This document shows positions 1 to 64,000 of a stretch of DNA of 64,000 nt, piece after piece. The number at the start of each line of letters is the position of its first letter. Position 1 is the first letter of the stretch. The notes beneath the pieces are model-generated. The model made no database searches, was not told where the DNA came from, and worked only from the letters and a program-made list of their open reading frames with translations. The position numbers and the translations under genes are program-made. The stretch is from Chloroflexi bacterium OHK40. GTDB taxonomy: Bacteria; Chloroflexota; Chloroflexia; Chloroflexales; Chloroflexaceae. The stretch is from the NCBI GenBank assembly GCA_004367505.1, contig SFCB01000005.1, positions 1 to 64,000 of the forward strand, written 5' to 3'.

Positions 1-2
1 CC

Positions 3-56
3 TGCATCCTCAACCAGCTCGCCATCCGCTTCGAGGGCCGCTTCCCGCTCAGCTAA
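3..56 (+). CDS. C-terminal tail of an unrecognised protein (cut by window edge)
   Basis: The reading frame open from the left edge ends at a TAA at 54-56 and gives 17 residues ending in RFEGRFPLS. Only this tail is visible, so I cannot name the family. It converges with the small gene on the opposite strand that ends 28 bases further on. The frame is chosen because the short opposite-strand gene leaves no competing feature; the assignment as coding is therefore tentative. Confidence 0.35.
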   Translation, partial: CILNQLAIRFEGRFPLS

Positions 57-84
57 TTAGGGAAAAGGAGACCGTTTACACAAC

Positions 85-198
85 CTACTTGACAGACCCC
101 AGCTTCCACAGTTCTTCTTCAGTCGCTGTGTAGAATCTGCCGGGGCAGGATTCCATTCCCGGATAATCCCTACAGGCATAGGAGTAGATGGTTTTCAT
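85..198 (-). CDS. 37-residue DUF1059-like small protein, short at the C-terminus
   Basis: Reading leftward from an ATG at 198, the product begins MKTIYSYACRDYPGMESC and continues with a segment ending TATEEELWKLGSVK before a TAG. The CRD...C...TEEEL pattern matches what I recall of the small DUF1059 family (usually about 55-65 residues, function unknown), in which a helix and a conserved histidine segment follow TEEEL; that part is missing here. A GGGAG ribosome site stands about six bases before the ATG. A TATAAT-like box on the same strand lies at 338-343. It may be a naturally short member or a truncated remnant. Confidence 0.5.
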   Translation of the reverse strand: MKTIYSYACRDYPGMESCPGRFYTATEEELWKLGSVK

Positions 199-581
199 GG
201 CGCTCTCCCGTAGAACTCTCATGCTCCCTCATACCCTCATCCCGGCGTAACCCGTTTCCCCTGCGGGCAAGGCTTCGCGCGGGTATGCCCCGCCAACGAT
301 CCCTCGATATGGTGTTCGACAGCGTAATATATTACATATTATAGCACGCACCGCAAGTCTTCGGCGAGGGAGCGCCTCCGCAACCAGGGCTGATACAGTG
401 TCAACGCTCACACTCCCACTTGCGTGGGGGCCGGCACCATACGAGTATGCAGAATGCATCGTCACATCTTCGTAGCCAGACCAGCTAGTGGCTGGCCACC
501 CTGATCGTGCTGGGTAAAGACACCCCATCGGCATGTCTCAGCAGGATCTCCACCCAGCGCAATCACCGTGGTGACCCACTA

Positions 582-646
582 GCGCCCTCTCATGCTCCAG
601 CTCTCCACCGCTCTGTCTGGAGGTGTGAGAGCTGTAGAGAGGGCGC
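582..646. repeat. Nested inverted repeat (long hairpin)
   Basis: GCGCCCTCTC at 582-591 is perfectly complementary to GAGAGGGCGC at 637-646. Inside it AGCTCTC at 599-605 pairs with GAGAGCT at 627-633, so a two-stage stem of about 17 pairs is possible. There is no T-run, so a simple intrinsic terminator is not obvious. Confidence 0.6.
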
Positions 647-707
647 CGTGCGCTGTGGTGTGGCCACATCCATCTGGTCTGAGCGCTGCCGTGGCCACAG
701 CCGGAAT

Positions 708-755
708 CGCGACAGCCCCCACCCGGTGCGGAGTCCGGCAGTGAGGGCTGTCGCG
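708..755. repeat. 11-bp perfect inverted repeat
   Basis: CGCGACAGCCC at 708-718 is perfectly complementary to GGGCTGTCGCG at 745-755 with a 26-base loop. It lies 37 bases past the stop of the leftward V4R gene and could end or stabilise that transcript, though no T-run follows. Confidence 0.55.
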
Positions 756-791
756 GTAAGCTTCGGATCGCCGATCTGGTTTGACGTAGGC

Positions 792-1247
792 TTAGAGTGG
801 CTCGAGCACATAGACGCATTCTGGAGCGCCACAGGTGCAGCAGGCCGTCTCACGGCCGCGCAAGGCCCTGTCGGTCAGCGCCTGGATGGCTCCAACAAAG
901 ACGCCCAGCGTAAAGGCGCACAGCGGCTCGTTCGACGACTGACCCGCCGTGCAGGCGCTCTCGGTGATCCGCACCTCATACCCGCCGTTCGGGGTTGCCT
1001 TGATGCTCTGCACCAGGCAGAGCCGCGTGCCATCCACGCCCAGCGCGGAGTCGAGCAGCTTGTGGATTTTTGCGCAGTCGGTAGTGCTGCCCCGCAGCCC
1101 GAGTTGCTCGATGAGCTCGGTGCCACGCTTGCGCCCGGCAGCGACGACAGGCGTGCGATCGGCGATCTCCTCAGTCCCCTGGCGCAGATACTGGAAGCAG
1201 ATCAGGCTCATCATCGGGCCAAGGGTCGGGCGGGCTGGAGTGTTCAT
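792..1247 (-). CDS. V4R-domain protein (4-vinyl-reductase type), single domain
   Basis: The 151-residue product begins MNTPARPTLG. The start is fixed by an AAGGAG site five bases upstream. V4R domains are small-molecule-binding modules named after bacteriochlorophyll 4-vinyl reductase and are also found in regulators and stand-alone proteins. The C-terminal part fits that fold: a segment with F.LG.F.GA.QA followed by a cysteine cluster CCTCGAPEC near residues 136-144, the usual C...G.P.C signature before a final strand. No DNA-binding or kinase domain is attached, and no pigment gene is next to it. Ligand and role are unknown; it could be a sensor partner or an accessory protein of photosynthetic or hydrophobic-ligand metabolism. 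Confidence 0.65.
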   Translation of the reverse strand: MNTPARPTLGPMMSLICFQYLRQGTEEIADRTPVVAAGRKRGTELIEQLGLRGSTTDCAKIHKLLDSALGVDGTRLCLVQSIKATPNGGYEVRITESACTAGQSSNEPLCAFTLGVFVGAIQALTDRALRGRETACCTCGAPECVYVLEPL

Positions 1248-1817
1248 CAACGTCTCCTTGTGTGATGGTGGGATGCTCCTGGGCTCACTCAGGATGATGA
1301 AGTGCTGCGACGGGCGGTGTGGACGGCGAATTGCTGCTGTGCTGGCCCTCCCTGTTTCTTTGCCATCGGCACGTAGTACCCATCGGTTCGGGTATTGCCT
1401 GGAGTGTACTGGGGAGGTGTAACCACTGGAGCGCCGATGTGTCAGGCCGGAGCCACCTTCCGTCGCCTGTACGGGTGGGCTAAGCTGCGTGGGCGCCCGC
1501 GGCTGCCGGTGGCGGCGTGTGCCCCAAAGGCACACGCCTGTCACGCCCGCGCAGGCGGGCGTCCCGGGCAGGATGCCCGCATGCCTGCCCGGCGCAAGCG
1601 GGGGCCTGCCCCCGTGCACGCGGGGGGCTGGGTTCCCGCGCAAGCGGGAACGACACCCGGGCGCGCGTGGGTCACGCTCGCGCAGGCGGGCGTCCCGGGA
1701 GTGCTGCGGCGGTGAGGCCCCCGGCGGGCAGGGGTGCCGGATGGTTCTGCCTGTGCCCCAAAGGCACACGCCTGTCACGCCCGCGCAGGCGGGCGTCCCG
1801 GGAGTGCTGCGGCGAGC
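1248..1817. other. Gene-free spacer dominated by GC-rich repeats
   Basis: Between the divergently oriented start of the V4R gene and the end of the MscS gene there is no supported gene. The first 260 bases show no promoter I would defend. From 1518 to 1813 the DNA is a mosaic of GC-rich palindromes (separate entry) whose overlapping open frames are repeat artefacts. Confidence 0.6.
1518..1813. repeat. GC-rich palindromic repeat cluster with a 51-bp direct duplication
   Basis: A 51-base unit beginning TGTGCCCCAAAGG is repeated exactly at 1518-1568 and 1752-1802. Each unit contains ACGCCCGC-GCA-GGCGGGCGT-type arms that form a tight hairpin. A further copy of the hairpin and its tail (CGGGAGTGCTGCGG) lies at 1679-1711. 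The middle holds TTCCCGCGCAAGCGGGAA, another palindrome. The same style recurs at 33691-33925. This looks like a REP-type interspersed palindrome family. Confidence 0.75.
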
Positions 1818-2948
1818 CTAGGCACCATTCGATCGGCCCACCTCCGGGTTTGCGCTATCGCCCCCCGTTGCCTCGGCGAGGTGGGCGGAGAGAGGAGCCG
1901 TGTCGCCGCTGTACACCAGTTGGGCCGGGAGGGCCAGGCGCACCCCCGTGGCCGCGAGGTGCTCCAGCAGGCCGAGGTTGATCGCGTGCTGGATGTCCAT
2001 CGCGCGGTTGAAGTCGGGCGTGAGCACAAAGTAGACGACTTCAAACACCAGCCCGGAGTCGCTGAAGGCCCGGAGGTGGGCCCGGTCGAAGCGCACCTGC
2101 TCCTGACCTTCGATGATTTGCCGCACGGCTTCGGGCAAGGCCCGCAGGGCCTCCGGCGCGGTATCCTGCCGCACCACGAACGTGAAGAGCACCCGGCGCT
2201 CCTGGAGCCGGGCGAAGTTGCGAATGCGGCTCCCCAGCAGGTCGGCGTTAGAGAAGATCAGCTGCTCGCCGCTGAGGCTCCGCACGCGGGTAGTCTTCAG
2301 CCCGATCTCCTCCACCGTGCCCATCTCATCGCCGACCACGATGAAGTCGCCGAGCACGAAGGGCTTATCAAGGGCGATCGAGAGCGAGGCAAAGAGGTCC
2401 GCGAGGATATTCTGGGTGGCCAGGGCCACCGCCACGCCGCCGATGCCAAGACTCGCCACCAGGGCCGTCACCTCGATCCCCGGCAGGTTGTCGAGGATGA
2501 GCAGCACCACCAGCGAGTAGAGCAGCATCTGGGCGAGCACTGCCATGAGCCGGGCGGTGCCGGCGCCCGCCGCGTTGGTGGCGATGTTGCGCTCCTGGTA
2601 GCGCCGTGTCCAGCGTTCGATCAGCGCCCGCCCCCAGAGCCCCACCTGGACGAGGAAGAGGATCACCGCCGCCGAGCCCAGGGGCTGGCGGGCGGCGTCG
2701 GGAAGCTTGAGCACCAGCGTGCCGGCAAAGATCGCGAGCAGCACAACGATCACGGACGAGGTCGCCTCAGCCAGCACCACCGCGACATCGTCGAGGAAGG
2801 TGTCGGTGAGCATGGCCATCGGGCGCACGCGGTGAGAGACGATCCAGCGCCACAGCGCGACGCTGCCAAGCACGGTGGCCACGGTGAGTAGCGCGATCAT
2901 CCAGCGCGTCAGCGAGTTGCCGAAGATCATCAGCTCGGGGAAGGGCAT
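1818..2948 (-). CDS. MscS-family mechanosensitive ion channel
   Basis: The 376-residue product is a small-conductance mechanosensitive channel that opens under membrane tension to release solutes. Several hydrophobic helices occupy roughly residues 10-150. The pore helix at about 155-185 has the alternating small-residue pattern ASLGIGGVAVALATQNILAD typical of MscS TM3. The beta domain follows (FVLGDFIVVGDEMGTVEEI, then TTRVRS, then FSNADL). I chose the ATG at 2948 rather than one further upstream because it starts four bases after the stop of the hydrolase gene and has a GGAG site; the longer frame would overlap that gene. It is probably cotranscribed with the hydrolase. Confidence 0.88.
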   Translation of the reverse strand: MPFPELMIFGNSLTRWMIALLTVATVLGSVALWRWIVSHRVRPMAMLTDTFLDDVAVVLAEATSSVIVVLLAIFAGTLVLKLPDAARQPLGSAAVILFLVQVGLWGRALIERWTRRYQERNIATNAAGAGTARLMAVLAQMLLYSLVVLLILDNLPGIEVTALVASLGIGGVAVALATQNILADLFASLSIALDKPFVLGDFIVVGDEMGTVEEIGLKTTRVRSLSGEQLIFSNADLLGSRIRNFARLQERRVLFTFVVRQDTAPEALRALPEAVRQIIEGQEQVRFDRAHLRAFSDSGLVFEVVYFVLTPDFNRAMDIQHAINLGLLEHLAATGVRLALPAQLVYSGDTAPLSAHLAEATGGDSANPEVGRSNGA

Positions 2949-2952
2949 ACGC

Positions 2953-3738
2953 TCAACGCTCCTGCCAGTCGCCATCAATCTCGGCGAGGAAGGCGCGCAT
3001 GTGGGCCAGCAGGACCTCGGGCTGATCCACCTGGATGCTATGGCCGCTAGCTGGCACGATCACGGCACGCCCGGCGGGGATGCGCGCGGCCAGCCGCAAG
3101 AAGTCCTCTTGCAGGTTGTTCACCTCGCCGTCGCCATTCACCAGCATCACCGGGCAGCGCACCGCGGCGGCCTCGGTGTAGCAGATATTGCCGCCCGCCT
3201 GGTGGATCGCCAGGGCGGCGGCGACCCACCCGGCGATGAGCGGTTCGAGTTGCTCCTCGCCCTGGTCGGCGACGATCTCGGCCCGCCAGGCGGCCCGGGC
3301 CGGGCCCCAGGCCGAGGTTGGCAGCCAGGTGCGCGCCGAGGCCGCCATGGAGCTGGAGATGACCCCCGAGACCCCGATCGCCACCACGCCACGCACCAGA
3401 TCCGGGCGAGCGGCGGCGAGCAGAATGGCGCTCTCCGATCCGTCGCTGAAGCCGACGACAACCACGGGCCCGGGCTGGAGCGCGTCGAGCAGCGCCGCCA
3501 TATCGGCCGCGTCGCGCTGGTAGAAGTCGGGCGGGAAGCTCCGCGCGGGCGGCCGGCTGGCCCCGTAGCCCCGCAAGTCCGGCGCGAGCACTCGATAGTC
3601 GGCGCGGAGGGCGTCGATCAGCACACCGAGGTGGCTGCGCGCGGTGCCGGGGAAGCCGTGCAGGAGCAGCAGCGGTGGGCCGGCGCCCTCGTCGTGGTAG
3701 GCGATGGTGACGCCATCGCTGAGCGCCACGCGGTGCAT
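2953..3738 (-). CDS. Alpha/beta-hydrolase fold protein
   Basis: The 261-residue product has the complete alpha/beta hydrolase layout: oxyanion-loop segment LLLLHGFPG near residue 25, nucleophile elbow GFSDGS with Ser98, an acid candidate in VNGDGEVNN near residue 200, and the catalytic histidine in SGHSIQVDQP near 233. Substrate cannot be read from sequence; esterase, haloalkane- or epoxide-type hydrolases and haloperoxidase-like enzymes share this pattern. It lies just upstream of the MscS gene with a four-base gap, so the two probably form an operon. It is divergent from the Crp/Fnr gene, and a leftward TATAAT at 3773-3778 could be its promoter. Confidence 0.85.
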   Translation of the reverse strand: MHRVALSDGVTIAYHDEGAGPPLLLLHGFPGTARSHLGVLIDALRADYRVLAPDLRGYGASRPPARSFPPDFYQRDAADMAALLDALQPGPVVVVGFSDGSESAILLAAARPDLVRGVVAIGVSGVISSSMAASARTWLPTSAWGPARAAWRAEIVADQGEEQLEPLIAGWVAAALAIHQAGGNICYTEAAAVRCPVMLVNGDGEVNNLQEDFLRLAARIPAGRAVIVPASGHSIQVDQPEVLLAHMRAFLAEIDGDWQER

Positions 3739-3749
3739 GCGAATGCCCC

Positions 3750-3778
3750 TATAATACAGACTGATCCAGGCGCATTAT
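3750..3778. promoter_or_regulatory. Divergent -10 elements between hydrolase and Crp/Fnr genes
   Basis: A rightward TATAAT lies at 3750-3755 and a leftward TATAAT at 3773-3778, in the 70-base gap between two divergent genes. Neither has a good TTGACA partner. The leftward box is sensibly placed for the hydrolase gene; the rightward one would give a leader of about 45 bases for the regulator. Confidence 0.4.
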
Positions 3779-3808
3779 AGCCGAAGCGCCGCCACGAGAG
3801 CCCCGCCC

Positions 3809-4462
3809 ATGGTATCGATCGAAGACCTGCGCGCCTTTCCACTGCTCGCCACCCTCGACGCCGCCACCCTGGCCGATACCGCCCGCCGCGCGCAACGGTG
3901 CAGCTTTCGCCCCGGCCAGCAGATTATGCTCGAAGGGGAACAGGCGCCGGGCCTCTTCCTGGTGCTGCGGGGCCGGGTGCGGCTCTCGCGTACCGCCCCC
4001 GATGGCCGCGAGCAGGTGCTCGCGATGGTCGGCGCCGGTGAGCACTTCGATCCCGTGCCTCTCTTCGATGGTGGCCCCAACCCGACTACCGCCCGTGCCA
4101 TGAGTCCGGTCACCTGCTTGCTCCTCCCCCGCGCCGAGCTGCTCACGCTGATCAGACGCCACCCCGACCTGGCCCTGGCGGCCCTCAGCGCGATGGCTGG
4201 CCAGCTGCGCGAGCTGGTGAGCCTGGTGGAGGATCTCGCCTTTCGCTCGGTGCGGGCCCGCCTGGCCCGGCAGTTGCTCGCCGAGGCCGCCGGTGGCGCG
4301 GCCGAGCTCACCCACCAGGAGCTCGCTGAGCGCGCCGGGACGGTGCGCGAGATCGCCGGGCGCGCCCTCCGCCGCCTCGCTGAAGAGGGGCTGGTGCGTC
4401 TCGAGCGTGGCCGCGTGATCGTGCTCGATCCGGCCGGCCTCGCCCGCGTGGTCGAGGAGTAG
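3809..4462 (+). CDS. Crp/Fnr-family transcriptional regulator
   Basis: The 217-residue product has an N-terminal cyclic-nucleotide-binding-type beta barrel (about 1-120, with PGQQIMLEGEQAPGLFLVLRGRV) and a C-terminal winged helix (about 150-205, with ELTHQELAERAGTVREIAGRALRRL as recognition region). There are no cysteine clusters of the FNR type, so it is not an obvious iron-sulfur oxygen sensor. The barrel region lacks a clean cAMP-binding RXS motif that I can point to, so the ligand is open. It stands alone, divergent from the hydrolase gene and 118 bases ahead of the ferredoxin gene, which is a plausible but unproven target. Confidence 0.88.
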   Translation: MVSIEDLRAFPLLATLDAATLADTARRAQRCSFRPGQQIMLEGEQAPGLFLVLRGRVRLSRTAPDGREQVLAMVGAGEHFDPVPLFDGGPNPTTARAMSPVTCLLLPRAELLTLIRRHPDLALAALSAMAGQLRELVSLVEDLAFRSVRARLARQLLAEAAGGAAELTHQELAERAGTVREIAGRALRRLAEEGLVRLERGRVIVLDPAGLARVVEE

Positions 4463-4580
4463 CTCGCGGAATGGGACTTTAGTGGTAGACGCCGGGCCCC
4501 GCTGATAGTAATCTGGCCTCGAACCACCCTGCTAGCCCGTGGCGCGGCTGGTCGCCCGCCACGTGTGAGGAGACGGACAA

Positions 4581-4817
4581 GTGCCATACATTATCGCCGA
4601 GCCCTGCATTGGGACGAAGGACGCCTCGTGTGTGTCGGTTTGCCCGGTGGACTGCATCTACGAGGGTGAGGATCAGTACTACATCAACCCCGACGAGTGC
4701 ATCGACTGTGGCGCCTGTGAGCCTGAGTGCCCGGTTGAGGCGATCTTCGCCGACGACGCGGTGCCCGAGCAGTGGCTGAGCTATATCGAGAAGAATCGCA
4801 ACTTCTTCGGGGCCTGA
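4581..4817 (+). CDS. fdxA: 7Fe ferredoxin (3Fe-4S plus 4Fe-4S)
   Basis: The 78-residue protein carries cysteines at 9, 17, 21, 25 and 40, 43, 46, 50. The first cluster has the C-x7-C-x3-C-P-V-D-C spacing of Azotobacter-type 7Fe ferredoxins and the second is C-x2-C-x2-C-x3-C-P. By analogy Cys9, 17 and 50 would bind the 3Fe-4S cluster and Cys21, 40, 43, 46 the 4Fe-4S cluster. It is a soluble electron carrier. The start is a GTG at 4581 with GGAG nine bases before it. The tail [15 protein letters not shown] is typical. It is followed by an intrinsic terminator and is likely monocistronic. Confidence 0.92.
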
Positions 4818-4857
4818 GGCTCGGACCAGGCCGGTCCACCGTGTGGCATCAGCAGGA

Positions 4858-4892
4858 GCGCCGCCGCGTTTGCTCGGAAAACGCGGCGGCGC
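4858..4892. terminator. Bidirectional intrinsic terminator
   Basis: GCGCCGCCGCGTT at 4858-4870 pairs perfectly with AACGCGGCGGCGC at 4880-4892 around a nine-base loop, followed by TTCTGTT. It separates the convergent ferredoxin and MobA-like genes. Confidence 0.85.
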
Positions 4893-4898
4893 TTCTGT

Positions 4899-5495
4899 TC
4901 ACCCCCCCGAGGCCTTGAGCCGTTCGTACACGTCGGGCGTGTCGACGTCCATCAGCACCGCCGGATCGTCCAGGTCGAGCCAGCGCACCTGGTTCGCGTA
5001 GCGATCGATCACGTCGCGGGCGCCGACATCGCCCTCCAGGGCGCGCAGTTCGGGAAAGAGCGCCGATGCCAGGAGCGCTGGGTTGCCACGGCGCCCGTTG
5101 TGACGCGGTACCACGGCCATGGGCTGCGGTGGCTCAGCGAAGGCTGTGATCAGCTGGTCGATCAGGCCCGGGCTCACCAGCGGCATGTCCACGAGCAACA
5201 CCATGGCGCCGGTGGCGGTGGCGGGTAGGGTGGCTAGCCCGCTGCGGAGCGAGGAGGCCTGCCCGGCTGCGTAGTCCACGTTCTCAACGGTCTGCACCGG
5301 GCCGTCGAGCCCCACCAGGGCCCCACGGGTCGCCGCAGCCTCCGCGCCGAGCACCACCACCAGGCCCGCGAGCCGGCTCGCCAGAGCCACCTCGGCCATG
5401 TGGCGTACCAGCGGCTTGCCCTGCCACTCCAGCAACTGTTTCGCCCGCCCCATGCGCGACGATCGCCCCGCCGCGAGTAGCACTCCGTAGATCAT
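4899..5495 (-). CDS. MobA/MocA-like molybdenum-cofactor nucleotidyltransferase
   Basis: The 198-residue product begins MIYGVLLAAGRSSRMGRAKQ, the signature G-loop of nucleotidyltransferases of the MobA/MocA/IspD fold; LLVDMPLVSPGL near residue 105 supplies the metal-binding aspartate and the end carries DVDTPDVYERL. The spacing and LLEWQGKPLVRH segment resemble molybdenum cofactor cytidylyltransferase (MocA) and YgfJ/PucB-type proteins linked to xanthine dehydrogenase maturation. An AGGAGG site sits directly before the ATG at 5495, so longer upstream starts are rejected. No molybdoenzyme gene is nearby, so the partner is unknown. Confidence 0.8.
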   Translation of the reverse strand: MIYGVLLAAGRSSRMGRAKQLLEWQGKPLVRHMAEVALASRLAGLVVVLGAEAAATRGALVGLDGPVQTVENVDYAAGQASSLRSGLATLPATATGAMVLLVDMPLVSPGLIDQLITAFAEPPQPMAVVPRHNGRRGNPALLASALFPELRALEGDVGARDVIDRYANQVRWLDLDDPAVLMDVDTPDVYERLKASGG

Positions 5496-5733
5496 CAGAC
5501 CTCCTGGTGTGGGTCGTATGTAGCTGCTGCGCACCTTGTCACGGATCCAGACAGAACCCCAGGGGGGCCGGCAGCCAACCACCATCCTGTTGGCCATGGT
5601 GATGTGGTTGGGCCACCTGTTCTGGTGCGGAGAGGTCAGCCGATGGGCGACGATCCGGCCTGGCCGGCTGCGCCACCGGTCTGCGCTCGGGAGGCTTGCG
5701 CGGTGCCGTGGGCTCCCGCTCTGCGCCCTGTGC
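5496..5733. other. Spacer between selA and the MobA-like gene
   Basis: These 238 bases were examined for a tRNA(Sec) gene or a selB start on either strand. I see no acceptor stem, T-loop or CCA end and no supported gene. The only clear signal is the AGGAGG ribosome site at the left edge that belongs to the MobA-like gene. Confidence 0.5.
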
Positions 5734-7122
5734 TCAATCGCGTCGCGTTGCGCCCTGGCGAGCGGCAAGCAGAATGCACTGTGCCAGGGTGGTGTCGTCC
5801 TCGGGTGCGATGGTGCGCAGATCGAAGCGCAGGCGCCCGTCGGTGATCCGTGCCACTACAGGTGGAGCCCCATCGCGCAGACTCGCGGCCAGGGCCTCGG
5901 CCCCGGGTGGGCCTGGCGCGAGCTCCACCCCCGCCGACGGCAAACTCTCGCCGGGTAGCGAGCCGCCACCAACGGCGCTCTGGCAGCCGGCCGGCGCTGC
6001 ATCCAGCCCTGCGGCACGCAGACTCGCGGCGAGGGACTCGGCCCTGGCCTGCAGGGCACTCAGTGGGGTGGCGATCATGCGCCACACCGGGATCTCGTCG
6101 AGGGCCCGGCCGAGCAGATAGCTGCGGAGGGTGGCCTCCAGGGCCGCGATGGTGGTCTTGTCAACCCGCAGGGCGCGGGCGAGAGGGTGGCGGCGCAGGC
6201 GCTCAACCAGCTCGCGGCGCCCGACGATCAGGCCGGCCTGTGGCCCGCCGAGCAGCTTATCGCCCGAGAAGGTGACCAGGTCGGCCCCGGCTGCGACGCT
6301 CTCCTGCACCAGTGGTTCGGGGGCGAGGCCGTAGGGCGCCGTGGGCAGCAACGATCCGCTGCCCAGGTCGTCGAGCACGGGCACGCCGTGGGCCCGGCCC
6401 ACGGCGGCCAGTTCGGCGAGGCTGGCCGTGTGGACGAAGCCCAACAGGCGGAAATTGCTGCTGTGGACCCGCATCAGCAGAGCGGTGCGCTCACCGCAGG
6501 CGGCGGCGTAGTCGTGGGCGTAGGTGCGGTTGGTGGTGCCCACCTCCACCAGTGTGGCACCGCTCTGGCGCAGCACATCCGGTATGCGGAAGCCGCCACC
6601 GATCTCGACGGCCTGGCCACGCGAGACGATCACCTCGCGACCGGCGGCCAGGGCGATCAGGGCCAGGTAGACGGCGGCGGCATTATTGTTAACGGCCATC
6701 GCGGCCTCGGCGCCGCTGAGCCGGGTGAGCAATGCTTCGAGGTGGGTATGGCGGCTGCCACGTTCGCCTTGGGCCAGATCGTACTCCAGGTTGGAGTAGC
6801 CGGCACCCACGCGGGCCATTGCCGCGAGCGCGCCAGCACTGAGCGGGGCGCGCCCGAGATTCGTCTGGATGATCACACCGCTAGCGTTGAGCACGGGCCG
6901 CAGGCTCGGGTCGAGCTCACGGGCCAGGCGCTGCTGAACGCGCGCCACGAGAGTGTCGAGGTCGGGCGGAGCGGGCGCGCCGGCGCGCAGCACGCTCCTG
7001 GCGGCCTCGAGCTCAGCCCTGGCGGCATCGCGCAGCAGGGCGTGGGGCGGGCCGGCGCCGAGAGCAGCGCGGGCCGCCTGGATGAGCCTGTCGGCGCTGG
7101 GAAGGTCGCGCGGGGTTGCCAT
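5734..7122 (-). CDS. selA: L-seryl-tRNA(Sec) selenium transferase
   Basis: SelA converts seryl-tRNA(Sec) to selenocysteyl-tRNA(Sec) using PLP and selenophosphate. The 462-residue product has the N-terminal LPSADRL segment, the NASGVIIQTNLGRAPLS region, GYSNLEYDLAQGERGSRH, and the PLP-lysine motif TFSGDKLLGGPQAG. Its length fits true SelA and not the shorter SelA-like ammonia lyases. I use the ATG at 7122. Neither selB, selD nor a tRNA(Sec) gene is visible nearby; the 238 bases after the gene were read on both strands without finding one. The gene stands between the MobA-like gene and a dispersed repeat. Confidence 0.87.
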   Translation of the reverse strand: MATPRDLPSADRLIQAARAALGAGPPHALLRDAARAELEAARSVLRAGAPAPPDLDTLVARVQQRLARELDPSLRPVLNASGVIIQTNLGRAPLSAGALAAMARVGAGYSNLEYDLAQGERGSRHTHLEALLTRLSGAEAAMAVNNNAAAVYLALIALAAGREVIVSRGQAVEIGGGFRIPDVLRQSGATLVEVGTTNRTYAHDYAAACGERTALLMRVHSSNFRLLGFVHTASLAELAAVGRAHGVPVLDDLGSGSLLPTAPYGLAPEPLVQESVAAGADLVTFSGDKLLGGPQAGLIVGRRELVERLRRHPLARALRVDKTTIAALEATLRSYLLGRALDEIPVWRMIATPLSALQARAESLAASLRAAGLDAAPAGCQSAVGGGSLPGESLPSAGVELAPGPPGAEALAASLRDGAPPVVARITDGRLRFDLRTIAPEDDTTLAQCILLAARQGATRRD

Positions 7123-7184
7123 AGGCGTGTCCTGGCTCGGTGGGGCGGTCCTGAAGCAAGAATCGCGCACCAGGAACGGGAGCA

Positions 7185-7254
7185 CCGCAAGCAGATGGCG
7201 TTCTGAGGCGCTTCAGCCCACCGTAGACGACTCAACCGTTCCGAATGATGGCTA
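7185..7254 (-). repeat. Dispersed repeat family A, copy 1 (supplies a stop codon)
   Basis: Read on the minus strand the unit begins TAGCCATCATTCGGAACGG and ends CTGCTTGCGG. The leading TAG is the stop codon of the nucleotidyltransferase-like gene. Related copies lie at 46961-47032, 59019-59088 and, in the other orientation, 36866-36937. Shared core: CGGAACGGTTG(A/C)G and GCGTCAGA. Confidence 0.75.
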
Positions 7255-8568
7255 GGTGCCAACGGCCTCCAGTTCGGCCCGTGCCAGGGCCTTCACCGCC
7301 TCCGGCGGGGGCGGGGGCGCCATGCCACCCTCGCGACCGGGCCTGGTCGCCTCGAAGGCGGCGCGCAACACGGCTTCGTAGGCGGGGGCGAGCTCGCGCT
7401 TCCGACGGCTCATCACGGTACGCGCCACGCTGATCATACTCTCGATGCGGTACTCGCGGAAGATATCGCCACCCCAGGTGAAGTGCGGCACATTCTTGGG
7501 CACGCTGTGGAGGCCAAACACATTACTACCGGTGCCGATCATCGTACCACCGGTGAGGTGCAGGCCGATGCCGAGCTTGACATGATCGGCCAGGAAGCAG
7601 CCCAGCTTGAGGAGGCCGGTGTCGATCTGGCCAACCCCCTCCAGCGCCACGCGCACGCTGCCATAGTTGTTCTTCAGGTCGCTGTTGGTCGTCATCGCGC
7701 CGATGTTCACCCACTCGCCCAGCCATGAGTGGCCGAGGAAGCCGTCATGATGCTTATTGCTGTAGCCCTGGATGATGCTTGCCTCTACCTCGCCGCCAAC
7801 CCGGCAGACAGGGCCGATGCTCGTCTCACCACGGATGCGGGCGCTGGCGATCAGGCTGTCCGGCCCGATGTAGGCTGGACCCTGCACCAGGCTGAAGGGC
7901 TCGATCCGCGCCCCCACCTCGACGAACACGGGGCCGTCGCGCGAGTCCAGCACCAGCGGGCCATCGAGGCGGGCATTGGGGTCGAGGTAGACTCGCTCGC
8001 CGCGCAGCACAACGTTGGGGCGCTCGTCGGCCGGGGGCAGGCGCCGCTGGAGGAGCGGCAGATCTCGCAGGAGTTGCTCGCCGCACTGGGCGATCAGGTC
8101 CCACGGATAGCGCGCGAGCAGTGGGGGCGCATCGGGGCCGATGTCGCGTCCGCGGGCAAAGCGCAGCAGTTCATCGCGGGCATCGGCGGCAGCCTGGGCT
8201 TGCAGGAAGTAGAGCACGGCGCTGGCCAGGGCGGGCGAGATCCGGGCACCGAGGAGGCTCTCGCCCGCGAGGTAGACGGTGTTGAGCGGGGCGGCGAGCA
8301 GTTCGGGGAGCCAGCTGAGATCGAGCGCGCGGCCATTCACGAGGACGATCGGCGCGCTCCCCTGGAGAAAGGCGGCCAGGCCTTCCGGGGGGCCGTAGTA
8401 GCCCATCAGGTGCGGGCGCGCCAGCCCCATGGCCGCACCCAGCCCGGCCACCTCGGCCGCGCGCTCACGGGCTGTAAAGGCGCCGCAGCGCAGCTCAAAG
8501 AGCGGGCGGGCCTGAATCAGAGTGGCGAAGTATCGCCAGCGCTCATCTTCGAAGACAATCAGCGTCAT
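7252..8568 (-). CDS. Sugar-nucleotidyltransferase-like protein with left-handed beta helix (GlmU-like)
   Basis: The 438-residue protein begins MTLIVFEDERWRYFATL followed by TRPLFELR-like text (QARPLFELRCGAFTARER), matching the short N-terminal domain called NTP_transf_4 found in putative sugar nucleotidyltransferases. From about residue 195 to 370 it has hexapeptide-type repeats (IGPDSLIASARIRG, IGPVCRVGGEVEAS, GEWVNIGAMTTNSD) forming a left-handed beta helix, as in GlmU. It may act as an acyl- or nucleotidyltransferase in cell-wall precursor synthesis; the exact reaction is unproven. The stop codon lies inside a dispersed repeat. It follows the yvcK-like gene with a 46-base gap and could belong to the same transcript. 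Confidence 0.75.
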   Translation of the reverse strand: MTLIVFEDERWRYFATLIQARPLFELRCGAFTARERAAEVAGLGAAMGLARPHLMGYYGPPEGLAAFLQGSAPIVLVNGRALDLSWLPELLAAPLNTVYLAGESLLGARISPALASAVLYFLQAQAAADARDELLRFARGRDIGPDAPPLLARYPWDLIAQCGEQLLRDLPLLQRRLPPADERPNVVLRGERVYLDPNARLDGPLVLDSRDGPVFVEVGARIEPFSLVQGPAYIGPDSLIASARIRGETSIGPVCRVGGEVEASIIQGYSNKHHDGFLGHSWLGEWVNIGAMTTNSDLKNNYGSVRVALEGVGQIDTGLLKLGCFLADHVKLGIGLHLTGGTMIGTGSNVFGLHSVPKNVPHFTWGGDIFREYRIESMISVARTVMSRRKRELAPAYEAVLRAAFEATRPGREGGMAPPPPPEAVKALARAELEAVGT

Positions 8569-8614
8569 AGCATGTACAGCCTGTAGCCAGGGCCTGCCGC
8601 GTGGCCCGGTGCGG

Positions 8615-9907
8615 TTATGTCCGTCGTAGCAACTCCAGGATGGTCGCGGTGAGCTTCTGGCTATCGTGGCGCAGCACGCGCACCGCGCGGCTTTCGGCAG
8701 GGTTGCTCAGCGAGGCCGTGTACTGGATCACCGACGAGGCGAGGTCGGCTTCGATCACGACTGCGCCCTCCACCAGGGCCCGCTGATGGGCCAGCTGGTC
8801 GCCGGGGAGTACCACCCGCTCCTCGGCCTCCTCGGGAGCGAGGTAGACGGGCGACTGGTTCGCGGCGGCGTAGAGCCGGTGGACTTCCGGGTCGATCCGC
8901 TGGGCATTGACGAGCACGTAGTCGGGCGTGAATCCGCCCACCTGCTTGATCGCGCGGATGTGGTCGGCCACGCTGAAGCCGGTTGTCCGGCCTGGTTCGG
9001 TCATCAGGTTGCACACATAGATGGTGCGGGCCTTGCTGTGGGCGATCGCCTGGCGCAGCTCGGCGAGCAGCAGATTGGGCAGGATACTCTCGAAGAGGCT
9101 GCCCGGCCCGAGCACGAGTGCGTCGGCATCGCGGATGGCCTCGGCGGCCAGGCGCGTGAGCTGGGGCGCCTGGGTAGCCCCTTCGAGGCGCAGGCGCCGC
9201 ACGTAGCGCTCGGCGATCGTCGGATCGAGGGCCAGGTGGCGCACGTCCATCACCGTGCCATCGTCCAGCTCTGCCAGCACCTGCATGGGCTCGGGGGTGG
9301 GCACCACATAGTAGACATTGTGCAGGTTGAAGAGCCCGGCGGCCCGGTAGTAGTACTCAACCGGGTCCTGCACGGGCACGATACAGGTGAGCCGGGCCAC
9401 CTGCTCGCCCATGGCGCTCAGGACGAGCAAGCCCGGGCCCCCCGAGAGGACGGCGATCTGGGGTGGGCTTTCGCGGCGGTAGCCCAGCACCAGGTCGTCG
9501 GCGCCAGCGCTCTGGTCGAGCGGGATTACCACAACGCCGCTGAGGCGCCAGATGCCCACCGCCAGCACGGCGAGCCCGGCAACCACCAGCAGCACGCCGC
9601 GCCAGAGCCGTGGGATGAACTGCAGCGTGATCACCGAGACGATCGGCGGTAGTCCCTCGATGGTGCGGTAAGCGTGGATGAACAGATAGGCCACGCCGAG
9701 CGAGAGCAGCACCACGCCAACAAAGGTGAGGGCGAGCGGCCAGGTGAGATGACCGAGGGAAGCGAGGCGACGGGTGATCGAACGCATGGCGTCTCGAGGA
9801 GTGGGCGTTCCAGAGGTTGCGATTGGCCGGGACAACGGGGCGCCAGGGCTGGCAGAGGATTGCGCAGGGCGTCTCACGCTGGGGGTGAGAGCGTGTCCGG
9901 ACGTCAA
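8615..9907 (-). CDS. YvcK/CofD-family protein with N-terminal membrane anchor
   Basis: The C-terminal two thirds match the YvcK (gluconeogenesis factor, UDP-GlcNAc-binding) branch of the CofD fold: IAVLSGGPGLLVLSAMG replaces the usual IGGGTGL loop, ADALVLGPGSLFESILPNLL and YVCNLMTEPGRTTGFS are near-canonical. Two hydrophobic segments precede it (about residues 58-80 and 96-116 counted from 9907), an anchor absent from Bacillus YvcK. Family members govern carbon flow into cell-wall precursors. The start is uncertain: a TTG at 9907 overlaps the upstream stop (TTGA) and has AAAGG in front; an ATG at 9787 would drop 40 low-complexity residues. It is the third gene of a tightly overlapping set with two phosphohexomutase-type genes. 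Confidence 0.78.
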   Translation of the reverse strand: MTSGHALTPSVRRPAQSSASPGAPLSRPIATSGTPTPRDAMRSITRRLASLGHLTWPLALTFVGVVLLSLGVAYLFIHAYRTIEGLPPIVSVITLQFIPRLWRGVLLVVAGLAVLAVGIWRLSGVVVIPLDQSAGADDLVLGYRRESPPQIAVLSGGPGLLVLSAMGEQVARLTCIVPVQDPVEYYYRAAGLFNLHNVYYVVPTPEPMQVLAELDDGTVMDVRHLALDPTIAERYVRRLRLEGATQAPQLTRLAAEAIRDADALVLGPGSLFESILPNLLLAELRQAIAHSKARTIYVCNLMTEPGRTTGFSVADHIRAIKQVGGFTPDYVLVNAQRIDPEVHRLYAAANQSPVYLAPEEAEERVVLPGDQLAHQRALVEGAVVIEADLASSVIQYTASLSNPAESRAVRVLRHDSQKLTATILELLRRT

Positions 9908-11070
9908 CCGCCTTTCAGCAGCTGGTCGCGCTGGGTATCGATTAGCGACCGCAGGCTCCCGCCGCTCCGCGCGACCATCTCGGCGCAGATCATTCCGGCG
10001 AGTACCGCGTCGGGGTACGAGGCATAGCGGCTGATGATGAACTGGCCATCGTCGGTGGCGCCAAGCAGGGGTGGGGCATGATCGCGAGTGATCAACTCCC
10101 GCAGCCGGGCCGCCGGGTCCGGGGCGACCTCGATCCGCAGGCCGGTGGCATCCTCCCAGGCCGAGAGGCGGGCAGGGCCGGCGAGGGGGGTGCCGGCTGC
10201 GGGCGCCGGGATCACCACGGGGCCGCGCAGGCGGTGCTGACGGGCCAGGTAAGCCGCCAGGAGCAGGGCCGTCTCGGCCGGGTCGAGCTGCTCACCGTTC
10301 TTGTCCACCACGGCGAGGGCGGTACCATCAGCCGAGCAGGCCAGGCCGAGGTGCGAGTCGCTCTCGCGGACGAGCTTCTTGAGCCGGTTGAGGCCGGCCT
10401 CGACCGGCGAGGGTACAAGCCTGCCGAAGAGCGGATCGGGCTCGCGATTGATCTCGATCGCCCTGGTCTGGCCCCCTTCGCCGAGCAGCGCGGGAACGAT
10501 CCCGGCCGTTGTACCGCTCATCGGGTCGACGAAGATTGTGAGCGGGGTGCGCCGGATGAGCTCAAGATCCAGGGCGGCCCGCAGGGCCTCCAGGTAGCCA
10601 GTGCGCAGGTCCAGACTCTGGTCGGGGGGCTGGTCGCCGGTGGGGGGGAAGGGGCCGGCGGCGTAGGGGCGTCCGGCGAGGGCATCGGCGCCCTCGGGCG
10701 GCTCGAGGGTCAGGCCGGTTGGGTCGGGGGCGAGCAGCGCGAGGCCGTTGTAGAAATAAGGGCGGTTCGACGCGGAGACGTAGAGCGCGCAATCGGCCAG
10801 GTGCTGGTCGAGCGCGTGGTGCAGAGCGGGGAGCGTGACGGGGCTGGCGGTTACGGGGGCGCGGAGGCCACGGGCCTGCAGCGCGGCGGCCACATCACGG
10901 GCGAAGAGCCCGCCCATAAAGCGGGTATCGTAGGCAACAATACAACTCAGGTTCCGGCGGGCCAGGCCATCAGCGAGAGCAGCGGCCCGTCGGCGCACCT
11001 GGTCCAGCGTGAAGTCGGCTGCGTAGACGGCCTCCCAGGCGTAGGCATAGGGGCGATAGCGGGAGCTCAT
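9904..11070 (-). CDS. Degenerate phosphohexomutase paralogue (domains I-III only)
   Basis: The 388-residue product aligns by eye with alpha-D-phosphohexomutases but has lost their chemistry. The catalytic-serine loop (TASHNP in active enzymes) reads SASNRPYFYNG; the metal loop (DGDxDR) reads ACSADGTALAVVDKNG, so the metal-binding aspartates are gone; the protein stops after RSGGSLRSLIDTQR at the end of domain III, without the phosphate-binding domain IV (RxSNTEP). It overlaps the intact mutase gene by ATGA and the yvcK-like gene by TTGA, so it is under clear selection to be made with them. It may be a regulatory subunit or sugar-phosphate sensor. Confidence 0.72.
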   Translation of the reverse strand: MSSRYRPYAYAWEAVYAADFTLDQVRRRAAALADGLARRNLSCIVAYDTRFMGGLFARDVAAALQARGLRAPVTASPVTLPALHHALDQHLADCALYVSASNRPYFYNGLALLAPDPTGLTLEPPEGADALAGRPYAAGPFPPTGDQPPDQSLDLRTGYLEALRAALDLELIRRTPLTIFVDPMSGTTAGIVPALLGEGGQTRAIEINREPDPLFGRLVPSPVEAGLNRLKKLVRESDSHLGLACSADGTALAVVDKNGEQLDPAETALLLAAYLARQHRLRGPVVIPAPAAGTPLAGPARLSAWEDATGLRIEVAPDPAARLRELITRDHAPPLLGATDDGQFIISRYASYPDAVLAGMICAEMVARSGGSLRSLIDTQRDQLLKGG

Positions 11071-12446
11071 ACGCGCCTGCGGAACTCCTCCACCGCGCCC
11101 ATCATCAGATCGCGGATGGCCTGGGCGCGCTCGATCGTAACGGCCTCAAAGCGGTTGGTGATCGCGGGCTCGGTATTGGAGGCCCGCAAGAGGCCCCAGC
11201 CGTCGCCGAAGTCCACCCGTACCCCGTCGACATCGATTACGGGGTAGGCGGCGCTGAAGCGCTCACGCACATAGTTGATCGCCTGGAACTTGAGATCCTC
11301 GGGGAAGGCGATCCGGCCCTCATCGATCGAGGGCGGGCTTGGGTAGGGTGCCAGCACCTCCTTCAGGGTGGCCCCGAGCTGGCTGAGGGAGTAGAGCAGG
11401 TAGGCCCCGGCGAAGGTGCCATCGTCGAAATAGTGGCCGGGGGCGGGGAAGATCGTATGGCCGCTCAGCTCACCGCCGAGGACAGCGTCGGTCTCGCGCA
11501 TCTTCGCCGAGAGGTTGGTGTAGCCCGTCTTCCACATGATCGGCATGCCACCGAGAGCCTGGATCGCCTGGGGCAGTACGGCGCTACACTTTACGTCGAA
11601 GACCACCGGACCTTTTCGCTGGCCGAGGATGTACGTGGCGAGGGCGATCAGGTACCGATCGGCAAAGACGATCGTGCCATCGCCGTCCACAACGCCCAGG
11701 CGGTCGCCATCGCCGTCAAGGCCGATGCCGATATCGGCGCCGCTGGCGCGCACCTCGGCGATCAGGTGTTGCAGATTCTCGGGCTTCAACGGGTCGGGGT
11801 GGTGGTTGGGGAAGGTGCCGTCGGGCTCGATGAAGAGTGGCACCACGTCGAGCCCGAGGGCCTGGTAGGTCGTCAGGCCGATCGGCCCGGCCACACCGTT
11901 GCCGCCATCAAGCACCACGCGGGGACGCTTGCCGGTGAAGGGCAGCAACTCGACCACATTGGCCACGTAGGCGTCGTCGACGTCGTGGCGGGTGTAGCCG
12001 CCTGTGCCGGCCACGAAGGCCCCCTCCAGCGCGAGCCGTCCGATCGCCTGCACCTCATCGCTCGCCAGGGGCTCGGAGCCGAACCGTGGGTGAGCCCGGC
12101 GCAGCTTCAGGCCATTGAAGTTCGGGGGGTTGTGGCTGGCCGAGACGATCGCGCCCGCATCGGCGCCGAGATGCTCCACCGCAAAGTACATCACTGGCGT
12201 GGCTGCCAGGCCGATATCGACCACGTCGCGCCCGGTGGCGCGCAGCCCCTCGATCAGTGCGGCCTGGAAGCCGGGTGAGGTGAGCCGGGCATCACGGGCA
12301 ACCACAACGCGCCGCAGGCCCTGGCCGGCAAAGTAGCTGCCCACCGCCTGGCCAAGCCGCCGGTAGACGCCCTCATCGAGGTCGACGCCGACGATGCCGC
12401 GGATGTCATAGGCGCGGAAGATCGTGGAGTTGAGGGCGACGGCCAT
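11067..12446 (-). CDS. Phosphomannomutase/phosphoglucomutase
   Basis: The 459-residue enzyme interconverts hexose 1- and 6-phosphates for nucleotide-sugar synthesis. All four family motifs are present: the phosphoserine loop SASHNPPNFNG, the metal loop GLDGDGDRLGVVD, the sugar-binding GGELSGH, and the phosphate loop LLRASNTEPAITNRF. The ATG at 12446 has AGGAG nine bases upstream and is preferred over a longer frame. It is the first gene of an operon continuing into a degenerate paralogue and a YvcK-like gene, and it is divergent from greA. Mannose versus glucose preference cannot be told from the sequence alone. Confidence 0.9.
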   Translation of the reverse strand: MAVALNSTIFRAYDIRGIVGVDLDEGVYRRLGQAVGSYFAGQGLRRVVVARDARLTSPGFQAALIEGLRATGRDVVDIGLAATPVMYFAVEHLGADAGAIVSASHNPPNFNGLKLRRAHPRFGSEPLASDEVQAIGRLALEGAFVAGTGGYTRHDVDDAYVANVVELLPFTGKRPRVVLDGGNGVAGPIGLTTYQALGLDVVPLFIEPDGTFPNHHPDPLKPENLQHLIAEVRASGADIGIGLDGDGDRLGVVDGDGTIVFADRYLIALATYILGQRKGPVVFDVKCSAVLPQAIQALGGMPIMWKTGYTNLSAKMRETDAVLGGELSGHTIFPAPGHYFDDGTFAGAYLLYSLSQLGATLKEVLAPYPSPPSIDEGRIAFPEDLKFQAINYVRERFSAAYPVIDVDGVRVDFGDGWGLLRASNTEPAITNRFEAVTIERAQAIRDLMMGAVEEFRRRV

Positions 12447-12510
12447 GCTGCACTCCTCTGGGGACGGTCGCACGAGATCGTAGCGTAAAGGGTCTGATCC
12501 GTCAAGGTTC

Positions 12511-12539
12511 TTTACAACGGGGCGAAGTGCCGCTATAAT
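12511..12539 (+). promoter_or_regulatory. Sigma-70 promoter of greA leader
   Basis: TTTACA at 12511-12516 and a perfect TATAAT at 12534-12539 are separated by 17 bases. Transcription would start near 12546, about 170 bases ahead of greA. Confidence 0.8.
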
Positions 12540-12593
12540 CGATATTGCAACGGACTAAAGATAGCGGGCGACGGAGTCTGCGGTCCGTACGAC

Positions 12594-12618
12594 AACTGAG
12601 AGTGCAGCTCTCAGTTTT
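12594..12618 (+). terminator. Intrinsic terminator inside the greA leader
   Basis: AACTGAGAG at 12594-12602 pairs with CTCTCAGTT at 12608-12616 around a five-base loop and runs into TTTTCTTC. It lies about 50 bases after the predicted start site and about 100 bases before greA, so it would release a short leader RNA unless read through. Confidence 0.75.
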
Positions 12619-12715
12619 CTTCATTTATTTCGCCTGGAGCAGGGTCTGCGCCCGCCGCAGCCCTCCCATGCTGTAGCTCCCATGGCGAAGGAAACAGCAC
12701 GAAGGCAAGCACACA

Positions 12716-13189
12716 ATGACAGACAAGACGACGTACCTCACCCGTGAGGGCCGCGCCAAGCTGGAGGCCGAGCTTGAGATGCTCCAGACCGTGGAGCGCA
12801 AGCAGGTTGCCGAGCGGATTGCGGCCGCCAAAGAGCTTGGCGACATCTCGGAGAGTGGCGAGTACGAGGATGCCAAGAAGGCCCAGGCGATCCTCGAGGG
12901 CCGCATCCGCGAGATCAAGAGCATTCTCTCGCGCGCCGAGACGATCGACGAGGAGCATACGGGCAATGGCGAGGTGCGCGTCGGCTCTTCGGTGACGGTA
13001 CGCTTCGACGAGGACGGCGAAGAGGAGACCTGGACGATCGTCGGCAGCGCCGAGGCAAGCCCACGGCAGGGCCGGATCTCCAACGAGTCGCCGATCGGGG
13101 CCGCGCTGCTCGGCAAGCGCCCCCGCCAGAAGGTGACCGTCCATACTCCCTCCGGAGTGATGAAGCTCACTGTCGTGAAGATCAAATAG
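12716..13189 (+). CDS. greA: Transcription elongation factor GreA
   Basis: GreA enters the secondary channel of RNA polymerase and triggers cleavage of backtracked RNA. The 157-residue product has the N-terminal coiled coil (about 1-75) with the acidic tip [13 protein letters not shown] near residue 42-54 and the C-terminal FKBP-like domain ending in [21 protein letters not shown], as expected for the family and for its usual length. It has its own promoter followed by a leader terminator, and a second strong terminator behind it, so it is monocistronic and probably controlled by read-through of the leader. Confidence 0.95.
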
Positions 13190-13213
13190 CGCCGGCTCCC
13201 CAGCCCCCGGCAG

Positions 13214-13249
13214 ACAAACAGAGACGCCCCGCGGGGCGTCTCTGTTTGT
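13214..13249. terminator. Strong terminator hairpin after greA
   Basis: A near-perfect palindrome of 36 bases, ACAAACAGAGACGCCCC at 13214-13230 paired with GGGGCGTCTCTGTTTGT at 13233-13249, gives a 17-pair stem with a two-base loop. The 3' arm ends in CTGTTTGTGTG. Confidence 0.85.
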
Positions 13250-13403
13250 GTGGTGCAGCCGTCCGGAAGGCCCTTGCCGGTTGCCGGGAGCGCGGGCGCG
13301 ACGCCCGCCACGGCTGGATGCAGGCGGGACGCCCGCGCCCCAGGCGGCAGCTGGAAACACCCATCCGGCGTGGACGACGAGCGGGATTGGCGCCGACGAG
13401 AGA

Positions 13404-13412
13404 TGGTATAAT
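13404..13412 (+). promoter_or_regulatory. Extended -10 promoter of lysS
   Basis: TGGTATAAT at 13404-13412 is an extended -10 element. No good -35 is present. Start of transcription near 13419 leaves a 45-base leader for the lysS start at 13465 and argues against the upstream in-frame ATG at 13429. The 13250-13400 stretch before it holds GC-rich palindromes and no gene. Confidence 0.6.
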
Positions 13413-13464
13413 AAGCACACCGCCGCTTATGGGCATACGGCCCCAGGAGCCTTCGCGCAGACCT

Positions 13465-14934
13465 ATGGAATTGAACGATCTTCAGGCCCAGCGGGCGGCC
13501 AAGCTCGAGCGTCTGCGCACCGCGGGCCTCGATCCGTACCCCACCCGCGCGACCCGCACCCATACCGTGGCTGAGGTGCTTGCGAGCTTCGATGCGTTGA
13601 GCAGCGCTGAGGCCCGTGTGACTCTCGCCGGTCGGATTATCGGTGCCCGCCGCGTGATGGGCAAGATCGCGTTTGCCCACATCGAGGATGGCACCGGGAG
13701 CATCCAGCTCTGGATCAGCCGGGCCGATCTCGGTGATGAGTGGTTCGATCGCTTCCGCGACGATCTCGACACCTTCGATATTGTCCAGGCGAGCGGTACC
13801 CTGCGCCGTACCAAAAGTGAGGAGCCATCCCTCTTCGTGCGTGAGCTCGCCGTGCTCGCCAAGGCGATCAACCCGCCCCCTGAGAAGTGGGCCGGCCTCC
13901 AGGATGTGGAGGAGCGCCATCGCCAGCGCTACCTCGATCTGATCGTGAACCCCGAGGTGCGCGAGGTTTTCCGTGCCCGCGCCACCGCCGTGACGACGAT
14001 GCGCCGCGTGCTCGACGCCCACGGCTTCCTCGAGGTGGAGACGCCCGTGCTCCAGCCGATCTACGGCGGCGCTGCGGCCCGGCCCTTCGTGACCTACCAC
14101 AATACCCTCGGCCAGAACCTCTACCTGCGCATCGCCACCGAGCTCTACCTCAAGCGGCTGATCGTCGGTGGCTTCCCCGGCGTCTACGAGATCGGGAAGA
14201 ACTTCCGCAACGAGGGGGTGGACCGGAGCCACAACCCCGAGTTTACGATGATGGAGTGCTACCAGGCCTACGCCGACTACGACGATATGATGCGCCTGGT
14301 CGAGGAGCTCCTGCGCGAGATGGCCGTGGCCGTCACCGGCTCGCCCCGGGTGCAGTACCAGGGCCAGACGATCGACTTCGGTCGCCCATGGCAGCGCATA
14401 CCTATGGTCGAGGCAATCGCCGAACGTACGGGCGTGGATATCACCGCTGTTACCGAGCTTGATGCGCTCCACGCAGCGATCGCCGACCGGGGCCTGCGCG
14501 TTGAGCGTAAGAGCACCTGGGCCAAGCAGGTGGACGAGTTGTTCAGTGAGTTTGTGCAGCCCTTGCTCGTCCAGCCGACGTTTATCGTCGATTACCCGGT
14601 GGCGCTCTCGCCCCTGGCTAAGCGCAAGCCCGGCCAGCCCGCCTTCACCGAGCGCTTTGAGCCCTACGCGGTAGGGATGGAGCTGGGCAACGCCTTCACC
14701 GAGCTGAATGACCCCTTCGACCAGGAGCAGCGCTTTCTCGAACAGCTCCGGGCCTTCCAGTCGGGCGACGATGAGGCACACCAGATGGATGCCGACTACG
14801 TGAACGCGCTGATGTACGGGATGCCCCCCACAGGCGGCCTCGGCCTTGGGATCGACCGGATCGTGATGATCCTGGCCGACCGGCCGAACATCCGCGAGGT
14901 GATCCTCTTCCCCCATCTGCGTACCCGGGAGTAG
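13465..14934 (+). CDS. lysS: Lysyl-tRNA synthetase, class II
   Basis: The 489-residue enzyme charges tRNA(Lys). It has the N-terminal OB-fold anticodon domain (about 50-150, with [20 protein letters not shown]) and the class II core: motif 1 around [16 protein letters not shown] with [12 protein letters not shown], motif 2 around [23 protein letters not shown], and motif 3 [13 protein letters not shown] near the end. The start at 13465 gives a normal family length and begins [18 protein letters not shown]; a start 12 codons earlier is possible but would leave almost no leader after the predicted promoter. Confidence 0.95.
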
Positions 14935-14938
14935 CCCT

Positions 14939-15154
14939 ATGCCTCGCTCCTTCACGATCGAGCGCGAGAACCTGCCCCAGGTGGTGCAGGGCTGGCTGCG
15001 CGCCGTGGGCCTGGCCGATGAGGAGGTCGTCGAGATTGTCTTTACCGAGCAGGAGGTGCTGCTGCGCCGGCCGATGAGCCCGCAGCTGCGCGCATGGGCC
15101 CAGGGTGTGAGCGATACGTACGATAAGGCCTTCCGCCAGATCGCCGGTTTGTAG
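14939..15154 (+). CDS. 71-residue antitoxin-like small protein
   Basis: The gene starts four bases after the lysS stop and encodes 71 residues beginning MPRSFTIERENLPQ. The middle, EEVVEIVFTEQEVLLRRP, has the strand-turn-strand look of AbrB/MazE-type antitoxin N-terminal domains, and the end ...SDTYDKAFRQIAGL resembles the short helical tail of such antitoxins. The family call is by pattern only. A Doc-like gene follows 127 bases downstream, which supports a toxin-antitoxin origin. It could also be an unrelated small protein cotranscribed with lysS. Confidence 0.55.
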   Translation: MPRSFTIERENLPQVVQGWLRAVGLADEEVVEIVFTEQEVLLRRPMSPQLRAWAQGVSDTYDKAFRQIAGL

Positions 15155-15281
15155 GCTCTCTGGCCCATGGCGATCGAATTCGCGCGGGAACCACTGCTCG
15201 ACGGCGGTACCTTGTACGGGTGTGGCGCGCTGCGGCCATGCGGATCCGATCGGACGATGTGCGTGGTTTCGTGCAGACCGT

Positions 15282-15665
15282 ATGAACTACCTCACCAGAT
15301 CAGAGCTTCTCGATCTGCACGCCTTCGCCGTGGAGCGCTACGGGGGCTTGCTCGGCATCAAGAGCCAGGACCGGCTGCAGACGGTGTTGAACGCGCCGCG
15401 CCAGGAGATGTTTGGCGCCGAGCTCTACCCCGACCTCTGCGCCAAGGCCGCTGTGCTGGTGTACCTGCTGGTGAAGAGCCATCCCTTCATGGGCGCCAAT
15501 GATGCCACAGCGCTGCTCGCGCTGCTGCGCTTCCTCGACCTGAATGGGGCCAGGCTGAAGCCGGAGATCGGCCACGCGGAGCTCGCCTGGGTCTTCCGTG
15601 CCCTGAATCACTCCGATCTCGACCGTGAGGGCCTCGAGCGGTGGCTGCGCGATAGTATCGCGTAG
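15282..15665 (+). CDS. Doc/Fic-fold protein with degraded active-site motif
   Basis: The 127-residue product matches death-on-curing (Doc) toxins along its length: MNYLTRSELLDLHAFAVERYGG at the start, RLQTVLNAPRQEMFGAELYP, AAVLVYLLVKSHPF, and a final ALNHSDLDREGLERWLRD. The catalytic loop, H-x-F-x-D-(G/A)-N-K-R in active Doc, reads HPFMGANDATAL: histidine, phenylalanine and asparagine are kept, but the acidic residue is Gly, Lys is Asp and Arg is Ala. Doc kinase activity on EF-Tu needs those residues, so it is probably inactive. The start MNYLTRSE is chosen by family alignment; the ribosome site is weak. It sits behind an antitoxin-like gene. Confidence 0.75.
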   Translation: MNYLTRSELLDLHAFAVERYGGLLGIKSQDRLQTVLNAPRQEMFGAELYPDLCAKAAVLVYLLVKSHPFMGANDATALLALLRFLDLNGARLKPEIGHAELAWVFRALNHSDLDREGLERWLRDSIA

Positions 15666-15681
15666 CCGGGAGCGGCATACC

Positions 15682-16671
15682 ATGACCAGGGTGCTGATCA
15701 ATGGGATCGACGGCCCGCTCGGCGCGCGTGTGGCGACGATGCTCAGCGCCGAGCCCGGTGTGACGGTGATCGGCCTTGGCCGGGAGACGCCACCGGCCCC
15801 TGTTGGCCGGGCCGAGTGGCTTGAGGCCGTTCTCAACGGCCAGCAGTTGCTTGCGTTGCTGCGCGCCGAGGAGATTGAGGTGGTGGTGCACCTCGCCTTC
15901 GTTGGGGCTGAGCGGCCAACCCCCAGCCGCGAGGCCGCTGTGCAGCAGAATGTGCTCGGGAGCATGGAGTTGCTTGGCGCCTGCGCAGCCGCCGGGGTGC
16001 GCCGCGTGGTCCTGCGCAGCCATACCGGCGTGTATGGCGCCAACCCCCTCAACCCGGCCTTCATCGATGAGGCGCGACCGGTCGCCGTGGGCGCCCTGAG
16101 AGGCCTCCTCCGTGACTATGCCGAGGTGGAGCAGTTCGTGGCCGAGTTCGCGGCTCGCCACCCCGGGCTCGCGATCGTGAGCCTGCGCCTTGCCCCCCTG
16201 CTGGGTGGCTGGTCGCCCATCGTGCGCTACCTTACGGAGACCGGGCCGCGCATGCTAGCCGGTTTCGACCCTTGCCTCCAACTCCTGCATTTCGACGACG
16301 CTGCGGCGGGGTTTGTGCGGGCCGCCCTGGCGGATGTGCGCGGGGCCTTCAACCTGGCCGCCGATGATACCGTGGCACTCTCCCAGGCCATTCGCCTGGC
16401 CGGTCAGCAGCCGGTGCTGGTGCTCGAGCCCCTCGTTCGTGTCGCTCAGGCCATCGGCAACGATGCCATCCTCGGCCACTGGCCCTACGACCTGAGCTTT
16501 CTGCGCCATAGCTGTGTCGCTGACACTGCTCGGGCAAAGGCGGAACTGGGCTGGACGCCGGCCCACAGTGCTGTTGCGGCGTTGCAGGCTCTGCGCGCCG
16601 GCGGCCACGCCGGCACGGACCCGAAGACGAGCGAGGCGCGCCTGCGCGCCTTTCTCGCCCGCAGGAGCTAA
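15682..16671 (+). CDS. NAD(P)-dependent epimerase/dehydratase-like protein (extended SDR)
   Basis: The 329-residue product is a Rossmann-fold extended short-chain dehydrogenase. The N-terminal loop is NGIDGPLGARVATML in place of the usual TGxxGxxG, so cofactor binding may be altered. VVHLAFVG, VVLRSHTGVYGANP and a C-terminal substrate domain (LHFDDAAAGFVRAAL, FNLAADDTVALSQAI, GWTPAHSAVAALQAL) fit UDP-sugar epimerase relatives. The canonical YxxxK is seen only as DYAEVEQFVAEF, lacking the lysine, so catalysis is doubtful. GGGAG precedes the ATG. The acyltransferase gene starts three bases after the stop, so the two are one transcript. Confidence 0.75.
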   Translation: MTRVLINGIDGPLGARVATMLSAEPGVTVIGLGRETPPAPVGRAEWLEAVLNGQQLLALLRAEEIEVVVHLAFVGAERPTPSREAAVQQNVLGSMELLGACAAAGVRRVVLRSHTGVYGANPLNPAFIDEARPVAVGALRGLLRDYAEVEQFVAEFAARHPGLAIVSLRLAPLLGGWSPIVRYLTETGPRMLAGFDPCLQLLHFDDAAAGFVRAALADVRGAFNLAADDTVALSQAIRLAGQQPVLVLEPLVRVAQAIGNDAILGHWPYDLSFLRHSCVADTARAKAELGWTPAHSAVAALQALRAGGHAGTDPKTSEARLRAFLARRS

Positions 16672-16674
16672 TCC

Positions 16675-18054
16675 ATGAGCGATGAGTTGAGCCCCAATGG
16701 CCTGCCCGCCCAGCTTCCTGCTACCGACGCACCTGCCCCCGCTCTGCCTAATGGCCGGGCCCCGCGCCAGCCCCGGGGGCGCCGGAAGGCGACGGTAGAG
16801 GCCAGTGAACAGGCCGGAGCGCCAGCGACTCGGGGGCGCCGGAAGGCTGCCCCGGCGGAGCCGGCCCCAACCAGCGCCCCGCCCGCCGAAGAGCCGAGCG
16901 AGATCGCTGTGGGGGGCGCGGCACCCGCGCCCCTGCCCTTCTGGGGGGAACAGCAGGATGGCGCCGCACCCACGCGCGGCCCCGGCGCCACTACCGCCGA
17001 TAGCCTTTATGAGGTGGAGCTCGAAGTACGTAACCAGGCCGAGCAGCGTAGTGGTCAGGCTCCCGAGCTCGGCTTTCTGGCCGCTGGCGCGTTGCAGCTG
17101 GTTGGCGAAAATCTGCGTCGCATGGGCGAGCAGCAGGCCGCGCGGGTGAGCGAACTCCTGCGCGGCGTGGATCTTACCGACTACCTCGACCCGGACTTCT
17201 GGCGCGGGATCGGGATGGTGCTGCGCTACCAGATCGATGAGCAGGTGGCCTTCGTACGCCGGCGCATGGCTGGCGAGTACACCACCGATGCCTACGGCAT
17301 GGACCGTGAGGTGATCGAGGTGGTGCGACCCTTCCTGCGCTTTATGTACCGTACCTGGTGGCGCGTGCAGGCAGAGGGCCTGGAGCACGTGCCCGCTGCG
17401 AGCCGCGCTCTGCTGGTGGCTAATCATAGCGGCGTGCTTCCCTGGGACGGCGCGATGATCGCCGTGGCCGTCGCTGAGGACCATCCGGCCGGGACGGAGC
17501 GGATTGTGCGCAGCTTGCACCTGCACTGGTTCAGCAGTCTGCCCTTCATCGCGCCCGCCCTGGCGGCCATGGGCCAGGTGCCCGGCCTGCCGGAAAACGC
17601 CGTGCGGCTCCTGGAGCACGATGAACTGGTGGCGGTCTTCCCGGAAGGCCTCAAGGGTGTGGGCAAGCTCTTCAAAGATCGCTACAAGCTCGCGCGCTTT
17701 GGCCGGGGCGGCTTTGTGCAGGCGGCCCTCCGTGCCCGCGCGCCGATTGTGCCGGTGACTGTGGTGGGCGCCGAGGAGATCTACCCTATGCTCGCCAATG
17801 CTGAGCCCGTGGCGAAGCTCCTCGGTTTCCCCTACTTCCCGCTGACGCCCTTCTTTCCCTGGCTGGGGCCGCTCGGGGTGATCCCTCTGCCAACGCGCTG
17901 GTCGATCACCTTCTGCCCGCCGCTGCCCACCGACACGTACGGGCCCGAGGCCGCCGATGACCCGCTGACCGTGCTCGGCCTCGCTGAGCAGGTGCGTGAG
18001 ACGATCCAGGCTACGATCGACGCCCGCCTCGCCGAGCGCACCTCGGTGTTTTGA
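16675..18054 (+). CDS. Membrane-associated glycerolipid acyltransferase (PlsC/LPLAT family) with disordered N-terminus
   Basis: The 459-residue protein has about 110 N-terminal residues rich in Ala, Pro and Arg (two GRRKA blocks) that look disordered and could bind nucleic acid or membrane. The catalytic part begins near residue 225: the acyltransferase motif appears as VANHSGVLPWDG with His and Asp six residues apart, the spacing seen in the MGAT-like LPLAT branch rather than HX4D, followed by FPEGLKGVGK and APIVPVTVVGAEEIYPML. It probably acylates a lysophospholipid or diacylglycerol-type acceptor at the membrane. It follows the epimerase-like gene and is followed directly by a dispersed repeat. 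Confidence 0.8.
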   Translation: MSDELSPNGLPAQLPATDAPAPALPNGRAPRQPRGRRKATVEASEQAGAPATRGRRKAAPAEPAPTSAPPAEEPSEIAVGGAAPAPLPFWGEQQDGAAPTRGPGATTADSLYEVELEVRNQAEQRSGQAPELGFLAAGALQLVGENLRRMGEQQAARVSELLRGVDLTDYLDPDFWRGIGMVLRYQIDEQVAFVRRRMAGEYTTDAYGMDREVIEVVRPFLRFMYRTWWRVQAEGLEHVPAASRALLVANHSGVLPWDGAMIAVAVAEDHPAGTERIVRSLHLHWFSSLPFIAPALAAMGQVPGLPENAVRLLEHDELVAVFPEGLKGVGKLFKDRYKLARFGRGGFVQAALRARAPIVPVTVVGAEEIYPMLANAEPVAKLLGFPYFPLTPFFPWLGPLGVIPLPTRWSITFCPPLPTDTYGPEAADDPLTVLGLAEQVRETIQATIDARLAERTSVF

Positions 18055-18055
18055 T

Positions 18056-18135
18056 ATCAACCCTATTTGATCGGGTGCATGCCGTTGGGTTGCGAAGGGA
18101 TCTGCCGCTCCTCCGTGTCTCCCCGCCGCTGCACG
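18056..18135 (+). repeat. Dispersed repeat family B, copy 1
   Basis: The 80-base unit begins ATCAACCCTATTTGATCG one base after the TGA of the acyltransferase gene and ends CGCTGCACG. About three quarters of its positions match the unit at 46847-46926, including CGGGTGCATG, GTTGCGAAGGG and CTCCCCG in the same order. Confidence 0.7.
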
Positions 18136-18237
18136 TTCTCAGGCCGGACTTGTAGGGTGCAGTCGCGCAGCCGGGGCAACTGCCGGTGTGTAGCGCGCCT
18201 GTGGCGCCCCGGTCGTGGGTTTGCTCCGGTTGCAGGC

Positions 18238-19323
18238 TTACGGCGCGCCCGCCGGCAACACGTCCAGCCGGTGCACCACTACAGGCTCGTCGATCCCTTT
18301 GAGGCGTACGCTCACGCTCTCCAGGCTGCGCCCGTCCAGCAGCGTGCTGGCTGCCAGGTCGGCCCGCACCGCTTCGGTGAGCACAATGTCGCCCCCGTGC
18401 GCGAGCCCCTGCACCCGCGCCGCGATATTCACTGTTGTGCCGAAATAGTCGGGCCGCTCGTTGAGTGTGACGCTCAGGCAAGGCCCGCTGTGGAGCCCCA
18501 CCTTGAGGATCAGGCGCTCATCCTCGCCCAGGCCCGCGCGCTCGTTCAGCATGGCGACGGCACTCTGCATGGCTAGCGCCGCGCCCAATGCTGCGGCGGG
18601 CTCGGCAAAGGCTGCCATCACCGCGTCGCCGATCGTTTTGACCATCAGGCCCTGCTGCTCGTCTGCCACCCGGAACAGTTCGTCGAAGTGCAGGCGCACC
18701 AGATGGTAGGCCCGTGGGTCGCCCCGCCGGGCGTAGATGGCCGTGGAGCCCGCCAGGTCGGTGAAGAGCAGGGCTGCCCGCGTGACGTCCAGGCTTTCGT
18801 CGGGCAGCAGGCGCTGCTGCGGGAAGAGCCGCTGGAACTCGGGCAGGAGCAGCAAGGCGTGGCCTGGCGTGGCGCCCAGGCGTTCGTCAACTGCGGCGCG
18901 GTGGGCCTCGTCGGCCACGGCGGCCCGGGGGCGCAGGCGCTCGGCCAGGCTGAAGCTAACCCGCACCTCCTCATCGAGCCTGGCGGCAAAGCGTACCTGG
19001 CAGAAATCGCACGTCTCCGTGTGATGCAGGCCGCTGAGGTTGCCGCCACGGTGGTTGGTTGAGCCGCACATGGGGCAGCGCACGTCCCAATGCAGATCAA
19101 CGACACCGGCGTAGAGCGCGGCCAGCAGCAGGCGCAGGGTTGCGCGCTCTTCCAGGCCTAGCCACTCGCCAATCAAGCGCGGGTTAACGTGGGCCAGGTC
19201 GCGGGCATGGGCGCGGGCGAAGAGCTCCGCTAAGCGTTCGGCGAGTTCCGGGGACACCCCTTGCCGCTCCAGAGCTCTGAACGCGGCCCGCAGATCTGGC
19301 CTGCGCTGAAAAAGCTTCAGCAT
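18238..19323 (-). CDS. Class III nucleotidyl cyclase with N-terminal zinc ribbon
   Basis: The 361-residue protein has a helical N-terminal region (1-75), a zinc-ribbon pair CPMCGS (about 83-88) and CDFCQ (about 105-109), and a catalytic class III cyclase domain from about residue 185. The two metal aspartates are seen in LFTDLAGSTAIY and KTIGDAVMAAF, and the transition-state Asn and Arg in TVNIAARVQGL. The Lys of VKTIGD suggests ATP as substrate, making cAMP. No membrane segment is visible, so it is cytosolic. The zinc module may sense metal or redox state. It stands alone on the minus strand; the nearest cAMP-type regulator in the window is the Crp/Fnr gene at 3.8 kb. Confidence 0.85.
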   Translation of the reverse strand: MLKLFQRRPDLRAAFRALERQGVSPELAERLAELFARAHARDLAHVNPRLIGEWLGLEERATLRLLLAALYAGVVDLHWDVRCPMCGSTNHRGGNLSGLHHTETCDFCQVRFAARLDEEVRVSFSLAERLRPRAAVADEAHRAAVDERLGATPGHALLLLPEFQRLFPQQRLLPDESLDVTRAALLFTDLAGSTAIYARRGDPRAYHLVRLHFDELFRVADEQQGLMVKTIGDAVMAAFAEPAAALGAALAMQSAVAMLNERAGLGEDERLILKVGLHSGPCLSVTLNERPDYFGTTVNIAARVQGLAHGGDIVLTEAVRADLAASTLLDGRSLESVSVRLKGIDEPVVVHRLDVLPAGAP

Positions 19324-19695
19324 CGCGAGTCTCCTGCGGCCGCCGGCGCTGATGGCTTCGGGGCGCTGCGTCCCTCTGGCCGCTGCGGAAGGCGGTCCGC
19401 TGGCTCCGGCGCGCTCTGCGCCTCAGGAAGCCGGTTAATCGCTGGTTGATGGGCGCTTAACCAGCGATTCACTTTTAATTAACAGAGCCCCGCTAGGATA
19501 GGTTGGCGTGTTCTCCACACCGCTGTTCCGCCACGCTGCGGCCCTCGAAGCGAGCGCATCGGCGCGCCCTCTGAGGCGCCTGTGCGCGTTTTTTGGCGCC
19601 GGCACGGCCGCAGGATATGTTTACCGGGTGGCATTACTCGGATCTGTCGCTACGGCGCTCCGCATCCTGCATTCAGTCATTCGGTATTCTTGCTT
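19324..19695. other. Divergent control region of cyclase and first ABC importer
   Basis: This 372-base region separates the leftward cyclase gene and the rightward importer operon. It contains a perfect 11-base inverted repeat (separate entry) and an AT-rich stretch TTTTAATTAAC at 19473-19483. I see no supported gene. A promoter for the importer is expected here, but I cannot point to a convincing -35/-10 pair. Confidence 0.55.
19437..19469. promoter_or_regulatory. 11-bp inverted repeat, possible operator
   Basis: AATCGCTGGTT at 19437-19447 and AACCAGCGATT at 19459-19469 are perfectly complementary across an 11-base spacer. The position between divergent genes, ahead of the importer, fits an operator or a leader hairpin. 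Confidence 0.5.
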
Positions 19696-20607
19696 ATGGC
19701 TAGTATCCCACAACGGGCTGGTTCCGTCACGCAGCGCGAGCGGCGCGAGTGGCTGCTCTTTGCGTTGCTGCTCGCGCCGAACCTGCTGCTCTTCGGGGTC
19801 TTCACCTACTGGCCCCTGCTCTACAACGCCTACCTCAGCGTTGTGCGTTGGGACTTCCTGCGGCCGACGAAGCCCTTTGTGGGCCTGGCGAACTACGCCA
19901 GCGTCTTCACCGACCGGCAGTTCTGGGCGATCGTGCTCAACACCGCTACCTTCACTGTCTGCTCGGTGGGGCTCACGTTGCTCCTCGGCCTCGCCCTGGC
20001 CCTGCTGATCAATCAGCCGCTGCGCTACCGCAACGCGGCCCGGGCCGTGCTCTTCTCGCCGGTGGTTATGTCGGGCGCCGTGGTAGCCGTCGTCTGGAGC
20101 TACATCTTCGATCCGCGCTATGGCTTGCTCGACCAGTTGCTGGGGTTCGTCGGATTAAACTCGCCCGACTGGCTGAACGACCCGCGCTGGGCCATGCTGG
20201 CGGTGATCATCGTCTACGTCTGGAAGAATCTGGGCTACGCGGTCGTGATCTACCTGGCCGGGCTCCAGGGCATCCCCCGGGAGCTCTACGACGCGGCCCG
20301 GGTAGACGGGGCGGGGCCATGGGCCCGGCTCCGCCACGTGACGCTCCCCGGCCTCTCGCCGGTGGCCTTCTTCCTCTCCGTCACCAGCCTCCTCGCCACC
20401 TTCCAGTCCTTCGACATCATCAAGGTGCTCACCGATGGCGGGCCGGCCGGCGCCACCACGACCCTGATCTTCCACCTCTATGAACTGGGCTTCGTGGCGT
20501 ACAACGCGGGCGAGGCGGGGGTGGTGGCGGTGGTGCTCTTCGGGATCATGCTTGTGCTGACGCTCATCCAGCTGCGCTACCTCGAGCGCAGGGTGAGCTA
20601 CGGGTGA
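19696..20607 (+). CDS. Carbohydrate ABC transporter permease, UgpA/MalF type
   Basis: The 303-residue membrane protein belongs to the MalF/UgpA permease family. After a basic N-terminus (QRERREW) there are about six membrane helices. The cytoplasmic coupling loop reads LYDAARVDGAGPWARLRHVTLP near residue 196-217, the EAA motif that docks on the ATPase. It begins the first importer cluster, with the second permease seven bases downstream and a UgpB-like binding protein after that. The ATG at 19696 gives MASIPQRAG and a normal family length; longer frames are not supported. Confidence 0.9.
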   Translation: MASIPQRAGSVTQRERREWLLFALLLAPNLLLFGVFTYWPLLYNAYLSVVRWDFLRPTKPFVGLANYASVFTDRQFWAIVLNTATFTVCSVGLTLLLGLALALLINQPLRYRNAARAVLFSPVVMSGAVVAVVWSYIFDPRYGLLDQLLGFVGLNSPDWLNDPRWAMLAVIIVYVWKNLGYAVVIYLAGLQGIPRELYDAARVDGAGPWARLRHVTLPGLSPVAFFLSVTSLLATFQSFDIIKVLTDGGPAGATTTLIFHLYELGFVAYNAGEAGVVAVVLFGIMLVLTLIQLRYLERRVSYG

Positions 20608-20614
20608 TGGCACG

Positions 20615-21496
20615 ATGACCTTGAGTGACGACATTCTGCTCTCGCGCCCGGTGGAGAGCGCCGAACTCCGCCGGGCCACGCCCCGCTGGCGCCTGGCCGG
20701 CTATGCCGCCATGATCCTGGCCGTCCTTGTGGTGGGCCTGCCCGTCTACTGGACGTTGATCGCGGCCTTCAAAGAGTCGCGTGAGATCTACAGCATCCCC
20801 CCGAGCTGGCTGCCGCTGCGGCCCACCTTCGCCAACTTCGCCGCCGCCTGGGAGGCCGCGCCTTTTGGCCGCTACTACCTGAATAGCTTCATCACCACCT
20901 TCTTTGGGGTTGCGGCCGAGGTGACGCTGGCGGTGCTTTCGGCCTATGCGCTGGCCTTTCTGCGCTTTCCGCGCAAGGATCTGGTCTTCCTGCTGCTGCT
21001 GGCCGCGCTGATGGTACCGGTGGAGATCACCATCGTGCCGAACTACCTCACCATCGCCAGGCTGGGCTGGATCAACAGCTACGCGGGGATCATCGTGCCG
21101 GGTGCCGCGATTGCCTATGGTACCTTCCTGCTGCGGCAGGCCTTTCTGGTGCTGCCCTACGAGGTAATCGAGGCGGCACGGGTGGACGGAGCGGGCCACA
21201 TGCGCACCCTGCTGAGCGTCGTCATCCCGATTGCGCAGCCGGCGCTGGTAACGATGGGCCTGCTCTCGCTCGTGGCGAAATGGAACGACTTCCTCTGGCC
21301 GCTGATTGTCACCAATACCAGCGACATGCGCACCCTGCCGATCGGGATCTACTGGCTGCGCAACAGCGAGGGCGTGATCAACTGGGGTGTGGTGATGGCT
21401 GGCTCGCTCTTCCTGATCATCCCGGTGATGATCGTCTTCCTCTGGGTGCAGCGCTACATCGTGGACGGCATCGCCGCCGGCGCTGTGAAGGGATGA
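20615..21496 (+). CDS. Carbohydrate ABC transporter permease, UgpE/MalG type
   Basis: The 293-residue product is the second channel subunit. It has six hydrophobic segments and the coupling motif VIEAARVDGAGHMRTLLSVVIP near residue 188-209. The MalG/UgpE subfamily is shown by the periplasmic part FKESREIYSIPPSWLPLRPTF after helix 1 and by WNDFLWPLIV near residue 222. It is translated right after the first permease and before the binding protein gene, so all three should be made together. Confidence 0.9.
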   Translation: MTLSDDILLSRPVESAELRRATPRWRLAGYAAMILAVLVVGLPVYWTLIAAFKESREIYSIPPSWLPLRPTFANFAAAWEAAPFGRYYLNSFITTFFGVAAEVTLAVLSAYALAFLRFPRKDLVFLLLLAALMVPVEITIVPNYLTIARLGWINSYAGIIVPGAAIAYGTFLLRQAFLVLPYEVIEAARVDGAGHMRTLLSVVIPIAQPALVTMGLLSLVAKWNDFLWPLIVTNTSDMRTLPIGIYWLRNSEGVINWGVVMAGSLFLIIPVMIVFLWVQRYIVDGIAAGAVKG

Positions 21497-21566
21497 GGGC
21501 ACCTTCGGGGCGCTGAGCGATCCCCGTGTGCATACAGATACCAGGTGTGGAGAAAGGAGACCCCCG

Positions 21567-22961
21567 ATGGAGCAGCGCAAGCTGTCCCGCCGCGAGATGC
21601 TGCGGGTGCTGATGCTAGGGAGCGGCGCCGCCGCGCTCGCCGCTTGTGGCGCGGCGCCGAGCGCCGAGCCCACGGCAGCCCCCGCCGAGCCCACCGCCGG
21701 TAGCGCCGCCCCGGCCGCCACCGCCCCCGCCGCCGTCAGCCAGACCGGTTCGACCGTCACCATCACCTACTGGGGCTCGTTCAGTGGCGCCCTCGGCGAA
21801 GCCGAGCAGGCCATGGTCCAGCGCTTCAACGAGTCGCAGAGTGATGTGCAGGTGGAGTACCAGTTCCAGGGCAGCTACGAGGAGACGGCCCAGAAGTTCA
21901 CCGCCGGCTTGCAGGCCAACACCATCCCCGATGTGATCCTGCTCTCGGATGTCTGGTGGTTCGGCTTCTACGTGGCCGGCGCGATCGCCGAGCTCGATGC
22001 CCTGGCCCAGCAGGCGGGCGTGGACTTCGCCGACTACGAGCCGGTGTTGCTGAACGAGGGCAAGCGCCGCGACAAGCAGTTCTGGATCCCCTTCGCGCGC
22101 TCCACCCCGCTCTTCTACTACAACAAGGATATCTGGGCCGAGGCCGGGCTGCCCGACCGGGCCCCGGAGACCTGGGCCGAGTTCAGTGAGTGGGCGCCCC
22201 AGCTCGTCCAGCGCGACGGCGACACGCTCACCCGGGCGGCCTTTATGCACCCGAACGGCGCCAGCTACATCGCCTGGCTCTTCCAGGGTGTGACCTGGCA
22301 GCACGGTGGCCAGTACTCCCAGCCCGACTTCACCATGACCATGACCGACCCGAACACCCTGCGGGCGGCCCAGTTCTACCAGGATACGGCCAACTCGCTT
22401 GGCTGGGCGGGCCTCTCCGCTGATATCAACAAGGACTTCATCGGCGGTGTGGCGGCCTCGATGCTCGCCTCCACCGGCGGCCTCGCCGGCATCACCGCTC
22501 AGGCCCAGTTCCCCGTCGGGGTGGGCTTCCTGCCCAAGGAGACGGCCTTCGGCTGTCCCACCGGTGGCGCTGGCCTGGCCATCCCCAGTGGCACCCCCGA
22601 TGAGAAGAAGCTCGCGGCGATGACCTACATCGCCTTCGCCACCAACCCCGAGCAGGCCGGTATCTGGTCGCGCGATACTGGCTACATGCCGGTGCGCATC
22701 AGCACCAAGCAATCCCCGGAGATGACGGCCTTCTTCGAGGCGAACCCCAACTTCAAGACGGCGGTGGACCAGCTCCCGCTGACGCGCGCACAGGATGCTG
22801 CCCGTGTCTTCGTGCGCAACGGCGACCAGATCATCGGCCGGGGCCTGGAGCGCATCGTCGTCAACGGCGAGGCGCCGAGTGCCGTCTTTGCCGAGATCAA
22901 CGACGAGCTCACCAGCGCCGCCGAGCCCATCCTGCAGGATCTGAAGGCTGTCGAGGGCTAA
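21567..22961 (+). CDS. Extracellular sugar/glycerophosphate-binding lipoprotein (UgpB-like)
   Basis: The 464-residue solute-binding protein has a twin-arginine-like leader (KLSRREMLRVLMLG) and a lipobox LAAC, so it is an exported lipoprotein tethered to the membrane; a Pro/Ala/Thr linker follows. The mature part starts TITYWGSFSGALGEAEQAM and contains GSYEETAQKFTAG and ARSTPLFYYNKDIWAEAGL, which by recollection resemble UgpB of the sn-glycerol-3-phosphate system more than maltose-type proteins. AAAGGAGA precedes the ATG at 21567. No ATPase gene is in the cluster, so a shared MsmK/UgpC-type ATPase must be encoded elsewhere. Confidence 0.85.
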   Translation: MEQRKLSRREMLRVLMLGSGAAALAACGAAPSAEPTAAPAEPTAGSAAPAATAPAAVSQTGSTVTITYWGSFSGALGEAEQAMVQRFNESQSDVQVEYQFQGSYEETAQKFTAGLQANTIPDVILLSDVWWFGFYVAGAIAELDALAQQAGVDFADYEPVLLNEGKRRDKQFWIPFARSTPLFYYNKDIWAEAGLPDRAPETWAEFSEWAPQLVQRDGDTLTRAAFMHPNGASYIAWLFQGVTWQHGGQYSQPDFTMTMTDPNTLRAAQFYQDTANSLGWAGLSADINKDFIGGVAASMLASTGGLAGITAQAQFPVGVGFLPKETAFGCPTGGAGLAIPSGTPDEKKLAAMTYIAFATNPEQAGIWSRDTGYMPVRISTKQSPEMTAFFEANPNFKTAVDQLPLTRAQDAARVFVRNGDQIIGRGLERIVVNGEAPSAVFAEINDELTSAAEPILQDLKAVEG

Positions 22962-22988
22962 CGCACCCGCGCCGTCATCGAACGGCTA

Positions 22989-23027
22989 CGATGCCCGCGA
23001 ACGTGCTGGCCGCGTTCGCGGGCATCG
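22989..23027. terminator. Terminator hairpin between convergent operons
   Basis: CGATGCCCGCGAACG at 22989-23003 pairs perfectly with CGTTCGCGGGCATCG at 23013-23027 around a nine-base loop. It separates the rightward UgpB-like gene from the leftward oxidoreductase gene. Confidence 0.8.
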
Positions 23028-23051
23028 TGGCCTTGCGCGCCCTTCGCGACG

Positions 23052-24185
23052 CTATATCAGCCCGGCTCCCTGGTTCACCCGGTCGTGCACGCGATGCCCG
23101 TCCATGGGTTCTTCATCGTGCAGTTCCAGCCGCAGCGGCGGGAAGCTACTCTCCACTGCGCGGGCCTCTCCATCGCGGCCCGACTCCTTGGCCCGCACCG
23201 CGATCTCCATGGCGTGGTAGCCGTGCTCTGGCGTGATCAGAGGGCGCTCCCCACGCTGGATGCACTCCACCATGTGGCGCAGCCCATCGGTCCAGGGCCA
23301 ATCGTGCTGGGTCTCGCCGAAGATCTTCCAGGCGCCTACATGGTTCTGCCAGAGCTCGTAGCCATCCGGGTGCCAGTCCTCGCCGAGCATCTGGATGGTG
23401 CCGGCGCTTCCGTAGATCTCGATCCCGGGCGTGCGGTACTTCTGCATCGTGAAGCCTGTGGTCACCACCGCGTAAACGGCGTTGCCGAAGTCGATCAGCA
23501 CCTGGGCCGTATCCTCCGACTGCACCTGGATCGGCTCGCCGTCCACGATGCGCTCGGGGCGGGCCACGCCGACCATCGCCATTACCCGCCGGGCCGGGCC
23601 AAGCAGTCCGGTGAGGCTGGTAATGTTGTAGATCCCCAGGTCGAACAGAGGCCCGCCGCCTTGCTCGTAGAACCACCGGCCCCAGTTCGGGCCGTCCCAG
23701 CCGTAGATCGCACGGGCCTGCAATGGCTGGCCGATGTCACCCCGCCGCACGTGGCGCCAGATCGCCTGATAGGTGGGGCTGAGGATCACGTGGGGCGCCG
23801 GTAGTAGCAGGCCGGGGCCGCGCCGGGCCAGAGCCACCAGTTCGGCGGCCTCGTCGAGCGTAGCGGCCATCGTCTTTTCGACGAGCACATGTTTACCGGC
23901 CTCCAGCGCGGCCCGGGCGATCGGGCCGTGGGCGGGGATGGCCGTGAGAACCAGCACCAGGTCGACGTCGTCGGCCTCAACGACGGCGCGATAGTCGGTG
24001 CTGAAGGGGATGTCGCCGAAGCGCTGCGCTACCGTCGCGTGCATCCGAGGGTTGAGATCGGCGGCGCGGGTCACACGGATGGGCATGCCGTTCGCGAGCA
24101 TACGGCGAATCTGGCGTGTGTAGGGGTACTGCATCACGCTGCCGCAGCCGACGATGCCGATCCGGACGAGGGGAGTGCTCATCAT
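23052..24185 (-). CDS. Gfo/Idh/MocA-family oxidoreductase
   Basis: The 377-residue product has the Rossmann nucleotide-binding start VRIGIVGCGSVMQ and the catalytic signature GKHVLVEKTMA near residue 96-106, with the EKP-type lysine kept although Pro is replaced by Thr. The C-terminal half (GGGPLFDLGIYNITSLTGLLG) is the family's beta-sheet domain with the conserved Asp and His-like position. It likely oxidises or epimerises a sugar or inositol derivative with NAD(P). It is the last gene of the GntR operon, 29 bases after the second permease. Two adjacent ATGs (24185 and 24182) are possible starts. Confidence 0.88.
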   Translation of the reverse strand: MMSTPLVRIGIVGCGSVMQYPYTRQIRRMLANGMPIRVTRAADLNPRMHATVAQRFGDIPFSTDYRAVVEADDVDLVLVLTAIPAHGPIARAALEAGKHVLVEKTMAATLDEAAELVALARRGPGLLLPAPHVILSPTYQAIWRHVRRGDIGQPLQARAIYGWDGPNWGRWFYEQGGGPLFDLGIYNITSLTGLLGPARRVMAMVGVARPERIVDGEPIQVQSEDTAQVLIDFGNAVYAVVTTGFTMQKYRTPGIEIYGSAGTIQMLGEDWHPDGYELWQNHVGAWKIFGETQHDWPWTDGLRHMVECIQRGERPLITPEHGYHAMEIAVRAKESGRDGEARAVESSFPPLRLELHDEEPMDGHRVHDRVNQGAGLI

Positions 24186-24214
24186 GGTTTCTCGCTTCTG
24201 GAGCAGGAGGTGCG

Positions 24215-25090
24215 TCAGGCGCCCTTGAGGCCAGTGAAGGTCATGCCTTCGATGAAGTAGCGCTGCGTGAAGAAGAAGAGTACGATGATCGGCGCGATGG
24301 CGAGCATGGTGGCTGCCATCATCAGGTGCCACTCGGGCTGGCCGCCGAAGGTGCCACGGAAGGTGTAGAGCCCCAGCACCAGGGGTGCCTCAGCGGCCTC
24401 ATCGAGGTAGATCAGCGGGCCCATGAAGTCGTTCCAGGTCCACAGGAAGTGCAACAGCGCCACCACGATGATCGCCGAGCGCGTGAGCGGCACCACCACC
24501 CGCCAGAGGATCGTCAGGTCGCCCGCGCCATCCACTCGCGCCGCGTCGGTCAGGTCGTTGGGGATGCCGAGCATAAACTGGCGGAGGAGGAAGATGTTGA
24601 AGGCGCCGCCGAGCCACATCGGCGCGATCAGCGGCAGGTAGCTGCCCACCCAGCCCAGTGTGCGGAAGAGCACGTAGGTGGGAATGAGCAGCACAACGCT
24701 CGGGAGGAGCATGGTGGCGATCGTCAGGCCAAAGAGCGTGTCGCGCCCACGGAAGGCCATGCGCGCAAAGGCGTATGCCACGACGGTGGAGGAGAGCACC
24801 ATGCCGATGGTTGACATCGTGGTGTAGAAGACGGTGTTGCCAAGCAGGCGCAAGTAGGGGAACCCCGGCGCTGTCACCGCCTCGACGTAGTTGCTCCACA
24901 TCACCGGGTGTGGTACCCAGATCAGCGGGTCGGTAAACACCTGGTTGCGGGTCTTGAGTGAGGTGATCAGCAGCCAGAGGAAGGGTAGGGCGAAGAGCGC
25001 TGCCACCGTGATCAGCAGGATGTGGGAGAGGAGCCCACGCCCCAGGCGGGCTAGCCGGGCTCCCCCGGGTGTTCGTGCCGTTGAGACCAT
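24215..25090 (-). CDS. Carbohydrate ABC transporter permease, MalG/UgpE type
   Basis: The 291-residue membrane protein has the MalG-type arrangement: helix 1 (SHILLITVAALFALPFLWLL), periplasmic SLKTRNQVFTDPLIWVP, six helices in all, and the coupling motif LTDAARVDGAGDLTILWRVVVP near residue 187-208. GGGGAGG stands before the ATG at 25090. It pairs with the MalF-type permease upstream and the binding protein before that. Confidence 0.9.
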   Translation of the reverse strand: MVSTARTPGGARLARLGRGLLSHILLITVAALFALPFLWLLITSLKTRNQVFTDPLIWVPHPVMWSNYVEAVTAPGFPYLRLLGNTVFYTTMSTIGMVLSSTVVAYAFARMAFRGRDTLFGLTIATMLLPSVVLLIPTYVLFRTLGWVGSYLPLIAPMWLGGAFNIFLLRQFMLGIPNDLTDAARVDGAGDLTILWRVVVPLTRSAIIVVALLHFLWTWNDFMGPLIYLDEAAEAPLVLGLYTFRGTFGGQPEWHLMMAATMLAIAPIIVLFFFTQRYFIEGMTFTGLKGA

Positions 25091-25187
25091 AAAAGATCCT
25101 CCCCTGGAGCAATGCTCGCCGCGATCCGCGCGCGTGGGATGGAGCAGGGTGACAGCATGAACCTCCATCGCAACGCCGGCTCCAGCA

Positions 25188-26138
25188 TCATCCTGGATGC
25201 TCACCCTCGTAGTACACCCAGTGGCGCGACGAACGGACGACGAGCATCGTCAGCAGGACAAGGAAAACGAAGAGCACCAGTGCCAGCGCCGAGGCGTAGC
25301 CCATCTCGAAGGAGCGGAAGGCGCTGCGGTAGAGCAGCACCATGTACATCAGCAGCGAGTTGAGCGGGCCGACCGTACCGCCCGAGCCCGCCGAGGCCAG
25401 GATCTGGCCAAAGACCTGGAACGAGGCGATGATACCCATGATCAGGTTGAAGAAGATCGTCGGCGTGAGCAAAGGCAGCGTGATGCGCATCAGGCGCTGC
25501 CAGCTGCTCGCGCCATCGATCGTCGCGGCCTCGTAGAGCGTCTGCGGAATGTCCTTCAGGCCCGCCAGGAAGATCAGCATGGCGCTGCCGGTTCCGGCCC
25601 ACAGCGCCATGAGGATCAGCGCCGGCTTGGACCACTCAGCGCTCTTCAGCCAGCCCGGGCCGGGGAGCCCTACGCTCTCAAGCATGCTGTTGAGCAGCCC
25701 GTTCTGCGGGTCCAGGATCACCGTCCACAGCAGGGCGCCCGCGACGGCCGGGACCATCGTCGGCAGGTAGTAGATCGTGCGGTAGATCCCGACGCCCCGA
25801 ACGTTCTGGTTGAGCAGGAGCGCCAGGCCCAGGGCCACCACCAGGCTGAGTGGAACGGAGATCACGGCGTAGAAGGTGGTGTTCCAGACGGCTGGCCAGA
25901 ACTGAGGGTCGGCCGTGAACATCCGCTGGTAGTTCTCCAGGCCCACCCACTGCGGCGGCTGCACGATGGTATAGTCGGTGAGCGAGAAGTAGATCGTCGC
26001 CAGCATCGGATAGCCGGTAAACACCACCAGTGAGAGTAGCCACGGCGAGATGAAGGCGTAGGCCCGCAGGTCGTTGCGTAGCTGCTTGCTCAACCAGGGC
26101 CGGGCCTGGGCCGGCTTGCGCGTGACGGTTGTCGCCAT
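25188..26138 (-). CDS. Carbohydrate ABC transporter permease, MalF/UgpA type
   Basis: The 316-residue product begins with a basic segment and then ISPWLLSLVVFTGYPMLATIYFS, the usual first helix. It has six helices and the coupling loop LYEAATIDGASSWQRLMRITLP near residue 200-221; Thr and Ser replacements in the EAA loop are common in this subfamily. It follows the binding-protein gene by 27 bases and precedes the second permease by about 100 bases. Confidence 0.9.
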   Translation of the reverse strand: MATTVTRKPAQARPWLSKQLRNDLRAYAFISPWLLSLVVFTGYPMLATIYFSLTDYTIVQPPQWVGLENYQRMFTADPQFWPAVWNTTFYAVISVPLSLVVALGLALLLNQNVRGVGIYRTIYYLPTMVPAVAGALLWTVILDPQNGLLNSMLESVGLPGPGWLKSAEWSKPALILMALWAGTGSAMLIFLAGLKDIPQTLYEAATIDGASSWQRLMRITLPLLTPTIFFNLIMGIIASFQVFGQILASAGSGGTVGPLNSLLMYMVLLYRSAFRSFEMGYASALALVLFVFLVLLTMLVVRSSRHWVYYEGEHPG

Positions 26139-26165
26139 CGTGGGACACCTCTCTGCGTCGCGCCG

Positions 26166-27566
26166 CTAGGCGAGCACCTCGTTTAGCTTCGCCTGAGCCA
26201 GCTGCTGAGCCTCGGCCAGGGCCTCGCGGGGGCTCTGTTGCTTGCGCAGCACCTTTTCCACCGCCAGGGATACCTGCTCGCTGGCGAAGGTGTCGACTGG
26301 CGAGGTCCACATCTCGGCGGCGCTATTCAGGTAGTCGGCGAAGAAGGCGTTGACGCTCGCGGCCCGCTCTTCGCCGATCGTCGCCACGAGCTTCTCCGTG
26401 ATCACCGTTGGCGGAAACTGCTTCCAGGCCGGGGTGTCCATGATCGTCCTGTACCAGATTGTCCAGCCGGTGGTACTGATGAACTCGATGAAGCGGAAGG
26501 CGGCCTCGGGCTGTTTACTCCCATTGGGCACAACCCACCAGTTCGGGTAGAAGGCGGTATAGGAGGTGCTGCCGCTCGGGCCAACGGGCAAGTGCACGAC
26601 CTCCCACTCGAAGGGGATTTCGGCGTCGGTGCAGCTCCAGCTTCCCTCGAAGGTCATCGCGGCCTTGCCCTGGTAGAAGGCACTGTCGCTGTAGTTGCTC
26701 GCCCAGTTGGCGGCAATCGTCATGGCCTCCAGGTCGCCGCCGTAGTTGTCGTCGAGCCAGCGTAGCCAGTAGTCGACCCACTCAACATTCTGGTCGCTGT
26801 CGATGGTGTACTGGTTGTTCGCTGCATCGTAGATCTGCCCGCCGTTGATCGCACTCCAGACCGGATAGGCCCATGAGCTGCCGATGAAGGGTACGAACCC
26901 GGCCTGCTTCACTTCGCCACCCTCGATGACGATGAACTCTTTGTCGAGGGCCTTGAGCTCGTCCCATGTCCTGGGGAAGCCCTCACGGCTCGTGCTGATC
27001 CCCCTGGCGCTTAGCATAGCGGGGTTGGTGAAGATCGCCGTGGCACCCGCCGACGATGGGAGGCCGTAGGTTTTGCCCTGCCACTGGCAGGAGCGGAACG
27101 GCGCCGGGTAGAAGGCGTCGGGGGTGGCGAGCGTTGCGCTCGCCATGTAGGTATCGAGCTCCATGAGTGCGCCGCGCGTCGCGAACTCTACTGGCGGCTC
27201 GAAGAGCGTGGCGACGTCGGGTGGGTTGCCACCGGCCACCCGGGTGAGGATCTGCTCGGTGTAGCCCTCACCGGAGCCGGGGTTCTCGTACCTGACCTTG
27301 ATGTCGGGGTTCTCGGCCTCGAAGGCGCTCACGATCTCGGGCAGGAGCGTCTGGGTCACCGGAGTGTGGTAGCGGTTGAGCCACTCGATCGTCACCGGCC
27401 CGCCGCCCCCGGCCGTGCCTGGCGCGCTCGCGGCAGGCCCGCCTTCAGGTGCTGTATTCCCGCCGCACGCCGCCACCACTGCGGCGCTGCCCGCTACAAC
27501 CAGGCTCCGCAGAAACGTTCGCCGGCTCATGACACTGCGCCGCCCTTCGTGTTGCTCCCGCTCCAT
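26166..27566 (-). CDS. Sugar-binding lipoprotein of the second ABC importer
   Basis: The 466-residue product has a twin-arginine leader MSRRTFLRSLVVAGSAA and lipobox VAAC, followed by a Gly/Ala/Pro linker. The mature protein starts TIEWLNRYHTPVTQTLLPEI and belongs to the family 1 (sugar) binding proteins; YVWSAINGG-like and TTGWTIWYRTIMDTPAW segments are in the ligand-lobe region. The ATG at 27566 has AAAGGAG seven bases before it and starts two bases after the ROK gene stop; an alternative ATG at 27530 would still keep the leader. Substrate is unknown; the neighbouring kinase, bicupin and oxidoreductase suggest a monosaccharide or its derivative. Confidence 0.87.
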   Translation of the reverse strand: MEREQHEGRRSVMSRRTFLRSLVVAGSAAVVAACGGNTAPEGGPAASAPGTAGGGGPVTIEWLNRYHTPVTQTLLPEIVSAFEAENPDIKVRYENPGSGEGYTEQILTRVAGGNPPDVATLFEPPVEFATRGALMELDTYMASATLATPDAFYPAPFRSCQWQGKTYGLPSSAGATAIFTNPAMLSARGISTSREGFPRTWDELKALDKEFIVIEGGEVKQAGFVPFIGSSWAYPVWSAINGGQIYDAANNQYTIDSDQNVEWVDYWLRWLDDNYGGDLEAMTIAANWASNYSDSAFYQGKAAMTFEGSWSCTDAEIPFEWEVVHLPVGPSGSTSYTAFYPNWWVVPNGSKQPEAAFRFIEFISTTGWTIWYRTIMDTPAWKQFPPTVITEKLVATIGEERAASVNAFFADYLNSAAEMWTSPVDTFASEQVSLAVEKVLRKQQSPREALAEAQQLAQAKLNEVLA

Positions 27567-27568
27567 GC

Positions 27569-28516
27569 TCAGCTCCTTTGCTTCGTGAGAGTCTGCTCCG
27601 TCCGGTTGCCGAACCCGGCGCCGAGCAGTGCCGCGCCAACGACGCCTGCATCCGCGCCAAGCTGCGCCCGCAGGATGGGCAGGTTGCGCCCGGCCGCAGC
27701 CCAGATCTGGGCGCGGGCAGCGGAAACAAGCTCATCCCAGTAGAGCCCCGGCGCTGCCCCGAGGCCCCCGCCCAGCACCACCGCCTCCGGGTCGAGCACA
27801 TTCACCAGCCAGGCGACGGCGGCACCCAGGGCGGCGCCGCCCGATCGGAGCACTTCAGCCGCCTGCTCATCGCCTGCGTCTGCGGCGGTTACCAACTCCT
27901 CGGCGCGCCGTACCCGATGGCCCGTGCGCTGGTGGTAGCGTGCGACCAGTGCCGGGCCGCTCGCGTAGGCCTCCAGCACAAAAGGGCTGCTTGCGCCGCA
28001 CGACGGGCAGGGAAAGCGCAGGGCGCCGCTCGCGAGCACAAGCGCATTTCCCCGCGCCCCGGCAAAGGGCCTGCCATCCTGCACCAGGCACGCGCTGATC
28101 CCCGTGCCCACGCCGACGAAACTCAGCAGGCTGAAGGGCCGCCCGGCCCCGTAGCGCGCCTCGGCCAGCGCGTGGGCGCGTACGTCGGCTTCCACCACGG
28201 CCGGCCCCAGCGCGGCGAAGCGCTCGCGCACCGGCAGGCCCTGCCACGCTACCGCCTGCCCACTACCGATGCTACCGTCCGGAGCCACCAGTTCGCACAC
28301 CGCTACGCCCAGGCCATCCGGCGTGGCGCCCCATTGCTCAAGCTCCTGGAGCAGTTCTTCGGCCAGTGCCAGGGCATCGGCCAGCACCGCCTCGCCGCCT
28401 CGCTCCGGTTGGGTGGGCCGGACGCGCCGGGCCAGCAGCCGCCCGCTGGCCAGTTCGACCACCCCCCCGGCCAGCTTGGTGCCCCCTACATCGATGCCGA
28501 TCGCATAGCCAGACAT
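27569..28516 (-). CDS. ROK-family sugar kinase
   Basis: The 315-residue protein has the phosphate-1 loop AIGIDVGGTKLAGGVVEL at its start, so it is a kinase-type ROK member without a DNA-binding domain. The catalytic Asp is in VVEADVRAHALAEARYG. The zinc site, usually CGCGNxGCxE in this family, reads CPSCGASSPFVLEAYASG, so one of the cysteines is missing and metal binding may differ. It would phosphorylate the hexose or amino sugar brought in by the neighbouring importer. The binding protein gene begins two bases after its stop. Confidence 0.87.
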   Translation of the reverse strand: MSGYAIGIDVGGTKLAGGVVELASGRLLARRVRPTQPERGGEAVLADALALAEELLQELEQWGATPDGLGVAVCELVAPDGSIGSGQAVAWQGLPVRERFAALGPAVVEADVRAHALAEARYGAGRPFSLLSFVGVGTGISACLVQDGRPFAGARGNALVLASGALRFPCPSCGASSPFVLEAYASGPALVARYHQRTGHRVRRAEELVTAADAGDEQAAEVLRSGGAALGAAVAWLVNVLDPEAVVLGGGLGAAPGLYWDELVSAARAQIWAAAGRNLPILRAQLGADAGVVGAALLGAGFGNRTEQTLTKQRS

Positions 28517-28653
28517 AGTGGCGTCTCCACGGCAACAGCAGCCCGATCCCTGGCCGGGGGCCAGAGGCGCGGTTCAGAGAGCTGGATGGGGCGTTGGCGA
28601 GTCGTGTGGGACGAGCGGGCCGCCGCGCGCGGCAGCCCGCTGTGGGGCCGTGC

Positions 28654-29550
28654 TCAGCGGGGCGGTGCGTTCGGGCTGGCCCCTGCGTCCTGGTCTTTAC
28701 CCCCGAGGTAGTTCGGGGCAACGCCGAAGACAAGCTCCGTCGGCGCACCGGAGATGTTGAAATACTCGTGGTGGATGCCCTGCGGCACAAAAAAGCCGTC
28801 GCCGGGCCGCAGTTCGAACCAGCGGGGGCCCTGAGCCTCCGGCAGGCGGATGTTGAGGGTGCCGGACACCACGTAGAGCGCCTCGTCGCCGCCGTGGACC
28901 TGCGGATCGGTCTGCTGGCCGGGGAGCAGCCGGAGCTTCCCCACCGTCAGGTGCTCCGTCGAGCAGAGCAGGCCAATCGGGGCCGGGTGCACCTCACCCT
29001 CCAGCCGCCAGAGCAGGTCGCCCTCGCGGATGACGCGGATCGTCGCCTCGCGATGGACGGCATCGCGCTCCATCGGTAGGCGGCCCAGCCACTGGTCCTG
29101 GGTATAGCGCGACTGAGTAAGGAAGGGCCTGGTGCGGGCATAAGAGCCGGAAGTGCCCTGCGATGGCGGCGGGGCGAAGAACTCAAGCACGCGCAGGGGC
29201 TCCTCACTATGGTTAAGCGCGTGATGCCAGGTATCACGCCGGAAGAAGGCGGCCTCGCCGGGTGCCACCCGATGCACCTCGCCCGTCTCGGGGTTGGCGA
29301 TCATCAGGGTGCCCTGGAGCACATAGTAGAGCACATCGGCCCCGAAGACGGTGCGGTAGGCCTCGGAGTGGCGAAACATCCGCCCTGGAAGGAGCCCGAA
29401 GACGAGCTGGTGGATGCGCTCACTGGAGACGTAGATCCAGTCGGCCACTTCGCCCGAGGCGGGCTCGCCCCAGAGGTGCCGGGTGACGCGCTCGAAGGGA
29501 ATGAGTGCGGGGCCGTCGAAGGTGGGGCGCGGCGAGGGTGAGTAGCCCAT
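28654..29550 (-). CDS. Bicupin-domain protein
   Basis: The 298-residue product contains two cupin barrels. The first (about 35-140) has FRHSEAYRTVFGADVLYYVLQGTL and PGEAAFFRRDTWHHALN; the second (about 190-285) has PQVHGGDEALYVVSGTLNIRLP and LRPGDGFFVPQGIHHEYFN, each with candidate metal-binding His and Glu residues. Cupins in sugar operons often act as isomerases or sugar-binding enzymes; the substrate here is unknown. The ATG at 29550 is chosen because GAGGAG lies just before it and because it starts ten bases after the GntR gene stop. It is second in the operon. Confidence 0.82.
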   Translation of the reverse strand: MGYSPSPRPTFDGPALIPFERVTRHLWGEPASGEVADWIYVSSERIHQLVFGLLPGRMFRHSEAYRTVFGADVLYYVLQGTLMIANPETGEVHRVAPGEAAFFRRDTWHHALNHSEEPLRVLEFFAPPPSQGTSGSYARTRPFLTQSRYTQDQWLGRLPMERDAVHREATIRVIREGDLLWRLEGEVHPAPIGLLCSTEHLTVGKLRLLPGQQTDPQVHGGDEALYVVSGTLNIRLPEAQGPRWFELRPGDGFFVPQGIHHEYFNISGAPTELVFGVAPNYLGGKDQDAGASPNAPPR

Positions 29551-29560
29551 GCGGTTCTCC

Positions 29561-30343
29561 TCAGGCAAGCACCATGCTCAGGCGCGGGGCGGGCACCTGG
29601 TTCCCCACCGGGGCGCCACGTTCGCTCTCGTAGGTCAGCTTAAAACGGTCCCCGCGATAGATGGCTTTGAACTGCTCCACCGGCTTGTTGTGGTCGTCAA
29701 AGGTGACGCCCGTCAGCAGAATCATGGGCATGCCCTCGGCAACCCCAAAGAGCTGCTGCTCGTAGGCGTTGGCCACGGTAGCCTCCAGCGTCTGGGTCGC
29801 CCGCAGCAGACGCACCCCATAGCGCTGCTCTAGTAGTGTATAGAGCGACTGGCTCGCCAGATCGTCCTGGGCGAGGCCGGGGCAACGGCTCAGAGGAATG
29901 TAGCTCGTCTCCAGCAGCAGCGGGGTGACATCGGAGAAGCGCAAGCGCACGATCTTTACTGCTTCTTCGCCCCCGGCCAGCCCGAGATCACGGGCTACCC
30001 GTAGCGGCGGCGTGACAACCCCCTGTTCAAGTACCCGCGCCCGCGGCTTTGCGCCACGCAACAACATCGCCTCGGTGAATCCCAGCAGGTGTAGCGCATC
30101 GTAGGTGAGTTTCGGCGCGGCCACGAAAGTGCCCCGGCCCTGCTCAGAGACAAGCGTGCCCTCGCGCTCGAGGTAGACGAGCGCCTGGCGTGCCGTCATC
30201 CGGCTGATCTGGTACTGCTCGCTGAGCGTTCGCTCGCCGGGCACCTGATCGCCTGGGCGCAATTCACCCGCAGCGATCTGCTCGCGAATCAGCTCCGCTA
30301 GCTGGTAGTACAGCGGTACCGGGACACTGCGGTTCAGGGCCAT
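29561..30343 (-). CDS. GntR/HutC-family transcriptional regulator
   Basis: The 260-residue protein has an N-terminal winged helix (about 8-75: PLYYQLAELIREQI, QVPGERTLSEQYQISRMTARQAL) and a C-terminal UTRA ligand domain (SQSLYTLLEQRYG, EGMPMILLTGVTFDDHNKPVEQFKA). HutC-type regulators usually bind a sugar phosphate or related effector and repress neighbouring catabolic genes. It is the first gene of the seven-gene operon and lies directly behind a TTGACA/TATTGT promoter with an operator-like TGGTATAGA sequence in the leader, so it should repress itself and the whole operon. The ATG at 30343 gives the usual family length. Confidence 0.9.
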   Translation of the reverse strand: MALNRSVPVPLYYQLAELIREQIAAGELRPGDQVPGERTLSEQYQISRMTARQALVYLEREGTLVSEQGRGTFVAAPKLTYDALHLLGFTEAMLLRGAKPRARVLEQGVVTPPLRVARDLGLAGGEEAVKIVRLRFSDVTPLLLETSYIPLSRCPGLAQDDLASQSLYTLLEQRYGVRLLRATQTLEATVANAYEQQLFGVAEGMPMILLTGVTFDDHNKPVEQFKAIYRGDRFKLTYESERGAPVGNQVPAPRLSMVLA

Positions 30344-30378
30344 GAGCCGCCACTCACTTTCCGCAATGACAGAAGAAA

Positions 30379-30398
30379 ATTGCTCTATACCACCAGGG
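30379..30398 (-). promoter_or_regulatory. GntR-type operator in the leader of the sugar operon
   Basis: The minus-strand sequence CCCTGGTGGTATAGAGCAAT lies about 9 bases downstream of the -10 box of the gntR promoter. It contains TGGTATAGA, one half of the TGGTATAGACCA-type sites bound by HutC-family regulators. A 19-of-20 match in the opposite orientation lies at 30485-30504. Confidence 0.65.
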
Positions 30399-30406
30399 AT
30401 GTGGCT

Positions 30407-30435
30407 ACAATAGCACGCTGGAACCGCTTTGTCAA
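30407..30435 (-). promoter_or_regulatory. Sigma-70 promoter of the GntR sugar operon
   Basis: On the minus strand TTGACA (30430-30435) and TATTGT (30407-30412) are separated by 17 bases. Transcription would start near 30400, and the operator at 30379-30398 lies just inside the transcribed part. Confidence 0.8.
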
Positions 30436-30444
30436 GCAATCTAA

Positions 30445-30473
30445 GGGCCTGCCTGTACGCAGCAGGCAGGCCC
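30445..30473. terminator. GC-rich hairpin, probable terminator of the small membrane gene
   Basis: GGGCCTGCCTG at 30445-30455 pairs with CAGGCAGGCCC at 30463-30473. It lies between the end of the 66-residue membrane protein gene and the gntR promoter and would stop leftward transcripts before the promoter. The T-run is weak in both directions. Confidence 0.55.
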
Positions 30474-30484
30474 TGATTTCAGTG

Positions 30485-30504
30485 CCCTAGTGGTATAGAG
30501 CAAT
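30485..30504 (+). promoter_or_regulatory. Second GntR-type operator, opposite orientation
   Basis: CCCTAGTGGTATAGAGCAAT at 30485-30504 matches the reverse complement of the site at 30379-30398 at 19 of 20 positions. It lies about 50 bases upstream of the gntR -35 element. The pair could allow a repressor loop across the promoter. Confidence 0.6.
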
Positions 30505-30608
30505 AGGCTGTTGGAGGATAGGCTGCGAGGTCGCCGGGGTGTGGCCGGGATGTCGGCGGCCCGCAGCACGCTAAGGCCCGCCACGATCCCACCACGCGAG
30601 CTGTGACG

Positions 30609-30809
30609 CTAAAATATCCAGATCGCGGCAATGATCACCGCAATGAGCAGAAAGATCCCAAAGCCGGCGTCACCACTCTCCGCATCCTTCACTTGCTCGG
30701 CCCGTACCACCAGGATGGGGGTCGTCGGAGGCGTGTTGCGCTGGGCAACCGTGCTAATCGCCGCAATGCCGAAGAACGACACGATGCCGATCATGATTAC
30801 AAGTTCCAT
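30609..30809 (-). CDS. 66-residue membrane protein, unknown function
   Basis: Starting at the ATG at 30809 the product has two hydrophobic segments, ELVIMIGIVSFFGIAAIS at the N-terminus and GIFLLIAVIIAAIWIF at the C-terminus, joined by a polar loop (QRNTPPTTPILVVRAEQ, KDAESGDAG). I do not recognise the family. GGGGGACCCC precedes the start. Some 220 bases upstream there is a TTGACA-N17-TATAGT promoter overlapped by a palindrome, with a second palindrome in the leader, so the gene is likely tightly controlled. A longer frame starting at 30866 lacks a ribosome site. Confidence 0.6.
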   Translation of the reverse strand: MELVIMIGIVSFFGIAAISTVAQRNTPPTTPILVVRAEQVKDAESGDAGFGIFLLIAVIIAAIWIF

Positions 30810-30966
30810 CGGGGTCCCCCTCACACTAGTGGGCCTATCGTCGAGCCGGGGCTGCCGGTGCATCACGTATATATATAGAGAGAAACGTTGCAGGTGTTCC
30901 TTGTTGAGCAGGACGTCGGGTGGGCAGTGGGCGTTCCGCTTGACCAGAAGAGGGCGCGACCGTAAA

Positions 30967-30985
30967 TAGTGTCAATTTAACACTA
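30967..30985. promoter_or_regulatory. Palindromic operator 2 (TAGTGT-N7-ACACTA)
   Basis: TAGTGTCAATTTAACACTA is a perfect six-base palindrome around a seven-base centre. It lies in the leader of the small membrane gene, 61 bases from a site of the same design at 31028-31046. Confidence 0.6.
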
Positions 30986-31027
30986 ATTTCCGGGCTAGAA
31001 ATGCGAGGGCTGGACGACCCTCGCTGA

Positions 31028-31046
31028 TGGTGTTAACTATACACTA
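31028..31046. promoter_or_regulatory. Palindromic operator 1 (TGGTGT-N7-ACACTA) over the -10 box
   Basis: TGGTGTTAACTATACACTA has the same TRGTGT-N7-ACACTA layout as the site at 30967-30985. It covers the -10 box (31036-31041) of the leftward promoter, the usual position for repression. The cognate regulator is not known. Confidence 0.6.
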
Positions 31047-31064
31047 TATCCGCCGGCCTGTCAA
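31036..31064 (-). promoter_or_regulatory. Sigma-70 promoter for the small membrane protein
   Basis: On the minus strand TTGACA (31059-31064) and TATAGT (31036-31041) are 17 bases apart. Transcription would start near 31029 and give a leader of about 220 bases. Confidence 0.75.
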
Positions 31065-31079
31065 GCCCCGGGGCGCTGA

Positions 31080-32165
31080 TCACCCGATCACGGCTGGCTC
31101 CAGCAGCGTCACCTGCCGCGCAACAGGGTCTACCCGGGTCAGCACCCCGTAGGGCAGCACGGCGATCGGGTCGGTGTGGCCGAAGTCCATGCCTGTTACG
31201 ATCGGCATCTCGCCACGACCGAGCTCGTCGCGCACCACCTGGAGCAGCGCGGCATCATACTCGGCGAAGCGCTCCGGCGGAATGCCACCGCCTGGCCGGC
31301 CGAAGAGCAGCCCACGCGCCCGCTCCAGCGCGCCGCAAGCGGCCAGGGCCCGGAGCATGCGCACTACCGCCAGGGGTGTCGGCGCCTCCTCCGAGGTTTC
31401 CAGAAAGACGACGGCGCCCTCCCAGGCGTCCTGTCCCGGCCACACCGGGGTGCCGCGCAGCCAGTCGAGCACTTCGAGGCAGCCGCCGATCAGCCGGCCC
31501 TCTACTGGCTCGGCGCCCTGAAGCCAGCGCCACCCGCTGCTCGGGGTGAGCGCTCGCCGCCGGCTCTGGTTCGCTGGTTCCGCCCAATCCAGGTGCTCGA
31601 CCGTCCACCCGTCCGGGTTTGGCTCCAGTCTGCCCACTGGCTCGCCGCTGAAGAGGGTCCGCCGGACACTTTGCTCCATGTAGGGGTGCAGGCCGCCGTT
31701 TTCGCCAAAGCCCGCCATGATCGCGGGGCCGTAGAAGCTCGCCAGCCCCGCCGCGTAGCAGGCGAAGTGCGCGACCGTGGTGTCGGAATAGCCCATGAAG
31801 ACCTTGGGGTTGCGGCGGATCAGCCCCAGGTCGAGGTACGGAAGGGTGCGGATCGAGTCATCGCCGCCAATGGTCGCGATGATCCCGCGTATGCTCGGGT
31901 CGGCAAAGGCCTCCAGCAGATCCTCGGCCCGCGCCTGGGGGTTGGCCGCGATCCAGGCCGCCTCACGCAGGGCGTGGCGCGTGGGCACGACCTCGACACC
32001 GAACGTCGCGGCGAGTTGGCGGGCCCCGGCCTCGTAGCGCCAGGGAAAGGTGCCTGGCCCACCCCACGAGAGGCTCACCGCCGCAACCCTATCGCCAGGT
32101 CGCAGGGCGGGGGGATGAACCAGTCTGCCGGGTCGTGTCTCCCGGCTCATAAACGCGATGCCCAT
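31080..32165 (-). CDS. S66-family LD-carboxypeptidase (LdcA/MccF type)
   Basis: The 361-residue product matches peptidase family S66: an N-terminal domain with RPGDRVAAVSLS and IRGIIATIGGDDSIRTLPYLD, the nucleophile motif FMGYSDTTV, and the Glu and His of the triad in VFLETSEEAPTP and GMDFGHTDP. Members cleave LD-peptide bonds in recycled murein peptides (LdcA) or detoxify microcin C (MccF). The GGDDSIR and FGHTDP text leans toward the MccF-like group. AAGGAG eight bases upstream supports the ATG at 32165. The gene is cytosolic, without a signal peptide. Confidence 0.88.
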   Translation of the reverse strand: MGIAFMSRETRPGRLVHPPALRPGDRVAAVSLSWGGPGTFPWRYEAGARQLAATFGVEVVPTRHALREAAWIAANPQARAEDLLEAFADPSIRGIIATIGGDDSIRTLPYLDLGLIRRNPKVFMGYSDTTVAHFACYAAGLASFYGPAIMAGFGENGGLHPYMEQSVRRTLFSGEPVGRLEPNPDGWTVEHLDWAEPANQSRRRALTPSSGWRWLQGAEPVEGRLIGGCLEVLDWLRGTPVWPGQDAWEGAVVFLETSEEAPTPLAVVRMLRALAACGALERARGLLFGRPGGGIPPERFAEYDAALLQVVRDELGRGEMPIVTGMDFGHTDPIAVLPYGVLTRVDPVARQVTLLEPAVIG

Positions 32166-32306
32166 GGGGGTGCTCCTTCGGCGCCAGGTTTTGCGCCAAT
32201 CGTACCCCCCTTGCGCTCTGGAGCAGATCCGCCCTCGGGCCGAACCCAGCCTCCGTCCTTTGGATCAGATGCGGGCCGACCGGCCCGCGTTCCGTTCTCC
32301 GGGGCG

Positions 32307-32795
32307 TTACCGCCCGTACCCCAGTGCCCTGGCGATCATTCGCAGGGCGCTGCGCTCGTCGGGGCTCACGGCGGGGCCGCCCACACCGAGGAGCCCGCTT
32401 TCGCTGTTGGCCCGTGCCACCTTCTCGGCAATCGCCATCACGAATCCCCGGTAGTCGGCTACATCGTCCGGCGCTGCCCGCGCCGCCAGCAGATCCACCG
32501 CCCGCTCACACATGTCGAGGGCCTCGTTCAGCAAGGCGTCGTAGGAGGGTGGTGGGCCGAAGCTCCGGTCGCCACCCTCCTCCTCCCGGGCCTCCGGGTC
32601 CATCCGCGCGGCAACTTCGGCCACCAGGGCGCTCCGCCCGAACTGCGCGGCCGCCTCGCGCCAGCCCGTCACCATGGCGTTTGCCTCGTGCAGCCCCCCT
32701 CCCTCAGATGCCAGGGCCACCACCGCGCCCGCCGCCAGAGGCGTGTCGCCCAGCAGCGCCCACTCCTCCGCACTGAAGCTGTACAGACCGTCCAT
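32307..32795 (-). CDS. Conserved hypothetical protein of Chloroflexi type
   Basis: The 162-residue product begins MDGLYSFSAEEWALLGDTPL and ends with an arrangement EKVARANSESGLLGVGG....SPDERSALRMIARALG. I recall this end-motif (a KVA..., glycine-rich GLLG.GG, then SxxExxAL..IA.ALG) in uncharacterised proteins of this phylum, often helical and possibly TerB-like. No catalytic residues can be named. The gene lies between the LD-carboxypeptidase and the PPOX-type gene, all on the minus strand but with wide gaps, so cotranscription is doubtful. Confidence 0.6.
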   Translation of the reverse strand: MDGLYSFSAEEWALLGDTPLAAGAVVALASEGGGLHEANAMVTGWREAAAQFGRSALVAEVAARMDPEAREEEGGDRSFGPPPSYDALLNEALDMCERAVDLLAARAAPDDVADYRGFVMAIAEKVARANSESGLLGVGGPAVSPDERSALRMIARALGYGR

Positions 32796-33164
32796 CGTTC
32801 TTCCAGACTCCTCGCGTCGCTATGGTGCGCCAGGCGCGCAGCCGGCCCCCCCACCAGCCCGGAAACGCCGCCCTTCCGGCGGCACCGCGCGCCCGTACCA
32901 GGGCCTCAAGACCCCCGGCGAGCCGCCCCACAGGCCGCCGGCGGGGTCGAATCGAGCCGGCGCTTGCCCTCGGCGCGAGCCGCCAGGCCTGCGGGACACC
33001 CCGCGCCACCGTGATACCGCCGTGGGCTGCTCGCCCAACGTGCCGGTGTCTACCCATCTCGGCGCTCATTGCACAACTGTTACGCTCGTACTGCCGCAAT
33101 GCGGGTTGTGGGTGACGCTCGCTGGCCCGGCTACCATCGTTCACGTTCCTGCGTCGGCATGCCC
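32796..33164. other. GC-rich gene-free spacer
   Basis: In these 369 bases no frame has a ribosome site or family resemblance. The DNA is GC-rich with short complementary stretches but no clean terminator or promoter that I can defend. Confidence 0.5.
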
Positions 33165-33554
33165 TCAGCGGGGCGCGATCTCGATCCAGGCCCGCTCCGT
33201 GCCACGTACAGTGAGGAAGAAGTCGAAGACTGCCTTCAGCAAGCCATACTTGCGATCCAGGGCTTCTCTGGCCACGGCCACCTCCTCAGGTGGCAGAATC
33301 CGTGCAACGCCCTCGATGGTGGGCCCGAGGGGCGTGCCACGCTGGTCTGACGGGCCGATCAGCACCCGGTTGTTGTTGCGGATGCGCTTCACTTTGCCGG
33401 CGTTCGCCGTCGTCATGACGTAGGCCTTCCCATCGTGGAGCGCGAACCACACCGGCGTCTTTACGGCCTCGCCGCTACGCCGGTAGGTGAAGAGATTGGC
33501 GTACGAGTGCTTCTGGAGCGGGGCGAAGGGTGGCGCGGTGGTCGTTTCGGCCAT
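33165..33554 (-). CDS. PPOX-class (pyridoxamine oxidase fold) F420- or FMN-dependent protein
   Basis: The 129-residue product has the split-barrel flavin/F420-binding fold: KHSYANLFTYRRSGEAVKTPVWFALHDGKAYVMT at the start (the R-x-G-x-x-x-T-P-V/W-F pattern of PPOX-class F420-dependent enzymes of the Rv2061 type), then GKVKRIRNNNRVLIGPSD and REALDRKYGLLKAVFDFF. It likely reduces an unknown substrate with F420 or FMN. The ATG at 33554 is preceded by GAGGAG at moderate distance, and a leftward TACAAT at 33599-33604 may be its -10 box. F420 use in this organism cannot be confirmed from the window. Confidence 0.82.
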   Translation of the reverse strand: MAETTTAPPFAPLQKHSYANLFTYRRSGEAVKTPVWFALHDGKAYVMTTANAGKVKRIRNNNRVLIGPSDQRGTPLGPTIEGVARILPPEEVAVAREALDRKYGLLKAVFDFFLTVRGTERAWIEIAPR

Positions 33555-34032
33555 CGTCGTGTGCTCCTCGCTGTGCTACGAATCGTTGCTAACATTCCAT
33601 TGTAGCACGGCTCGTAGCGCGCTAGCGCGCTGTGGCCCGACGTTCCTTGGGGGGCGGATACGCCCGAGCGGCCCCCGGCGCTTCTCCCTGGACGCCGACC
33701 GGCGCGGGCGTGCCAAAAGGCGCCGAGGTGTCGTTCCCGCGCACGCGGGCACCCAGCCCCCCGCTTGCGCGGGGGCTTGTGCGGGCACCTGGCGCAGGCG
33801 GGGCTTGCCGGCGTCGCTTCCTGGACGCTGGCCTGCGCGGGCGTGCCAAAAGGCGCCGAGGTGTCGTTCCCGCGCACGGGGCACCCACCCCCCGCGCAAG
33901 CGGGGGCTTGTGCGGGAGCCCGGCGCAATGCGCGGAGGCTAGCGCCCAGAGCCAGTTCGCGTAGAGTACTAGACCAGCGGCAAACGGCTGGCCCGTGGCG
34001 ATGCTCTGACGCCTGGTTCCTCGGTTCTCACG
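33555..34032. other. Gene-free spacer with repeat cluster
   Basis: The 478 bases hold the leader of the PPOX gene, a palindromic repeat cluster (33691-33925, separate entry), and a degraded copy of dispersed repeat A at the right end. Overlapping open frames here are products of the repeats. Confidence 0.6.
33691..33925. repeat. GC-rich tandem repeat cluster with 133-base period
   Basis: A 44-base block starting GCGCGGGCGTGCCAAAAGG is identical at 33702-33745 and 33835-33878, 133 bases apart. Flanking parts are similar, with CCCGCTTGCGCGGGGGC and CCCCGCGCAAGCGGGGGC palindromes. The style matches the cluster at 1518-1813 (GTGCC-CAAAGGC, TTCCCGCGCA-CG-GG), so both belong to one REP-like family. 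Confidence 0.75.
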
Positions 34033-34035
34033 CTA
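33986..34035 (-). repeat. Possible degraded copy of dispersed repeat A at the rsmA stop
   Basis: On the minus strand the rsmA stop codon TAG opens a stretch TAGCGTGAGAACCGAGGAACC followed by GGCGTCAGAGCATCGCCA. The TAGCG start, a GGAACC core and GCGTCAGA match family A in order, but the middle is shortened. I treat it as a tentative fifth copy. Confidence 0.35.
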
Positions 34036-34992
34036 GCCGAGCGCGCGGTACAGGGCGGCCCACTCTTCGAGCGTCAACGTCTCAGCGCGGCGGGCCGGGT
34101 CTACGCCGGCTGTCTGCAGAGCGGCCAGGGCCGCCTCACGCGAGAGCTTGACGCCCATTGTGGCCAGCCCACCGGGCAGGGCGTTGCCAAGTTGCTTGCG
34201 CGGTTGTAGAAACCCGCTCTTGATCACGCGGAAGAGCCCGTCCACGTCGTCGACCGCCACGCGTAGCTCCGGGCGCCGCCGCATGCGCAACACCGCCGAG
34301 TCTACGGCAGGAGCGGGGTAGAAGCTTGTCGCGGGCACCCGCGCGACAATGTCCGGCTCGGCGTAGAGCTGCACCGCGTGTGCCAGGACACTCAAATCAC
34401 CTGGGCGGGCCGTGATCCGCTGCGCGACCTCCCACTGCACGAGCACCACGCTGAGTTCGGGCGGCCTGGCCGCCTCCAGAAAGTGCCGCAGCACCGGCGC
34501 GGTGATCGCGTAGGGGAGGTTCGCCACCAGCTTGTAGGGCCGCGCGGGGCCTGGCGCCACAGCACCGCTCGTAGGTGCCAGGCTGTTGCCCTCGGCAAGA
34601 GGCGCTGGGCGATCGCCAGGCTCGTGCTCGGATGGCTGGCGCTCTTCACCGTGCTGGGCCAGCAGTTCCCCCGGCGTCACCCGCAGCACGTCGGCCTGCA
34701 CGATCCGTAGCGGTGCGCCGCGAAACTCATCGTGGAGCCGCGCGGCGAGCCGTTTGTCAAGCTCGACGGCGATAGTCCGGGCGGCGCGGCGGGTAAGCTC
34801 CCAGGTGAGCACCCCGAGGCCCGGGCCCACCTCAATGACGGTATCATCGGGCTGGAGCTCGGCCGCCGCGACTATCGCCTCAAGGGCCTGGCCGTCGATC
34901 AGGAAATTCTGGCCCATCCCCCGTGTCGGCCGCACGTCGAGCGCCCGCAGGGCCGCGCGTACGCGCAGGGGGTTGAGGTAGGGATTGCTCAT
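34033..34992 (-). CDS. rsmA: 16S rRNA dimethyladenosine transferase (KsgA/RsmA)
   Basis: RsmA dimethylates two adenines near the 3' end of 16S rRNA during 30S maturation. The 319-residue product has GMGQNFLID near residue 25, the SAM loop VIEVGPGLGVLT (52-63), VELDKRL, the motif NLPYAIT (158-164), and the C-terminal FLQPRKQLGNAL segment. Residues about 115-151 form an extra polar, Pro/Glu-rich insertion between the QADVL strand and NLPY that standard RsmA lacks, probably a surface loop. The ATG at 34992 starts within the spacer of 10 bases after the histidine kinase stop, with AAGGGG upstream, so the two are cotranscribed. Confidence 0.93.
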   Translation of the reverse strand: MSNPYLNPLRVRAALRALDVRPTRGMGQNFLIDGQALEAIVAAAELQPDDTVIEVGPGLGVLTWELTRRAARTIAVELDKRLAARLHDEFRGAPLRIVQADVLRVTPGELLAQHGEERQPSEHEPGDRPAPLAEGNSLAPTSGAVAPGPARPYKLVANLPYAITAPVLRHFLEAARPPELSVVLVQWEVAQRITARPGDLSVLAHAVQLYAEPDIVARVPATSFYPAPAVDSAVLRMRRRPELRVAVDDVDGLFRVIKSGFLQPRKQLGNALPGGLATMGVKLSREAALAALQTAGVDPARRAETLTLEEWAALYRALG

Positions 34993-35002
34993 CCCTGGCC
35001 CC

Positions 35003-36796
35003 TTATTGCTCAAGCGGCACAACAATCGTGACCGTGGTGCCTTTGCCGGGGGCCGACTGGATCTCGGCGCTCCCCCCGACGAGGCGGGCGCGCTCGTCAA
35101 TATTCAGCAGGCCGAAGGAGCCGCGCTTCTCATAAGAGTTCAGCACCGCCTGCATGTCGAAGCCCGCGCCGTCGTCCTGCACCACGGCCACGAGGTTCCG
35201 TCCCTCGCGGCGCAGGCGCACGTAGAGGTGCCTGGCCCTGGCATGCTTGAGCGCGTTATTGGCGGCCTCCTGAATGATGTTGAAGAGGGTGCCTTCGGTC
35301 TTCGTCTCCAGCTGGACATCCTCGAAACCGTCGGCCTCCAGCACGATCTCTGTCCCGGCGCTATTGCCCTTAAATCGCTCCAGGTACTGCTCGAGGGTCA
35401 CCTTAAGGCCCTGCGTCTCCAGTACCAGGGGGCGAAGCTCAAAGAGCATCGTGCGGATCTCGTAGGTTGTGCGCTTGGCGAGGCCGCTCAGCTTGTCAAG
35501 TTCCTCCAGCGCCCGCGTCGGGTCCCGCTCCAGGAGCCGCTTGATAAACTCCACGTTCATGGTAATCGCCGCCACAGCCTGTGCCGGGCCATCGTGGAGG
35601 TCGCGGGCCAGCTGGTGGCGCACCTCTTCCTCCTTGGAGATCAGCTTGTTGCGCTCCTCTTTGAGATCAAAGATCAGCTGAGCATTATGAAGGGCGATAA
35701 TCGCGTAGTTGGCCAGGGCGGTGAGGTTATCCACCTGTTCCCCTGAGAAGCCGCCGGGCTTGTCGCTGGCCACAACCATCAAGCCGTAGATGCGCAGGTT
35801 GGCCCGCAGGGGGAAGAGGCAAGCGCTTCGGGCCGAGCGCAGCGTCACGAAGCTCTGCAAGTCCGGGTCACGGGAGATGTCGGGCAGCACCACGGGCTCG
35901 GTGCTCCGCAGCGCTGCGGCGAGTCCACGGCCAACCTTGACGCGGCGGGCCTGGTCGGAGATGTCGAGCGACTGGCTGGCGGCCACGAAAAGCTCATCGG
36001 ACCGCCCGGCCGAGAGGAGCACAAAGCCGGCTGTAAAGGGCACCAGTTTGCGGCTCTCGCGCAGGGTTGCCTCCAGCACCTGGCGGTAGTCAACCGTCGT
36101 CGAGAGCGTATAGGCGACCTCGTAGAGCGAGCGCATCTGGTCGCGGTAGGCCCGTGCCTCGGTCAGGGCCTGCTCGGCATCCTGGCGCGCCCGGGCCACG
36201 CTCTGGCGATTGTTCTCGCTCCAGTGCTCGGCCAGCCCGCTGGTCAGCCAGGGGATGAAGCTAAGCGTGAGGCCGCGCAGTCCCAGGGCCACGTAATCGA
36301 GGATGGTCAGGGCAATGTCGGGGGCCAGAAGGCGCCGCCAGCCGATAAACGCGGCCATGTAAAACGTCGAAGCCAGCAGGCCCGAGAGCAGCCCCACCAC
36401 CGGCGGCTGACGGATGGCAGCGTTAATCAGCGGGAGGAGATAGAGCGGGAAGAAGATCACCGTCTGCTCACCGCCGAAAAAGGCCATGAGCGAGATGAAC
36501 ATCAAGTCCAGCAGATAGGCGAAGCTCAGCAGAGTTGCCGTACCAGGGATGAAGGTCGCAAGCGTGGCAATCAGGCTGAAGCCAAAATAGGCCCACAGCA
36601 CGATCAGCAGCGGTGGGCTCTCCAGACCTGGCGGCCACAGAGGTACCTCGGTGAGGAACTGCACCACGGCGAAGAGCAGAATGATGGTGAGCCAGCGGGC
36701 CAGGGTATAGAAGCGCTCGCCGCTCAGCAAACCCAGGCTATGTGCGCCCGTCCCGCTGGCGTTGGGTGAGTTGGTCGCCGTTGTTGTGGCCTTCAT
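35003..36796 (-). CDS. Membrane sensor histidine kinase, NarL/DegS type, with GAF domain (orphan)
   Basis: From the ATG at 36796 the product has 597 residues: about five or six membrane helices (residues 30-190), a coiled segment (SVARARQDAEQALTEARAYRDQM), a GAF domain (about 215-360: VDYRQVLEATLRESRKLVPFTAG), the HisKA_3 phosphorylation helix EEVRHQLARDLHDGPAQAVAAI, and an HATPase with NIIQEAANNALKHA and DDGAGFDM. Such kinases pair with LuxR-type regulators; none is adjacent. Starts at 36874 and 36817 are possible, but the first lies inside a dispersed repeat. The gene is coupled to rsmA. Confidence 0.87.
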   Translation of the reverse strand: MKATTTATNSPNASGTGAHSLGLLSGERFYTLARWLTIILLFAVVQFLTEVPLWPPGLESPPLLIVLWAYFGFSLIATLATFIPGTATLLSFAYLLDLMFISLMAFFGGEQTVIFFPLYLLPLINAAIRQPPVVGLLSGLLASTFYMAAFIGWRRLLAPDIALTILDYVALGLRGLTLSFIPWLTSGLAEHWSENNRQSVARARQDAEQALTEARAYRDQMRSLYEVAYTLSTTVDYRQVLEATLRESRKLVPFTAGFVLLSAGRSDELFVAASQSLDISDQARRVKVGRGLAAALRSTEPVVLPDISRDPDLQSFVTLRSARSACLFPLRANLRIYGLMVVASDKPGGFSGEQVDNLTALANYAIIALHNAQLIFDLKEERNKLISKEEEVRHQLARDLHDGPAQAVAAITMNVEFIKRLLERDPTRALEELDKLSGLAKRTTYEIRTMLFELRPLVLETQGLKVTLEQYLERFKGNSAGTEIVLEADGFEDVQLETKTEGTLFNIIQEAANNALKHARARHLYVRLRREGRNLVAVVQDDGAGFDMQAVLNSYEKRGSFGLLNIDERARLVGGSAEIQSAPGKGTTVTIVVPLEQ

Positions 36797-36865
36797 AGAG
36801 GGGCAGCGGGCGCGCATTTGGGCGGGAGCAGCGGTCTGCCGGCTCCCACCTCCTAATGCGGCCGG

Positions 36866-36937
36866 CTCGCGCATTGCTCGGAACGGTTGAGCGATCTGCG
36901 GAGAGCTGGATCACGTCGGAATGCCATCCGCGTGCGG
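36866..36937 (+). repeat. Dispersed repeat family A, opposite-orientation copy
   Basis: The plus-strand unit runs from CTCGCGCATTGCTCGGAACGG to CCATCCGCGTGCGG and matches family A read on the minus strand elsewhere (CGGAACGGTTGAGC, then GCTGGATCACGTCGGAA, then GCCATCCGC). Unlike the other copies it is not at a gene end; it lies upstream of the histidine kinase gene, between it and the end of mdh. Confidence 0.65.
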
Positions 36938-37039
36938 TGATCCAGTTCCTGGTACGCGGTGCGTGCTCTAGACAAGGTTCGCAGCAGTGATAGACCTGGT
37001 GACGCGCGGCATGGGTTGGGACGGCCCTGTCCCCTGGCG

Positions 37040-38098
<1,059 letters not shown>

Positions 38099-39028
38099 CT
38101 ACCTGGCGGCTGCCCTCAGCCGCCGCAGGGCCTCCTCCAGGTCGGCGGGGAGCGGCGAGTGAAACTCGCGCCAGCTGCCATCGGTGGGGTGGCTGAAGCC
38201 CAGGCGGTGAGCATGGAGGAACTGCCGGGTTAGCCCGAAGCTCGGGCGCGGTCGCCGCCCTCCGTAGGTCGGGTCACCCACGATCGGTCGGCTTCGGTGC
38301 AGCATATGCACGCGGATCTGGTGGGTACGCCCGGTTTCGAGGCGGACTTCGAGCAGCGTGTAGGCGCCGAGTTCCTCGATCACCCGGTAGTGCGTGCGGG
38401 CCTCACGGCCATGGGTGGTGACGGCCATGCGCAGGCGATCGACCGGGTGGCGCCCGATCGGTGCGTCGATCGTCCCTTCCGGCTCTTTGAAGCGCCCCTC
38501 GACCACCGTCAGGTAGATCTTGAGCATCCGCCGGGCGCGTTGCTGCTCGGTCAGCGCCTGCATCGCCCGGTCGTGGCGGGCGACCACCAGCAGCCCCGAG
38601 GTGTCCTGGTCCAGCCGGTGGACGATCCCGGGGCGCACGCCACCATTGACCTGCATGTCGGGGTAGCGGGCGAGGAGGGCGTTGGCAAGGGTGCCGCCGG
38701 TATGGCCTGGCGCCGGGTGGACGACCATGCCGGCCGGTTTGTCCACCACCACGACGTCGGCATCTTCGTAGACGATCTGCAGCGGGATGGGCTCCGGGGT
38801 CAGGGTAGTGGGCTGGGGCGGTGGCACCGTCACCGCGACCATATCGCCCGCGCGCAGCGGTAGGCTGGAACGCGCGATCCGCCCGTTCACACGTACCAGG
38901 CCGTCATCGACCAGTTGCTGTACGAACGATCGCGAGAGGTCCGCCACCATGCGCGCCACGAAGCGGTCGAGCCGGTCGCCAGCGTCGTCGTTAGAGGCGT
39001 AGAGCAGAATGGTATCGGGCTCGCTCAT
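38099..39028 (-). CDS. rluD: Ribosomal large subunit pseudouridine synthase, RluA/RluD family
   Basis: The 309-residue product has an N-terminal S4 RNA-binding domain (about 15-75: DRLDRFVARMVADLSRSFVQQLVDDGLVRVNG) and the catalytic pseudouridine synthase core with HRLDQDTSGLLVVARH (catalytic Asp), RARRMLKIYL, and the closing GRTHQIRVHM. RluD-type enzymes modify helix 69 of 23S rRNA. It follows two lspA genes on the same strand; lspA-rluD is a common bacterial pair. The ATG at 39028 is preferred over a longer frame because the added N-terminus is not family-like, although its ribosome site is weak. Confidence 0.9.
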   Translation of the reverse strand: MSEPDTILLYASNDDAGDRLDRFVARMVADLSRSFVQQLVDDGLVRVNGRIARSSLPLRAGDMVAVTVPPPQPTTLTPEPIPLQIVYEDADVVVVDKPAGMVVHPAPGHTGGTLANALLARYPDMQVNGGVRPGIVHRLDQDTSGLLVVARHDRAMQALTEQQRARRMLKIYLTVVEGRFKEPEGTIDAPIGRHPVDRLRMAVTTHGREARTHYRVIEELGAYTLLEVRLETGRTHQIRVHMLHRSRPIVGDPTYGGRRPRPSFGLTRQFLHAHRLGFSHPTDGSWREFHSPLPADLEEALRRLRAAAR

Positions 39029-39233
39029 AGGGGTTGGGCGGCGAGTCGCGGCGCCTGCGCGGTGCTGGCGCCGGACCCTTCCGGCGGCAAGGCGCACCGA
39101 TTCGTTCAGGGCGGCGGCCTGCGAGAGGTGCATGGAGTGCGAGCGTCACGGTGATCAACTGCCGGTGCTAGCCCTGTATGATGCGGTGGCAGGCTCGCGC
39201 ACCGTGAGGGGGGCCGGCGAACGCCGGGCCGCC

Positions 39234-39806
39234 CTACTCCAGATCACGGCTCAGCAACTCGCGGAGCAGCCCATCATCTCGCGGCGGGGTCCGTGGCGCT
39301 GGCTGCGGATCGTCGCCCACGAAGATCAGGTAGCCGGCCAGCATCGTGACGCCCACGCTGATGGCGCTGTCGGCCAGATTGAAGACCGGCCACCAGCCCA
39401 CCCGGATGAAGTCCACCACGTGGCCGTAGCGCAGCCGATCGATGATATTGCCGAAGGCGCCGCCGAGGATCAGGCCCATCGCCACCTGTACCCAGGGGCT
39501 GCGGTTGGGAAGGTGCGCCACATAGGCGTAGGCGGCGCCGGCGGTGATGGCGATCGATGTCACGGTAAAGAGCCGTGGCATATCCTGGAACAGCCCGAAG
39601 GCAACCCCCGTATTATGGCCGTAGACAAGGGCGAGCCAGTCGCCGGCGAGGGCCAGCTCCCGGGCACCCGGAGTAGGGCCGAGGGTGTCGATCACCCAGC
39701 GCTTGGTGATCCGGTCGGCGGCCAGGATGGCCAGGCCGATGCCCGTGGGCACCAGCCAGCGCCGAGGACTGTCCGGAAGGGAGTGGGCGCTCACAGGTGG
39801 CCTCAC
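39234..39806 (-). CDS. lspA: Lipoprotein signal peptidase (LspA), second of two
   Basis: LspA removes the signal peptide of lipoproteins in the membrane. The 190-residue product has four hydrophobic segments and both catalytic aspartate motifs, GGAFGNIIDRLRYGHVVDF and VFNLADSAI, and HNTGVAFGLF before them. It overlaps the other lspA by ATGA (start ATG 39804-39806, upstream stop TGA 39803-39805), so translation is coupled. The C-terminal tail (PRDDGLLRELLSRDLE) is longer and polar. Both copies look catalytically complete, so this is a tandem paralogue pair rather than a gene and pseudogene. Confidence 0.9.
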   Translation of the reverse strand: MRPPVSAHSLPDSPRRWLVPTGIGLAILAADRITKRWVIDTLGPTPGARELALAGDWLALVYGHNTGVAFGLFQDMPRLFTVTSIAITAGAAYAYVAHLPNRSPWVQVAMGLILGGAFGNIIDRLRYGHVVDFIRVGWWPVFNLADSAISVGVTMLAGYLIFVGDDPQPAPRTPPRDDGLLRELLSRDLE

Positions 39807-40321
39807 TGTGAGGTCAGCGGGTGCTCATCGCGGTGCTGGCGGCGTTGGGCCAGTTCGTCGCGCAGGAACTGCAGCATGAGCAGGGCGGCCCCGACGGTGA
39901 TGGCGCTGTCGGCCAGGTTGAAGATCGGGAACCAGCCCACCTGAATGAAGTCCACCACATAGCCAAGGCGCAGCCGGTCAATAATATTGCCGAAGGCCCC
40001 GCCCATGATCAGGCCCATGATCAGCTGGATCACTCGCCGGTGGTTCGGCAGTTGGGTGGCGTAGAAGTAGATCGCTCCGGCGACGATGAGCAAAGCGGTG
40101 ACCGTCAGCAGTTCCGGGTGGCCCTGGAAGAGACTGAAGGCTACGCCGGTGTTGTGTGAGTACGCGATCCGCACGCTGTCGCCGATGATCGGGATGAAGT
40201 TCGTCATCGTCGTGGGGCCGAGGGTATGCACCACCCACAGCTTGGTCAGCTGGTCGAAGGTGACCACCAGCAGGGCCACCAGGGCCGGCACGGCCCACAC
40301 AGCATGGCTCCGTAACAGCAA
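39803..40321 (-). CDS. lspA: Lipoprotein signal peptidase (LspA), first of two
   Basis: The 172-residue product carries VTFDQLTKLWVV, HNTGVAFSLFQ, GGAFGNIIDRLRLGYVVDF and FNLADSAI, i.e. the two catalytic aspartates of signal peptidase II. I choose a TTG start at 40321 because GGGAG lies seven bases upstream and because the longer frame would begin inside a TATAAT box (40377-40382) that is likely the promoter. It is the first gene of lspA-lspA-rluD. The two LspA proteins are alike in their cores but clearly diverged. Confidence 0.9.
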   Translation of the reverse strand: MLLRSHAVWAVPALVALLVVTFDQLTKLWVVHTLGPTTMTNFIPIIGDSVRIAYSHNTGVAFSLFQGHPELLTVTALLIVAGAIYFYATQLPNHRRVIQLIMGLIMGGAFGNIIDRLRLGYVVDFIQVGWFPIFNLADSAITVGAALLMLQFLRDELAQRRQHRDEHPLTSQ

Positions 40322-40376
40322 CGTTTGCTCCCGTAACGTATGGGCTGATTCAGCCGGCTTGGGCCGGCACGTTATC

Positions 40377-40382
40377 ATTATA
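40377..40382 (-). promoter_or_regulatory. Probable -10 box of the lspA pair
   Basis: A leftward TATAAT is located 56 bases before the preferred TTG start of the first lspA. No good -35 is present, although GC upstream fits other extended or weak promoters in this window. Confidence 0.45.
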
Positions 40383-40539
40383 GCGCACAACGATTGTTGC
40401 TGCCGGGCGCGGGCTCGCTGCGGTGGTGGAAGCCCGCAGCCTCATCTCCAGGCCCGGCCCCAACGTTGCATACCGCTCGATGAAGCCTCTCGCTCCCCGC
40501 GTGGGGGCTGCAGCGCCCTGCGATACCGACGCCCATCCT

Positions 40540-40567
40540 TTGCACCGGGGGGCCTCCGTGCTATAAT
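40540..40567 (+). promoter_or_regulatory. Promoter of the tig operon
   Basis: TTGCAC at 40540-40545 and TATAAT at 40562-40567 are 16 bases apart; TG stands two bases before the -10 box. Transcription would begin near 40574, about 88 bases before the tig start. Confidence 0.7.
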
Positions 40568-40661
40568 GACACGCAGTATCGTCAGCGGCGACGCGTGGTG
40601 TGCGTGCGCCGCAAACCGCCCGTACGTCGCGGCGCGGCCAGGAGCACGGAGAGCGCTGAGC

Positions 40662-42062
40662 GTGAAGATTACGACTGAAAAGCTACCAAAGAGCCTCTTG
40701 TCATTGCAGATCGAGCTCGACAAGGAGCGCTTCGAGCGGGGGCTCGACCAGGCCGCCCGCCGCCTCTCGCAGAAGTACCCCGTCCACGGGTTTCGTCCGG
40801 GCAAAGCCCCGCGCTTTATTATTGAGCGTACCTTCGGCCGCGAGGCGCTGATCGAAGAGGCCACCGAGGATCTGGTGAATAAGGCCTTCCGTGAGGCGCT
40901 GAAGCAGGAGCAGATCGAGCCGGTTGGCCCCGCTAGCCTGCAGAATGTCTCCTCCTCCGACCCGTTCATCTTTGAGGTTCACGTTCCGGTGCAGCCGACG
41001 GTAGATGTCGGCGACTACCGCGCCATCCGGGCCCCGCTAGAGATCGCCGAGGTGGCCGATGATCAGGTCGAGCGGGCGCTCGAGATGATCCGCGACCGCC
41101 ATGTGGTGCTCAAGGAGCTTGATGAGCCTCGCCCCGCCCAGGAGGGCGACCAGCTGCGCGTCCGCCTGGAGACGATCGTCGACGGTGAGCCCCTCGACCA
41201 GCGCGACGAGGACGGTGAGCCCCCCGAGCAGACCCTCGACCTTGTGGAGGGGCGCCTGGTGGACGAGCTCCACGCCGGGTTGCTCGGCGCCAGTGTCGGC
41301 GATGTGAAGGAGATTACCGCCACCATGCCCGATGACCACAGCAACGAGCAGGTGCGCGGCAAAGAGGTCACCTTTAAGGTCGAGGTGCTCGGCATCCAGG
41401 AGCGGCTGCTCCCCGAGTGGGACGATCTGCCCGCCCTCGAGAACTTTGAGGGGACCCTGGAGGACCTGCGCGCGAAGACGCGGGCCGACCTGGAGGCCGC
41501 TGCCCGTAATGCCGCCGAGCGGAAGACCCTCGATAGCTATATCGAGCAACTCGTCGCCCAGACCAGCTACGACATCCCCGATGTGATGGTCCACGATCTG
41601 GCCCACCAGATGCTCCACGACCAGGAGCGCCAGTTCGCGCGCTACGGTATCACGCTCGATCAGATGCTCCAGTACCGTGGGCAGACCCACGAGGAGGCGA
41701 TCGAGGCGCTGGTGCCGGACGCCGAACGCCAGATGAAGGTCACTCTTGCGCTGCGCGAGGTGGTACGCGCCGAGGGCCTCGACATCTCCGATAGCGAGGT
41801 GGAAGCTGAGGTCCGGCGGATGATCCTCGATTACGACGAGGGCGAGCGCGAGAATGTCGCCCAGATCCTCCAGACGCAGCTGCGAGGTACGGTGGCCAAC
41901 TCCGTGCTCGATCGCAAGCTGCGCGAGCGGCTGATCGCGATCGCGAACGGCGAGGCGCCACCAGCGGCGGCCGAGGAGGCCGCCACGGCCTCAGGAGCGG
42001 AGGCCGGCGCGCCCGAGGCGCCAGCTGACTCGCCTGAGGCCGTCGAGAAGACCGCAGAGTAG
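40662..42062 (+). CDS. tig: Trigger factor
   Basis: Trigger factor is the ribosome-bound chaperone and prolyl isomerase. The 466-residue product has the ribosome-binding domain with the signature PVHGFRPGKAPRFIIE (about residues 38-53), a central FKBP domain (about 150-250, EEGDQLRVRLETI... and GKEVTFKVEVLGIQE), and the C-terminal helical arms ending in an Ala/Pro/Glu tail. The start is a GTG at 40662 with GGAG ten bases before it; the longer in-frame extension upstream runs through the promoter and is rejected. clpP and clpX follow, the usual tig-clpP-clpX order. Confidence 0.93.
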   Translation: MKITTEKLPKSLLSLQIELDKERFERGLDQAARRLSQKYPVHGFRPGKAPRFIIERTFGREALIEEATEDLVNKAFREALKQEQIEPVGPASLQNVSSSDPFIFEVHVPVQPTVDVGDYRAIRAPLEIAEVADDQVERALEMIRDRHVVLKELDEPRPAQEGDQLRVRLETIVDGEPLDQRDEDGEPPEQTLDLVEGRLVDELHAGLLGASVGDVKEITATMPDDHSNEQVRGKEVTFKVEVLGIQERLLPEWDDLPALENFEGTLEDLRAKTRADLEAAARNAAERKTLDSYIEQLVAQTSYDIPDVMVHDLAHQMLHDQERQFARYGITLDQMLQYRGQTHEEAIEALVPDAERQMKVTLALREVVRAEGLDISDSEVEAEVRRMILDYDEGERENVAQILQTQLRGTVANSVLDRKLRERLIAIANGEAPPAAAEEAATASGAEAGAPEAPADSPEAVEKTAE

Positions 42063-42125
42063 CCGCGGCCGAACCGTAACACCGGCGCGTTGCACTGTCC
42101 ACGGGCCGGTACAGTTGAGGCAAGC

Positions 42126-42776
42126 ATGATGAACTGGATCTCTCCCCCTGGCCCCTCCTGGGAGCTGCAGCGGCCCGAAAACCTCATCCCCATGGTCGTC
42201 GAGAGCACGAGCCGTGGCGAGCGGGCCTTCGATATCTTCTCGCGCCTGCTCAAGGAGCGGATTATTATCCTCGGCACCCCGATCGAAGACCAGATCGCCA
42301 ACCTGGTGGTGGCCCAGTTGCTCTTCCTGGAGAGCGAAGACCCGGATCGCGACATCTGGCTCTATATCAATAGCCCGGGCGGCTCGGTAACCGCCGGCCT
42401 GGCGATCTACGATACGATGCGCCATATTCGGCCCCACGTGGCGACTGTCTGCCTTGGCATGGCGGCGAGTATGGCTACAATTCTCCTGGCCGGCGGTGAG
42501 AAGGGGAAGCGCTTCAGCCTGCCCAACTCCACTATCCACATGCACCCGGCCCTCGGCGGCTTCCGTGGCTCCGGTCCCGATGTGGAGATCCAGGCCCGGG
42601 AGCTGCTGCGCCTCCAGAACCTCGGCCGTGAGCTGCTGGCCCGCGATACCGGCCAGCCGGTCGAGCGGATTGCCCGTGACTTTGACCGCGATGCTTATAT
42701 GACTCCCGTCCAGGCGAAGGAGTACGGGATTATCGACGAGATCCTCAACCGTGAGGATCTGGCCGAGAAGAAGTAG
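42126..42776 (+). CDS. clpP: ATP-dependent Clp protease proteolytic subunit
   Basis: ClpP forms the two-ring peptidase chamber served by ClpX. The 216-residue product has the catalytic Ser in [16 protein letters not shown], the catalytic His in [11 protein letters not shown] (usually MIHQP; the His is kept) and the Asp in [27 protein letters not shown] and [11 protein letters not shown] are canonical. GAGG precedes two adjacent ATGs (42126 and 42129). The gene is cotranscribed with tig and clpX; a 12-bp inverted repeat lies in the 92-base gap before clpX. Confidence 0.95.
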
Positions 42777-42781
42777 CAGCA

Positions 42782-42856
42782 GAGGAAACAGGCACCAGAG
42801 CCCGGGGACGAACTGTCGGCGCGATCACTCCCCTGTGGCCCGTGGCCTGTTTCCTC
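42782..42856. repeat. 12-bp inverted repeat in the clpP-clpX gap
   Basis: GAGGAAACAGGC at 42782-42793 is perfectly complementary to GCCTGTTTCCTC at 42845-42856. Within the loop GGGGA and TCCCC can pair. The right arm ends about 13 bases before the clpX start, just ahead of its ribosome site. Confidence 0.6.
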
Positions 42857-42868
42857 GGAGACACCCCA

Positions 42869-44173
42869 ATGACCCGTTCCCGCAATACCGGTCGTGGCGC
42901 CTATGTCTGCTCGTTCTGCGGTCGGGGTCAGGATGAGGTCCAACGCCTGATCGCTGGCCCCGGCACCGTGTTCATCTGTGACGAGTGCGTGGCGCTCTGC
43001 AGCGCGATCATCGCCGAGGAAACTGAGCAGCAGATGGCGACCCCTCGCCGCAATGCTCCGCCCGGCCCCGCGCGTCTGCCCACGCCCCGCAAGCTGCGGG
43101 AGAAGCTCGACCAGTATGTCGTTGGGCAGGATCGGGCCAAAGTGGTGCTCTCCGTCGCGGTCTATAACCACTACAAGCGGATCCGCGCCGGCTCCAAGAT
43201 CGACGATATCGAGATCAGCAAGAGCAATATTCTGCTGCTCGGCCCCACCGGCAGCGGCAAGACTTTGCTCGCCCAGACGCTCGCCCGCATTCTCGATGTG
43301 CCCTTCGCGATCGCCGACGCGACCGCCCTCACGGAGGCGGGCTACGTCGGCGAGGATGTGGAGAATATCCTGCTGCGGCTCATCCAGGCCGCCGACGGCG
43401 ATATCGAACGGGCCCAACTCGGGATTATCTACATCGACGAGATCGACAAGATCGCCCGCAAGGCCGATAACCCCTCGATCACCCGCGACGTCTCCGGTGA
43501 AGGGGTCCAGCAGGCTTTGCTCAAGATCCTCGAGGGCGGTGTGGCCCACGTGCCGCCGCTGCCCGGCCGTAAGCATCCCCAGCAGGAATACATCTCCTTC
43601 GATACTACCAATGTGCTCTTCATCTGCGGTGGGGCCTTCGAGGGGATCGAGGAGGTGATCGCCAGGCGCGTGCGTGGTAAGAACCTGATGGGCTTCGGCG
43701 GGCAGAAGGCCGCCGCCACCGCCGATGACCACGCCAGGCTGATCGCGCAGATCAATCCCGATGACCTGATGCGCTACGGCTTTATTCCCGAGTTCATCGG
43801 GCGCCTGCCCGTGGTTGTGGGCCTCGAACCACTCACCCACGAGGCCATGCTGCGGATCCTGACCGAGCCCCGCAATGCCGTGATCAAGCAGTATCAGAAG
43901 CTGCTCGCCCTCGACCATGTGGAGCTCGAGTTTACCTCCGACGGCCTTGAGGCTATCGTCGATCGCGCTATGCAGGCCCGCACCGGCGCCCGCGCTCTGC
44001 GCTCGATCGTCGAGGAGGTGCTGCTGGAGGTGATGTACGAGGTGCCCGCCCAGGAGCATATCGGTCGCTGTATCATCAATGCCGAAGTGGTGACGGGCCG
44101 TGGTCATCCCATTCTCGTGCCCCGCGCCACCGAGCGCCCGGAGTACCGCCGCCGGTTGGACGAAGCTGTGTGA
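42869..44173 (+). CDS. clpX: ATP-dependent Clp protease ATP-binding subunit ClpX
   Basis: ClpX unfolds substrates and feeds ClpP. The 434-residue product has the N-terminal zinc-binding domain ([19 protein letters not shown]), the Walker A loop [14 protein letters not shown], Walker [14 protein letters not shown], sensor and ClpP-docking region (the IGF-type loop is seen as LMGFGGQ), and the RVAARALGKVLEEVL-like ending [20 protein letters not shown]. Length is typical. GGAG eight bases ahead supports the ATG at 42869. Downstream a heptamer hairpin separates it from a response regulator gene. Confidence 0.95.
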
Positions 44174-44175
44174 GG

Positions 44176-44235
44176 GGGCTGAAGGTTGAGGGCTAAAGGC
44201 TCATGTTTCGGCTCTCAGCCCTCAGCGCTCAACCC
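44176..44235. repeat. Heptamer-built inverted repeat after clpX
   Basis: Left arm reads as heptamers GCTGAAG-GTTGAGG-GCTAAAG; GGTTGAGGGCT at 44184-44194 pairs with AGCCCTCA and CTCAACC at 44217-44234, the right arm containing a three-base interruption. It fills the gap between the clpX stop and the response-regulator start. Confidence 0.6.
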
Positions 44236-44241
44236 TACCCT

Positions 44242-44979
44242 ATGCCGCCATTCCGCCGCACATCCGACCGCGCCGCCGAGGAGCCGCAGGCTCCGCGCCG
44301 GATCCTCGTGGCCGATGATGATCCCGCAATCGGCGCGCTGATCCAGTTCACGCTGAAGGATCCGCGCTATGAGTTCATCTCGGTGACCAATGGCCTCGAG
44401 GCGCTCCAGGCTTTCGAGAAGCAGCCCTTCGATGTGGTGATCCTCGATGTGATGATGCCCTACGTCGATGGCTTCGAGGCCTGCCAGCGCATCCGCGAGA
44501 AGAGCGATACGCCGATCATCATCCTGACCGCCCGCGATGGTACCGACGATGTTGTACACGGCTTCGAGCTCGGCGCCGATGATTACATCACCAAGCCCTT
44601 CAAGACGGTCGAATTGATCGCGCGGGTCGAGGCCATCCTCCGCCGTGTGGAGGGCTATAAGTCGCGTCGTGCCCCGCCCATCGTGCGCGTAGGCCCCCTG
44701 GAGATCGATGAGCCCCGCCACCGCGTGACCGTCCGGGGCCAGGAGGTCAACCTTACGCCGATGGAGTTCGAGTTGCTCTACTTCCTCGCCGCCAATGCTG
44801 GCCAGGTCTTCGATCGCGAGACTCTGTTCCGCGAGGTCTGGGGCTATGAGTACGTCGGCGAAACGAATCTGGTGGATGTCTGCGTCCGCCGCCTGCGCGA
44901 GAAGGTTGAGGAAGTCCCCTCCCGTCCGCGCCTGATTGTCACCGTCCGGGGCGTGGGGTACAAACTGGCCGAGGGTTGA
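44242..44979 (+). CDS. OmpR-family response regulator
   Basis: The 245-residue product has a receiver domain (RRILVADDDPAIGALI acidic pocket, phospho-Asp in VVILDVMMPYVDGFE, Thr in IILTARDGTDDV, Lys in DDYITKPFKTVEL) and a winged-helix DNA-binding domain (RVGPLEIDEPRHRV, NLTPMEFELLYFLA, DVCVRRLREKVEEV, VRGVGYKLAEG). No kinase is next to it. The ATG at 44242 gives MPPFRRTSDR; a start 13 codons earlier lies inside the inverted repeat and is less likely. No good ribosome site is seen for either, so the true start may differ. Confidence 0.88.
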   Translation: MPPFRRTSDRAAEEPQAPRRILVADDDPAIGALIQFTLKDPRYEFISVTNGLEALQAFEKQPFDVVILDVMMPYVDGFEACQRIREKSDTPIIILTARDGTDDVVHGFELGADDYITKPFKTVELIARVEAILRRVEGYKSRRAPPIVRVGPLEIDEPRHRVTVRGQEVNLTPMEFELLYFLAANAGQVFDRETLFREVWGYEYVGETNLVDVCVRRLREKVEEVPSRPRLIVTVRGVGYKLAEG

Positions 44980-45040
44980 GCGCCCGCGTGGCGACGGGTG
45001 GGGCCGGAGCGCGAGTCGTCGATTGTCCGTGGAGAGGTTC

Positions 45041-45670
45041 ATGGCGGAACAGGTGCGCGTCTCAACCCATCCGCTGGTGCAGCATAAGCTGGCCCTGCTG
45101 CGCAGTGAGCTCACCGAGCCCAAGAAGTTCCGGGAGTTGGTGCGCGAGATCGCTCAGTTGCTCTTCTACGAGGCCAGCGCGGATCTCGGCCTGGCCCCGC
45201 TGACGGTGCAGACGCCCCTCGCGCCCGCCGAGGGCTATGAGGTGGCTGAGCGGGTCGCGGTGATCCCTATCCTCCGCGCTGGTCTCGGCATGTCGGAGGC
45301 GATCATCGACATCTTGCCGACGGTGCACGTCTGGCACCTGGGCCTCTACCGCGATCACGAGACGCTGCAGCCCGTTACGTACTACAATAAGCTCCCCAAA
45401 GAGCCCGATATCGATCTGTCGATCATTGTTGACCCGATGCTGGCGACCGGCGGGTCGGCCGTGGCGGCGGTTGACATTCTCAAAGCCTGGGGCGCCCGCC
45501 GGATCAAGTTCCTTGGCCTGATCGCTGCCCCGGAAGGTGTGAGTGCGCTGCAGCGGGCTCACCCCGATGTGCCCATCCATCTCGCCGCCATCGACAGCCA
45601 TCTCAACGATCGCGGGTATATTGTGCCTGGCCTCGGCGACGCCGGGGACCGGCAGTTCGGCACTGGCTGA
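45041..45670 (+). CDS. upp: Uracil phosphoribosyltransferase
   Basis: The enzyme salvages uracil to UMP using PRPP. The 209-residue product has THPLVQHKLALLR at the start, IPILRAGLGMSEAIIDILP, the PRPP-binding loop IIVDPMLATGGSAVAAVDIL, and the uracil-binding end DRGYIVPGLGDAGDRQFGTG, all canonical. GGAGAGG lies just before the ATG at 45041. It follows the response regulator closely and precedes the WecA-like gene, with a heptamer hairpin between. Confidence 0.95.
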   Translation: MAEQVRVSTHPLVQHKLALLRSELTEPKKFRELVREIAQLLFYEASADLGLAPLTVQTPLAPAEGYEVAERVAVIPILRAGLGMSEAIIDILPTVHVWHLGLYRDHETLQPVTYYNKLPKEPDIDLSIIVDPMLATGGSAVAAVDILKAWGARRIKFLGLIAAPEGVSALQRAHPDVPIHLAAIDSHLNDRGYIVPGLGDAGDRQFGTG

Positions 45671-45683
45671 TCGCTTCGCGTGT

Positions 45684-45739
45684 GAATGCAAGATGCAACC
45701 ATGGGACCGAAGGCGGGTTGCATGTTGCATGTTGCATTC
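45684..45739. repeat. GTTGCAT heptamer inverted repeat between upp and wecA-like gene
   Basis: The left arm GAATGCAAGATGCAACC (45684-45700) pairs with the right arm GGTTGCAT...GTTGCATTC (45716-45739), in which the heptamer GTTGCAT occurs three times in tandem against two in the left arm. CATGGGA next to the left arm also pairs with TCCCATG, which includes the start codon of the next gene. Confidence 0.65.
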
Positions 45740-45741
45740 CC

Positions 45742-46845
45742 ATGATCACCGCCGCTCTCGCGACCACGTTCTTCGTCGCCTTCGCCGTGACGGCCGTGCT
45801 CACCCCACCGCTGATTCGCCTCAGCCTTCGGGAGGGCTGGGTGGCCGTTCCCGGGCCGCGCCACGTGCATCGCAAGCCTACGCCGACCGTCGGTGGCGTG
45901 GCCATGATCGCCGGTTTTGCCGCGGCGCTACTGCTCAGCTTCGCGCTTGAGCGGCTCGATCCGGCGCTGCGCCGCTCGCCTTTTGAGCACCTGCGGCTCG
46001 GGCTGCTGCTTGCCGGTATGAGCCTGGTGGCGATCGTTAGCCTGATCGACGATCTGCGCGACCTGCCGGCGCTGCCGCGCCTGGCCGTCCACATCGTGGC
46101 GGCGCTGGTGGCGGTGGGCCCCTACCTGTGGGAGCAGACCCTCAACCCCGAGGCGCGGGGGATCGTCCTTACTGCCTTCAACTTCCCCTTTATCGAGCAG
46201 GTGCATCTCCACAACCTCAGCCCCTGGCTGGCGATCGCCGCCACCGTCTTCTGGATCGTCGGGATGCAGAATATGGTCAACTGGGCCGACGGGCTCGATG
46301 GCCTCGCCGGAGGGGTCACGCTGATCGCCGCGACGATCCTGGCGCTCCACACGCTGCGCCTGGAGCCGCCCCAGTTCACCGTGGCGCTGCTGCCGCTGGC
46401 CCTCGCCGGCGCCTGTGCCGGCTTCCTGCCCTTCAATCTGCACCCGGCGCGCACGTTTATGGGCGATGTCGGAGCGATGACGATCGGCTACGTGCTCGGG
46501 GTGAGCGCGATCATCGGCGGCGCCAAGCTCGCCACGGCCCTCCTGGTGATGGGCGTGCCGCTGATCGATATGGCCTGGCTGATCGCCGCGCGCACCCTGC
46601 AGGGCCGCTCGGCCGCCCATGCCGGGCGCGATCATCTGCATCACCGCCTGCTCGATCTCGGACTCACGCAGCGCCAGGTGGTGGCGGTCTACTATGTCGT
46701 CAGCGCCAGCTTCGGGGCGATCGCCCTGCTCGATGTGCCGCCTGTGGCCAAGCTGGCCGCCTTGATCGTGCTTGGCGCCCTGGTACTCGGTTTCATCCTC
46801 TACGCCTCACGCGCCAGGCGCGGCACGGCGCCCCAGAAGATCTAA
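45742..46845 (+). CDS. Undecaprenyl-phosphate sugar-1-phosphate transferase (WecA/TagO/MraY family)
   Basis: The 367-residue polytopic membrane protein moves a sugar 1-phosphate (probably GlcNAc-1-P) onto undecaprenyl phosphate, starting an exported glycan. About ten to eleven hydrophobic segments are seen. Family motifs: HRKPTPTVGGVAM near residue 43, SLIDDLRDLPALPRL with the DDxxD-type acidic pair, MVNWADGLDGLAGG near 190, FMGDVGAMTIG near 240, and the HAGRDHLHHRLLDLGL cytoplasmic loop of the WecA/TagO branch. The start at 45742 overlaps the foot of an inverted repeat. A repeat B unit follows the stop by one base. Confidence 0.9.
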   Translation: MITAALATTFFVAFAVTAVLTPPLIRLSLREGWVAVPGPRHVHRKPTPTVGGVAMIAGFAAALLLSFALERLDPALRRSPFEHLRLGLLLAGMSLVAIVSLIDDLRDLPALPRLAVHIVAALVAVGPYLWEQTLNPEARGIVLTAFNFPFIEQVHLHNLSPWLAIAATVFWIVGMQNMVNWADGLDGLAGGVTLIAATILALHTLRLEPPQFTVALLPLALAGACAGFLPFNLHPARTFMGDVGAMTIGYVLGVSAIIGGAKLATALLVMGVPLIDMAWLIAARTLQGRSAAHAGRDHLHHRLLDLGLTQRQVVAVYYVVSASFGAIALLDVPPVAKLAALIVLGALVLGFILYASRARRGTAPQKI

Positions 46846-46846
46846 G

Positions 46847-46926
46847 ATCAACCCCAGTGTGAGCGGGTGCATGGGAGGTGTTGCGAAGGGGCCTGCGGCC
46901 CCTCCACGCCTCCCCGGCGATGCACG
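46847..46926 (+). repeat. Dispersed repeat family B, copy 2
   Basis: The unit begins ATCAACCCCAGTGTGAGC one base after the TAA of the WecA-like gene and ends CGATGCACG. It parallels the 80-base unit at 18056-18135 over its full length. GGGGCCTGCGGCCCC at 46888-46902 forms a tight hairpin inside. Confidence 0.7.
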
Positions 46927-46938
46927 GCATCGCCGGGG
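46912..46938. terminator. 12-pair hairpin between convergent genes
   Basis: CCCCGGCGATGC at 46912-46923 pairs perfectly with GCATCGCCGGGG at 46927-46938 across a three-base loop. It begins inside repeat B copy 2 and is not present in copy 1. No T-run follows on either side, but the position between convergent genes fits a terminator. Confidence 0.6.
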
Positions 46939-46960
46939 ATTGACATAACACACGAGCGGG

Positions 46961-47032
46961 CCGCAAGCCGATGGCGCTCTGACGCGCTTGAGCCTCTTGC
47001 TGATGGCGCAACCGTTCCGAGGGAATGCGCTA
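46961..47032 (-). repeat. Dispersed repeat family A, copy 2 (supplies a stop codon)
   Basis: On the minus strand the unit begins TAGCGCATTCCCTCGGAACGG and ends CGGCTTGCGG. The leading TAG is the stop codon of the M20 amidohydrolase gene. GCGCGTCAGAGCGCC in its middle is shared with the other copies. Confidence 0.75.
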
Positions 47033-48217
47033 GAGGGCAACCGTGCCCCTGAGGAAACGCAGGGCCGTCTCGGCGAGGATGGCCGCGCCGACCGGCAGGC
47101 AGCGTTCGTCGATGTCGAAGATCGGCGTATGGTGGCCGCGAGGCGTGCCGTCGCCGATGGCCGCGCCGAGGAAGAGCATGGCGCCAGGGGTCTGCTGGGT
47201 CATGTAGGCAAAATCCTCGGCGCCCAGGCCAGCTGGCGAGCGATCGAAGGCATCGGCGCCGAGGAAGTCGCCGGCCACCTGCTCCATCCAGCCGGCCACG
47301 CGGCTGTCGTTCCAGCCGGCGGGGTAGCCCCGCTCAATGCGCAGGCGGTAGTCGCCGCCGTAGCCCCGAGACACGGCGAAGGCCCGCTCCACCTCGGCGA
47401 TCAGTTGCTCGCGCACGGCCGGGCTATAGCTGCGGAGCGTGCCCTGAAGCTCCACCGCGCTGGGGATCACGTTGGTGGCCTCACCACCGCGCACCACGCC
47501 AACACTCACAATCGCGGCCTCGGCCGGGTTGACGCGGCGAGCGCGGATGCCGTAGATCGCGGTGAGCACCGGGATGAGCATAAACACCGGGTCGGTGCCG
47601 TCGTGGGGCGAGGCGCCATGGCCGCCGGTACCGATCACCGTGCCGAAGAAGTCGTCCACGGCGGCGGACGTCCAGCCGTGGAGCACGGCAACCTTCCCGC
47701 AGGGCAGCATGGAATCGACGTGCAGGGCCACCACGGCGTCCACACCCTCCATCACGCCTTCCTCGACCATGCGCAGGCCGCCGGACTTGCCCTCATCGTC
47801 CCACGCCTCCTCCGAGGGCTGGAAGAGCAAACGCACACGGCCACGCAGGCCCTCGGCGGCGAAGCGCTCGCGCAGCAGGTGGGCAGCGCCGAGCAGCATG
47901 GCCGTGTGGGCATCATGGCCGCAGGCGTGCATCACACCCGGGTTCGTGGAGCGGTAGGGCGCCTCGCTGGCCTCCACGATCGGCAGGGCGTCCATGTCGG
48001 CGCGAATGGCGATCGTCGGGCCTTCCGCGTCGCCGAGATCGGCGACGACCCCGGTCTTCGCGACACCTGTGCGCAGGCGAAAGCCGCCGATTTCATGGAG
48101 CGTCTCGGCCACAAGGGCCGCCGTGCGGTGCTCCTGGAAGCTGAGTTCCGGGTGGGTGTGGATGTCTCGGCGAAGACGCACGAGCTCCTCCGCGAGGGCC
48201 TGGGCACGCTCGAGCAT
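47030..48217 (-). CDS. M20-family amidohydrolase (hippurate hydrolase / N-acyl-amino-acid deacylase type)
   Basis: The 395-residue metallopeptidase-fold enzyme hydrolyses an N-acyl or amide bond. It shows LRRDIHTHPELSFQEHRTA at the start, metal-ligand motifs ADMDALPI and MHACGHDAHTAMLLGAA, FQPSEE with the general-base Glu pair, and the dimerisation domain. GAEDFAYM and a final GHHTPIFDIDERCL supply further metal residues. AAGGAG before the ATG at 48217 sets the start; a much longer open frame continuing upstream is only antisense to fabF. Its stop lies within a dispersed repeat. It is divergent from fabF. Confidence 0.9.
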   Translation of the reverse strand: MLERAQALAEELVRLRRDIHTHPELSFQEHRTAALVAETLHEIGGFRLRTGVAKTGVVADLGDAEGPTIAIRADMDALPIVEASEAPYRSTNPGVMHACGHDAHTAMLLGAAHLLRERFAAEGLRGRVRLLFQPSEEAWDDEGKSGGLRMVEEGVMEGVDAVVALHVDSMLPCGKVAVLHGWTSAAVDDFFGTVIGTGGHGASPHDGTDPVFMLIPVLTAIYGIRARRVNPAEAAIVSVGVVRGGEATNVIPSAVELQGTLRSYSPAVREQLIAEVERAFAVSRGYGGDYRLRIERGYPAGWNDSRVAGWMEQVAGDFLGADAFDRSPAGLGAEDFAYMTQQTPGAMLFLGAAIGDGTPRGHHTPIFDIDERCLPVGAAILAETALRFLRGTVAL

Positions 48218-48310
48218 GGGGGCTCCTTGTGAGTCGTTGATCTGCCTTACCGGGTTGGCAGGCCAGGGGCCAGGCGACGGCCACCATCCCGGAGGCGCGC
48301 TGTGCCGAGC

Positions 48311-48347
48311 AGTATACCACTGGTGGCTGAGTGCGCCGTGGTATAAT
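48311..48347. promoter_or_regulatory. Divergent extended -10 promoters (amidohydrolase and fabF)
   Basis: A leftward TGGTATACT occupies 48311-48319 and a rightward TGGTATAAT occupies 48339-48347; both have the extended -10 TG. They serve the M20 gene (leader about 90 bases) and fabF (leader about 160 bases). No -35 boxes are clear. The rest of the 297-base gap shows no gene. Confidence 0.55.
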
Positions 48348-48514
48348 GCGCACCTGTGAGCGGTGCCCAGTTCGGGGTGGGCTCTGGTGGCGCAGGCTCC
48401 TGATGTGATAGCGCTCCAGGCCGCCCCGCTTTGGTGGTGCAGCGCCGGTGCAGCCACGGTTACGGGGAGTGCTTCGGGGCCTGCGGGTGCGGTGCGAGTG
48501 AAGGAGGGCCAGGG

Positions 48515-49756
48515 ATGGCGCGGCGTGTCGTTGTAACCGGGATGGGCGCGGTGAGCCCGCTGGGGCTGAGTGTGCCCGAGCTGTGGCAGGGGATCGTCGA
48601 GGCCCGCAGCGGCGTGGGCCCGATCACCCTGTTCGACCCTGCCGGCTTCGATACGCGCTTCGCGGCCGAGGTGAAGGGCTTCGATCCGACCCGGCACATG
48701 GACCGCAAGGAGGCACGGCGGACCGACCGCTTCGTACAGCTCGCGGTGGCGGCAACCCAGGAGGCCCTGCGCACGTCGGAGTTGCAGATCACCGAGGCCA
48801 ATCGTGATGAGATCGGCGTGTTCATCGCCAGCGGCATCGGCGGGATCGGCACGCTGAGCGAGCAACTCGAGGTGCTCCGCAGCCGGGGGCCGGGCCGGAT
48901 CAGCCCCTTCCTCATCCCGGCCATGATCACCAACCTTGCCGCCGGCCAGGTCTCGATCGCAACGGGCGCCCGTGGGCCAAGCTACTGCATCACCTCGGCG
49001 TGTGCCTCGTCGGCCCACGCCATCGGCGAGGCTGCCGAGACGATCCGCCGGGGCTGGGCGAAGGCCGTCATCGTAGGCGGTAGCGAGGCCAGCATCACCC
49101 CGATCGGGGTGGCCGGCTTCAACGCGATGCGTGCCCTCTCCACGCGCAACGAGGAGCCCACCACCGCTTCGCGCCCCTTCGATGCCTCGCGCGATGGCTT
49201 CGTGATGGGTGAGGGCGCCGCCACGCTCATCCTTGAGGATCTGGAGCACGCTACAGCGCGTGGCGCGCGCATCCTCGCCGAGGTGGGCGGCTATGGCGCC
49301 ACCTCCGATGCCTACCATATCAGCAATCTCTCCGAGGACGGCGAGGGGGTGGCCCGGGCCATCCGTCTGGCGCTGCAGCGCTCCGATCTGCGGCCGGCCG
49401 ATGTGGACTATATCAATGCCCACGCCACCTCGACACCTGCGGGCGACCCCGTGGAGACTGCCGCGATCAAGGAGGTCTTCGGCGGGCGTGAGAGCGCTCC
49501 GCCGGTAAGCGCCAGCAAGTCGCAGTTCGGCCACCTGCTCGGTGCCGCCGGCGCGATCGAGGCGATCGTCAGCGTGCTGGCCATCCAGCACGGGATGCTC
49601 CCGCCCACGATCAACCTGCACACGCCCGATCCGGCCTGCGACCTGGACTATGTGCCAAACGCGGCCCGCCCCGCCGAGGTGAACGTGGTGCTGAGCAACT
49701 CGTTCGGGTTTGGCGGCCACAATGTGTGCCTGGTCTTGCGCCGATTCACAGAGTAA
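48515..49756 (+). CDS. fabF: 3-oxoacyl-ACP synthase II
   Basis: FabF condenses malonyl-ACP with acyl-ACP in fatty-acid elongation. The 413-residue product begins RRVVVTGMGAVSPLG, has the active Cys in SYCITSACASSAHAIG, the first His in DYINAHATSTPAGD, the Lys and second His in SASKSQFGHLLGAAGA, and the C-terminal NSFGFGGHNVCLVL. AAGGAGG precedes the ATG at 48515. It is followed by a heptamer hairpin and rnc; fabF next to rnc is a usual order in bacteria, although acpP, often beside them, is not here. Confidence 0.95.
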   Translation: MARRVVVTGMGAVSPLGLSVPELWQGIVEARSGVGPITLFDPAGFDTRFAAEVKGFDPTRHMDRKEARRTDRFVQLAVAATQEALRTSELQITEANRDEIGVFIASGIGGIGTLSEQLEVLRSRGPGRISPFLIPAMITNLAAGQVSIATGARGPSYCITSACASSAHAIGEAAETIRRGWAKAVIVGGSEASITPIGVAGFNAMRALSTRNEEPTTASRPFDASRDGFVMGEGAATLILEDLEHATARGARILAEVGGYGATSDAYHISNLSEDGEGVARAIRLALQRSDLRPADVDYINAHATSTPAGDPVETAAIKEVFGGRESAPPVSASKSQFGHLLGAAGAIEAIVSVLAIQHGMLPPTINLHTPDPACDLDYVPNAARPAEVNVVLSNSFGFGGHNVCLVLRRFTE

Positions 49757-49803
49757 TGCACCGTGCAGCGCCATTCCGGCCATCGTGCATGGTGCATGGT
49801 GCA
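49757..49803. repeat. TGCATGG heptamer inverted repeat between fabF and rnc
   Basis: Left arm TGCACCGTGCA (49757-49767) pairs with the right arm (49786-49803), where the heptamer TGCATGG is repeated and gives three TGCA blocks against two on the left. It starts at the base after the fabF stop and ends six bases before rnc. Confidence 0.65.
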
Positions 49804-49808
49804 ATGAT

Positions 49809-50522
49809 ATGGCGAGCAGGCTCGAAGAGCTGATCGGGGTCACATTTAACGATAGCCGGTTGCTGCAGAGCGCCTTCGTGCATCGCTCCTATATGCACGA
49901 GCGCCCCGAACGGATTCCCGGCCTTACCTCGAATGAGCGCCTTGAATTTCTTGGGGATGCCGTCCTCAACTTCCTTACCGCCTCGTGGCTCTTTACGCGC
50001 TTCCCCACCTATAGCGAGGGCGAGCTCACTGCCCTGCGCGCCGCCCTGGTGAAGACGAGCACGCTCGCTGGTTTCGCGCGCAGCCTGGACCTTGGCAGCC
50101 ACGTGCGGATCAGCCGTGGCGAGGATACCCCCGCCGCTCGCAGCCGCCTGCCCCTGCTTGCCGATCTGTTCGAGGCTGTCCTCGGCGCGATCTACCTGGA
50201 CCAGGGGCTCGACGCGGCGCGCGCGTTTGTGGTGCCCTTCCTGGAGGGCCAGATCGCCGCCATCCAGAACGGCACCGTTGAGGTGGACTACCGGACCCGG
50301 CTCCAGGAGTTGACCCAGGCCCGCTATAACCAGACGCCCACCTACCGGACCGTGTCGGTTGCCGGGCCCGACCATCGCCGCGAGTTCACGCTTGAGGTCC
50401 TGCTCGGCGATCAGCCTCTCGGGATCGGCACGGGGCCGAGTAAACAGGCGGCGGCCCAGCAGGCGGCCCGGGCCGCGCTCGATCGTCTGGCCGCTGCGGC
50501 CGACTCCGGATCCGTGACGTAG
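49809..50522 (+). CDS. rnc: Ribonuclease III
   Basis: RNase III cuts double-stranded RNA in rRNA and mRNA processing. The 237-residue product has the catalytic signature NERLEFLGDAVLNF near residue 41-54, the second acidic site LFEAVLGAIYLDQG near 118, and a C-terminal dsRNA-binding domain (DYRTRLQELTQARYN, GIGTGPSKQAAAQQAARAAL). Length is normal. The ATG at 49809 lies right behind an inverted repeat, so the leader itself could be an RNase III target, as in other bacteria. Confidence 0.95.
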   Translation: MASRLEELIGVTFNDSRLLQSAFVHRSYMHERPERIPGLTSNERLEFLGDAVLNFLTASWLFTRFPTYSEGELTALRAALVKTSTLAGFARSLDLGSHVRISRGEDTPAARSRLPLLADLFEAVLGAIYLDQGLDAARAFVVPFLEGQIAAIQNGTVEVDYRTRLQELTQARYNQTPTYRTVSVAGPDHRREFTLEVLLGDQPLGIGTGPSKQAAAQQAARAALDRLAAAADSGSVT

Positions 50523-50579
50523 CGTGGTGCTCCTGCCGCGCGGCACCCGGGCGCGGTTTAGGAAGCGAGGCTAGCGGGC

Positions 50580-51440
50580 ATGGCACGCCTTCTCATCACT
50601 GGCGGTACGGGTTATCTCGGCCAGGTGCTCTTGCGCCAGGCCCGGGCCAACGGCCACACCCTCGCCGCCACCTGCTTCAGCCAGGAGCCTCCCTCGGGCG
50701 ACGGGGTCGTCTGGGTGCCGTTGGATGTGCGCGACTCGCGTGCTGTCGCAGAAACGCTCGACCGTCTGCGCCCCGAGATCGTCATCCACACCGCCTTCCG
50801 CCAGACTGGCCCCGACGTGCTCGCGATCACCGGCGAAGGGGCTGGCCACGTCGCGCAGGCGGCGCGGGCCGTGGGCGCCCGGCTGATCCACATGTCGAGC
50901 GACGTGATCTTCGATGGGGAGCGCGATGCACCCTATACCGAGGACGACCCGCCGGCGCCGGTTAGCCCCTACGGCGAGGCCAAAGCGCTGGCTGAGCGTC
51001 TGGTTGCCGCTGCCCATCCAGAGGCCGCGATCGTCCGCACCTCGCTCATCTATGGCTTCGACGCGGTGGACCGGCAGACACAGTTCGCGCTGGATGTGGC
51101 GTCTGGCCGGCGGGCCGAACGGCTCTTTGTCGATGAGTTGCGCTGCCCGGTCTATGTGGAGGATCTCGCAGCGGCCCTGCTTGAGCTTGCCGCGCTCCCC
51201 TATGCCGGCGTACTCAATCTGGCCGGAGCCGAGCGGGTGAGCCGCCACGAGATCGGCACACTGATGGCCCGGGCCTACGGCCTCGATCCGGCGGCGATTC
51301 CGGCTGCCCGCAGCGCTGAGAGCCCGGTGCGCCGGCCGCGCAACTGCGCCCTCGATAGTTCCCGCGCGCGGAGCCTCCTGCGCACCCGGCTGCGTGGGTT
51401 GCGCGAGGTGCTGCGCGATCTCGGACGGATCACGGAGTAG
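50580..51440 (+). CDS. RmlD-like NAD(P)-dependent sugar-nucleotide reductase
   Basis: The 286-residue extended SDR begins LLITGGTGYLGQVLL with the full TGxxGxxG loop. IHMSSDVIFDGERDAPYTEDD and SPYGEAKALAERLV (YxxxK with Tyr and Lys kept) closely follow dTDP-4-dehydrorhamnose reductase, as does RTSLIYGFD. It may make dTDP-rhamnose or a related sugar; RmlA, B and C are not here. It is cotranscribed with the HEAT-repeat gene 23 bases downstream. Confidence 0.85.
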   Translation: MARLLITGGTGYLGQVLLRQARANGHTLAATCFSQEPPSGDGVVWVPLDVRDSRAVAETLDRLRPEIVIHTAFRQTGPDVLAITGEGAGHVAQAARAVGARLIHMSSDVIFDGERDAPYTEDDPPAPVSPYGEAKALAERLVAAAHPEAAIVRTSLIYGFDAVDRQTQFALDVASGRRAERLFVDELRCPVYVEDLAAALLELAALPYAGVLNLAGAERVSRHEIGTLMARAYGLDPAAIPAARSAESPVRRPRNCALDSSRARSLLRTRLRGLREVLRDLGRITE

Positions 51441-51463
51441 CGGCAACTGCGAAGGAGGAGCGC

Positions 51464-52135
51464 GTGGAGACACCTCCCGAAGCCATCACCGGGCTGATCG
51501 CGGACCTCTGCGGGAACGACGAGTCGCTGCGCACCCAGGCGTCCTTCGTGTTGGGCGTGCTGGGCGATCCGGCGGTCGAGCCGCTCATTGCGCTCCTGGC
51601 CTCGCCCTCGTCCGAGATACGCAAGCGGGCGGCGTGGGTGCTCGGCGTGATCGGGGCGCCCGCCCTGCCCGCGCTGCTGCGCATGGCCGAGGGGGGCGAT
51701 CAGCACCTGCGGATCGAAGCCATCCGTGTGCTTGGGGTGGTAGGCGAGGCCCGCGCACTCAACCAGCTGTTCGTGGGTCTCACCGACACCGACCCGAAGG
51801 TGGCCGCCCGATCGGCGCGGGCCATCGGCAAGATCGGCGACCCGCGCGCCTTCCACCCGCTCGTCACGGCGCTGCAACACCCTGAGCCCGATGTGCGCTA
51901 CGAGGCCTGTCGCGCTCTGGTAGATCTGCACGTGCCCGATGCCGTGGCCGTGCTGCGTGAGCACGCCACCGATGACGCAGGCGTGACGAGTTGGGGGGCT
52001 TCGGTGAGTGAAGCGGCCCGCCGTGCCGCCGACGAGTTGGCGAGTGCTGCTGCGGCCCCGCAACACGCTGAACAGTTCGCCCGCGCCGATGCTTTGCTGC
52101 GCGAGCAGGGAGCTGGCCCCGTCGATGAGGCGTGA
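51464..52135 (+). CDS. HEAT-repeat (PBS-lyase-type) protein
   Basis: The 223-residue protein consists of about five helical repeats of roughly 30 residues, each with the A.xxLGxxGDPxAxxxL pattern (VLGVLGDPAVEPLIALL, VLGVIGAPALPALLRM, VLGVVGEARALNQLF, AIGKIGDPRAFHPLV). HEAT/PBS-lyase-type scaffolds bind proteins or, in phycobilin lyases, pigments. It starts with GTG at 51464 behind AAGGAGG. It converges with phoU, whose stop is seven bases beyond its own. The role is unknown. Confidence 0.82.
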   Translation: METPPEAITGLIADLCGNDESLRTQASFVLGVLGDPAVEPLIALLASPSSEIRKRAAWVLGVIGAPALPALLRMAEGGDQHLRIEAIRVLGVVGEARALNQLFVGLTDTDPKVAARSARAIGKIGDPRAFHPLVTALQHPEPDVRYEACRALVDLHVPDAVAVLREHATDDAGVTSWGASVSEAARRAADELASAAAAPQHAEQFARADALLREQGAGPVDEA

Positions 52136-52141
52136 AGCGGG

Positions 52142-52801
52142 CTACCCGCGCGATGAGATCGCCCCCCGGACGATATACTCCACGTATTCGCCGATATTGG
52201 TGGCGCGGTCGGCGATGCGCTCGATGTTATGGCCCACCCAGAGTAGGAAGGTTCCTGGCTCGACCATCGCGGGGTCGCGCTGCATCGCCTGCATCATCGC
52301 GGTGAGCAACTGGCTGTAAATTGCATCGACACCGTCGTCCTCTTCTTTGAGGCGCAGGTTGATCGTCGGGTCGCGAGAGACGAGCGCCTCCAGGGCTCTG
52401 CTGAGCATCCCCCGGGCCATGCTCGCCATGGTGAGGATGGCCTCGGGTACCCCACCAGGCGGCGGACCGGCGAAGCGCTGCACGAGTTTGGCAATGCCTT
52501 CGGCGTAGTCGCCGATGCGCTCGAGTTCATCGGCGGCCTGGATGAAGGAACTGACAAGCCGGAGATCGCTGGCCACGGGCCCCTGGGTTGCGATCACCCG
52601 TGTGGCGCGCTGGGTGATTGCGTCAGCAGCGTCGTCGATCGTATCATCGTCCCGAATAATTGCGGCGGCCTCACCCACGGCGCCTTGCTGCAGTGCCCAG
52701 ATCGCCCGGCGCACCGCCGTGTCGCACAGCCGGCCAAGGGCGATCAGCTCCCGCTCCAGCTCGTTGAGCTCGTGGCGGTAGTGCTCGCGCAGTTGCGTCA
52801 T
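52142..52801 (-). CDS. phoU: PhoU-family phosphate-signalling protein
   Basis: The 219-residue helical protein has two PhoU repeats (residues about 5-100 and 115-210) with the metal-binding patterns DELERIGDYAEGIAK and HNIERIADRATNIGEYV. PhoU proteins restrain phosphate uptake by PstSCAB and phosphate two-component signalling. None of those genes is next to it, so it is an isolated copy. The -10 box of its leftward promoter overlaps that of the divergent glycosyltransferase gene. Confidence 0.93.
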   Translation of the reverse strand: MTQLREHYRHELNELERELIALGRLCDTAVRRAIWALQQGAVGEAAAIIRDDDTIDDAADAITQRATRVIATQGPVASDLRLVSSFIQAADELERIGDYAEGIAKLVQRFAGPPPGGVPEAILTMASMARGMLSRALEALVSRDPTINLRLKEEDDGVDAIYSQLLTAMMQAMQRDPAMVEPGTFLLWVGHNIERIADRATNIGEYVEYIVRGAISSRG

Positions 52802-52838
52802 CTCTGCTTCTCCCTCTCACTTCTCCCGGGCTCGCCGT

Positions 52839-52848
52839 GCCTACTATA
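52839..52848. promoter_or_regulatory. Overlapping divergent -10 boxes (phoU and glycosyltransferase)
   Basis: The rightward TACTAT (52842-52847) and leftward TATAGT (52843-52848) overlap almost fully inside the symmetric GTGCCTACTATAGCACG. Only one polymerase could open this DNA at a time. Confidence 0.45.
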
Positions 52849-52869
52849 GCACGACCGGACGGAGCACAC

Positions 52870-54009
52870 ATGCGGATCGGCTTCGACGCCCGCTACACCA
52901 GTGATCACTTCCCCGGCATCGGCCGCTATAGCGAGGGTCTGGCCAGGGCTCTGGCCGAGCTGGAGCATGGCCATACGCTCGTCCTGATTGTTGACCCGCG
53001 GGCTGCCCCTGGCCGTTACGATCTGGCGGCCATCGCGCGGCTACCGGGGGTGGAGCTGGCCGGGTTGCGGGCGGGGCCGTTTTCGGCGGCCCAGCACCTT
53101 GCGCTCCCGGCCCTGGCTCGCCGCTTGCGGCTCGACGTGCTCCACTCGCCCTACTTCATCAAGCCCTACCTGGGCTTGCCGTGCCCCTCGGTGGTGACGA
53201 TCTACGACCTGATCGGCTGGCGGTTTCCGCGCATGCTCACCTGGCGAGGCCGGATCTTCTACCGCGCCACCATGGCCATGGCGGTGCGGAGCGCCGCCGC
53301 GATCATCACGATCTCCCAGAGCGCTCGCGCCGATATCGCTCACGTCTACCGCCCACCCCCCGAGCGCCTTACTGTCACGCCTCTGGCCGCCGGCAGGCGC
53401 TTCCACCCGCAGCCACCCGAGGCCGTGATGGCCGCGAGGGCCCGCTACGGCCTACCCGAGCGCTATGTGCTCTACGTCGGATCGGACCGGCCCCACAAGA
53501 ACCTTGAGCGGTTGGTGCGAGCCTGGGAGCGGGTGCTGGAGCAGGACGCGGCGGCCGGTACCCGGCTCGTGATCGCCGGGCACATGGACCACCGGCGCCA
53601 GGATCTGCGGCGCTTTATCGGCGAACGTGGCCTGGCGGATGCGGTGCAACTGCTGCCCAACGTGGCCGACGCCGACCTGCCAGCGCTCTACAGCGGAGCG
53701 ACGATCTTCGCCTTTGTCTCTTCGTACGAAGGCTTCGGCCTGCCGCCGCTGGAGGCGATGGCCTGCGGTACCCCCGTGCTGTGCGCCTACGCATCCAGCC
53801 TGCCGGAGGTCGTGGGCGAGGCGGCACTCAGCGTCGATCCTCACAGCGTTGCCGAGATCGCCGAGGGGTTGTTACGGCTACTGCGCAGCCCAGCGCTGCG
53901 TCACAGTCTGAGCGCCAGGGGTCTGCGGCGCGCCCGCGAGTTCTCGTGGCGGCGCACGGCCCTGGGGACGCTGCGGGTGTACGAGACCGTTGCCGGGGGC
54001 GCGCGGTAA
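52870..54009 (+). CDS. GT4-family glycosyltransferase
   Basis: The 379-residue protein starts MRIGFDARYTSDHFPGIGRY and is a GT-B fold retaining glycosyltransferase. The C-terminal domain has YVLYVGSDRPHKNLERLVRAW and the E-x7-E sugar-nucleotide motif EGFGLPPLEAMACGTPVL, with the two glutamates in place. GGAG before the ATG at 52870 sets the start. It probably uses a nucleotide sugar to build a surface glycan at the inner face of the membrane. It is divergent from phoU and precedes an SH3-like exported protein on the other strand. Confidence 0.9.
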   Translation: MRIGFDARYTSDHFPGIGRYSEGLARALAELEHGHTLVLIVDPRAAPGRYDLAAIARLPGVELAGLRAGPFSAAQHLALPALARRLRLDVLHSPYFIKPYLGLPCPSVVTIYDLIGWRFPRMLTWRGRIFYRATMAMAVRSAAAIITISQSARADIAHVYRPPPERLTVTPLAAGRRFHPQPPEAVMAARARYGLPERYVLYVGSDRPHKNLERLVRAWERVLEQDAAAGTRLVIAGHMDHRRQDLRRFIGERGLADAVQLLPNVADADLPALYSGATIFAFVSSYEGFGLPPLEAMACGTPVLCAYASSLPEVVGEAALSVDPHSVAEIAEGLLRLLRSPALRHSLSARGLRRAREFSWRRTALGTLRVYETVAGGAR

Positions 54010-54061
54010 CACAGCCGGGGCAGGGCAGCGGTTCGCAGGCGTCGCCAGCCCTGGCCCGGCG

Positions 54062-54634
54062 CTATGGCGCGGGCTGTGAGAGCAGGGTGCTGCTGGCCCA
54101 GCCGAGGCTGCCGATCGTCACGCGCTGGGGCGTGCAGTCGCCGCTGGTGGCGGTAATACGGATGCGGTACCACAGGGCGCCGTCGGCACCGCTGCGCTGC
54201 TCAAGGAAGTCGATCTGGTCGCCCGGGCAGATCTGGCCAATCACAGTAGCGGGATCGATCTGCGGCTCGCTGCGCAGGTTGCCACCGGAGAGCACACTCC
54301 CCCGGCCGATCACTACCGGCGCCGTAGGCTCGGCGGCGGGTGTGGCTGGCGCGGCTGCGACAGCGGCCGCGGTGGCTGTCTCCGCGAGCGCGCGGGCGGT
54401 GCGGGTGGTCAGGATCCGGGCATTGCTCGTCTCGATGGCGACGGCGGTGGCGGCGGCGCTCTCGCGGGCGTAGTCGAGGCCGAAGCTCAGCGCGAAGAAG
54501 GCGCCGCCCCCGAGCAGGCCGATCGCGGCGCCCACCAGCAGGATGTTGGCGAGGGCTCGCAGTGGCCCCCCCCGGCGCGGCGCTCCGGGCCGGAACAGCC
54601 GGTCCCAATCGTTCGGATGCATACGTGGTGGCAT
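54062..54634 (-). CDS. Membrane-anchored SH3b-like domain protein
   Basis: The 190-residue product has a basic cytoplasmic start (MHPNDWDRLFRPGAPRRGG), one membrane helix (about 30-52, ANILLVGAAIGLLGGGAFFALSF), an Ala/Thr-rich spacer and a C-terminal domain (about 108-185) with GGNLRSEPQIDPATVIGQICPGDQIDF and LWYRIRI plus GWASSTLL, the pattern of extracellular SH3b domains that bind cell-wall peptides. It likely faces outward. GGGT before the ATG is weak. Function is unknown; the gene lies between two glycosyltransferase genes on the other strand. Confidence 0.7.
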   Translation of the reverse strand: MPPRMHPNDWDRLFRPGAPRRGGPLRALANILLVGAAIGLLGGGAFFALSFGLDYARESAAATAVAIETSNARILTTRTARALAETATAAAVAAAPATPAAEPTAPVVIGRGSVLSGGNLRSEPQIDPATVIGQICPGDQIDFLEQRSGADGALWYRIRITATSGDCTPQRVTIGSLGWASSTLLSQPAP

Positions 54635-54790
54635 AGGGTCTACCCCTCAGGCGTGGTGGAGAGACGGGCCGTTCTGCTTGACAGCTTGCGCTCAGCCCCC
54701 ACAGCGCGATGGCCCCCCGCAGGGTGTGGTGCCAGGCGGCAGGGAGTGCCGGCATGAGGCCCGGACCGTCGAATTGCAGTGAAGCATGCC

Positions 54791-55681
54791 TTATGATGGG
54801 AGGCTGCCCCGCAACACGCGCTGGCGCTCGCCGGTAGCGACGAAGCCGAACCAGCGGTACAGGCGCTGGGCGTGGGTATTGTAGGCTTGCGTATTGAGCG
54901 TGATCGTCGTTGCGCCCATGTCGGCGGCGTAGGTGACCACATCGGCCAGGAGACGCACGCCGATGTGTTCGCCCCGGTGGCGCGGGTCCACCGCGATCCG
55001 CACAAGGTGCACCAGGCGCCCGCCGAAATGGGTGGTGGCGTAGGCGTAGCCCACCGGCCCGCCGTCGAGCTCGGCAACCATAAAGTACGGCCCATAGGCA
55101 ATCGCCGGGCCGAGCACGGTGTCGTCTTTGGTCCAGTGAGGCTCAAAACTCGCCCGGTCGATCCGCAGCACCGCCTCCAGGTCGGCGGGAGCGCCCGGGC
55201 GCACCACCACGGCGGGGTTGCCGGCGGCGGGGATGTCGGGGGCAGACTTCTCGTATACCACCACCTCGGTGTCTACGGTGTAGCCGGCGGCGACGAGCGC
55301 GGGGGCCAGCCAGTGGTCGGCCCCATCGTCCCCGGCGTAGTAGAGGCTGCGCACCCCTCGGGCGGCCAGCGCCTGGTGGAGGGGTGGCAGCAGCGCCGCA
55401 ATCGCCGGGCGGGCGTCGCCGCTCTCGGCGACGGCCACCCCGCGCAGCCAGCAGGTGGTACCCGTGGGCTGGCTCACCAGCGCGACCGCGAGGAGCTCGC
55501 CTGCGCCGACCAGCGCCATGCCCTGGCCGCGCGCAAGGATGGCCGGCAGGTCGCTGCCGCTGAGGCCGTAGTAGCGCCTGCCTCCATCGCGCAACAGCCG
55601 CGAGACGGCGGTGAGGTCGTCGGCGGTGATGGGGCGCGGTGTCGCCAGGCTAATGTCCGGGCTTTTGCGGAAAAGCCTCAT
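54791..55681 (-). CDS. Tandem GNAT acetyltransferase
   Basis: The 296-residue protein has two GNAT domains. The second (about 155-285) is clear: VVVRPGAPADLEAVLRIDRASFEPHW, then VRIAVDPRHRGEHIGVRLLADV with the acetyl-CoA-binding R/Q-x-x-G-x-G/A loop (RHRGEHIG), and AQRLYRWFGFVATGE. The first (15-140) has a weaker loop and may have lost activity. Double-GNAT proteins of this type include mycothiol synthase-like and ribosomal acetyltransferases. The ATG at 55681 gives MRLFRKSPD. It is divergent from the second glycosyltransferase. Confidence 0.8.
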   Translation of the reverse strand: MRLFRKSPDISLATPRPITADDLTAVSRLLRDGGRRYYGLSGSDLPAILARGQGMALVGAGELLAVALVSQPTGTTCWLRGVAVAESGDARPAIAALLPPLHQALAARGVRSLYYAGDDGADHWLAPALVAAGYTVDTEVVVYEKSAPDIPAAGNPAVVVRPGAPADLEAVLRIDRASFEPHWTKDDTVLGPAIAYGPYFMVAELDGGPVGYAYATTHFGGRLVHLVRIAVDPRHRGEHIGVRLLADVVTYAADMGATTITLNTQAYNTHAQRLYRWFGFVATGERQRVLRGSLPS

Positions 55682-55748
55682 ACCCTGTGCAGATGGCAGG
55701 TGCGAGCGCTCATCACATTGTACACTACAAGGGGGCGCGGTGGGCCTG

Positions 55749-55757
55749 TGGTATAAT
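55749..55757 (+). promoter_or_regulatory. Extended -10 promoter of the second glycosyltransferase
   Basis: TGGTATAAT at 55749-55757, preceded by GTG, repeats the design seen before lysS and fabF. It gives a leader of about 40 bases to the GTG start at 55803. Confidence 0.6.
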
Positions 55758-55802
55758 TCGCCGTCGCGCTGGCCACTTGCGAGCGACATGGAGAGAGGCC
55801 CC

Positions 55803-56957
55803 GTGCGGATCGCTGTCGTCGGCCCGACCTACCCCTACCGGGGCGGTATCGCCCACTACACCACCTTGCTGGTGCGCCATCTGCGTCTTGCTGGTCACCA
55901 GGCGCCGCTCTACTCCTTCACGCGGCAGTACCCGCGCTGGCTCTTCCCCGGGAAGACCGACCGGGATCCGTCTGGTGTGCCGCTTCGAGTGGAGTGTGAG
56001 TATATCCTCGATCCGATCAACCCGCTCACCTGGCTGCGGCTCTTCCGCCGGGTGCGCGCCGACAACCCCGACCTGCTGGTGTTGCAGTGGTGGGTGCCCT
56101 ACTGGACGCCCTGCCTCACGACCCTTGGCGGCCTGATCAAGCGCAACACCTCGGTGAAGATCGCCTTTATCTGCCACAATGTCGTGCCACACGAGGGTGG
56201 CGGTGTGCTTGATCGGCGCCTGGCCCTCACCACGCTGCGCCGTGGCGATGCTCTGATCGTGCACAGCGACCAGGACCGCTATCGCCTGCTGGCCCTGCTG
56301 CCGCGGGCGAATGTGGTCAAGGCGGCTATTCCCACCTACGCGCCCCTCGCCCAGCAGCCGGCGCCGTTCGTATCCCGCGACATGCGGCGTGAGTTGGCGC
56401 TGCCGGAGGGTGAGCCCATCCTGCTCTTCTTCGGCTTCGTGCGGCCTTACAAGGGCCTCGAGTACTTGATCCAGGCACTGCCACGTATCCGCGAGCGCCT
56501 GCCCGCGCACCTGGTGGTTGCGGGCGAGTTCTGGTCCTCCCGCGAGTTCTACGAGCGTTTCGCCCAGGAGTTCGGTGTCGAGCGGCATATTACCTTTGTT
56601 GACCGCTACATCCCCGACGAGGAGCTCAGGCATTACTTTGCTCTCGCCGACGTGGTGGTGATGCCGTATGTCTCCGCTACCCAGAGTGCTGTGGTGCAGC
56701 TGGCCTTTGGCTTCGAGAAGCCCGTGATCACCACACGAGTGGGCGGGCTGGCCGAGGTCGTCCACGATGGGGTCAACGGCCTGCTGGTGCCCCCGCAAGA
56801 CGAGGTGGCGCTGGCCGATGCGGTGGTCCGCTTCTTCACCGACGGCGTGGGCGAGCGGATCCGCGCCCGGCTGGCCCAGGGCGCCGGCACGAGCTACACC
56901 TGGGAGGAGTTGGTGCGGACGATCGAGCAGGTTGCGCAGGATCTACGGCGCCGATGA
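55803..56957 (+). CDS. GT4-family glycosyltransferase
   Basis: The 384-residue product starts MRIAVVGPTYPYRGGIAHY with the acceptor-side GG loop, and its donor domain has LLFFGFVRPYKGLEYLIQAL and YVSATQSAVVQLAFGFEKPVI, where the second half of the E-x7-E motif is altered (S-A-T-Q-S-A...FGFEKP). It probably extends a lipid-linked glycan. I use the GTG at 55803 because GGAGAGAGG stands four bases ahead; an ATG at 55788 is the alternative and adds five residues. The membrane protein gene overlaps its end by ATGA. Confidence 0.87.
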   Translation: MRIAVVGPTYPYRGGIAHYTTLLVRHLRLAGHQAPLYSFTRQYPRWLFPGKTDRDPSGVPLRVECEYILDPINPLTWLRLFRRVRADNPDLLVLQWWVPYWTPCLTTLGGLIKRNTSVKIAFICHNVVPHEGGGVLDRRLALTTLRRGDALIVHSDQDRYRLLALLPRANVVKAAIPTYAPLAQQPAPFVSRDMRRELALPEGEPILLFFGFVRPYKGLEYLIQALPRIRERLPAHLVVAGEFWSSREFYERFAQEFGVERHITFVDRYIPDEELRHYFALADVVVMPYVSATQSAVVQLAFGFEKPVITTRVGGLAEVVHDGVNGLLVPPQDEVALADAVVRFFTDGVGERIRARLAQGAGTSYTWEELVRTIEQVAQDLRRR

Positions 56958-58924
56958 GCCTCTCCGCGCTGCTCTACGATCTCCTGGTGGCGGCGCTGAT
57001 CGGGCTCGCCGGCCTCGGGCTGGGCCATCTGGCGACCCGCCCCCTGGCCATCGGCGAGCCTGGTGCCTACGGGCTCTGGGTGAGCGCCGCCCTGGGTATG
57101 GGCCTGCTCTCGATGCTGACCCTGCTGCTGGCGGCGTCTGGCCTGTTGCGGCTGCCAGTCTTCCTGGCGATCATGCCCGCGCTGGCCCTGGCCGGAGTGT
57201 GGACCCTCTGGTCTAGTCTGCGCGTGCACCTGTCCAGGCGCACCCCGGCACCGCGCCACGGTGTGTGGGTAGACCGGATGGCCGTACCGCTGTTGTTGCT
57301 GCTTGCAGCGGCGAGCCTGGCCTGGGTGCTGCTGGTGCATACGCTGCTGCCCCCCACCGACTGGGACGCGATCTCGTATCACCTCGCGCTGCCGCGACTC
57401 TATGTTGAAGCTGGCGGCCTGACGTACGTGAACTTCATGCTGGCGGCGAACTGGCCGCTGAACATGGAGATGCTCTTCGCCGTCGCCTTGCTGTTCGGCT
57501 CCGACATTGCCACCCACCTGACGATGCTAGGCTTTACCGGGCTCGTGGCCGTGGGCCTGCTGATCGCCGCGCGGCGCCATCTGGGCGACGACCGGGCAGG
57601 AGCGGTGGCGGTGCTTCTCTTTCTCACCGTCCCGATGGTCAAGCGCCTGGGTGGCCTGGCCCTGGTCGATGTCGCGATGGGCCTGTATGTGCTGGCGGCG
57701 GCGCTCTGCTTCGCCCGCTGGCAGTCGGGGCGGCGCTGGCAGTGGCTCCTGCTCTGTGGCGCCTTCTGTGGCCTGGCGGCAGGCTCGAAGCTCATGGGCG
57801 GTGGCTTCGCGATCCTCTATGGGTTGCTTTTTCTCTGGGCCGAGGGGCGCCGCTGGCTCGCGGCAAGGCACGTTGGGCGGGGGCGGGCCGTGGCGGGCGA
57901 GGCGCTACGGTCCGCCCTGGTGTTCGGGCTGGCCGGGCTGGCTCTGGTAGGGCCGTGGTACCTGCGCAGCTACCTCAACACCGGCAACCCGGTGTGGCCC
58001 TTCGCGTATCACCTCTTTGGCGGGCGCGACTGGGACGACCTCGGCGATGAGTACAACATGCAGCTGATGTATACCACCTGGTCGAAGGTGGTGCTGCCAC
58101 GGAACCCGATCGGCTTGGTGGAGAGCTTTGGCTATATGCTGCTCCGCCCCGAGGAGATCGGCGATTACCGTGGCGGTCTCGGCCAGCCCCTGTTGCTCGG
58201 CGCGCTGGTGGCCACGGTATTGCTCGGCCGGGCGCCGGGCCTCCTACGCCAGGCGCTCTTCGTCTGCGCCGGGTCCTGGGTGCTCTGGTTCTTCCTGGTG
58301 AGCCACCAGATCCGCTTTCTCTTGCCGGTGGCTCCGCTGCTGGCCCTGGCGACGGGGTGGGCCTTCACGCACCTGCTCATCCGGCGGCGCTCGCCCAATG
58401 TGCGCCTGGCTGCGCTGGTGGGGCTGCTGCTGGTCGTCTCGACCGAGTGGCCCTGGAGCTTCGCGCCCGAGCGGGCGCTCTTTGCCAGTCGCCTTCCTTA
58501 CCTGCGGGGCGAACTCTCGCGGCAGGCGTACATAGACGAGCGGGTCGATGTGATGCCCCTCGTGCACTTTGCCAACCGCGAGTTGCCGCCCGACGCGAAC
58601 CTGCTGCTGCTGCCCTACGAGACGCGGGGCTACTACCTGGAGCGGGCCTACCGCTGGGCTCACCCGGCATCGCAGCGCGTGATCCGCTTCGAGCAGCACG
58701 CCAGTGCCGAGGAGCTCGTGGCAACCCTCAGGAGGCTGGGCGTCACCCACCTGCTGGAACACAGCGCCTGGATGTATGACGGCCTGCGCTACTGGGAGCG
58801 TGACCGGGCGCTGATGCTGGATCTGGAGGCCCGCTGCGCGACGCCGCTCTTCCGCACCGAGAAAGGCGCCGTGCTGGCGCTGAACGAACGGTGCGCGGCG
58901 CCGGCAGCCGGCCGTACTCCTTAA
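56954..58924 (+). CDS. Polytopic membrane protein of the GT39/ArnT-like glycosyltransferase type
   Basis: The 656-residue protein has about twelve hydrophobic segments and the first-loop acidic motif TDWDAISYHLALPRLYVEAGGLTY, the DxD-like signature of GT-C enzymes that use polyprenyl-phosphate sugars on the outer face of the membrane. A soluble region follows the last helix (about 510-650) with VDVMPLVHFANRELPPDANLL. It overlaps the GT4 gene by ATGA, so they are made together and likely act on the same glycan. The donor sugar and acceptor are not known. Confidence 0.8.
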   Translation: MSLSALLYDLLVAALIGLAGLGLGHLATRPLAIGEPGAYGLWVSAALGMGLLSMLTLLLAASGLLRLPVFLAIMPALALAGVWTLWSSLRVHLSRRTPAPRHGVWVDRMAVPLLLLLAAASLAWVLLVHTLLPPTDWDAISYHLALPRLYVEAGGLTYVNFMLAANWPLNMEMLFAVALLFGSDIATHLTMLGFTGLVAVGLLIAARRHLGDDRAGAVAVLLFLTVPMVKRLGGLALVDVAMGLYVLAAALCFARWQSGRRWQWLLLCGAFCGLAAGSKLMGGGFAILYGLLFLWAEGRRWLAARHVGRGRAVAGEALRSALVFGLAGLALVGPWYLRSYLNTGNPVWPFAYHLFGGRDWDDLGDEYNMQLMYTTWSKVVLPRNPIGLVESFGYMLLRPEEIGDYRGGLGQPLLLGALVATVLLGRAPGLLRQALFVCAGSWVLWFFLVSHQIRFLLPVAPLLALATGWAFTHLLIRRRSPNVRLAALVGLLLVVSTEWPWSFAPERALFASRLPYLRGELSRQAYIDERVDVMPLVHFANRELPPDANLLLLPYETRGYYLERAYRWAHPASQRVIRFEQHASAEELVATLRRLGVTHLLEHSAWMYDGLRYWERDRALMLDLEARCATPLFRTEKGAVLALNERCAAPAAGRTP

Positions 58925-59018
58925 GCGAGGGGCCAGGGCCGCCGCAATCGCACGCTGCGCACGTCACCAGACGGTAAAGCCTTCCTGCGCGCAAGAACCG
59001 AAAACCAGAACCGGAATA

Positions 59019-59088
59019 CCGCAGCGGAGGGTGTTCTGACGCGCTTCAGCCCTCCACCGACGGCTCAACCGTTCCGGGAATTCGCTAG
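59019..59088 (-). repeat. Dispersed repeat family A, copy 3
   Basis: On the minus strand the unit runs from CTAGCGAATTCCCGGAACGG to CCCTCCGCTGCGG. It starts one base beyond the TAG stop of the lipoprotein gene, carrying its own TAG in phase with the layout of the other copies. GTGGAGGG and CCCTCCGC in it can form a stem. Confidence 0.75.
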
Positions 59089-59089
59089 C

Positions 59090-59713
59090 CTACTCCGCCG
59101 GGAGCGGGTAGGCCATCTCGCCAAGGTCCACCACGTCGCCCCCCTTGATCTCGACGATCATGTTCCCGCCGCTATCGGGATCGTTGAGGAGTACGGCGCC
59201 GCGGAGAAGCTCCAGCATCAGGCCATAGCGGCCCGGTGGCACATCAACGAAGACGAACTCGCCGAAGGCGTTCAGCCGCGCCTTCGGGGCGGTGGCCTTG
59301 TCGAGCTCGACGATGCTCTCATCGCCAAGGTTGTTCTGCAAGATGCGGCCGAGGTAGATGTAGTAGCCTGCAACCGGTTCGCGGGTGCCGCCTTCGGCAA
59401 TGCGCAGCACCTTGCCGGTGGCGACGCCGACACTGGCTGATGCCGGCTGGGGCACCACTACGGGCTCACTGCTGATCGTTGGCCCGAGATCCGGGGTTGG
59501 CGCGGGGCCGGGATAGGCGCTGCTGGCATCTGGGCCGGGATAAGCACTCGTGCCGCCGGGGGCCGGGTAGGCGCCCTGGGCGGTGGGGGCAGTACTGGCC
59601 GGCGCTGTGGGTGCGCTGGTTGGCTCGGGCTGGCTGGAGGGGGCAGGCTGATTGCAGGCGGCGAGAAGCACCACCCCGGCAAGGCTGGCAATAATCGTAC
59701 GAAGACGACGCAT
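59090..59713 (-). CDS. Lipoprotein with AYPGP repeats and a prealbumin-like domain
   Basis: The 207-residue product has a signal peptide ending in lipobox LLAAC (residues about 17-21), then a low-complexity linker with near-repeats AYPAPGGTSAYPGPDASSAYPGPAP. The C-terminal half (about 110-205) has GKVLRIAEGGTREPVAGYYI and NAFGEFVFVDVPPGRYGLMLEL, the pattern of carboxypeptidase-regulatory or prealbumin-like folds used in surface proteins. It is an exported, membrane-tethered protein of unknown role. Its stop adjoins a repeat A unit. Confidence 0.75.
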   Translation of the reverse strand: MRRLRTIIASLAGVVLLAACNQPAPSSQPEPTSAPTAPASTAPTAQGAYPAPGGTSAYPGPDASSAYPGPAPTPDLGPTISSEPVVVPQPASASVGVATGKVLRIAEGGTREPVAGYYIYLGRILQNNLGDESIVELDKATAPKARLNAFGEFVFVDVPPGRYGLMLELLRGAVLLNDPDSGGNMIVEIKGGDVVDLGEMAYPLPAE

Positions 59714-59799
59714 AGAGTACTCCTGGCATGGCGAAAGGGGGGAGTGACGGATCACTCCCCCCCTCGCGAGCGTTCCGTTATCGGGCTCGCGGGCGCCGC

Positions 59800-61191
59800 T
59801 TAGTTATTGGCACCCTCGTAGACGTAGAAGGTATCGGTAGTGCCTGTGCTGCGCAGCTGGTTCGCCACACCCACGATCCGGGCGCCGGGGGCGCTGGCCG
59901 TGCAGGTGCCCGAGCCATTGTAGCCATTGGCGATCTGGTTCACCTGCACTGGAGTGAAGGTGCCGCCGGGGCCAACGTTGGTCTGCTCCTGGGTAACGGC
60001 CGTGCCGCTGTAGGTGCAGGTGATCGTCGTCGTCACGTCGCTGACGTTCACCAGGCTCAGGCCGGTGAAGAAGCCGAAGTTGCGGTCGTTCACCAGCGGG
60101 TAGACCACAGTGCTGGTGGCGGAGGCCGGGTCGAAGCCGGCGTAGGTACCACCCTTGCGCTGCGCGCTGTTCAGCTGGTCCACCGTGCCCACCAGTTCGA
60201 CGTTGGCGCTGTTGGCTGTCACCCGGGCCGAGCCGACGAAGGTGGCGCCATTGGCGCAGTTATTGTTGTTGCCGGTGTTCGGGTCAGTGGCGGAGAAGGC
60301 CTCGATCGCGAAGAAGGCGGTGCCGCCATTGGCCGGGATGGTGCGCGTCTCGGTGCACGCAGTGCCGGCGCTGCTGGGGGTGTAGGTCAACGTGACGGTC
60401 GAGTCGGTCGTACCACGGTTCTGGAGAGCGATACCCGTCTGGTAGCCGAAGTTATTGGCATTGACGAGCGGGAAGGTCGGGTTGGTGCTACCAGCCGCGA
60501 AACCGTTATAGATCAGCACGGTTGTCGGGCCCACGTGGGTCACCACACCGGCAATGTCGCTGGACGTGCTGGTGACAGTGGCCGAGCCATTGAAGCCAGC
60601 GGGCAGGTCGGCGGCGGCGGTCACATCAAAGCGGTGGGCGGCGCCGGGGGCGAGCGTCACAGGATCGAGCGAAACCGGGCTCGACAGACCACCGCCCCGA
60701 TAGGTCACCGTCACCTGGGTGCTGGTCTGACCGACGTTCTGGATGTTGAAGAAGCTGTTGAAGCCGAAGGAGCCCTTGAACAGCAGCGGGAGGCTGACTG
60801 TGTCGGAGCCCTCGGTCACACCGACGTAAGCCTCACCACCGAAGGTGAGCGAGAGGTCGGGCGAGTTGATATTGACGATCGCCGCCACCCGCTGATCGGA
60901 CGAGATCACAGCCGAGCCGTTGAAGTTGCTGGGCACGCCCGAGGGCAGGGTGGCGTACGTCTTCTGGCTGCTGCCGGGGATGGTGTCATCAACCGAAACC
61001 ACAGCGGAATTGGCGTCCAGGTTGTAGAAGGCGATCGAGATCGTGGCCGTGGACGAGCTGAGGTTCTGCACCTGGAAGCTCGACGAGAAGGTGAGCGACT
61101 GGGCCTGGGCCGCGTTGTTCCCCGGAAAGAGTGCAGCCAGGGCTGCTACCCCGAGCGAGGCGATGCCGGCGATGTACCGCGAGATCCGCAT
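59800..61191 (-). CDS. Secreted surface protein with repeated beta domains
   Basis: The 463-residue product has a cleavable signal peptide (MRISRYIAGIASLGVAALAALFPG..AAQAQS) and then four repeats of about 100-110 residues, each with an SFFNIQNVG/GIALQNRG/LSLVNVS-type start, a TVTYRG/TLTYTPSSAG strand, and a GFNGSATVTS/GYNGSGTCTA-like turn. The repeats look like immunoglobulin-type or cell-adhesion beta sandwiches rich in Ser, Thr and Asn. GGAGG precedes the ATG at 61191. It may form an outer sheath or adhesion layer. No cell-wall anchor or sorting motif is seen. Confidence 0.78.
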   Translation of the reverse strand: MRISRYIAGIASLGVAALAALFPGNNAAQAQSLTFSSSFQVQNLSSSTATISIAFYNLDANSAVVSVDDTIPGSSQKTYATLPSGVPSNFNGSAVISSDQRVAAIVNINSPDLSLTFGGEAYVGVTEGSDTVSLPLLFKGSFGFNSFFNIQNVGQTSTQVTVTYRGGGLSSPVSLDPVTLAPGAAHRFDVTAAADLPAGFNGSATVTSTSSDIAGVVTHVGPTTVLIYNGFAAGSTNPTFPLVNANNFGYQTGIALQNRGTTDSTVTLTYTPSSAGTACTETRTIPANGGTAFFAIEAFSATDPNTGNNNNCANGATFVGSARVTANSANVELVGTVDQLNSAQRKGGTYAGFDPASATSTVVYPLVNDRNFGFFTGLSLVNVSDVTTTITCTYSGTAVTQEQTNVGPGGTFTPVQVNQIANGYNGSGTCTASAPGARIVGVANQLRSTGTTDTFYVYEGANN

Positions 61192-61300
61192 GTGTGCTCC
61201 TCCTGCAAAGGCGATGGGACGTACGAGCGGTGTTGTCCGAGTGCTACTATGCCGTGGGCGCGCTTCCATCTCAATACCACAAGCGGGTTATTCGGGGTTG

Positions 61301-62347
61301 TCAGGCCATTTCCTTTGGGGGTACTACTGCGCCGGCGCCTGCTACCTCATCCGGTTTCTCCGCGTCGACAAGGGGTCGGCCCTCATCAGGTACCGGCGAC
61401 CGGCGAAGCAGATCGGGCAGGCAGAGCAGGCCGCCCACGAGCCCGTAGCCGAGCTCGCAGAGCGTCAGCAGGGCGCGCATGAGCAGGGCTACAAAGAGCG
61501 CCTCGCTCGCCGGCATGAAGGGCGTGAGCAGCGTCGCCAGGGTAACTTCGGTGACGCCCAGGCCAAACGGTACGAAGCTGCCGAGCAGCATCGAGACGAG
61601 GCCAGCCGCCGACCAGACGCCGATCATCGCGGGCAGGTGCGCGGCAGGCAGCGGGTGGATGGCACGAACCGTCACGAAGAGCAAGACGCCGCCAACCGCC
61701 CAGACGAGGGCGTAGAGCAGTACCCAGGCGAGCAGGGTACGGTAGCTCACGGGCGGGGTGTGGTGATCGGGGCTGAGCCTGCGCACGATGCCGCGTACAG
61801 CCGGGGGGTTGAGCAGCGCCGCGCAGAGCAGCACCGGCACCGCCAGCCATGCGGGGCTGATCTGCTGGCTGGCTAGCGCGAGAGGCCAGGTGACGATCGC
61901 CACGAGCACGCCCCCAAGAGCCGTTGCGGCGAACTCGAAGGCCCCGGCGACGGCGGTGATCGCCCGGGCGATGCCGAGGCGCTCATAGAGTACCACGCGC
62001 CCGAGCAGGTACCAGAAGGTCCCGGGTAGGCGCCTGGTGATGGCGGTGAGCGTGTAGATGCGGAAGTGGTCGAGCGGGTGCCAGAGGCCGCTGAGTACGC
62101 CGAGGATGATCGCCCAACCTCCGATGGCGAGGGCCAGATCGGCACTGTAGACAACCAGCGCCAGGGCGACGTCGCCGGCGCTCACCCGGCTGAAGAGCTC
62201 CCGCAGATCGAGTCTGGGCAACTCGCGCCAGAGGATGGCGAAGAGGGCATAGCCGAAGAGGGCAAGGAAGAGCGCCATGCCGAGCCAGGCGCGCCAGGCG
62301 CCCGGCCCCCAGAGGCGCGCCCGGAGGCGTGCGCGCAGGCTGCTCAC
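61301..62347 (-). CDS. LPG_synthase_TM / UPF0104-type membrane protein
   Basis: The 348-residue protein has about eight membrane helices and the family signatures AITRRLPGTFWYLLGRV near residue 103 and VPFGLGVTEVTLATLL near 262. This is the flippase-like membrane domain of lysylphosphatidylglycerol synthases (MprF) and AglD-type proteins; the cytosolic lysyltransferase domain is absent, so it probably moves or presents a lipid or lipid-linked sugar. The start is a GTG at 62347 overlapping the methyltransferase stop (GTGA). It belongs to the glycan gene block. Confidence 0.8.
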   Translation of the reverse strand: MSSLRARLRARLWGPGAWRAWLGMALFLALFGYALFAILWRELPRLDLRELFSRVSAGDVALALVVYSADLALAIGGWAIILGVLSGLWHPLDHFRIYTLTAITRRLPGTFWYLLGRVVLYERLGIARAITAVAGAFEFAATALGGVLVAIVTWPLALASQQISPAWLAVPVLLCAALLNPPAVRGIVRRLSPDHHTPPVSYRTLLAWVLLYALVWAVGGVLLFVTVRAIHPLPAAHLPAMIGVWSAAGLVSMLLGSFVPFGLGVTEVTLATLLTPFMPASEALFVALLMRALLTLCELGYGLVGGLLCLPDLLRRSPVPDEGRPLVDAEKPDEVAGAGAVVPPKEMA

Positions 62348-63108
62348 TGGCTCCCACCGGCGCTGTGGCGCAGCAGAAAGCCCAGATGGTTGGCCAGGTT
62401 GGTTGGGATGAGCGGGCCGACAACCAGCCGGAACAGCTCGCGGGGGCGCTCCACGTACCAGGCCAGGTCGGTGAGCGAGTAGGGCGGCTCACGGTCCCAT
62501 TTGAAGACGCGAACGCTCTCCAAACCGCACTCGCGGAAGATCAGTTCCCATTCGCCCCGGGCGGCGTAGCGCTGCATGGGCTGGAAGTCCACCGTGCTCA
62601 TGCCAGTGCGCCAGGCTTTTAGGATGTTGCCGAGCAGGCTGTAGGTGTTTGGCACAAAGATGCACGCCACGCCGTCAGGCCGCAGCACGCGGGCCATCTC
62701 GCGCACACCGGCCCGCACGTCGAGGAAGTGCTCCAGGCTGCCGATACAGGTGACGTAGTCGAAGCTCGCGCTGGCGTAGGGTAGCCCTTCGCCGGAGCCA
62801 ACACAGAAGGGGCCAGATGCCTCGCTCGCGGCGATCTGGAGGGCTGCCACTGAGAGATCGCTGCCGTGGGCCTGGACGTGGTAGCGTTCTTCAGCGAAGC
62901 GCGAGAGCGTGCCCTCGCCGCAGGCAACGTCGAGTAGCCGGGACCCCGGGCGCGGGCGGATCTGGTCGAGGATCCACTTGTAGAAGGAGTCGAGTTGGCG
63001 GATCCCGCGGGTGCTGTAGATCCGGTCGTACTCCTCGCGGGTCCAGGCGGGGCTGTCGGCGTTGAGCCGGATCTCGAAGCGAATATCAACGGGTGGGGTG
63101 TCTGTCAT
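62344..63108 (-). CDS. SAM-dependent class I methyltransferase
   Basis: The 254-residue product has the SAM loop LLDVACGEGTLSRFAEERY near residue 60, DLSVAALQIA, the acceptor-side CIGSLEHFLDV and a VLRPDGVACIFVPNTYSLLGN region. The methylated group is unknown; sugar or lipid O-methylation is likely from the context. I use the ATG at 63108 (MTDTPPVDIRF); an upstream start lacks support. It precedes the flippase-like gene with a GTGA overlap. Confidence 0.82.
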   Translation of the reverse strand: MTDTPPVDIRFEIRLNADSPAWTREEYDRIYSTRGIRQLDSFYKWILDQIRPRPGSRLLDVACGEGTLSRFAEERYHVQAHGSDLSVAALQIAASEASGPFCVGSGEGLPYASASFDYVTCIGSLEHFLDVRAGVREMARVLRPDGVACIFVPNTYSLLGNILKAWRTGMSTVDFQPMQRYAARGEWELIFRECGLESVRVFKWDREPPYSLTDLAWYVERPRELFRLVVGPLIPTNLANHLGFLLRHSAGGSQ

Positions 63109-63224
63109 AGGGTGTGGGGGCGAAGGTACAGGGAACAGGGGCCGCATTGTGGGCCGGGTGCAGTCGCACGGCCGCCGCGAAGAGGCCGGCGCTCGCTGGC
63201 CAGTAGGTCGTGTGTGACGCGGCT

Positions 63225-64000
63225 CTAGCTGTTGTCGAGCGTACCTGTGTCCAGTTCACGGTCCTCTGGCCGCTCTGTGCGGCGGGCCACAACCACCATT
63301 GTCGAGCTGAGATTATACCAGCAGGCGGGGCCACGGTAGTAGAGGGCTGCCAGGAGGCGCGGCAGTGGCGTACGTAGGAGCCTGCCGAGCAGCACTGGAT
63401 CGCGGCCTAGAGCGCGGGCGCGCTGCTCCAGGCTCATCACCAGCACGGCGTAGCCATGCATGGGTGAGTTGATGCGCTCCACTGGCATGCCCATGCGGGC
63501 CAGCTGTGCTCGCAGCAGCGGCGGGCGGAACAGGTTCAGGTGGCGCGGCAGGTCCCAGCCGATCCAGTGGCGGCCGAGCAGCCGCGCCTCCAGGCTGTCG
63601 GGGTTGGGTAGGCCGAGCACGAGGATGCCGCCGGGTCGTAGGATGCGCGCGGCCTCGGCCAGGGTCGCCTGCGGCTGGTGTACGTGCTCCAGCACATCCC
63701 AGAAGGTCACCGCGTCGAAGGCGACTCCGGGCAGCCCGGCTTCCTCCAGGCGCCCGGTGATCACGTCGAGGCCTAGTCGCTCGCGAGCGTAGGCCGCCGC
63801 CTCGGGTGAGGGCTCCACACCCTGGGCGTGCCATCCGGCCCGCCGCATGGTGTCGAGGAAGTTGCCAGTGGCGCAGCCTACGTCGAGGATGCGGCCACCA
63901 CGGCCTACGCTCCGCTCTACCATCCGCCGCCGCGCGGCGTAGTAGCGGCGCAGCTCCAGCCGCCGCAGCGGCGAGGGAATGTCGGCGATGGCTGGCTGAA
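63225..64000 (-). CDS. SAM-dependent methyltransferase, N-terminus beyond the window
   Basis: The frame stays open to the right edge, with text QPAIADIPSPLRRLELRRYY before the ATG at 63923, so the N-terminus is off the window. Visible parts include the SAM loop ILDVGCATGNFLDTMRRAG, VTFWDVLEHVHQPQATL, ILRPGGILVLGLPNPDSLEARLLGRHWIGWDLPRHLNLF. The last segment is typical of methyltransferases that modify capsule or O-antigen sugars. It heads the row of leftward glycan genes, with the next methyltransferase 116 bases downstream. Confidence 0.85.
   Translation of the reverse strand, partial: QPAIADIPSPLRRLELRRYYAARRRMVERSVGRGGRILDVGCATGNFLDTMRRAGWHAQGVEPSPEAAAYARERLGLDVITGRLEEAGLPGVAFDAVTFWDVLEHVHQPQATLAEAARILRPGGILVLGLPNPDSLEARLLGRHWIGWDLPRHLNLFRPPLLRAQLARMGMPVERINSPMHGYAVLVMSLEQRARALGRDPVLLGRLLRTPLPRLLAALYYRGPACWYNLSSTMVVVARRTERPEDRELDTGTLDNS

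Follow-up and report, generated by a model that had tools for sequence, protein, structure and literature searches.

A four-gene row with a truncated phosphohexomutase

The window analysed here, a stretch of 64,000 nucleotides on contig C287 of the 6.9 Mb genome of Chloroflexi bacterium OHK40, has a run of four genes on its minus strand. The first, here called MUT (12446-11067), encodes an intact phosphohexomutase of 459 amino acids, recognised by its SASHNP, DGDGDR, GELSGH and RASNTEP motifs and by Pfam and NCBIfam profiles, and it retains all four active-site motifs when aligned beside the product of the second gene. That second gene, PSE (11070-9904), encodes a phosphohexomutase pseudoenzyme of 388 amino acids with domains I-III only, as judged from its ORF, Pfam matches, an alignment and a structural model. 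It is followed by YVC (9787-8615), which encodes a divergent YvcK/CofD-like protein (Pfam, NCBIfam, alignment and model), and by alt-GlmU (8568-7252), a UDP-GlcNAc diphosphorylase / GlcN-1-P acetyltransferase that scores 371 bits on TIGR03991 against a cut-off of 225. MUT is likely the phosphoglucosamine mutase of this cluster, a substrate suggested by the adjacent alt-GlmU. Beyond alt-GlmU lies a further minus-strand ORF (5734-7185), which reads like SelA, the L-seryl-tRNA(Sec) selenium transferase.

The original prediction had PSE overlapping both of its neighbours by four bases. At the junction with MUT an ATGA overlap is confirmed, but on the other side a four-base overlap requires that YVC start at the TTG at 9907. 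In the family alignment YVC begins with the ATG at 9787, which puts 116 bases between it and PSE, and on this comparison the ATG is preferred over the TTG.

Nor does YVC look like the ordinary YvcK that had been proposed at this place, as it scores 131.9 bits on TIGR01826, below the cut-off of 196, while a canonical YvcK (250 bits on the same profile) is encoded elsewhere in the source genome. YVC matches the CofD fold family over its second half, and two membrane helices are predicted at its N terminus; its model, with a mean pLDDT of 66.9, was used for these helices only. In Listeria GlmR, a D40A/D41A/N198A mutant is reported to have its uridyltransferase activity reduced about 100-fold (PMC10128056, section 9). 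When YVC is aligned to 2p0y, the first Asp of the GlmR active-site pair is kept, and none of 26 YVC proteins carries Asp where GlmR has Asp41, 23 of them having Pro. Judged by these residues, YVC may be a YvcK that has been remodelled or has lost its activity. Members of its family occur in f1 and f4, two families of the order, and G087 has a single distant relative. In f4, a second, shorter CofD/YvcK-type gene often stands after alt-GlmU (L138, L139, L140, L141, L148, L149, L071, L077, L092 and L098), and the cluster can hold two YvcK-type genes.

PSE has lost its catalytic parts

PSE had been described as a catalytically dead mutase without domain IV, and this was borne out by its intact ORF, its altered loops and its domain content. 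Domain I (PF02878, 49.1 bits) and domain II (PF02879, 60.2 bits) match above the Pfam cut-off and domain III (PF02880) falls below it (13.4 against 20.7 bits), while domain IV (PF00408) gives no Pfam match in the window protein and is absent in all 48 PSE proteins compared, that is, in those of 50 loci minus L078 (frame change) and L079 (run of N). In the alignment of these 48 proteins, the phosphoserine loop S/TASHNP reads SASNRP in the window protein (residues 99-104, positions 10759-10776 on the minus strand), with Ser101 at the phosphoserine position, and the metal loop DGDxDR is replaced by S-A-D-G-T-A within the degenerate loop ACSADGTA (residues 244-251, positions 10318-10341 on the minus strand).

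The same losses run through the whole family. The phosphoserine position is Arg in 23 proteins, Gly in 17, Cys in 6 and Ser in 2, and the window protein is one of these last two; thus, the claim of a dead site holds for the catalytic loops, with the reservation that this particular protein still has the equivalent serine. The His and Asn of the same loop are missing in 48/48. In the metal loop, the first Asp has become Ser (46) or Ala (2), the Arg has become Ala (46) or Ser (2), and the last Asp is missing throughout, while the middle Asp is retained in every protein. The Glu of the sugar loop in domain III (GExSGH/G) is likewise missing in 48/48, and each of the 48 proteins has all four of its ligand loops either changed or gone. 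Moreover, PSE stays below both phosphoglucosamine mutase cut-offs, with 116 bits against 439 on TIGR03990 and 64.7 bits against 447.55 on TIGR01455. It belongs to the phosphohexomutase fold superfamily by descent, as its domains I-III attest, and possesses none of the features that mark an active alpha-D-phosphohexomutase, namely the phosphoserine loop, the metal loop, the sugar loop and domain IV.

Thirteen active mutases share 37 invariant columns, of which PSE has lost 20 and kept 12, each in at least 90% of its proteins. PSE has in turn 36 invariant columns of its own across the 48 proteins, four of which, C43, R209, H240 and R280, hold residues found in 0/13 active mutases. Together with the retained Asp of the metal loop, these could mean that a remodelled site gives PSE some new function in catalysis or ligand binding, for instance around the four residues or at the SDSH turn that precedes the former metal loop, and since the four residues also fit such a new activity, they weaken the case for a subunit. 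However, the other 32 invariant residues are also found in active mutases, many of them being Gly, Pro or Asp of the fold, and we consider a new site unlikely.

The predicted fold and sugar-phosphate binding

The structural model of PSE (pLDDT 89.9) matches T. thermophilus 1tuo (Z 34.6 over 354 residues), a B. subtilis GlmM that lacks domain IV (7olh; Z 33.6, 338 residues aligned) and the PGM5-type structure 6y8x (Z 31.7). PSE is thus predicted to be a stable three-domain body in which the open fold is retained. A protein of this shape might still bind a sugar phosphate and act as a sensor, as vertebrate PGM5 could, and inactive herring PGM5 is indeed reported to bind glucose-1-phosphate (PMC7761743). 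PGM5, however, keeps its binding residues and PSE does not: besides the universal loss of the sugar-loop Glu and of domain IV, other residues have taken the place of the Arg, His, Asn and Lys that line the active cleft. As none of the ligand loops is left unaltered, a sensor of this kind is decidedly improbable, and the sugar-phosphate binding that had been proposed for PSE finds no support in the residues of the family.

Distribution, gene order and selection

To survey the class, 158 genomes were searched with a profile built from 39 PSE proteins. PSE was found in 51 of the 67 genomes of two families of the order (39/41 in f1 and 12/26 in f4) and in none of the other 91. The two groups of scores are well apart, as unbroken PSE proteins reach 475-619 bits and the best other protein 215 bits. 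The two f1 genomes without PSE are 86% and 82% complete, and in one of them a contig stops right before the place where PSE would be (L150). A profile search of 400 genomes of the phylum returned 31 matches at 1e-60, comprising 30 PSE proteins and one full-length enzyme (210 bits), and a pattern scan with one genome per species over 84,980 species returned 45 loci, comprising 44 PSE loci and one cyanobacterial full-length enzyme (L200). Among these PSE loci, one lies on a contig titled as Gracilibacteria whose length is that of the G016 contig. Genera named in the titles of PSE relatives are Chloroflexus, Oscillochloris, Chloroploca, Viridilinea, Roseiflexus and Kouleothrix.

Gene order was compared in 50 of the 51 PSE genomes, the wider neighbourhood of G026 being left out. 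Next to a separate PSE gene, and on the same strand, stand MUT in 47/49 loci, YVC in 47/49 and alt-GlmU in 38/49, the last being non-adjacent in all seven Chloroflexus loci. Both loci without an adjacent YVC sit at contig ends, as does one of the two without an adjacent MUT (L068), so that MUT and YVC flank PSE wherever the contig permits, with L041 as the single exception. At this locus, which comes from a metagenome assembly, all that is left of MUT immediately ahead of PSE is its first 27 residues (L041:4340-4447), through either a deletion or an assembly error. The distance between PSE and MUT was measurable in 47 loci and is a four-base overlap in 29 of them; YVC is usually separate. In the fiftieth locus (L074), PSE and YVC form one ORF of 807 amino acids; as the end of PSE is read there in another frame than in the sister locus L069, the fusion may be a frame error, and it was rejected as proof of contact between the two proteins.

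An unbroken, separate PSE ORF is present in 47 of the 50 loci. Of the interrupted ones, L078 has a frame change on a contig with a coverage of 3.4 according to its record title, and L079 contains 200 N. The dN/dS of PSE lies between 0.06 and 0.26 in 14 pairs (Nei-Gojobori, own script) and exceeds that of MUT in 12 of the 13 pairs that have both, which indicates at the codon level that PSE is under purifying selection, weaker than that on MUT. PSE is thus a conserved pseudoenzyme and not a decaying gene, and it is far from being absent or frameshifted in all close relatives. The conservation of gene order and altered motifs that the original prediction looked for across Chloroflexota holds in two families and does not extend through the phylum.

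A link with phototrophy was also considered. Of the 82 genomes of the order, 64 have the reaction-centre family PF00124, which shows no correlation with PSE, as it is found in most f4 genomes that lack PSE and is missing in two genomes that have it (G002 and G045). Most green filamentous photosynthetic bacteria keep PSE, and invariably within the gene cluster for a building block of the cell wall, a setting that suggests a regulator or adapter rather than an enzyme.

PSE descends from a GEESGG-type mutase

The original prediction took PSE for a paralogue of the mutase beside it. The two are only 28% identical, and a clade of PSE with MUT as its neighbouring copy is rejected (p-AU 7e-7). In trees built from chosen representatives (46, 33 and 21 rows), PSE instead groups with full-length enzymes from other families of the class that carry GEESGG (in one case GEETGG) in the sugar loop, with support of 100/100, and MUT groups apart from this clade with PgmG-like enzymes. 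Whether PSE falls inside or beside the GEESGG enzymes is a closer matter (p-AU 0.197), and with a PSE stem as long as 2.1-2.3 changes per column, its exact sister is unsure. In one genome, G087, two full-length mutases stand in tandem (L137:4984-7855), one of the GEESGG type and one very divergent, on another contig than the YVC relative of that genome.

The cyanobacterial enzyme L200 falls in the clade of PSE and the GEESGG enzymes. Used as a query, it finds two full-length copies with about 40% identity in each of two outgroup genomes (f2 and f3), its best match is PSE in 9/9 PSE genomes tested and MUT in two genomes without PSE, and the PSE profile finds no second match at 1e-30 in PSE genomes, except in two with a split gene. 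PSE is therefore the only survivor of its lineage in the genomes that carry it. L200 is below the NCBIfam cut-offs for both GlmM and Pgm. Three genes of this sort have been reported for Synechocystis, one of the GlmM type, one PGM and slr1334 (PMC10010611), and Slr1334 (cd05800) is reported to synthesise glucose-1,6-bisphosphate (PMC9426568). By elimination, the GEESGG clade is probably PGM_like2/cd05800, the glucose-1,6-bisphosphate-synthase kind. The finding sharpens the question of where glucose-1,6-bisphosphate comes from in organisms without a PGM_like2 enzyme, a question that has been raised for other bacteria (PMC9426568).

Two losses of PSE and the search for a partner

In a tree of YVC, from which 10 near-duplicate loci were left out and whose outgroup branch is very long, f4 forms one clade (100/100); nested within it, the genera without PSE, g21 and g31, mark two separate changes. 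Their operons (L092, L098, L138, L139, L148 and L149) keep MUT, YVC and alt-GlmU in this order. The module can thus do without PSE, which is what one would expect of an accessory protein, although the two lineages without it, like its higher dN/dS relative to MUT, also weaken the reading of PSE as a subunit. The same two features, with the frame change at L078, could be taken to mean that PSE is a relic on its way to being lost. This we regard as very unlikely, since nearly all loci have an unbroken ORF, dN/dS is well under 1, and the interruptions at L078 and L079 coincide with low coverage and a run of N.

If one of the neighbours were the partner of PSE, its constraint might differ where PSE is gone. 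Changed positions amount to 2.0-3.9% in MUT, 3.5-4.7% in YVC and 3.1-9.2% in alt-GlmU in the genera without PSE, against 0-3.8%, 0-4.7% and 0-3.0% in the lineages with it, and this search for relaxed constraint in the three proteins gave nothing pointing to a partner. Only the alt-GlmU of g21 stands out, and it is also more diverged overall.

A partner outside the operon is suggested by GlmM, since the B. subtilis protein without domain 4 is reported still to bind and inhibit the c-di-AMP cyclase CdaA (PMC8573169), and PSE might regulate CdaA with the same truncated architecture. A CdaA domain is present in 75 of the 82 genomes of the order; being nearly universal, and found also in the genera without PSE, it makes co-occurrence with PSE uninformative. 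In the source genome, the PSE and CdaA genes are on different contigs. More to the point, Arg126 of B. subtilis CdaA, which is needed for the contact, corresponds to Gln in 6/6 CdaA proteins of the order (L201-L206), with the position placed by counting back from the aspartate of DGA. The cyclase motif DGA itself reads DMA in the same six proteins. With the contact Arg replaced, regulation of CdaA is the least probable of the alternatives and deserves very little credence; MUT and YVC are better partner candidates.

Proposed role and comparison with known systems

PSE is dead, retained under selection and held in a constant place, with an active mutase on one side and a YvcK-type gene on the other, and the role of regulator or subunit put forward in the original prediction thus survives as its best reading. 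A regulator or adapter role is likely. More specifically, we lean, at somewhat better than even confidence, towards PSE being a non-catalytic, protein-binding subunit of a UDP-GlcNAc module, descended from a GEESGG-type mutase. A role through contact is plausible because a stable three-domain body remains and because GlmM without domain 4 acts on CdaA by contact, and the frequent four-base overlap makes MUT a candidate partner.

On this reading, PSE started out as a full-length GEESGG-type phosphohexomutase, probably of the glucose-1,6-bisphosphate-making kind, which in the ancestor of the two Chloroflexia families lost domain IV and its catalytic loops. It took up a permanent place in an operon beside MUT, an active mutase to which it is unrelated, the membrane-anchored YVC and alt-GlmU. 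The surface of domains I-III would bind MUT and/or YVC, and this contact, in whichever direction it acted, would adjust or localise the steps from GlcN-6-P to UDP-GlcNAc. A bolder version, possible but doubtful, is that a lineage making glucose-1,6-bisphosphate, which activates phosphohexomutases as a small molecule, has turned into a protein activator or adapter. PSE, its dead and last surviving member, would bind an unrelated mutase and form with YVC and alt-GlmU a membrane-tethered UDP-GlcNAc assembly.

A clade-restricted, conserved bacterial pseudo-phosphohexomutase in a UDP-GlcNAc cluster is real, and the literature searched yielded no previous description of a pseudoenzyme of this kind conserved in bacteria. 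If PSE is a regulator, filamentous anoxygenic phototrophs would control their wall precursors at a point unlike the known GlmR-GlmS and GlmM-CdaA links.

Each of the known systems resembles the PSE module in part. The GEESGG-type mutases of other Chloroflexia and of cyanobacteria share its clade and the same order of domains I-III, but own all four active-site loops and domain IV, of which PSE has none. YvcK/GlmR shares the CofD fold family with YVC, which differs in its score below the TIGR01826 cut-off, its predicted membrane anchor and the lack of Asp at the GlmR Asp41 position. B. subtilis GlmM F369, bound to CdaA in 7olh/7ojs, likewise consists of three mutase domains without domain IV; however, it is engineered and its active-site residues are otherwise intact, whereas PSE is short and inactive by nature, and the CdaA proteins of the Chloroflexia order lack the arginine in question. 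PGM5 (aciculin), the inactive phosphoglucomutase of vertebrates, shares with PSE the superfamily, the status of pseudoenzyme and a matching fold, and it is supposed to work by binding proteins, but in the account of PMC7761743 it has kept its substrate binding, whereas PSE has lost the ligand loops.
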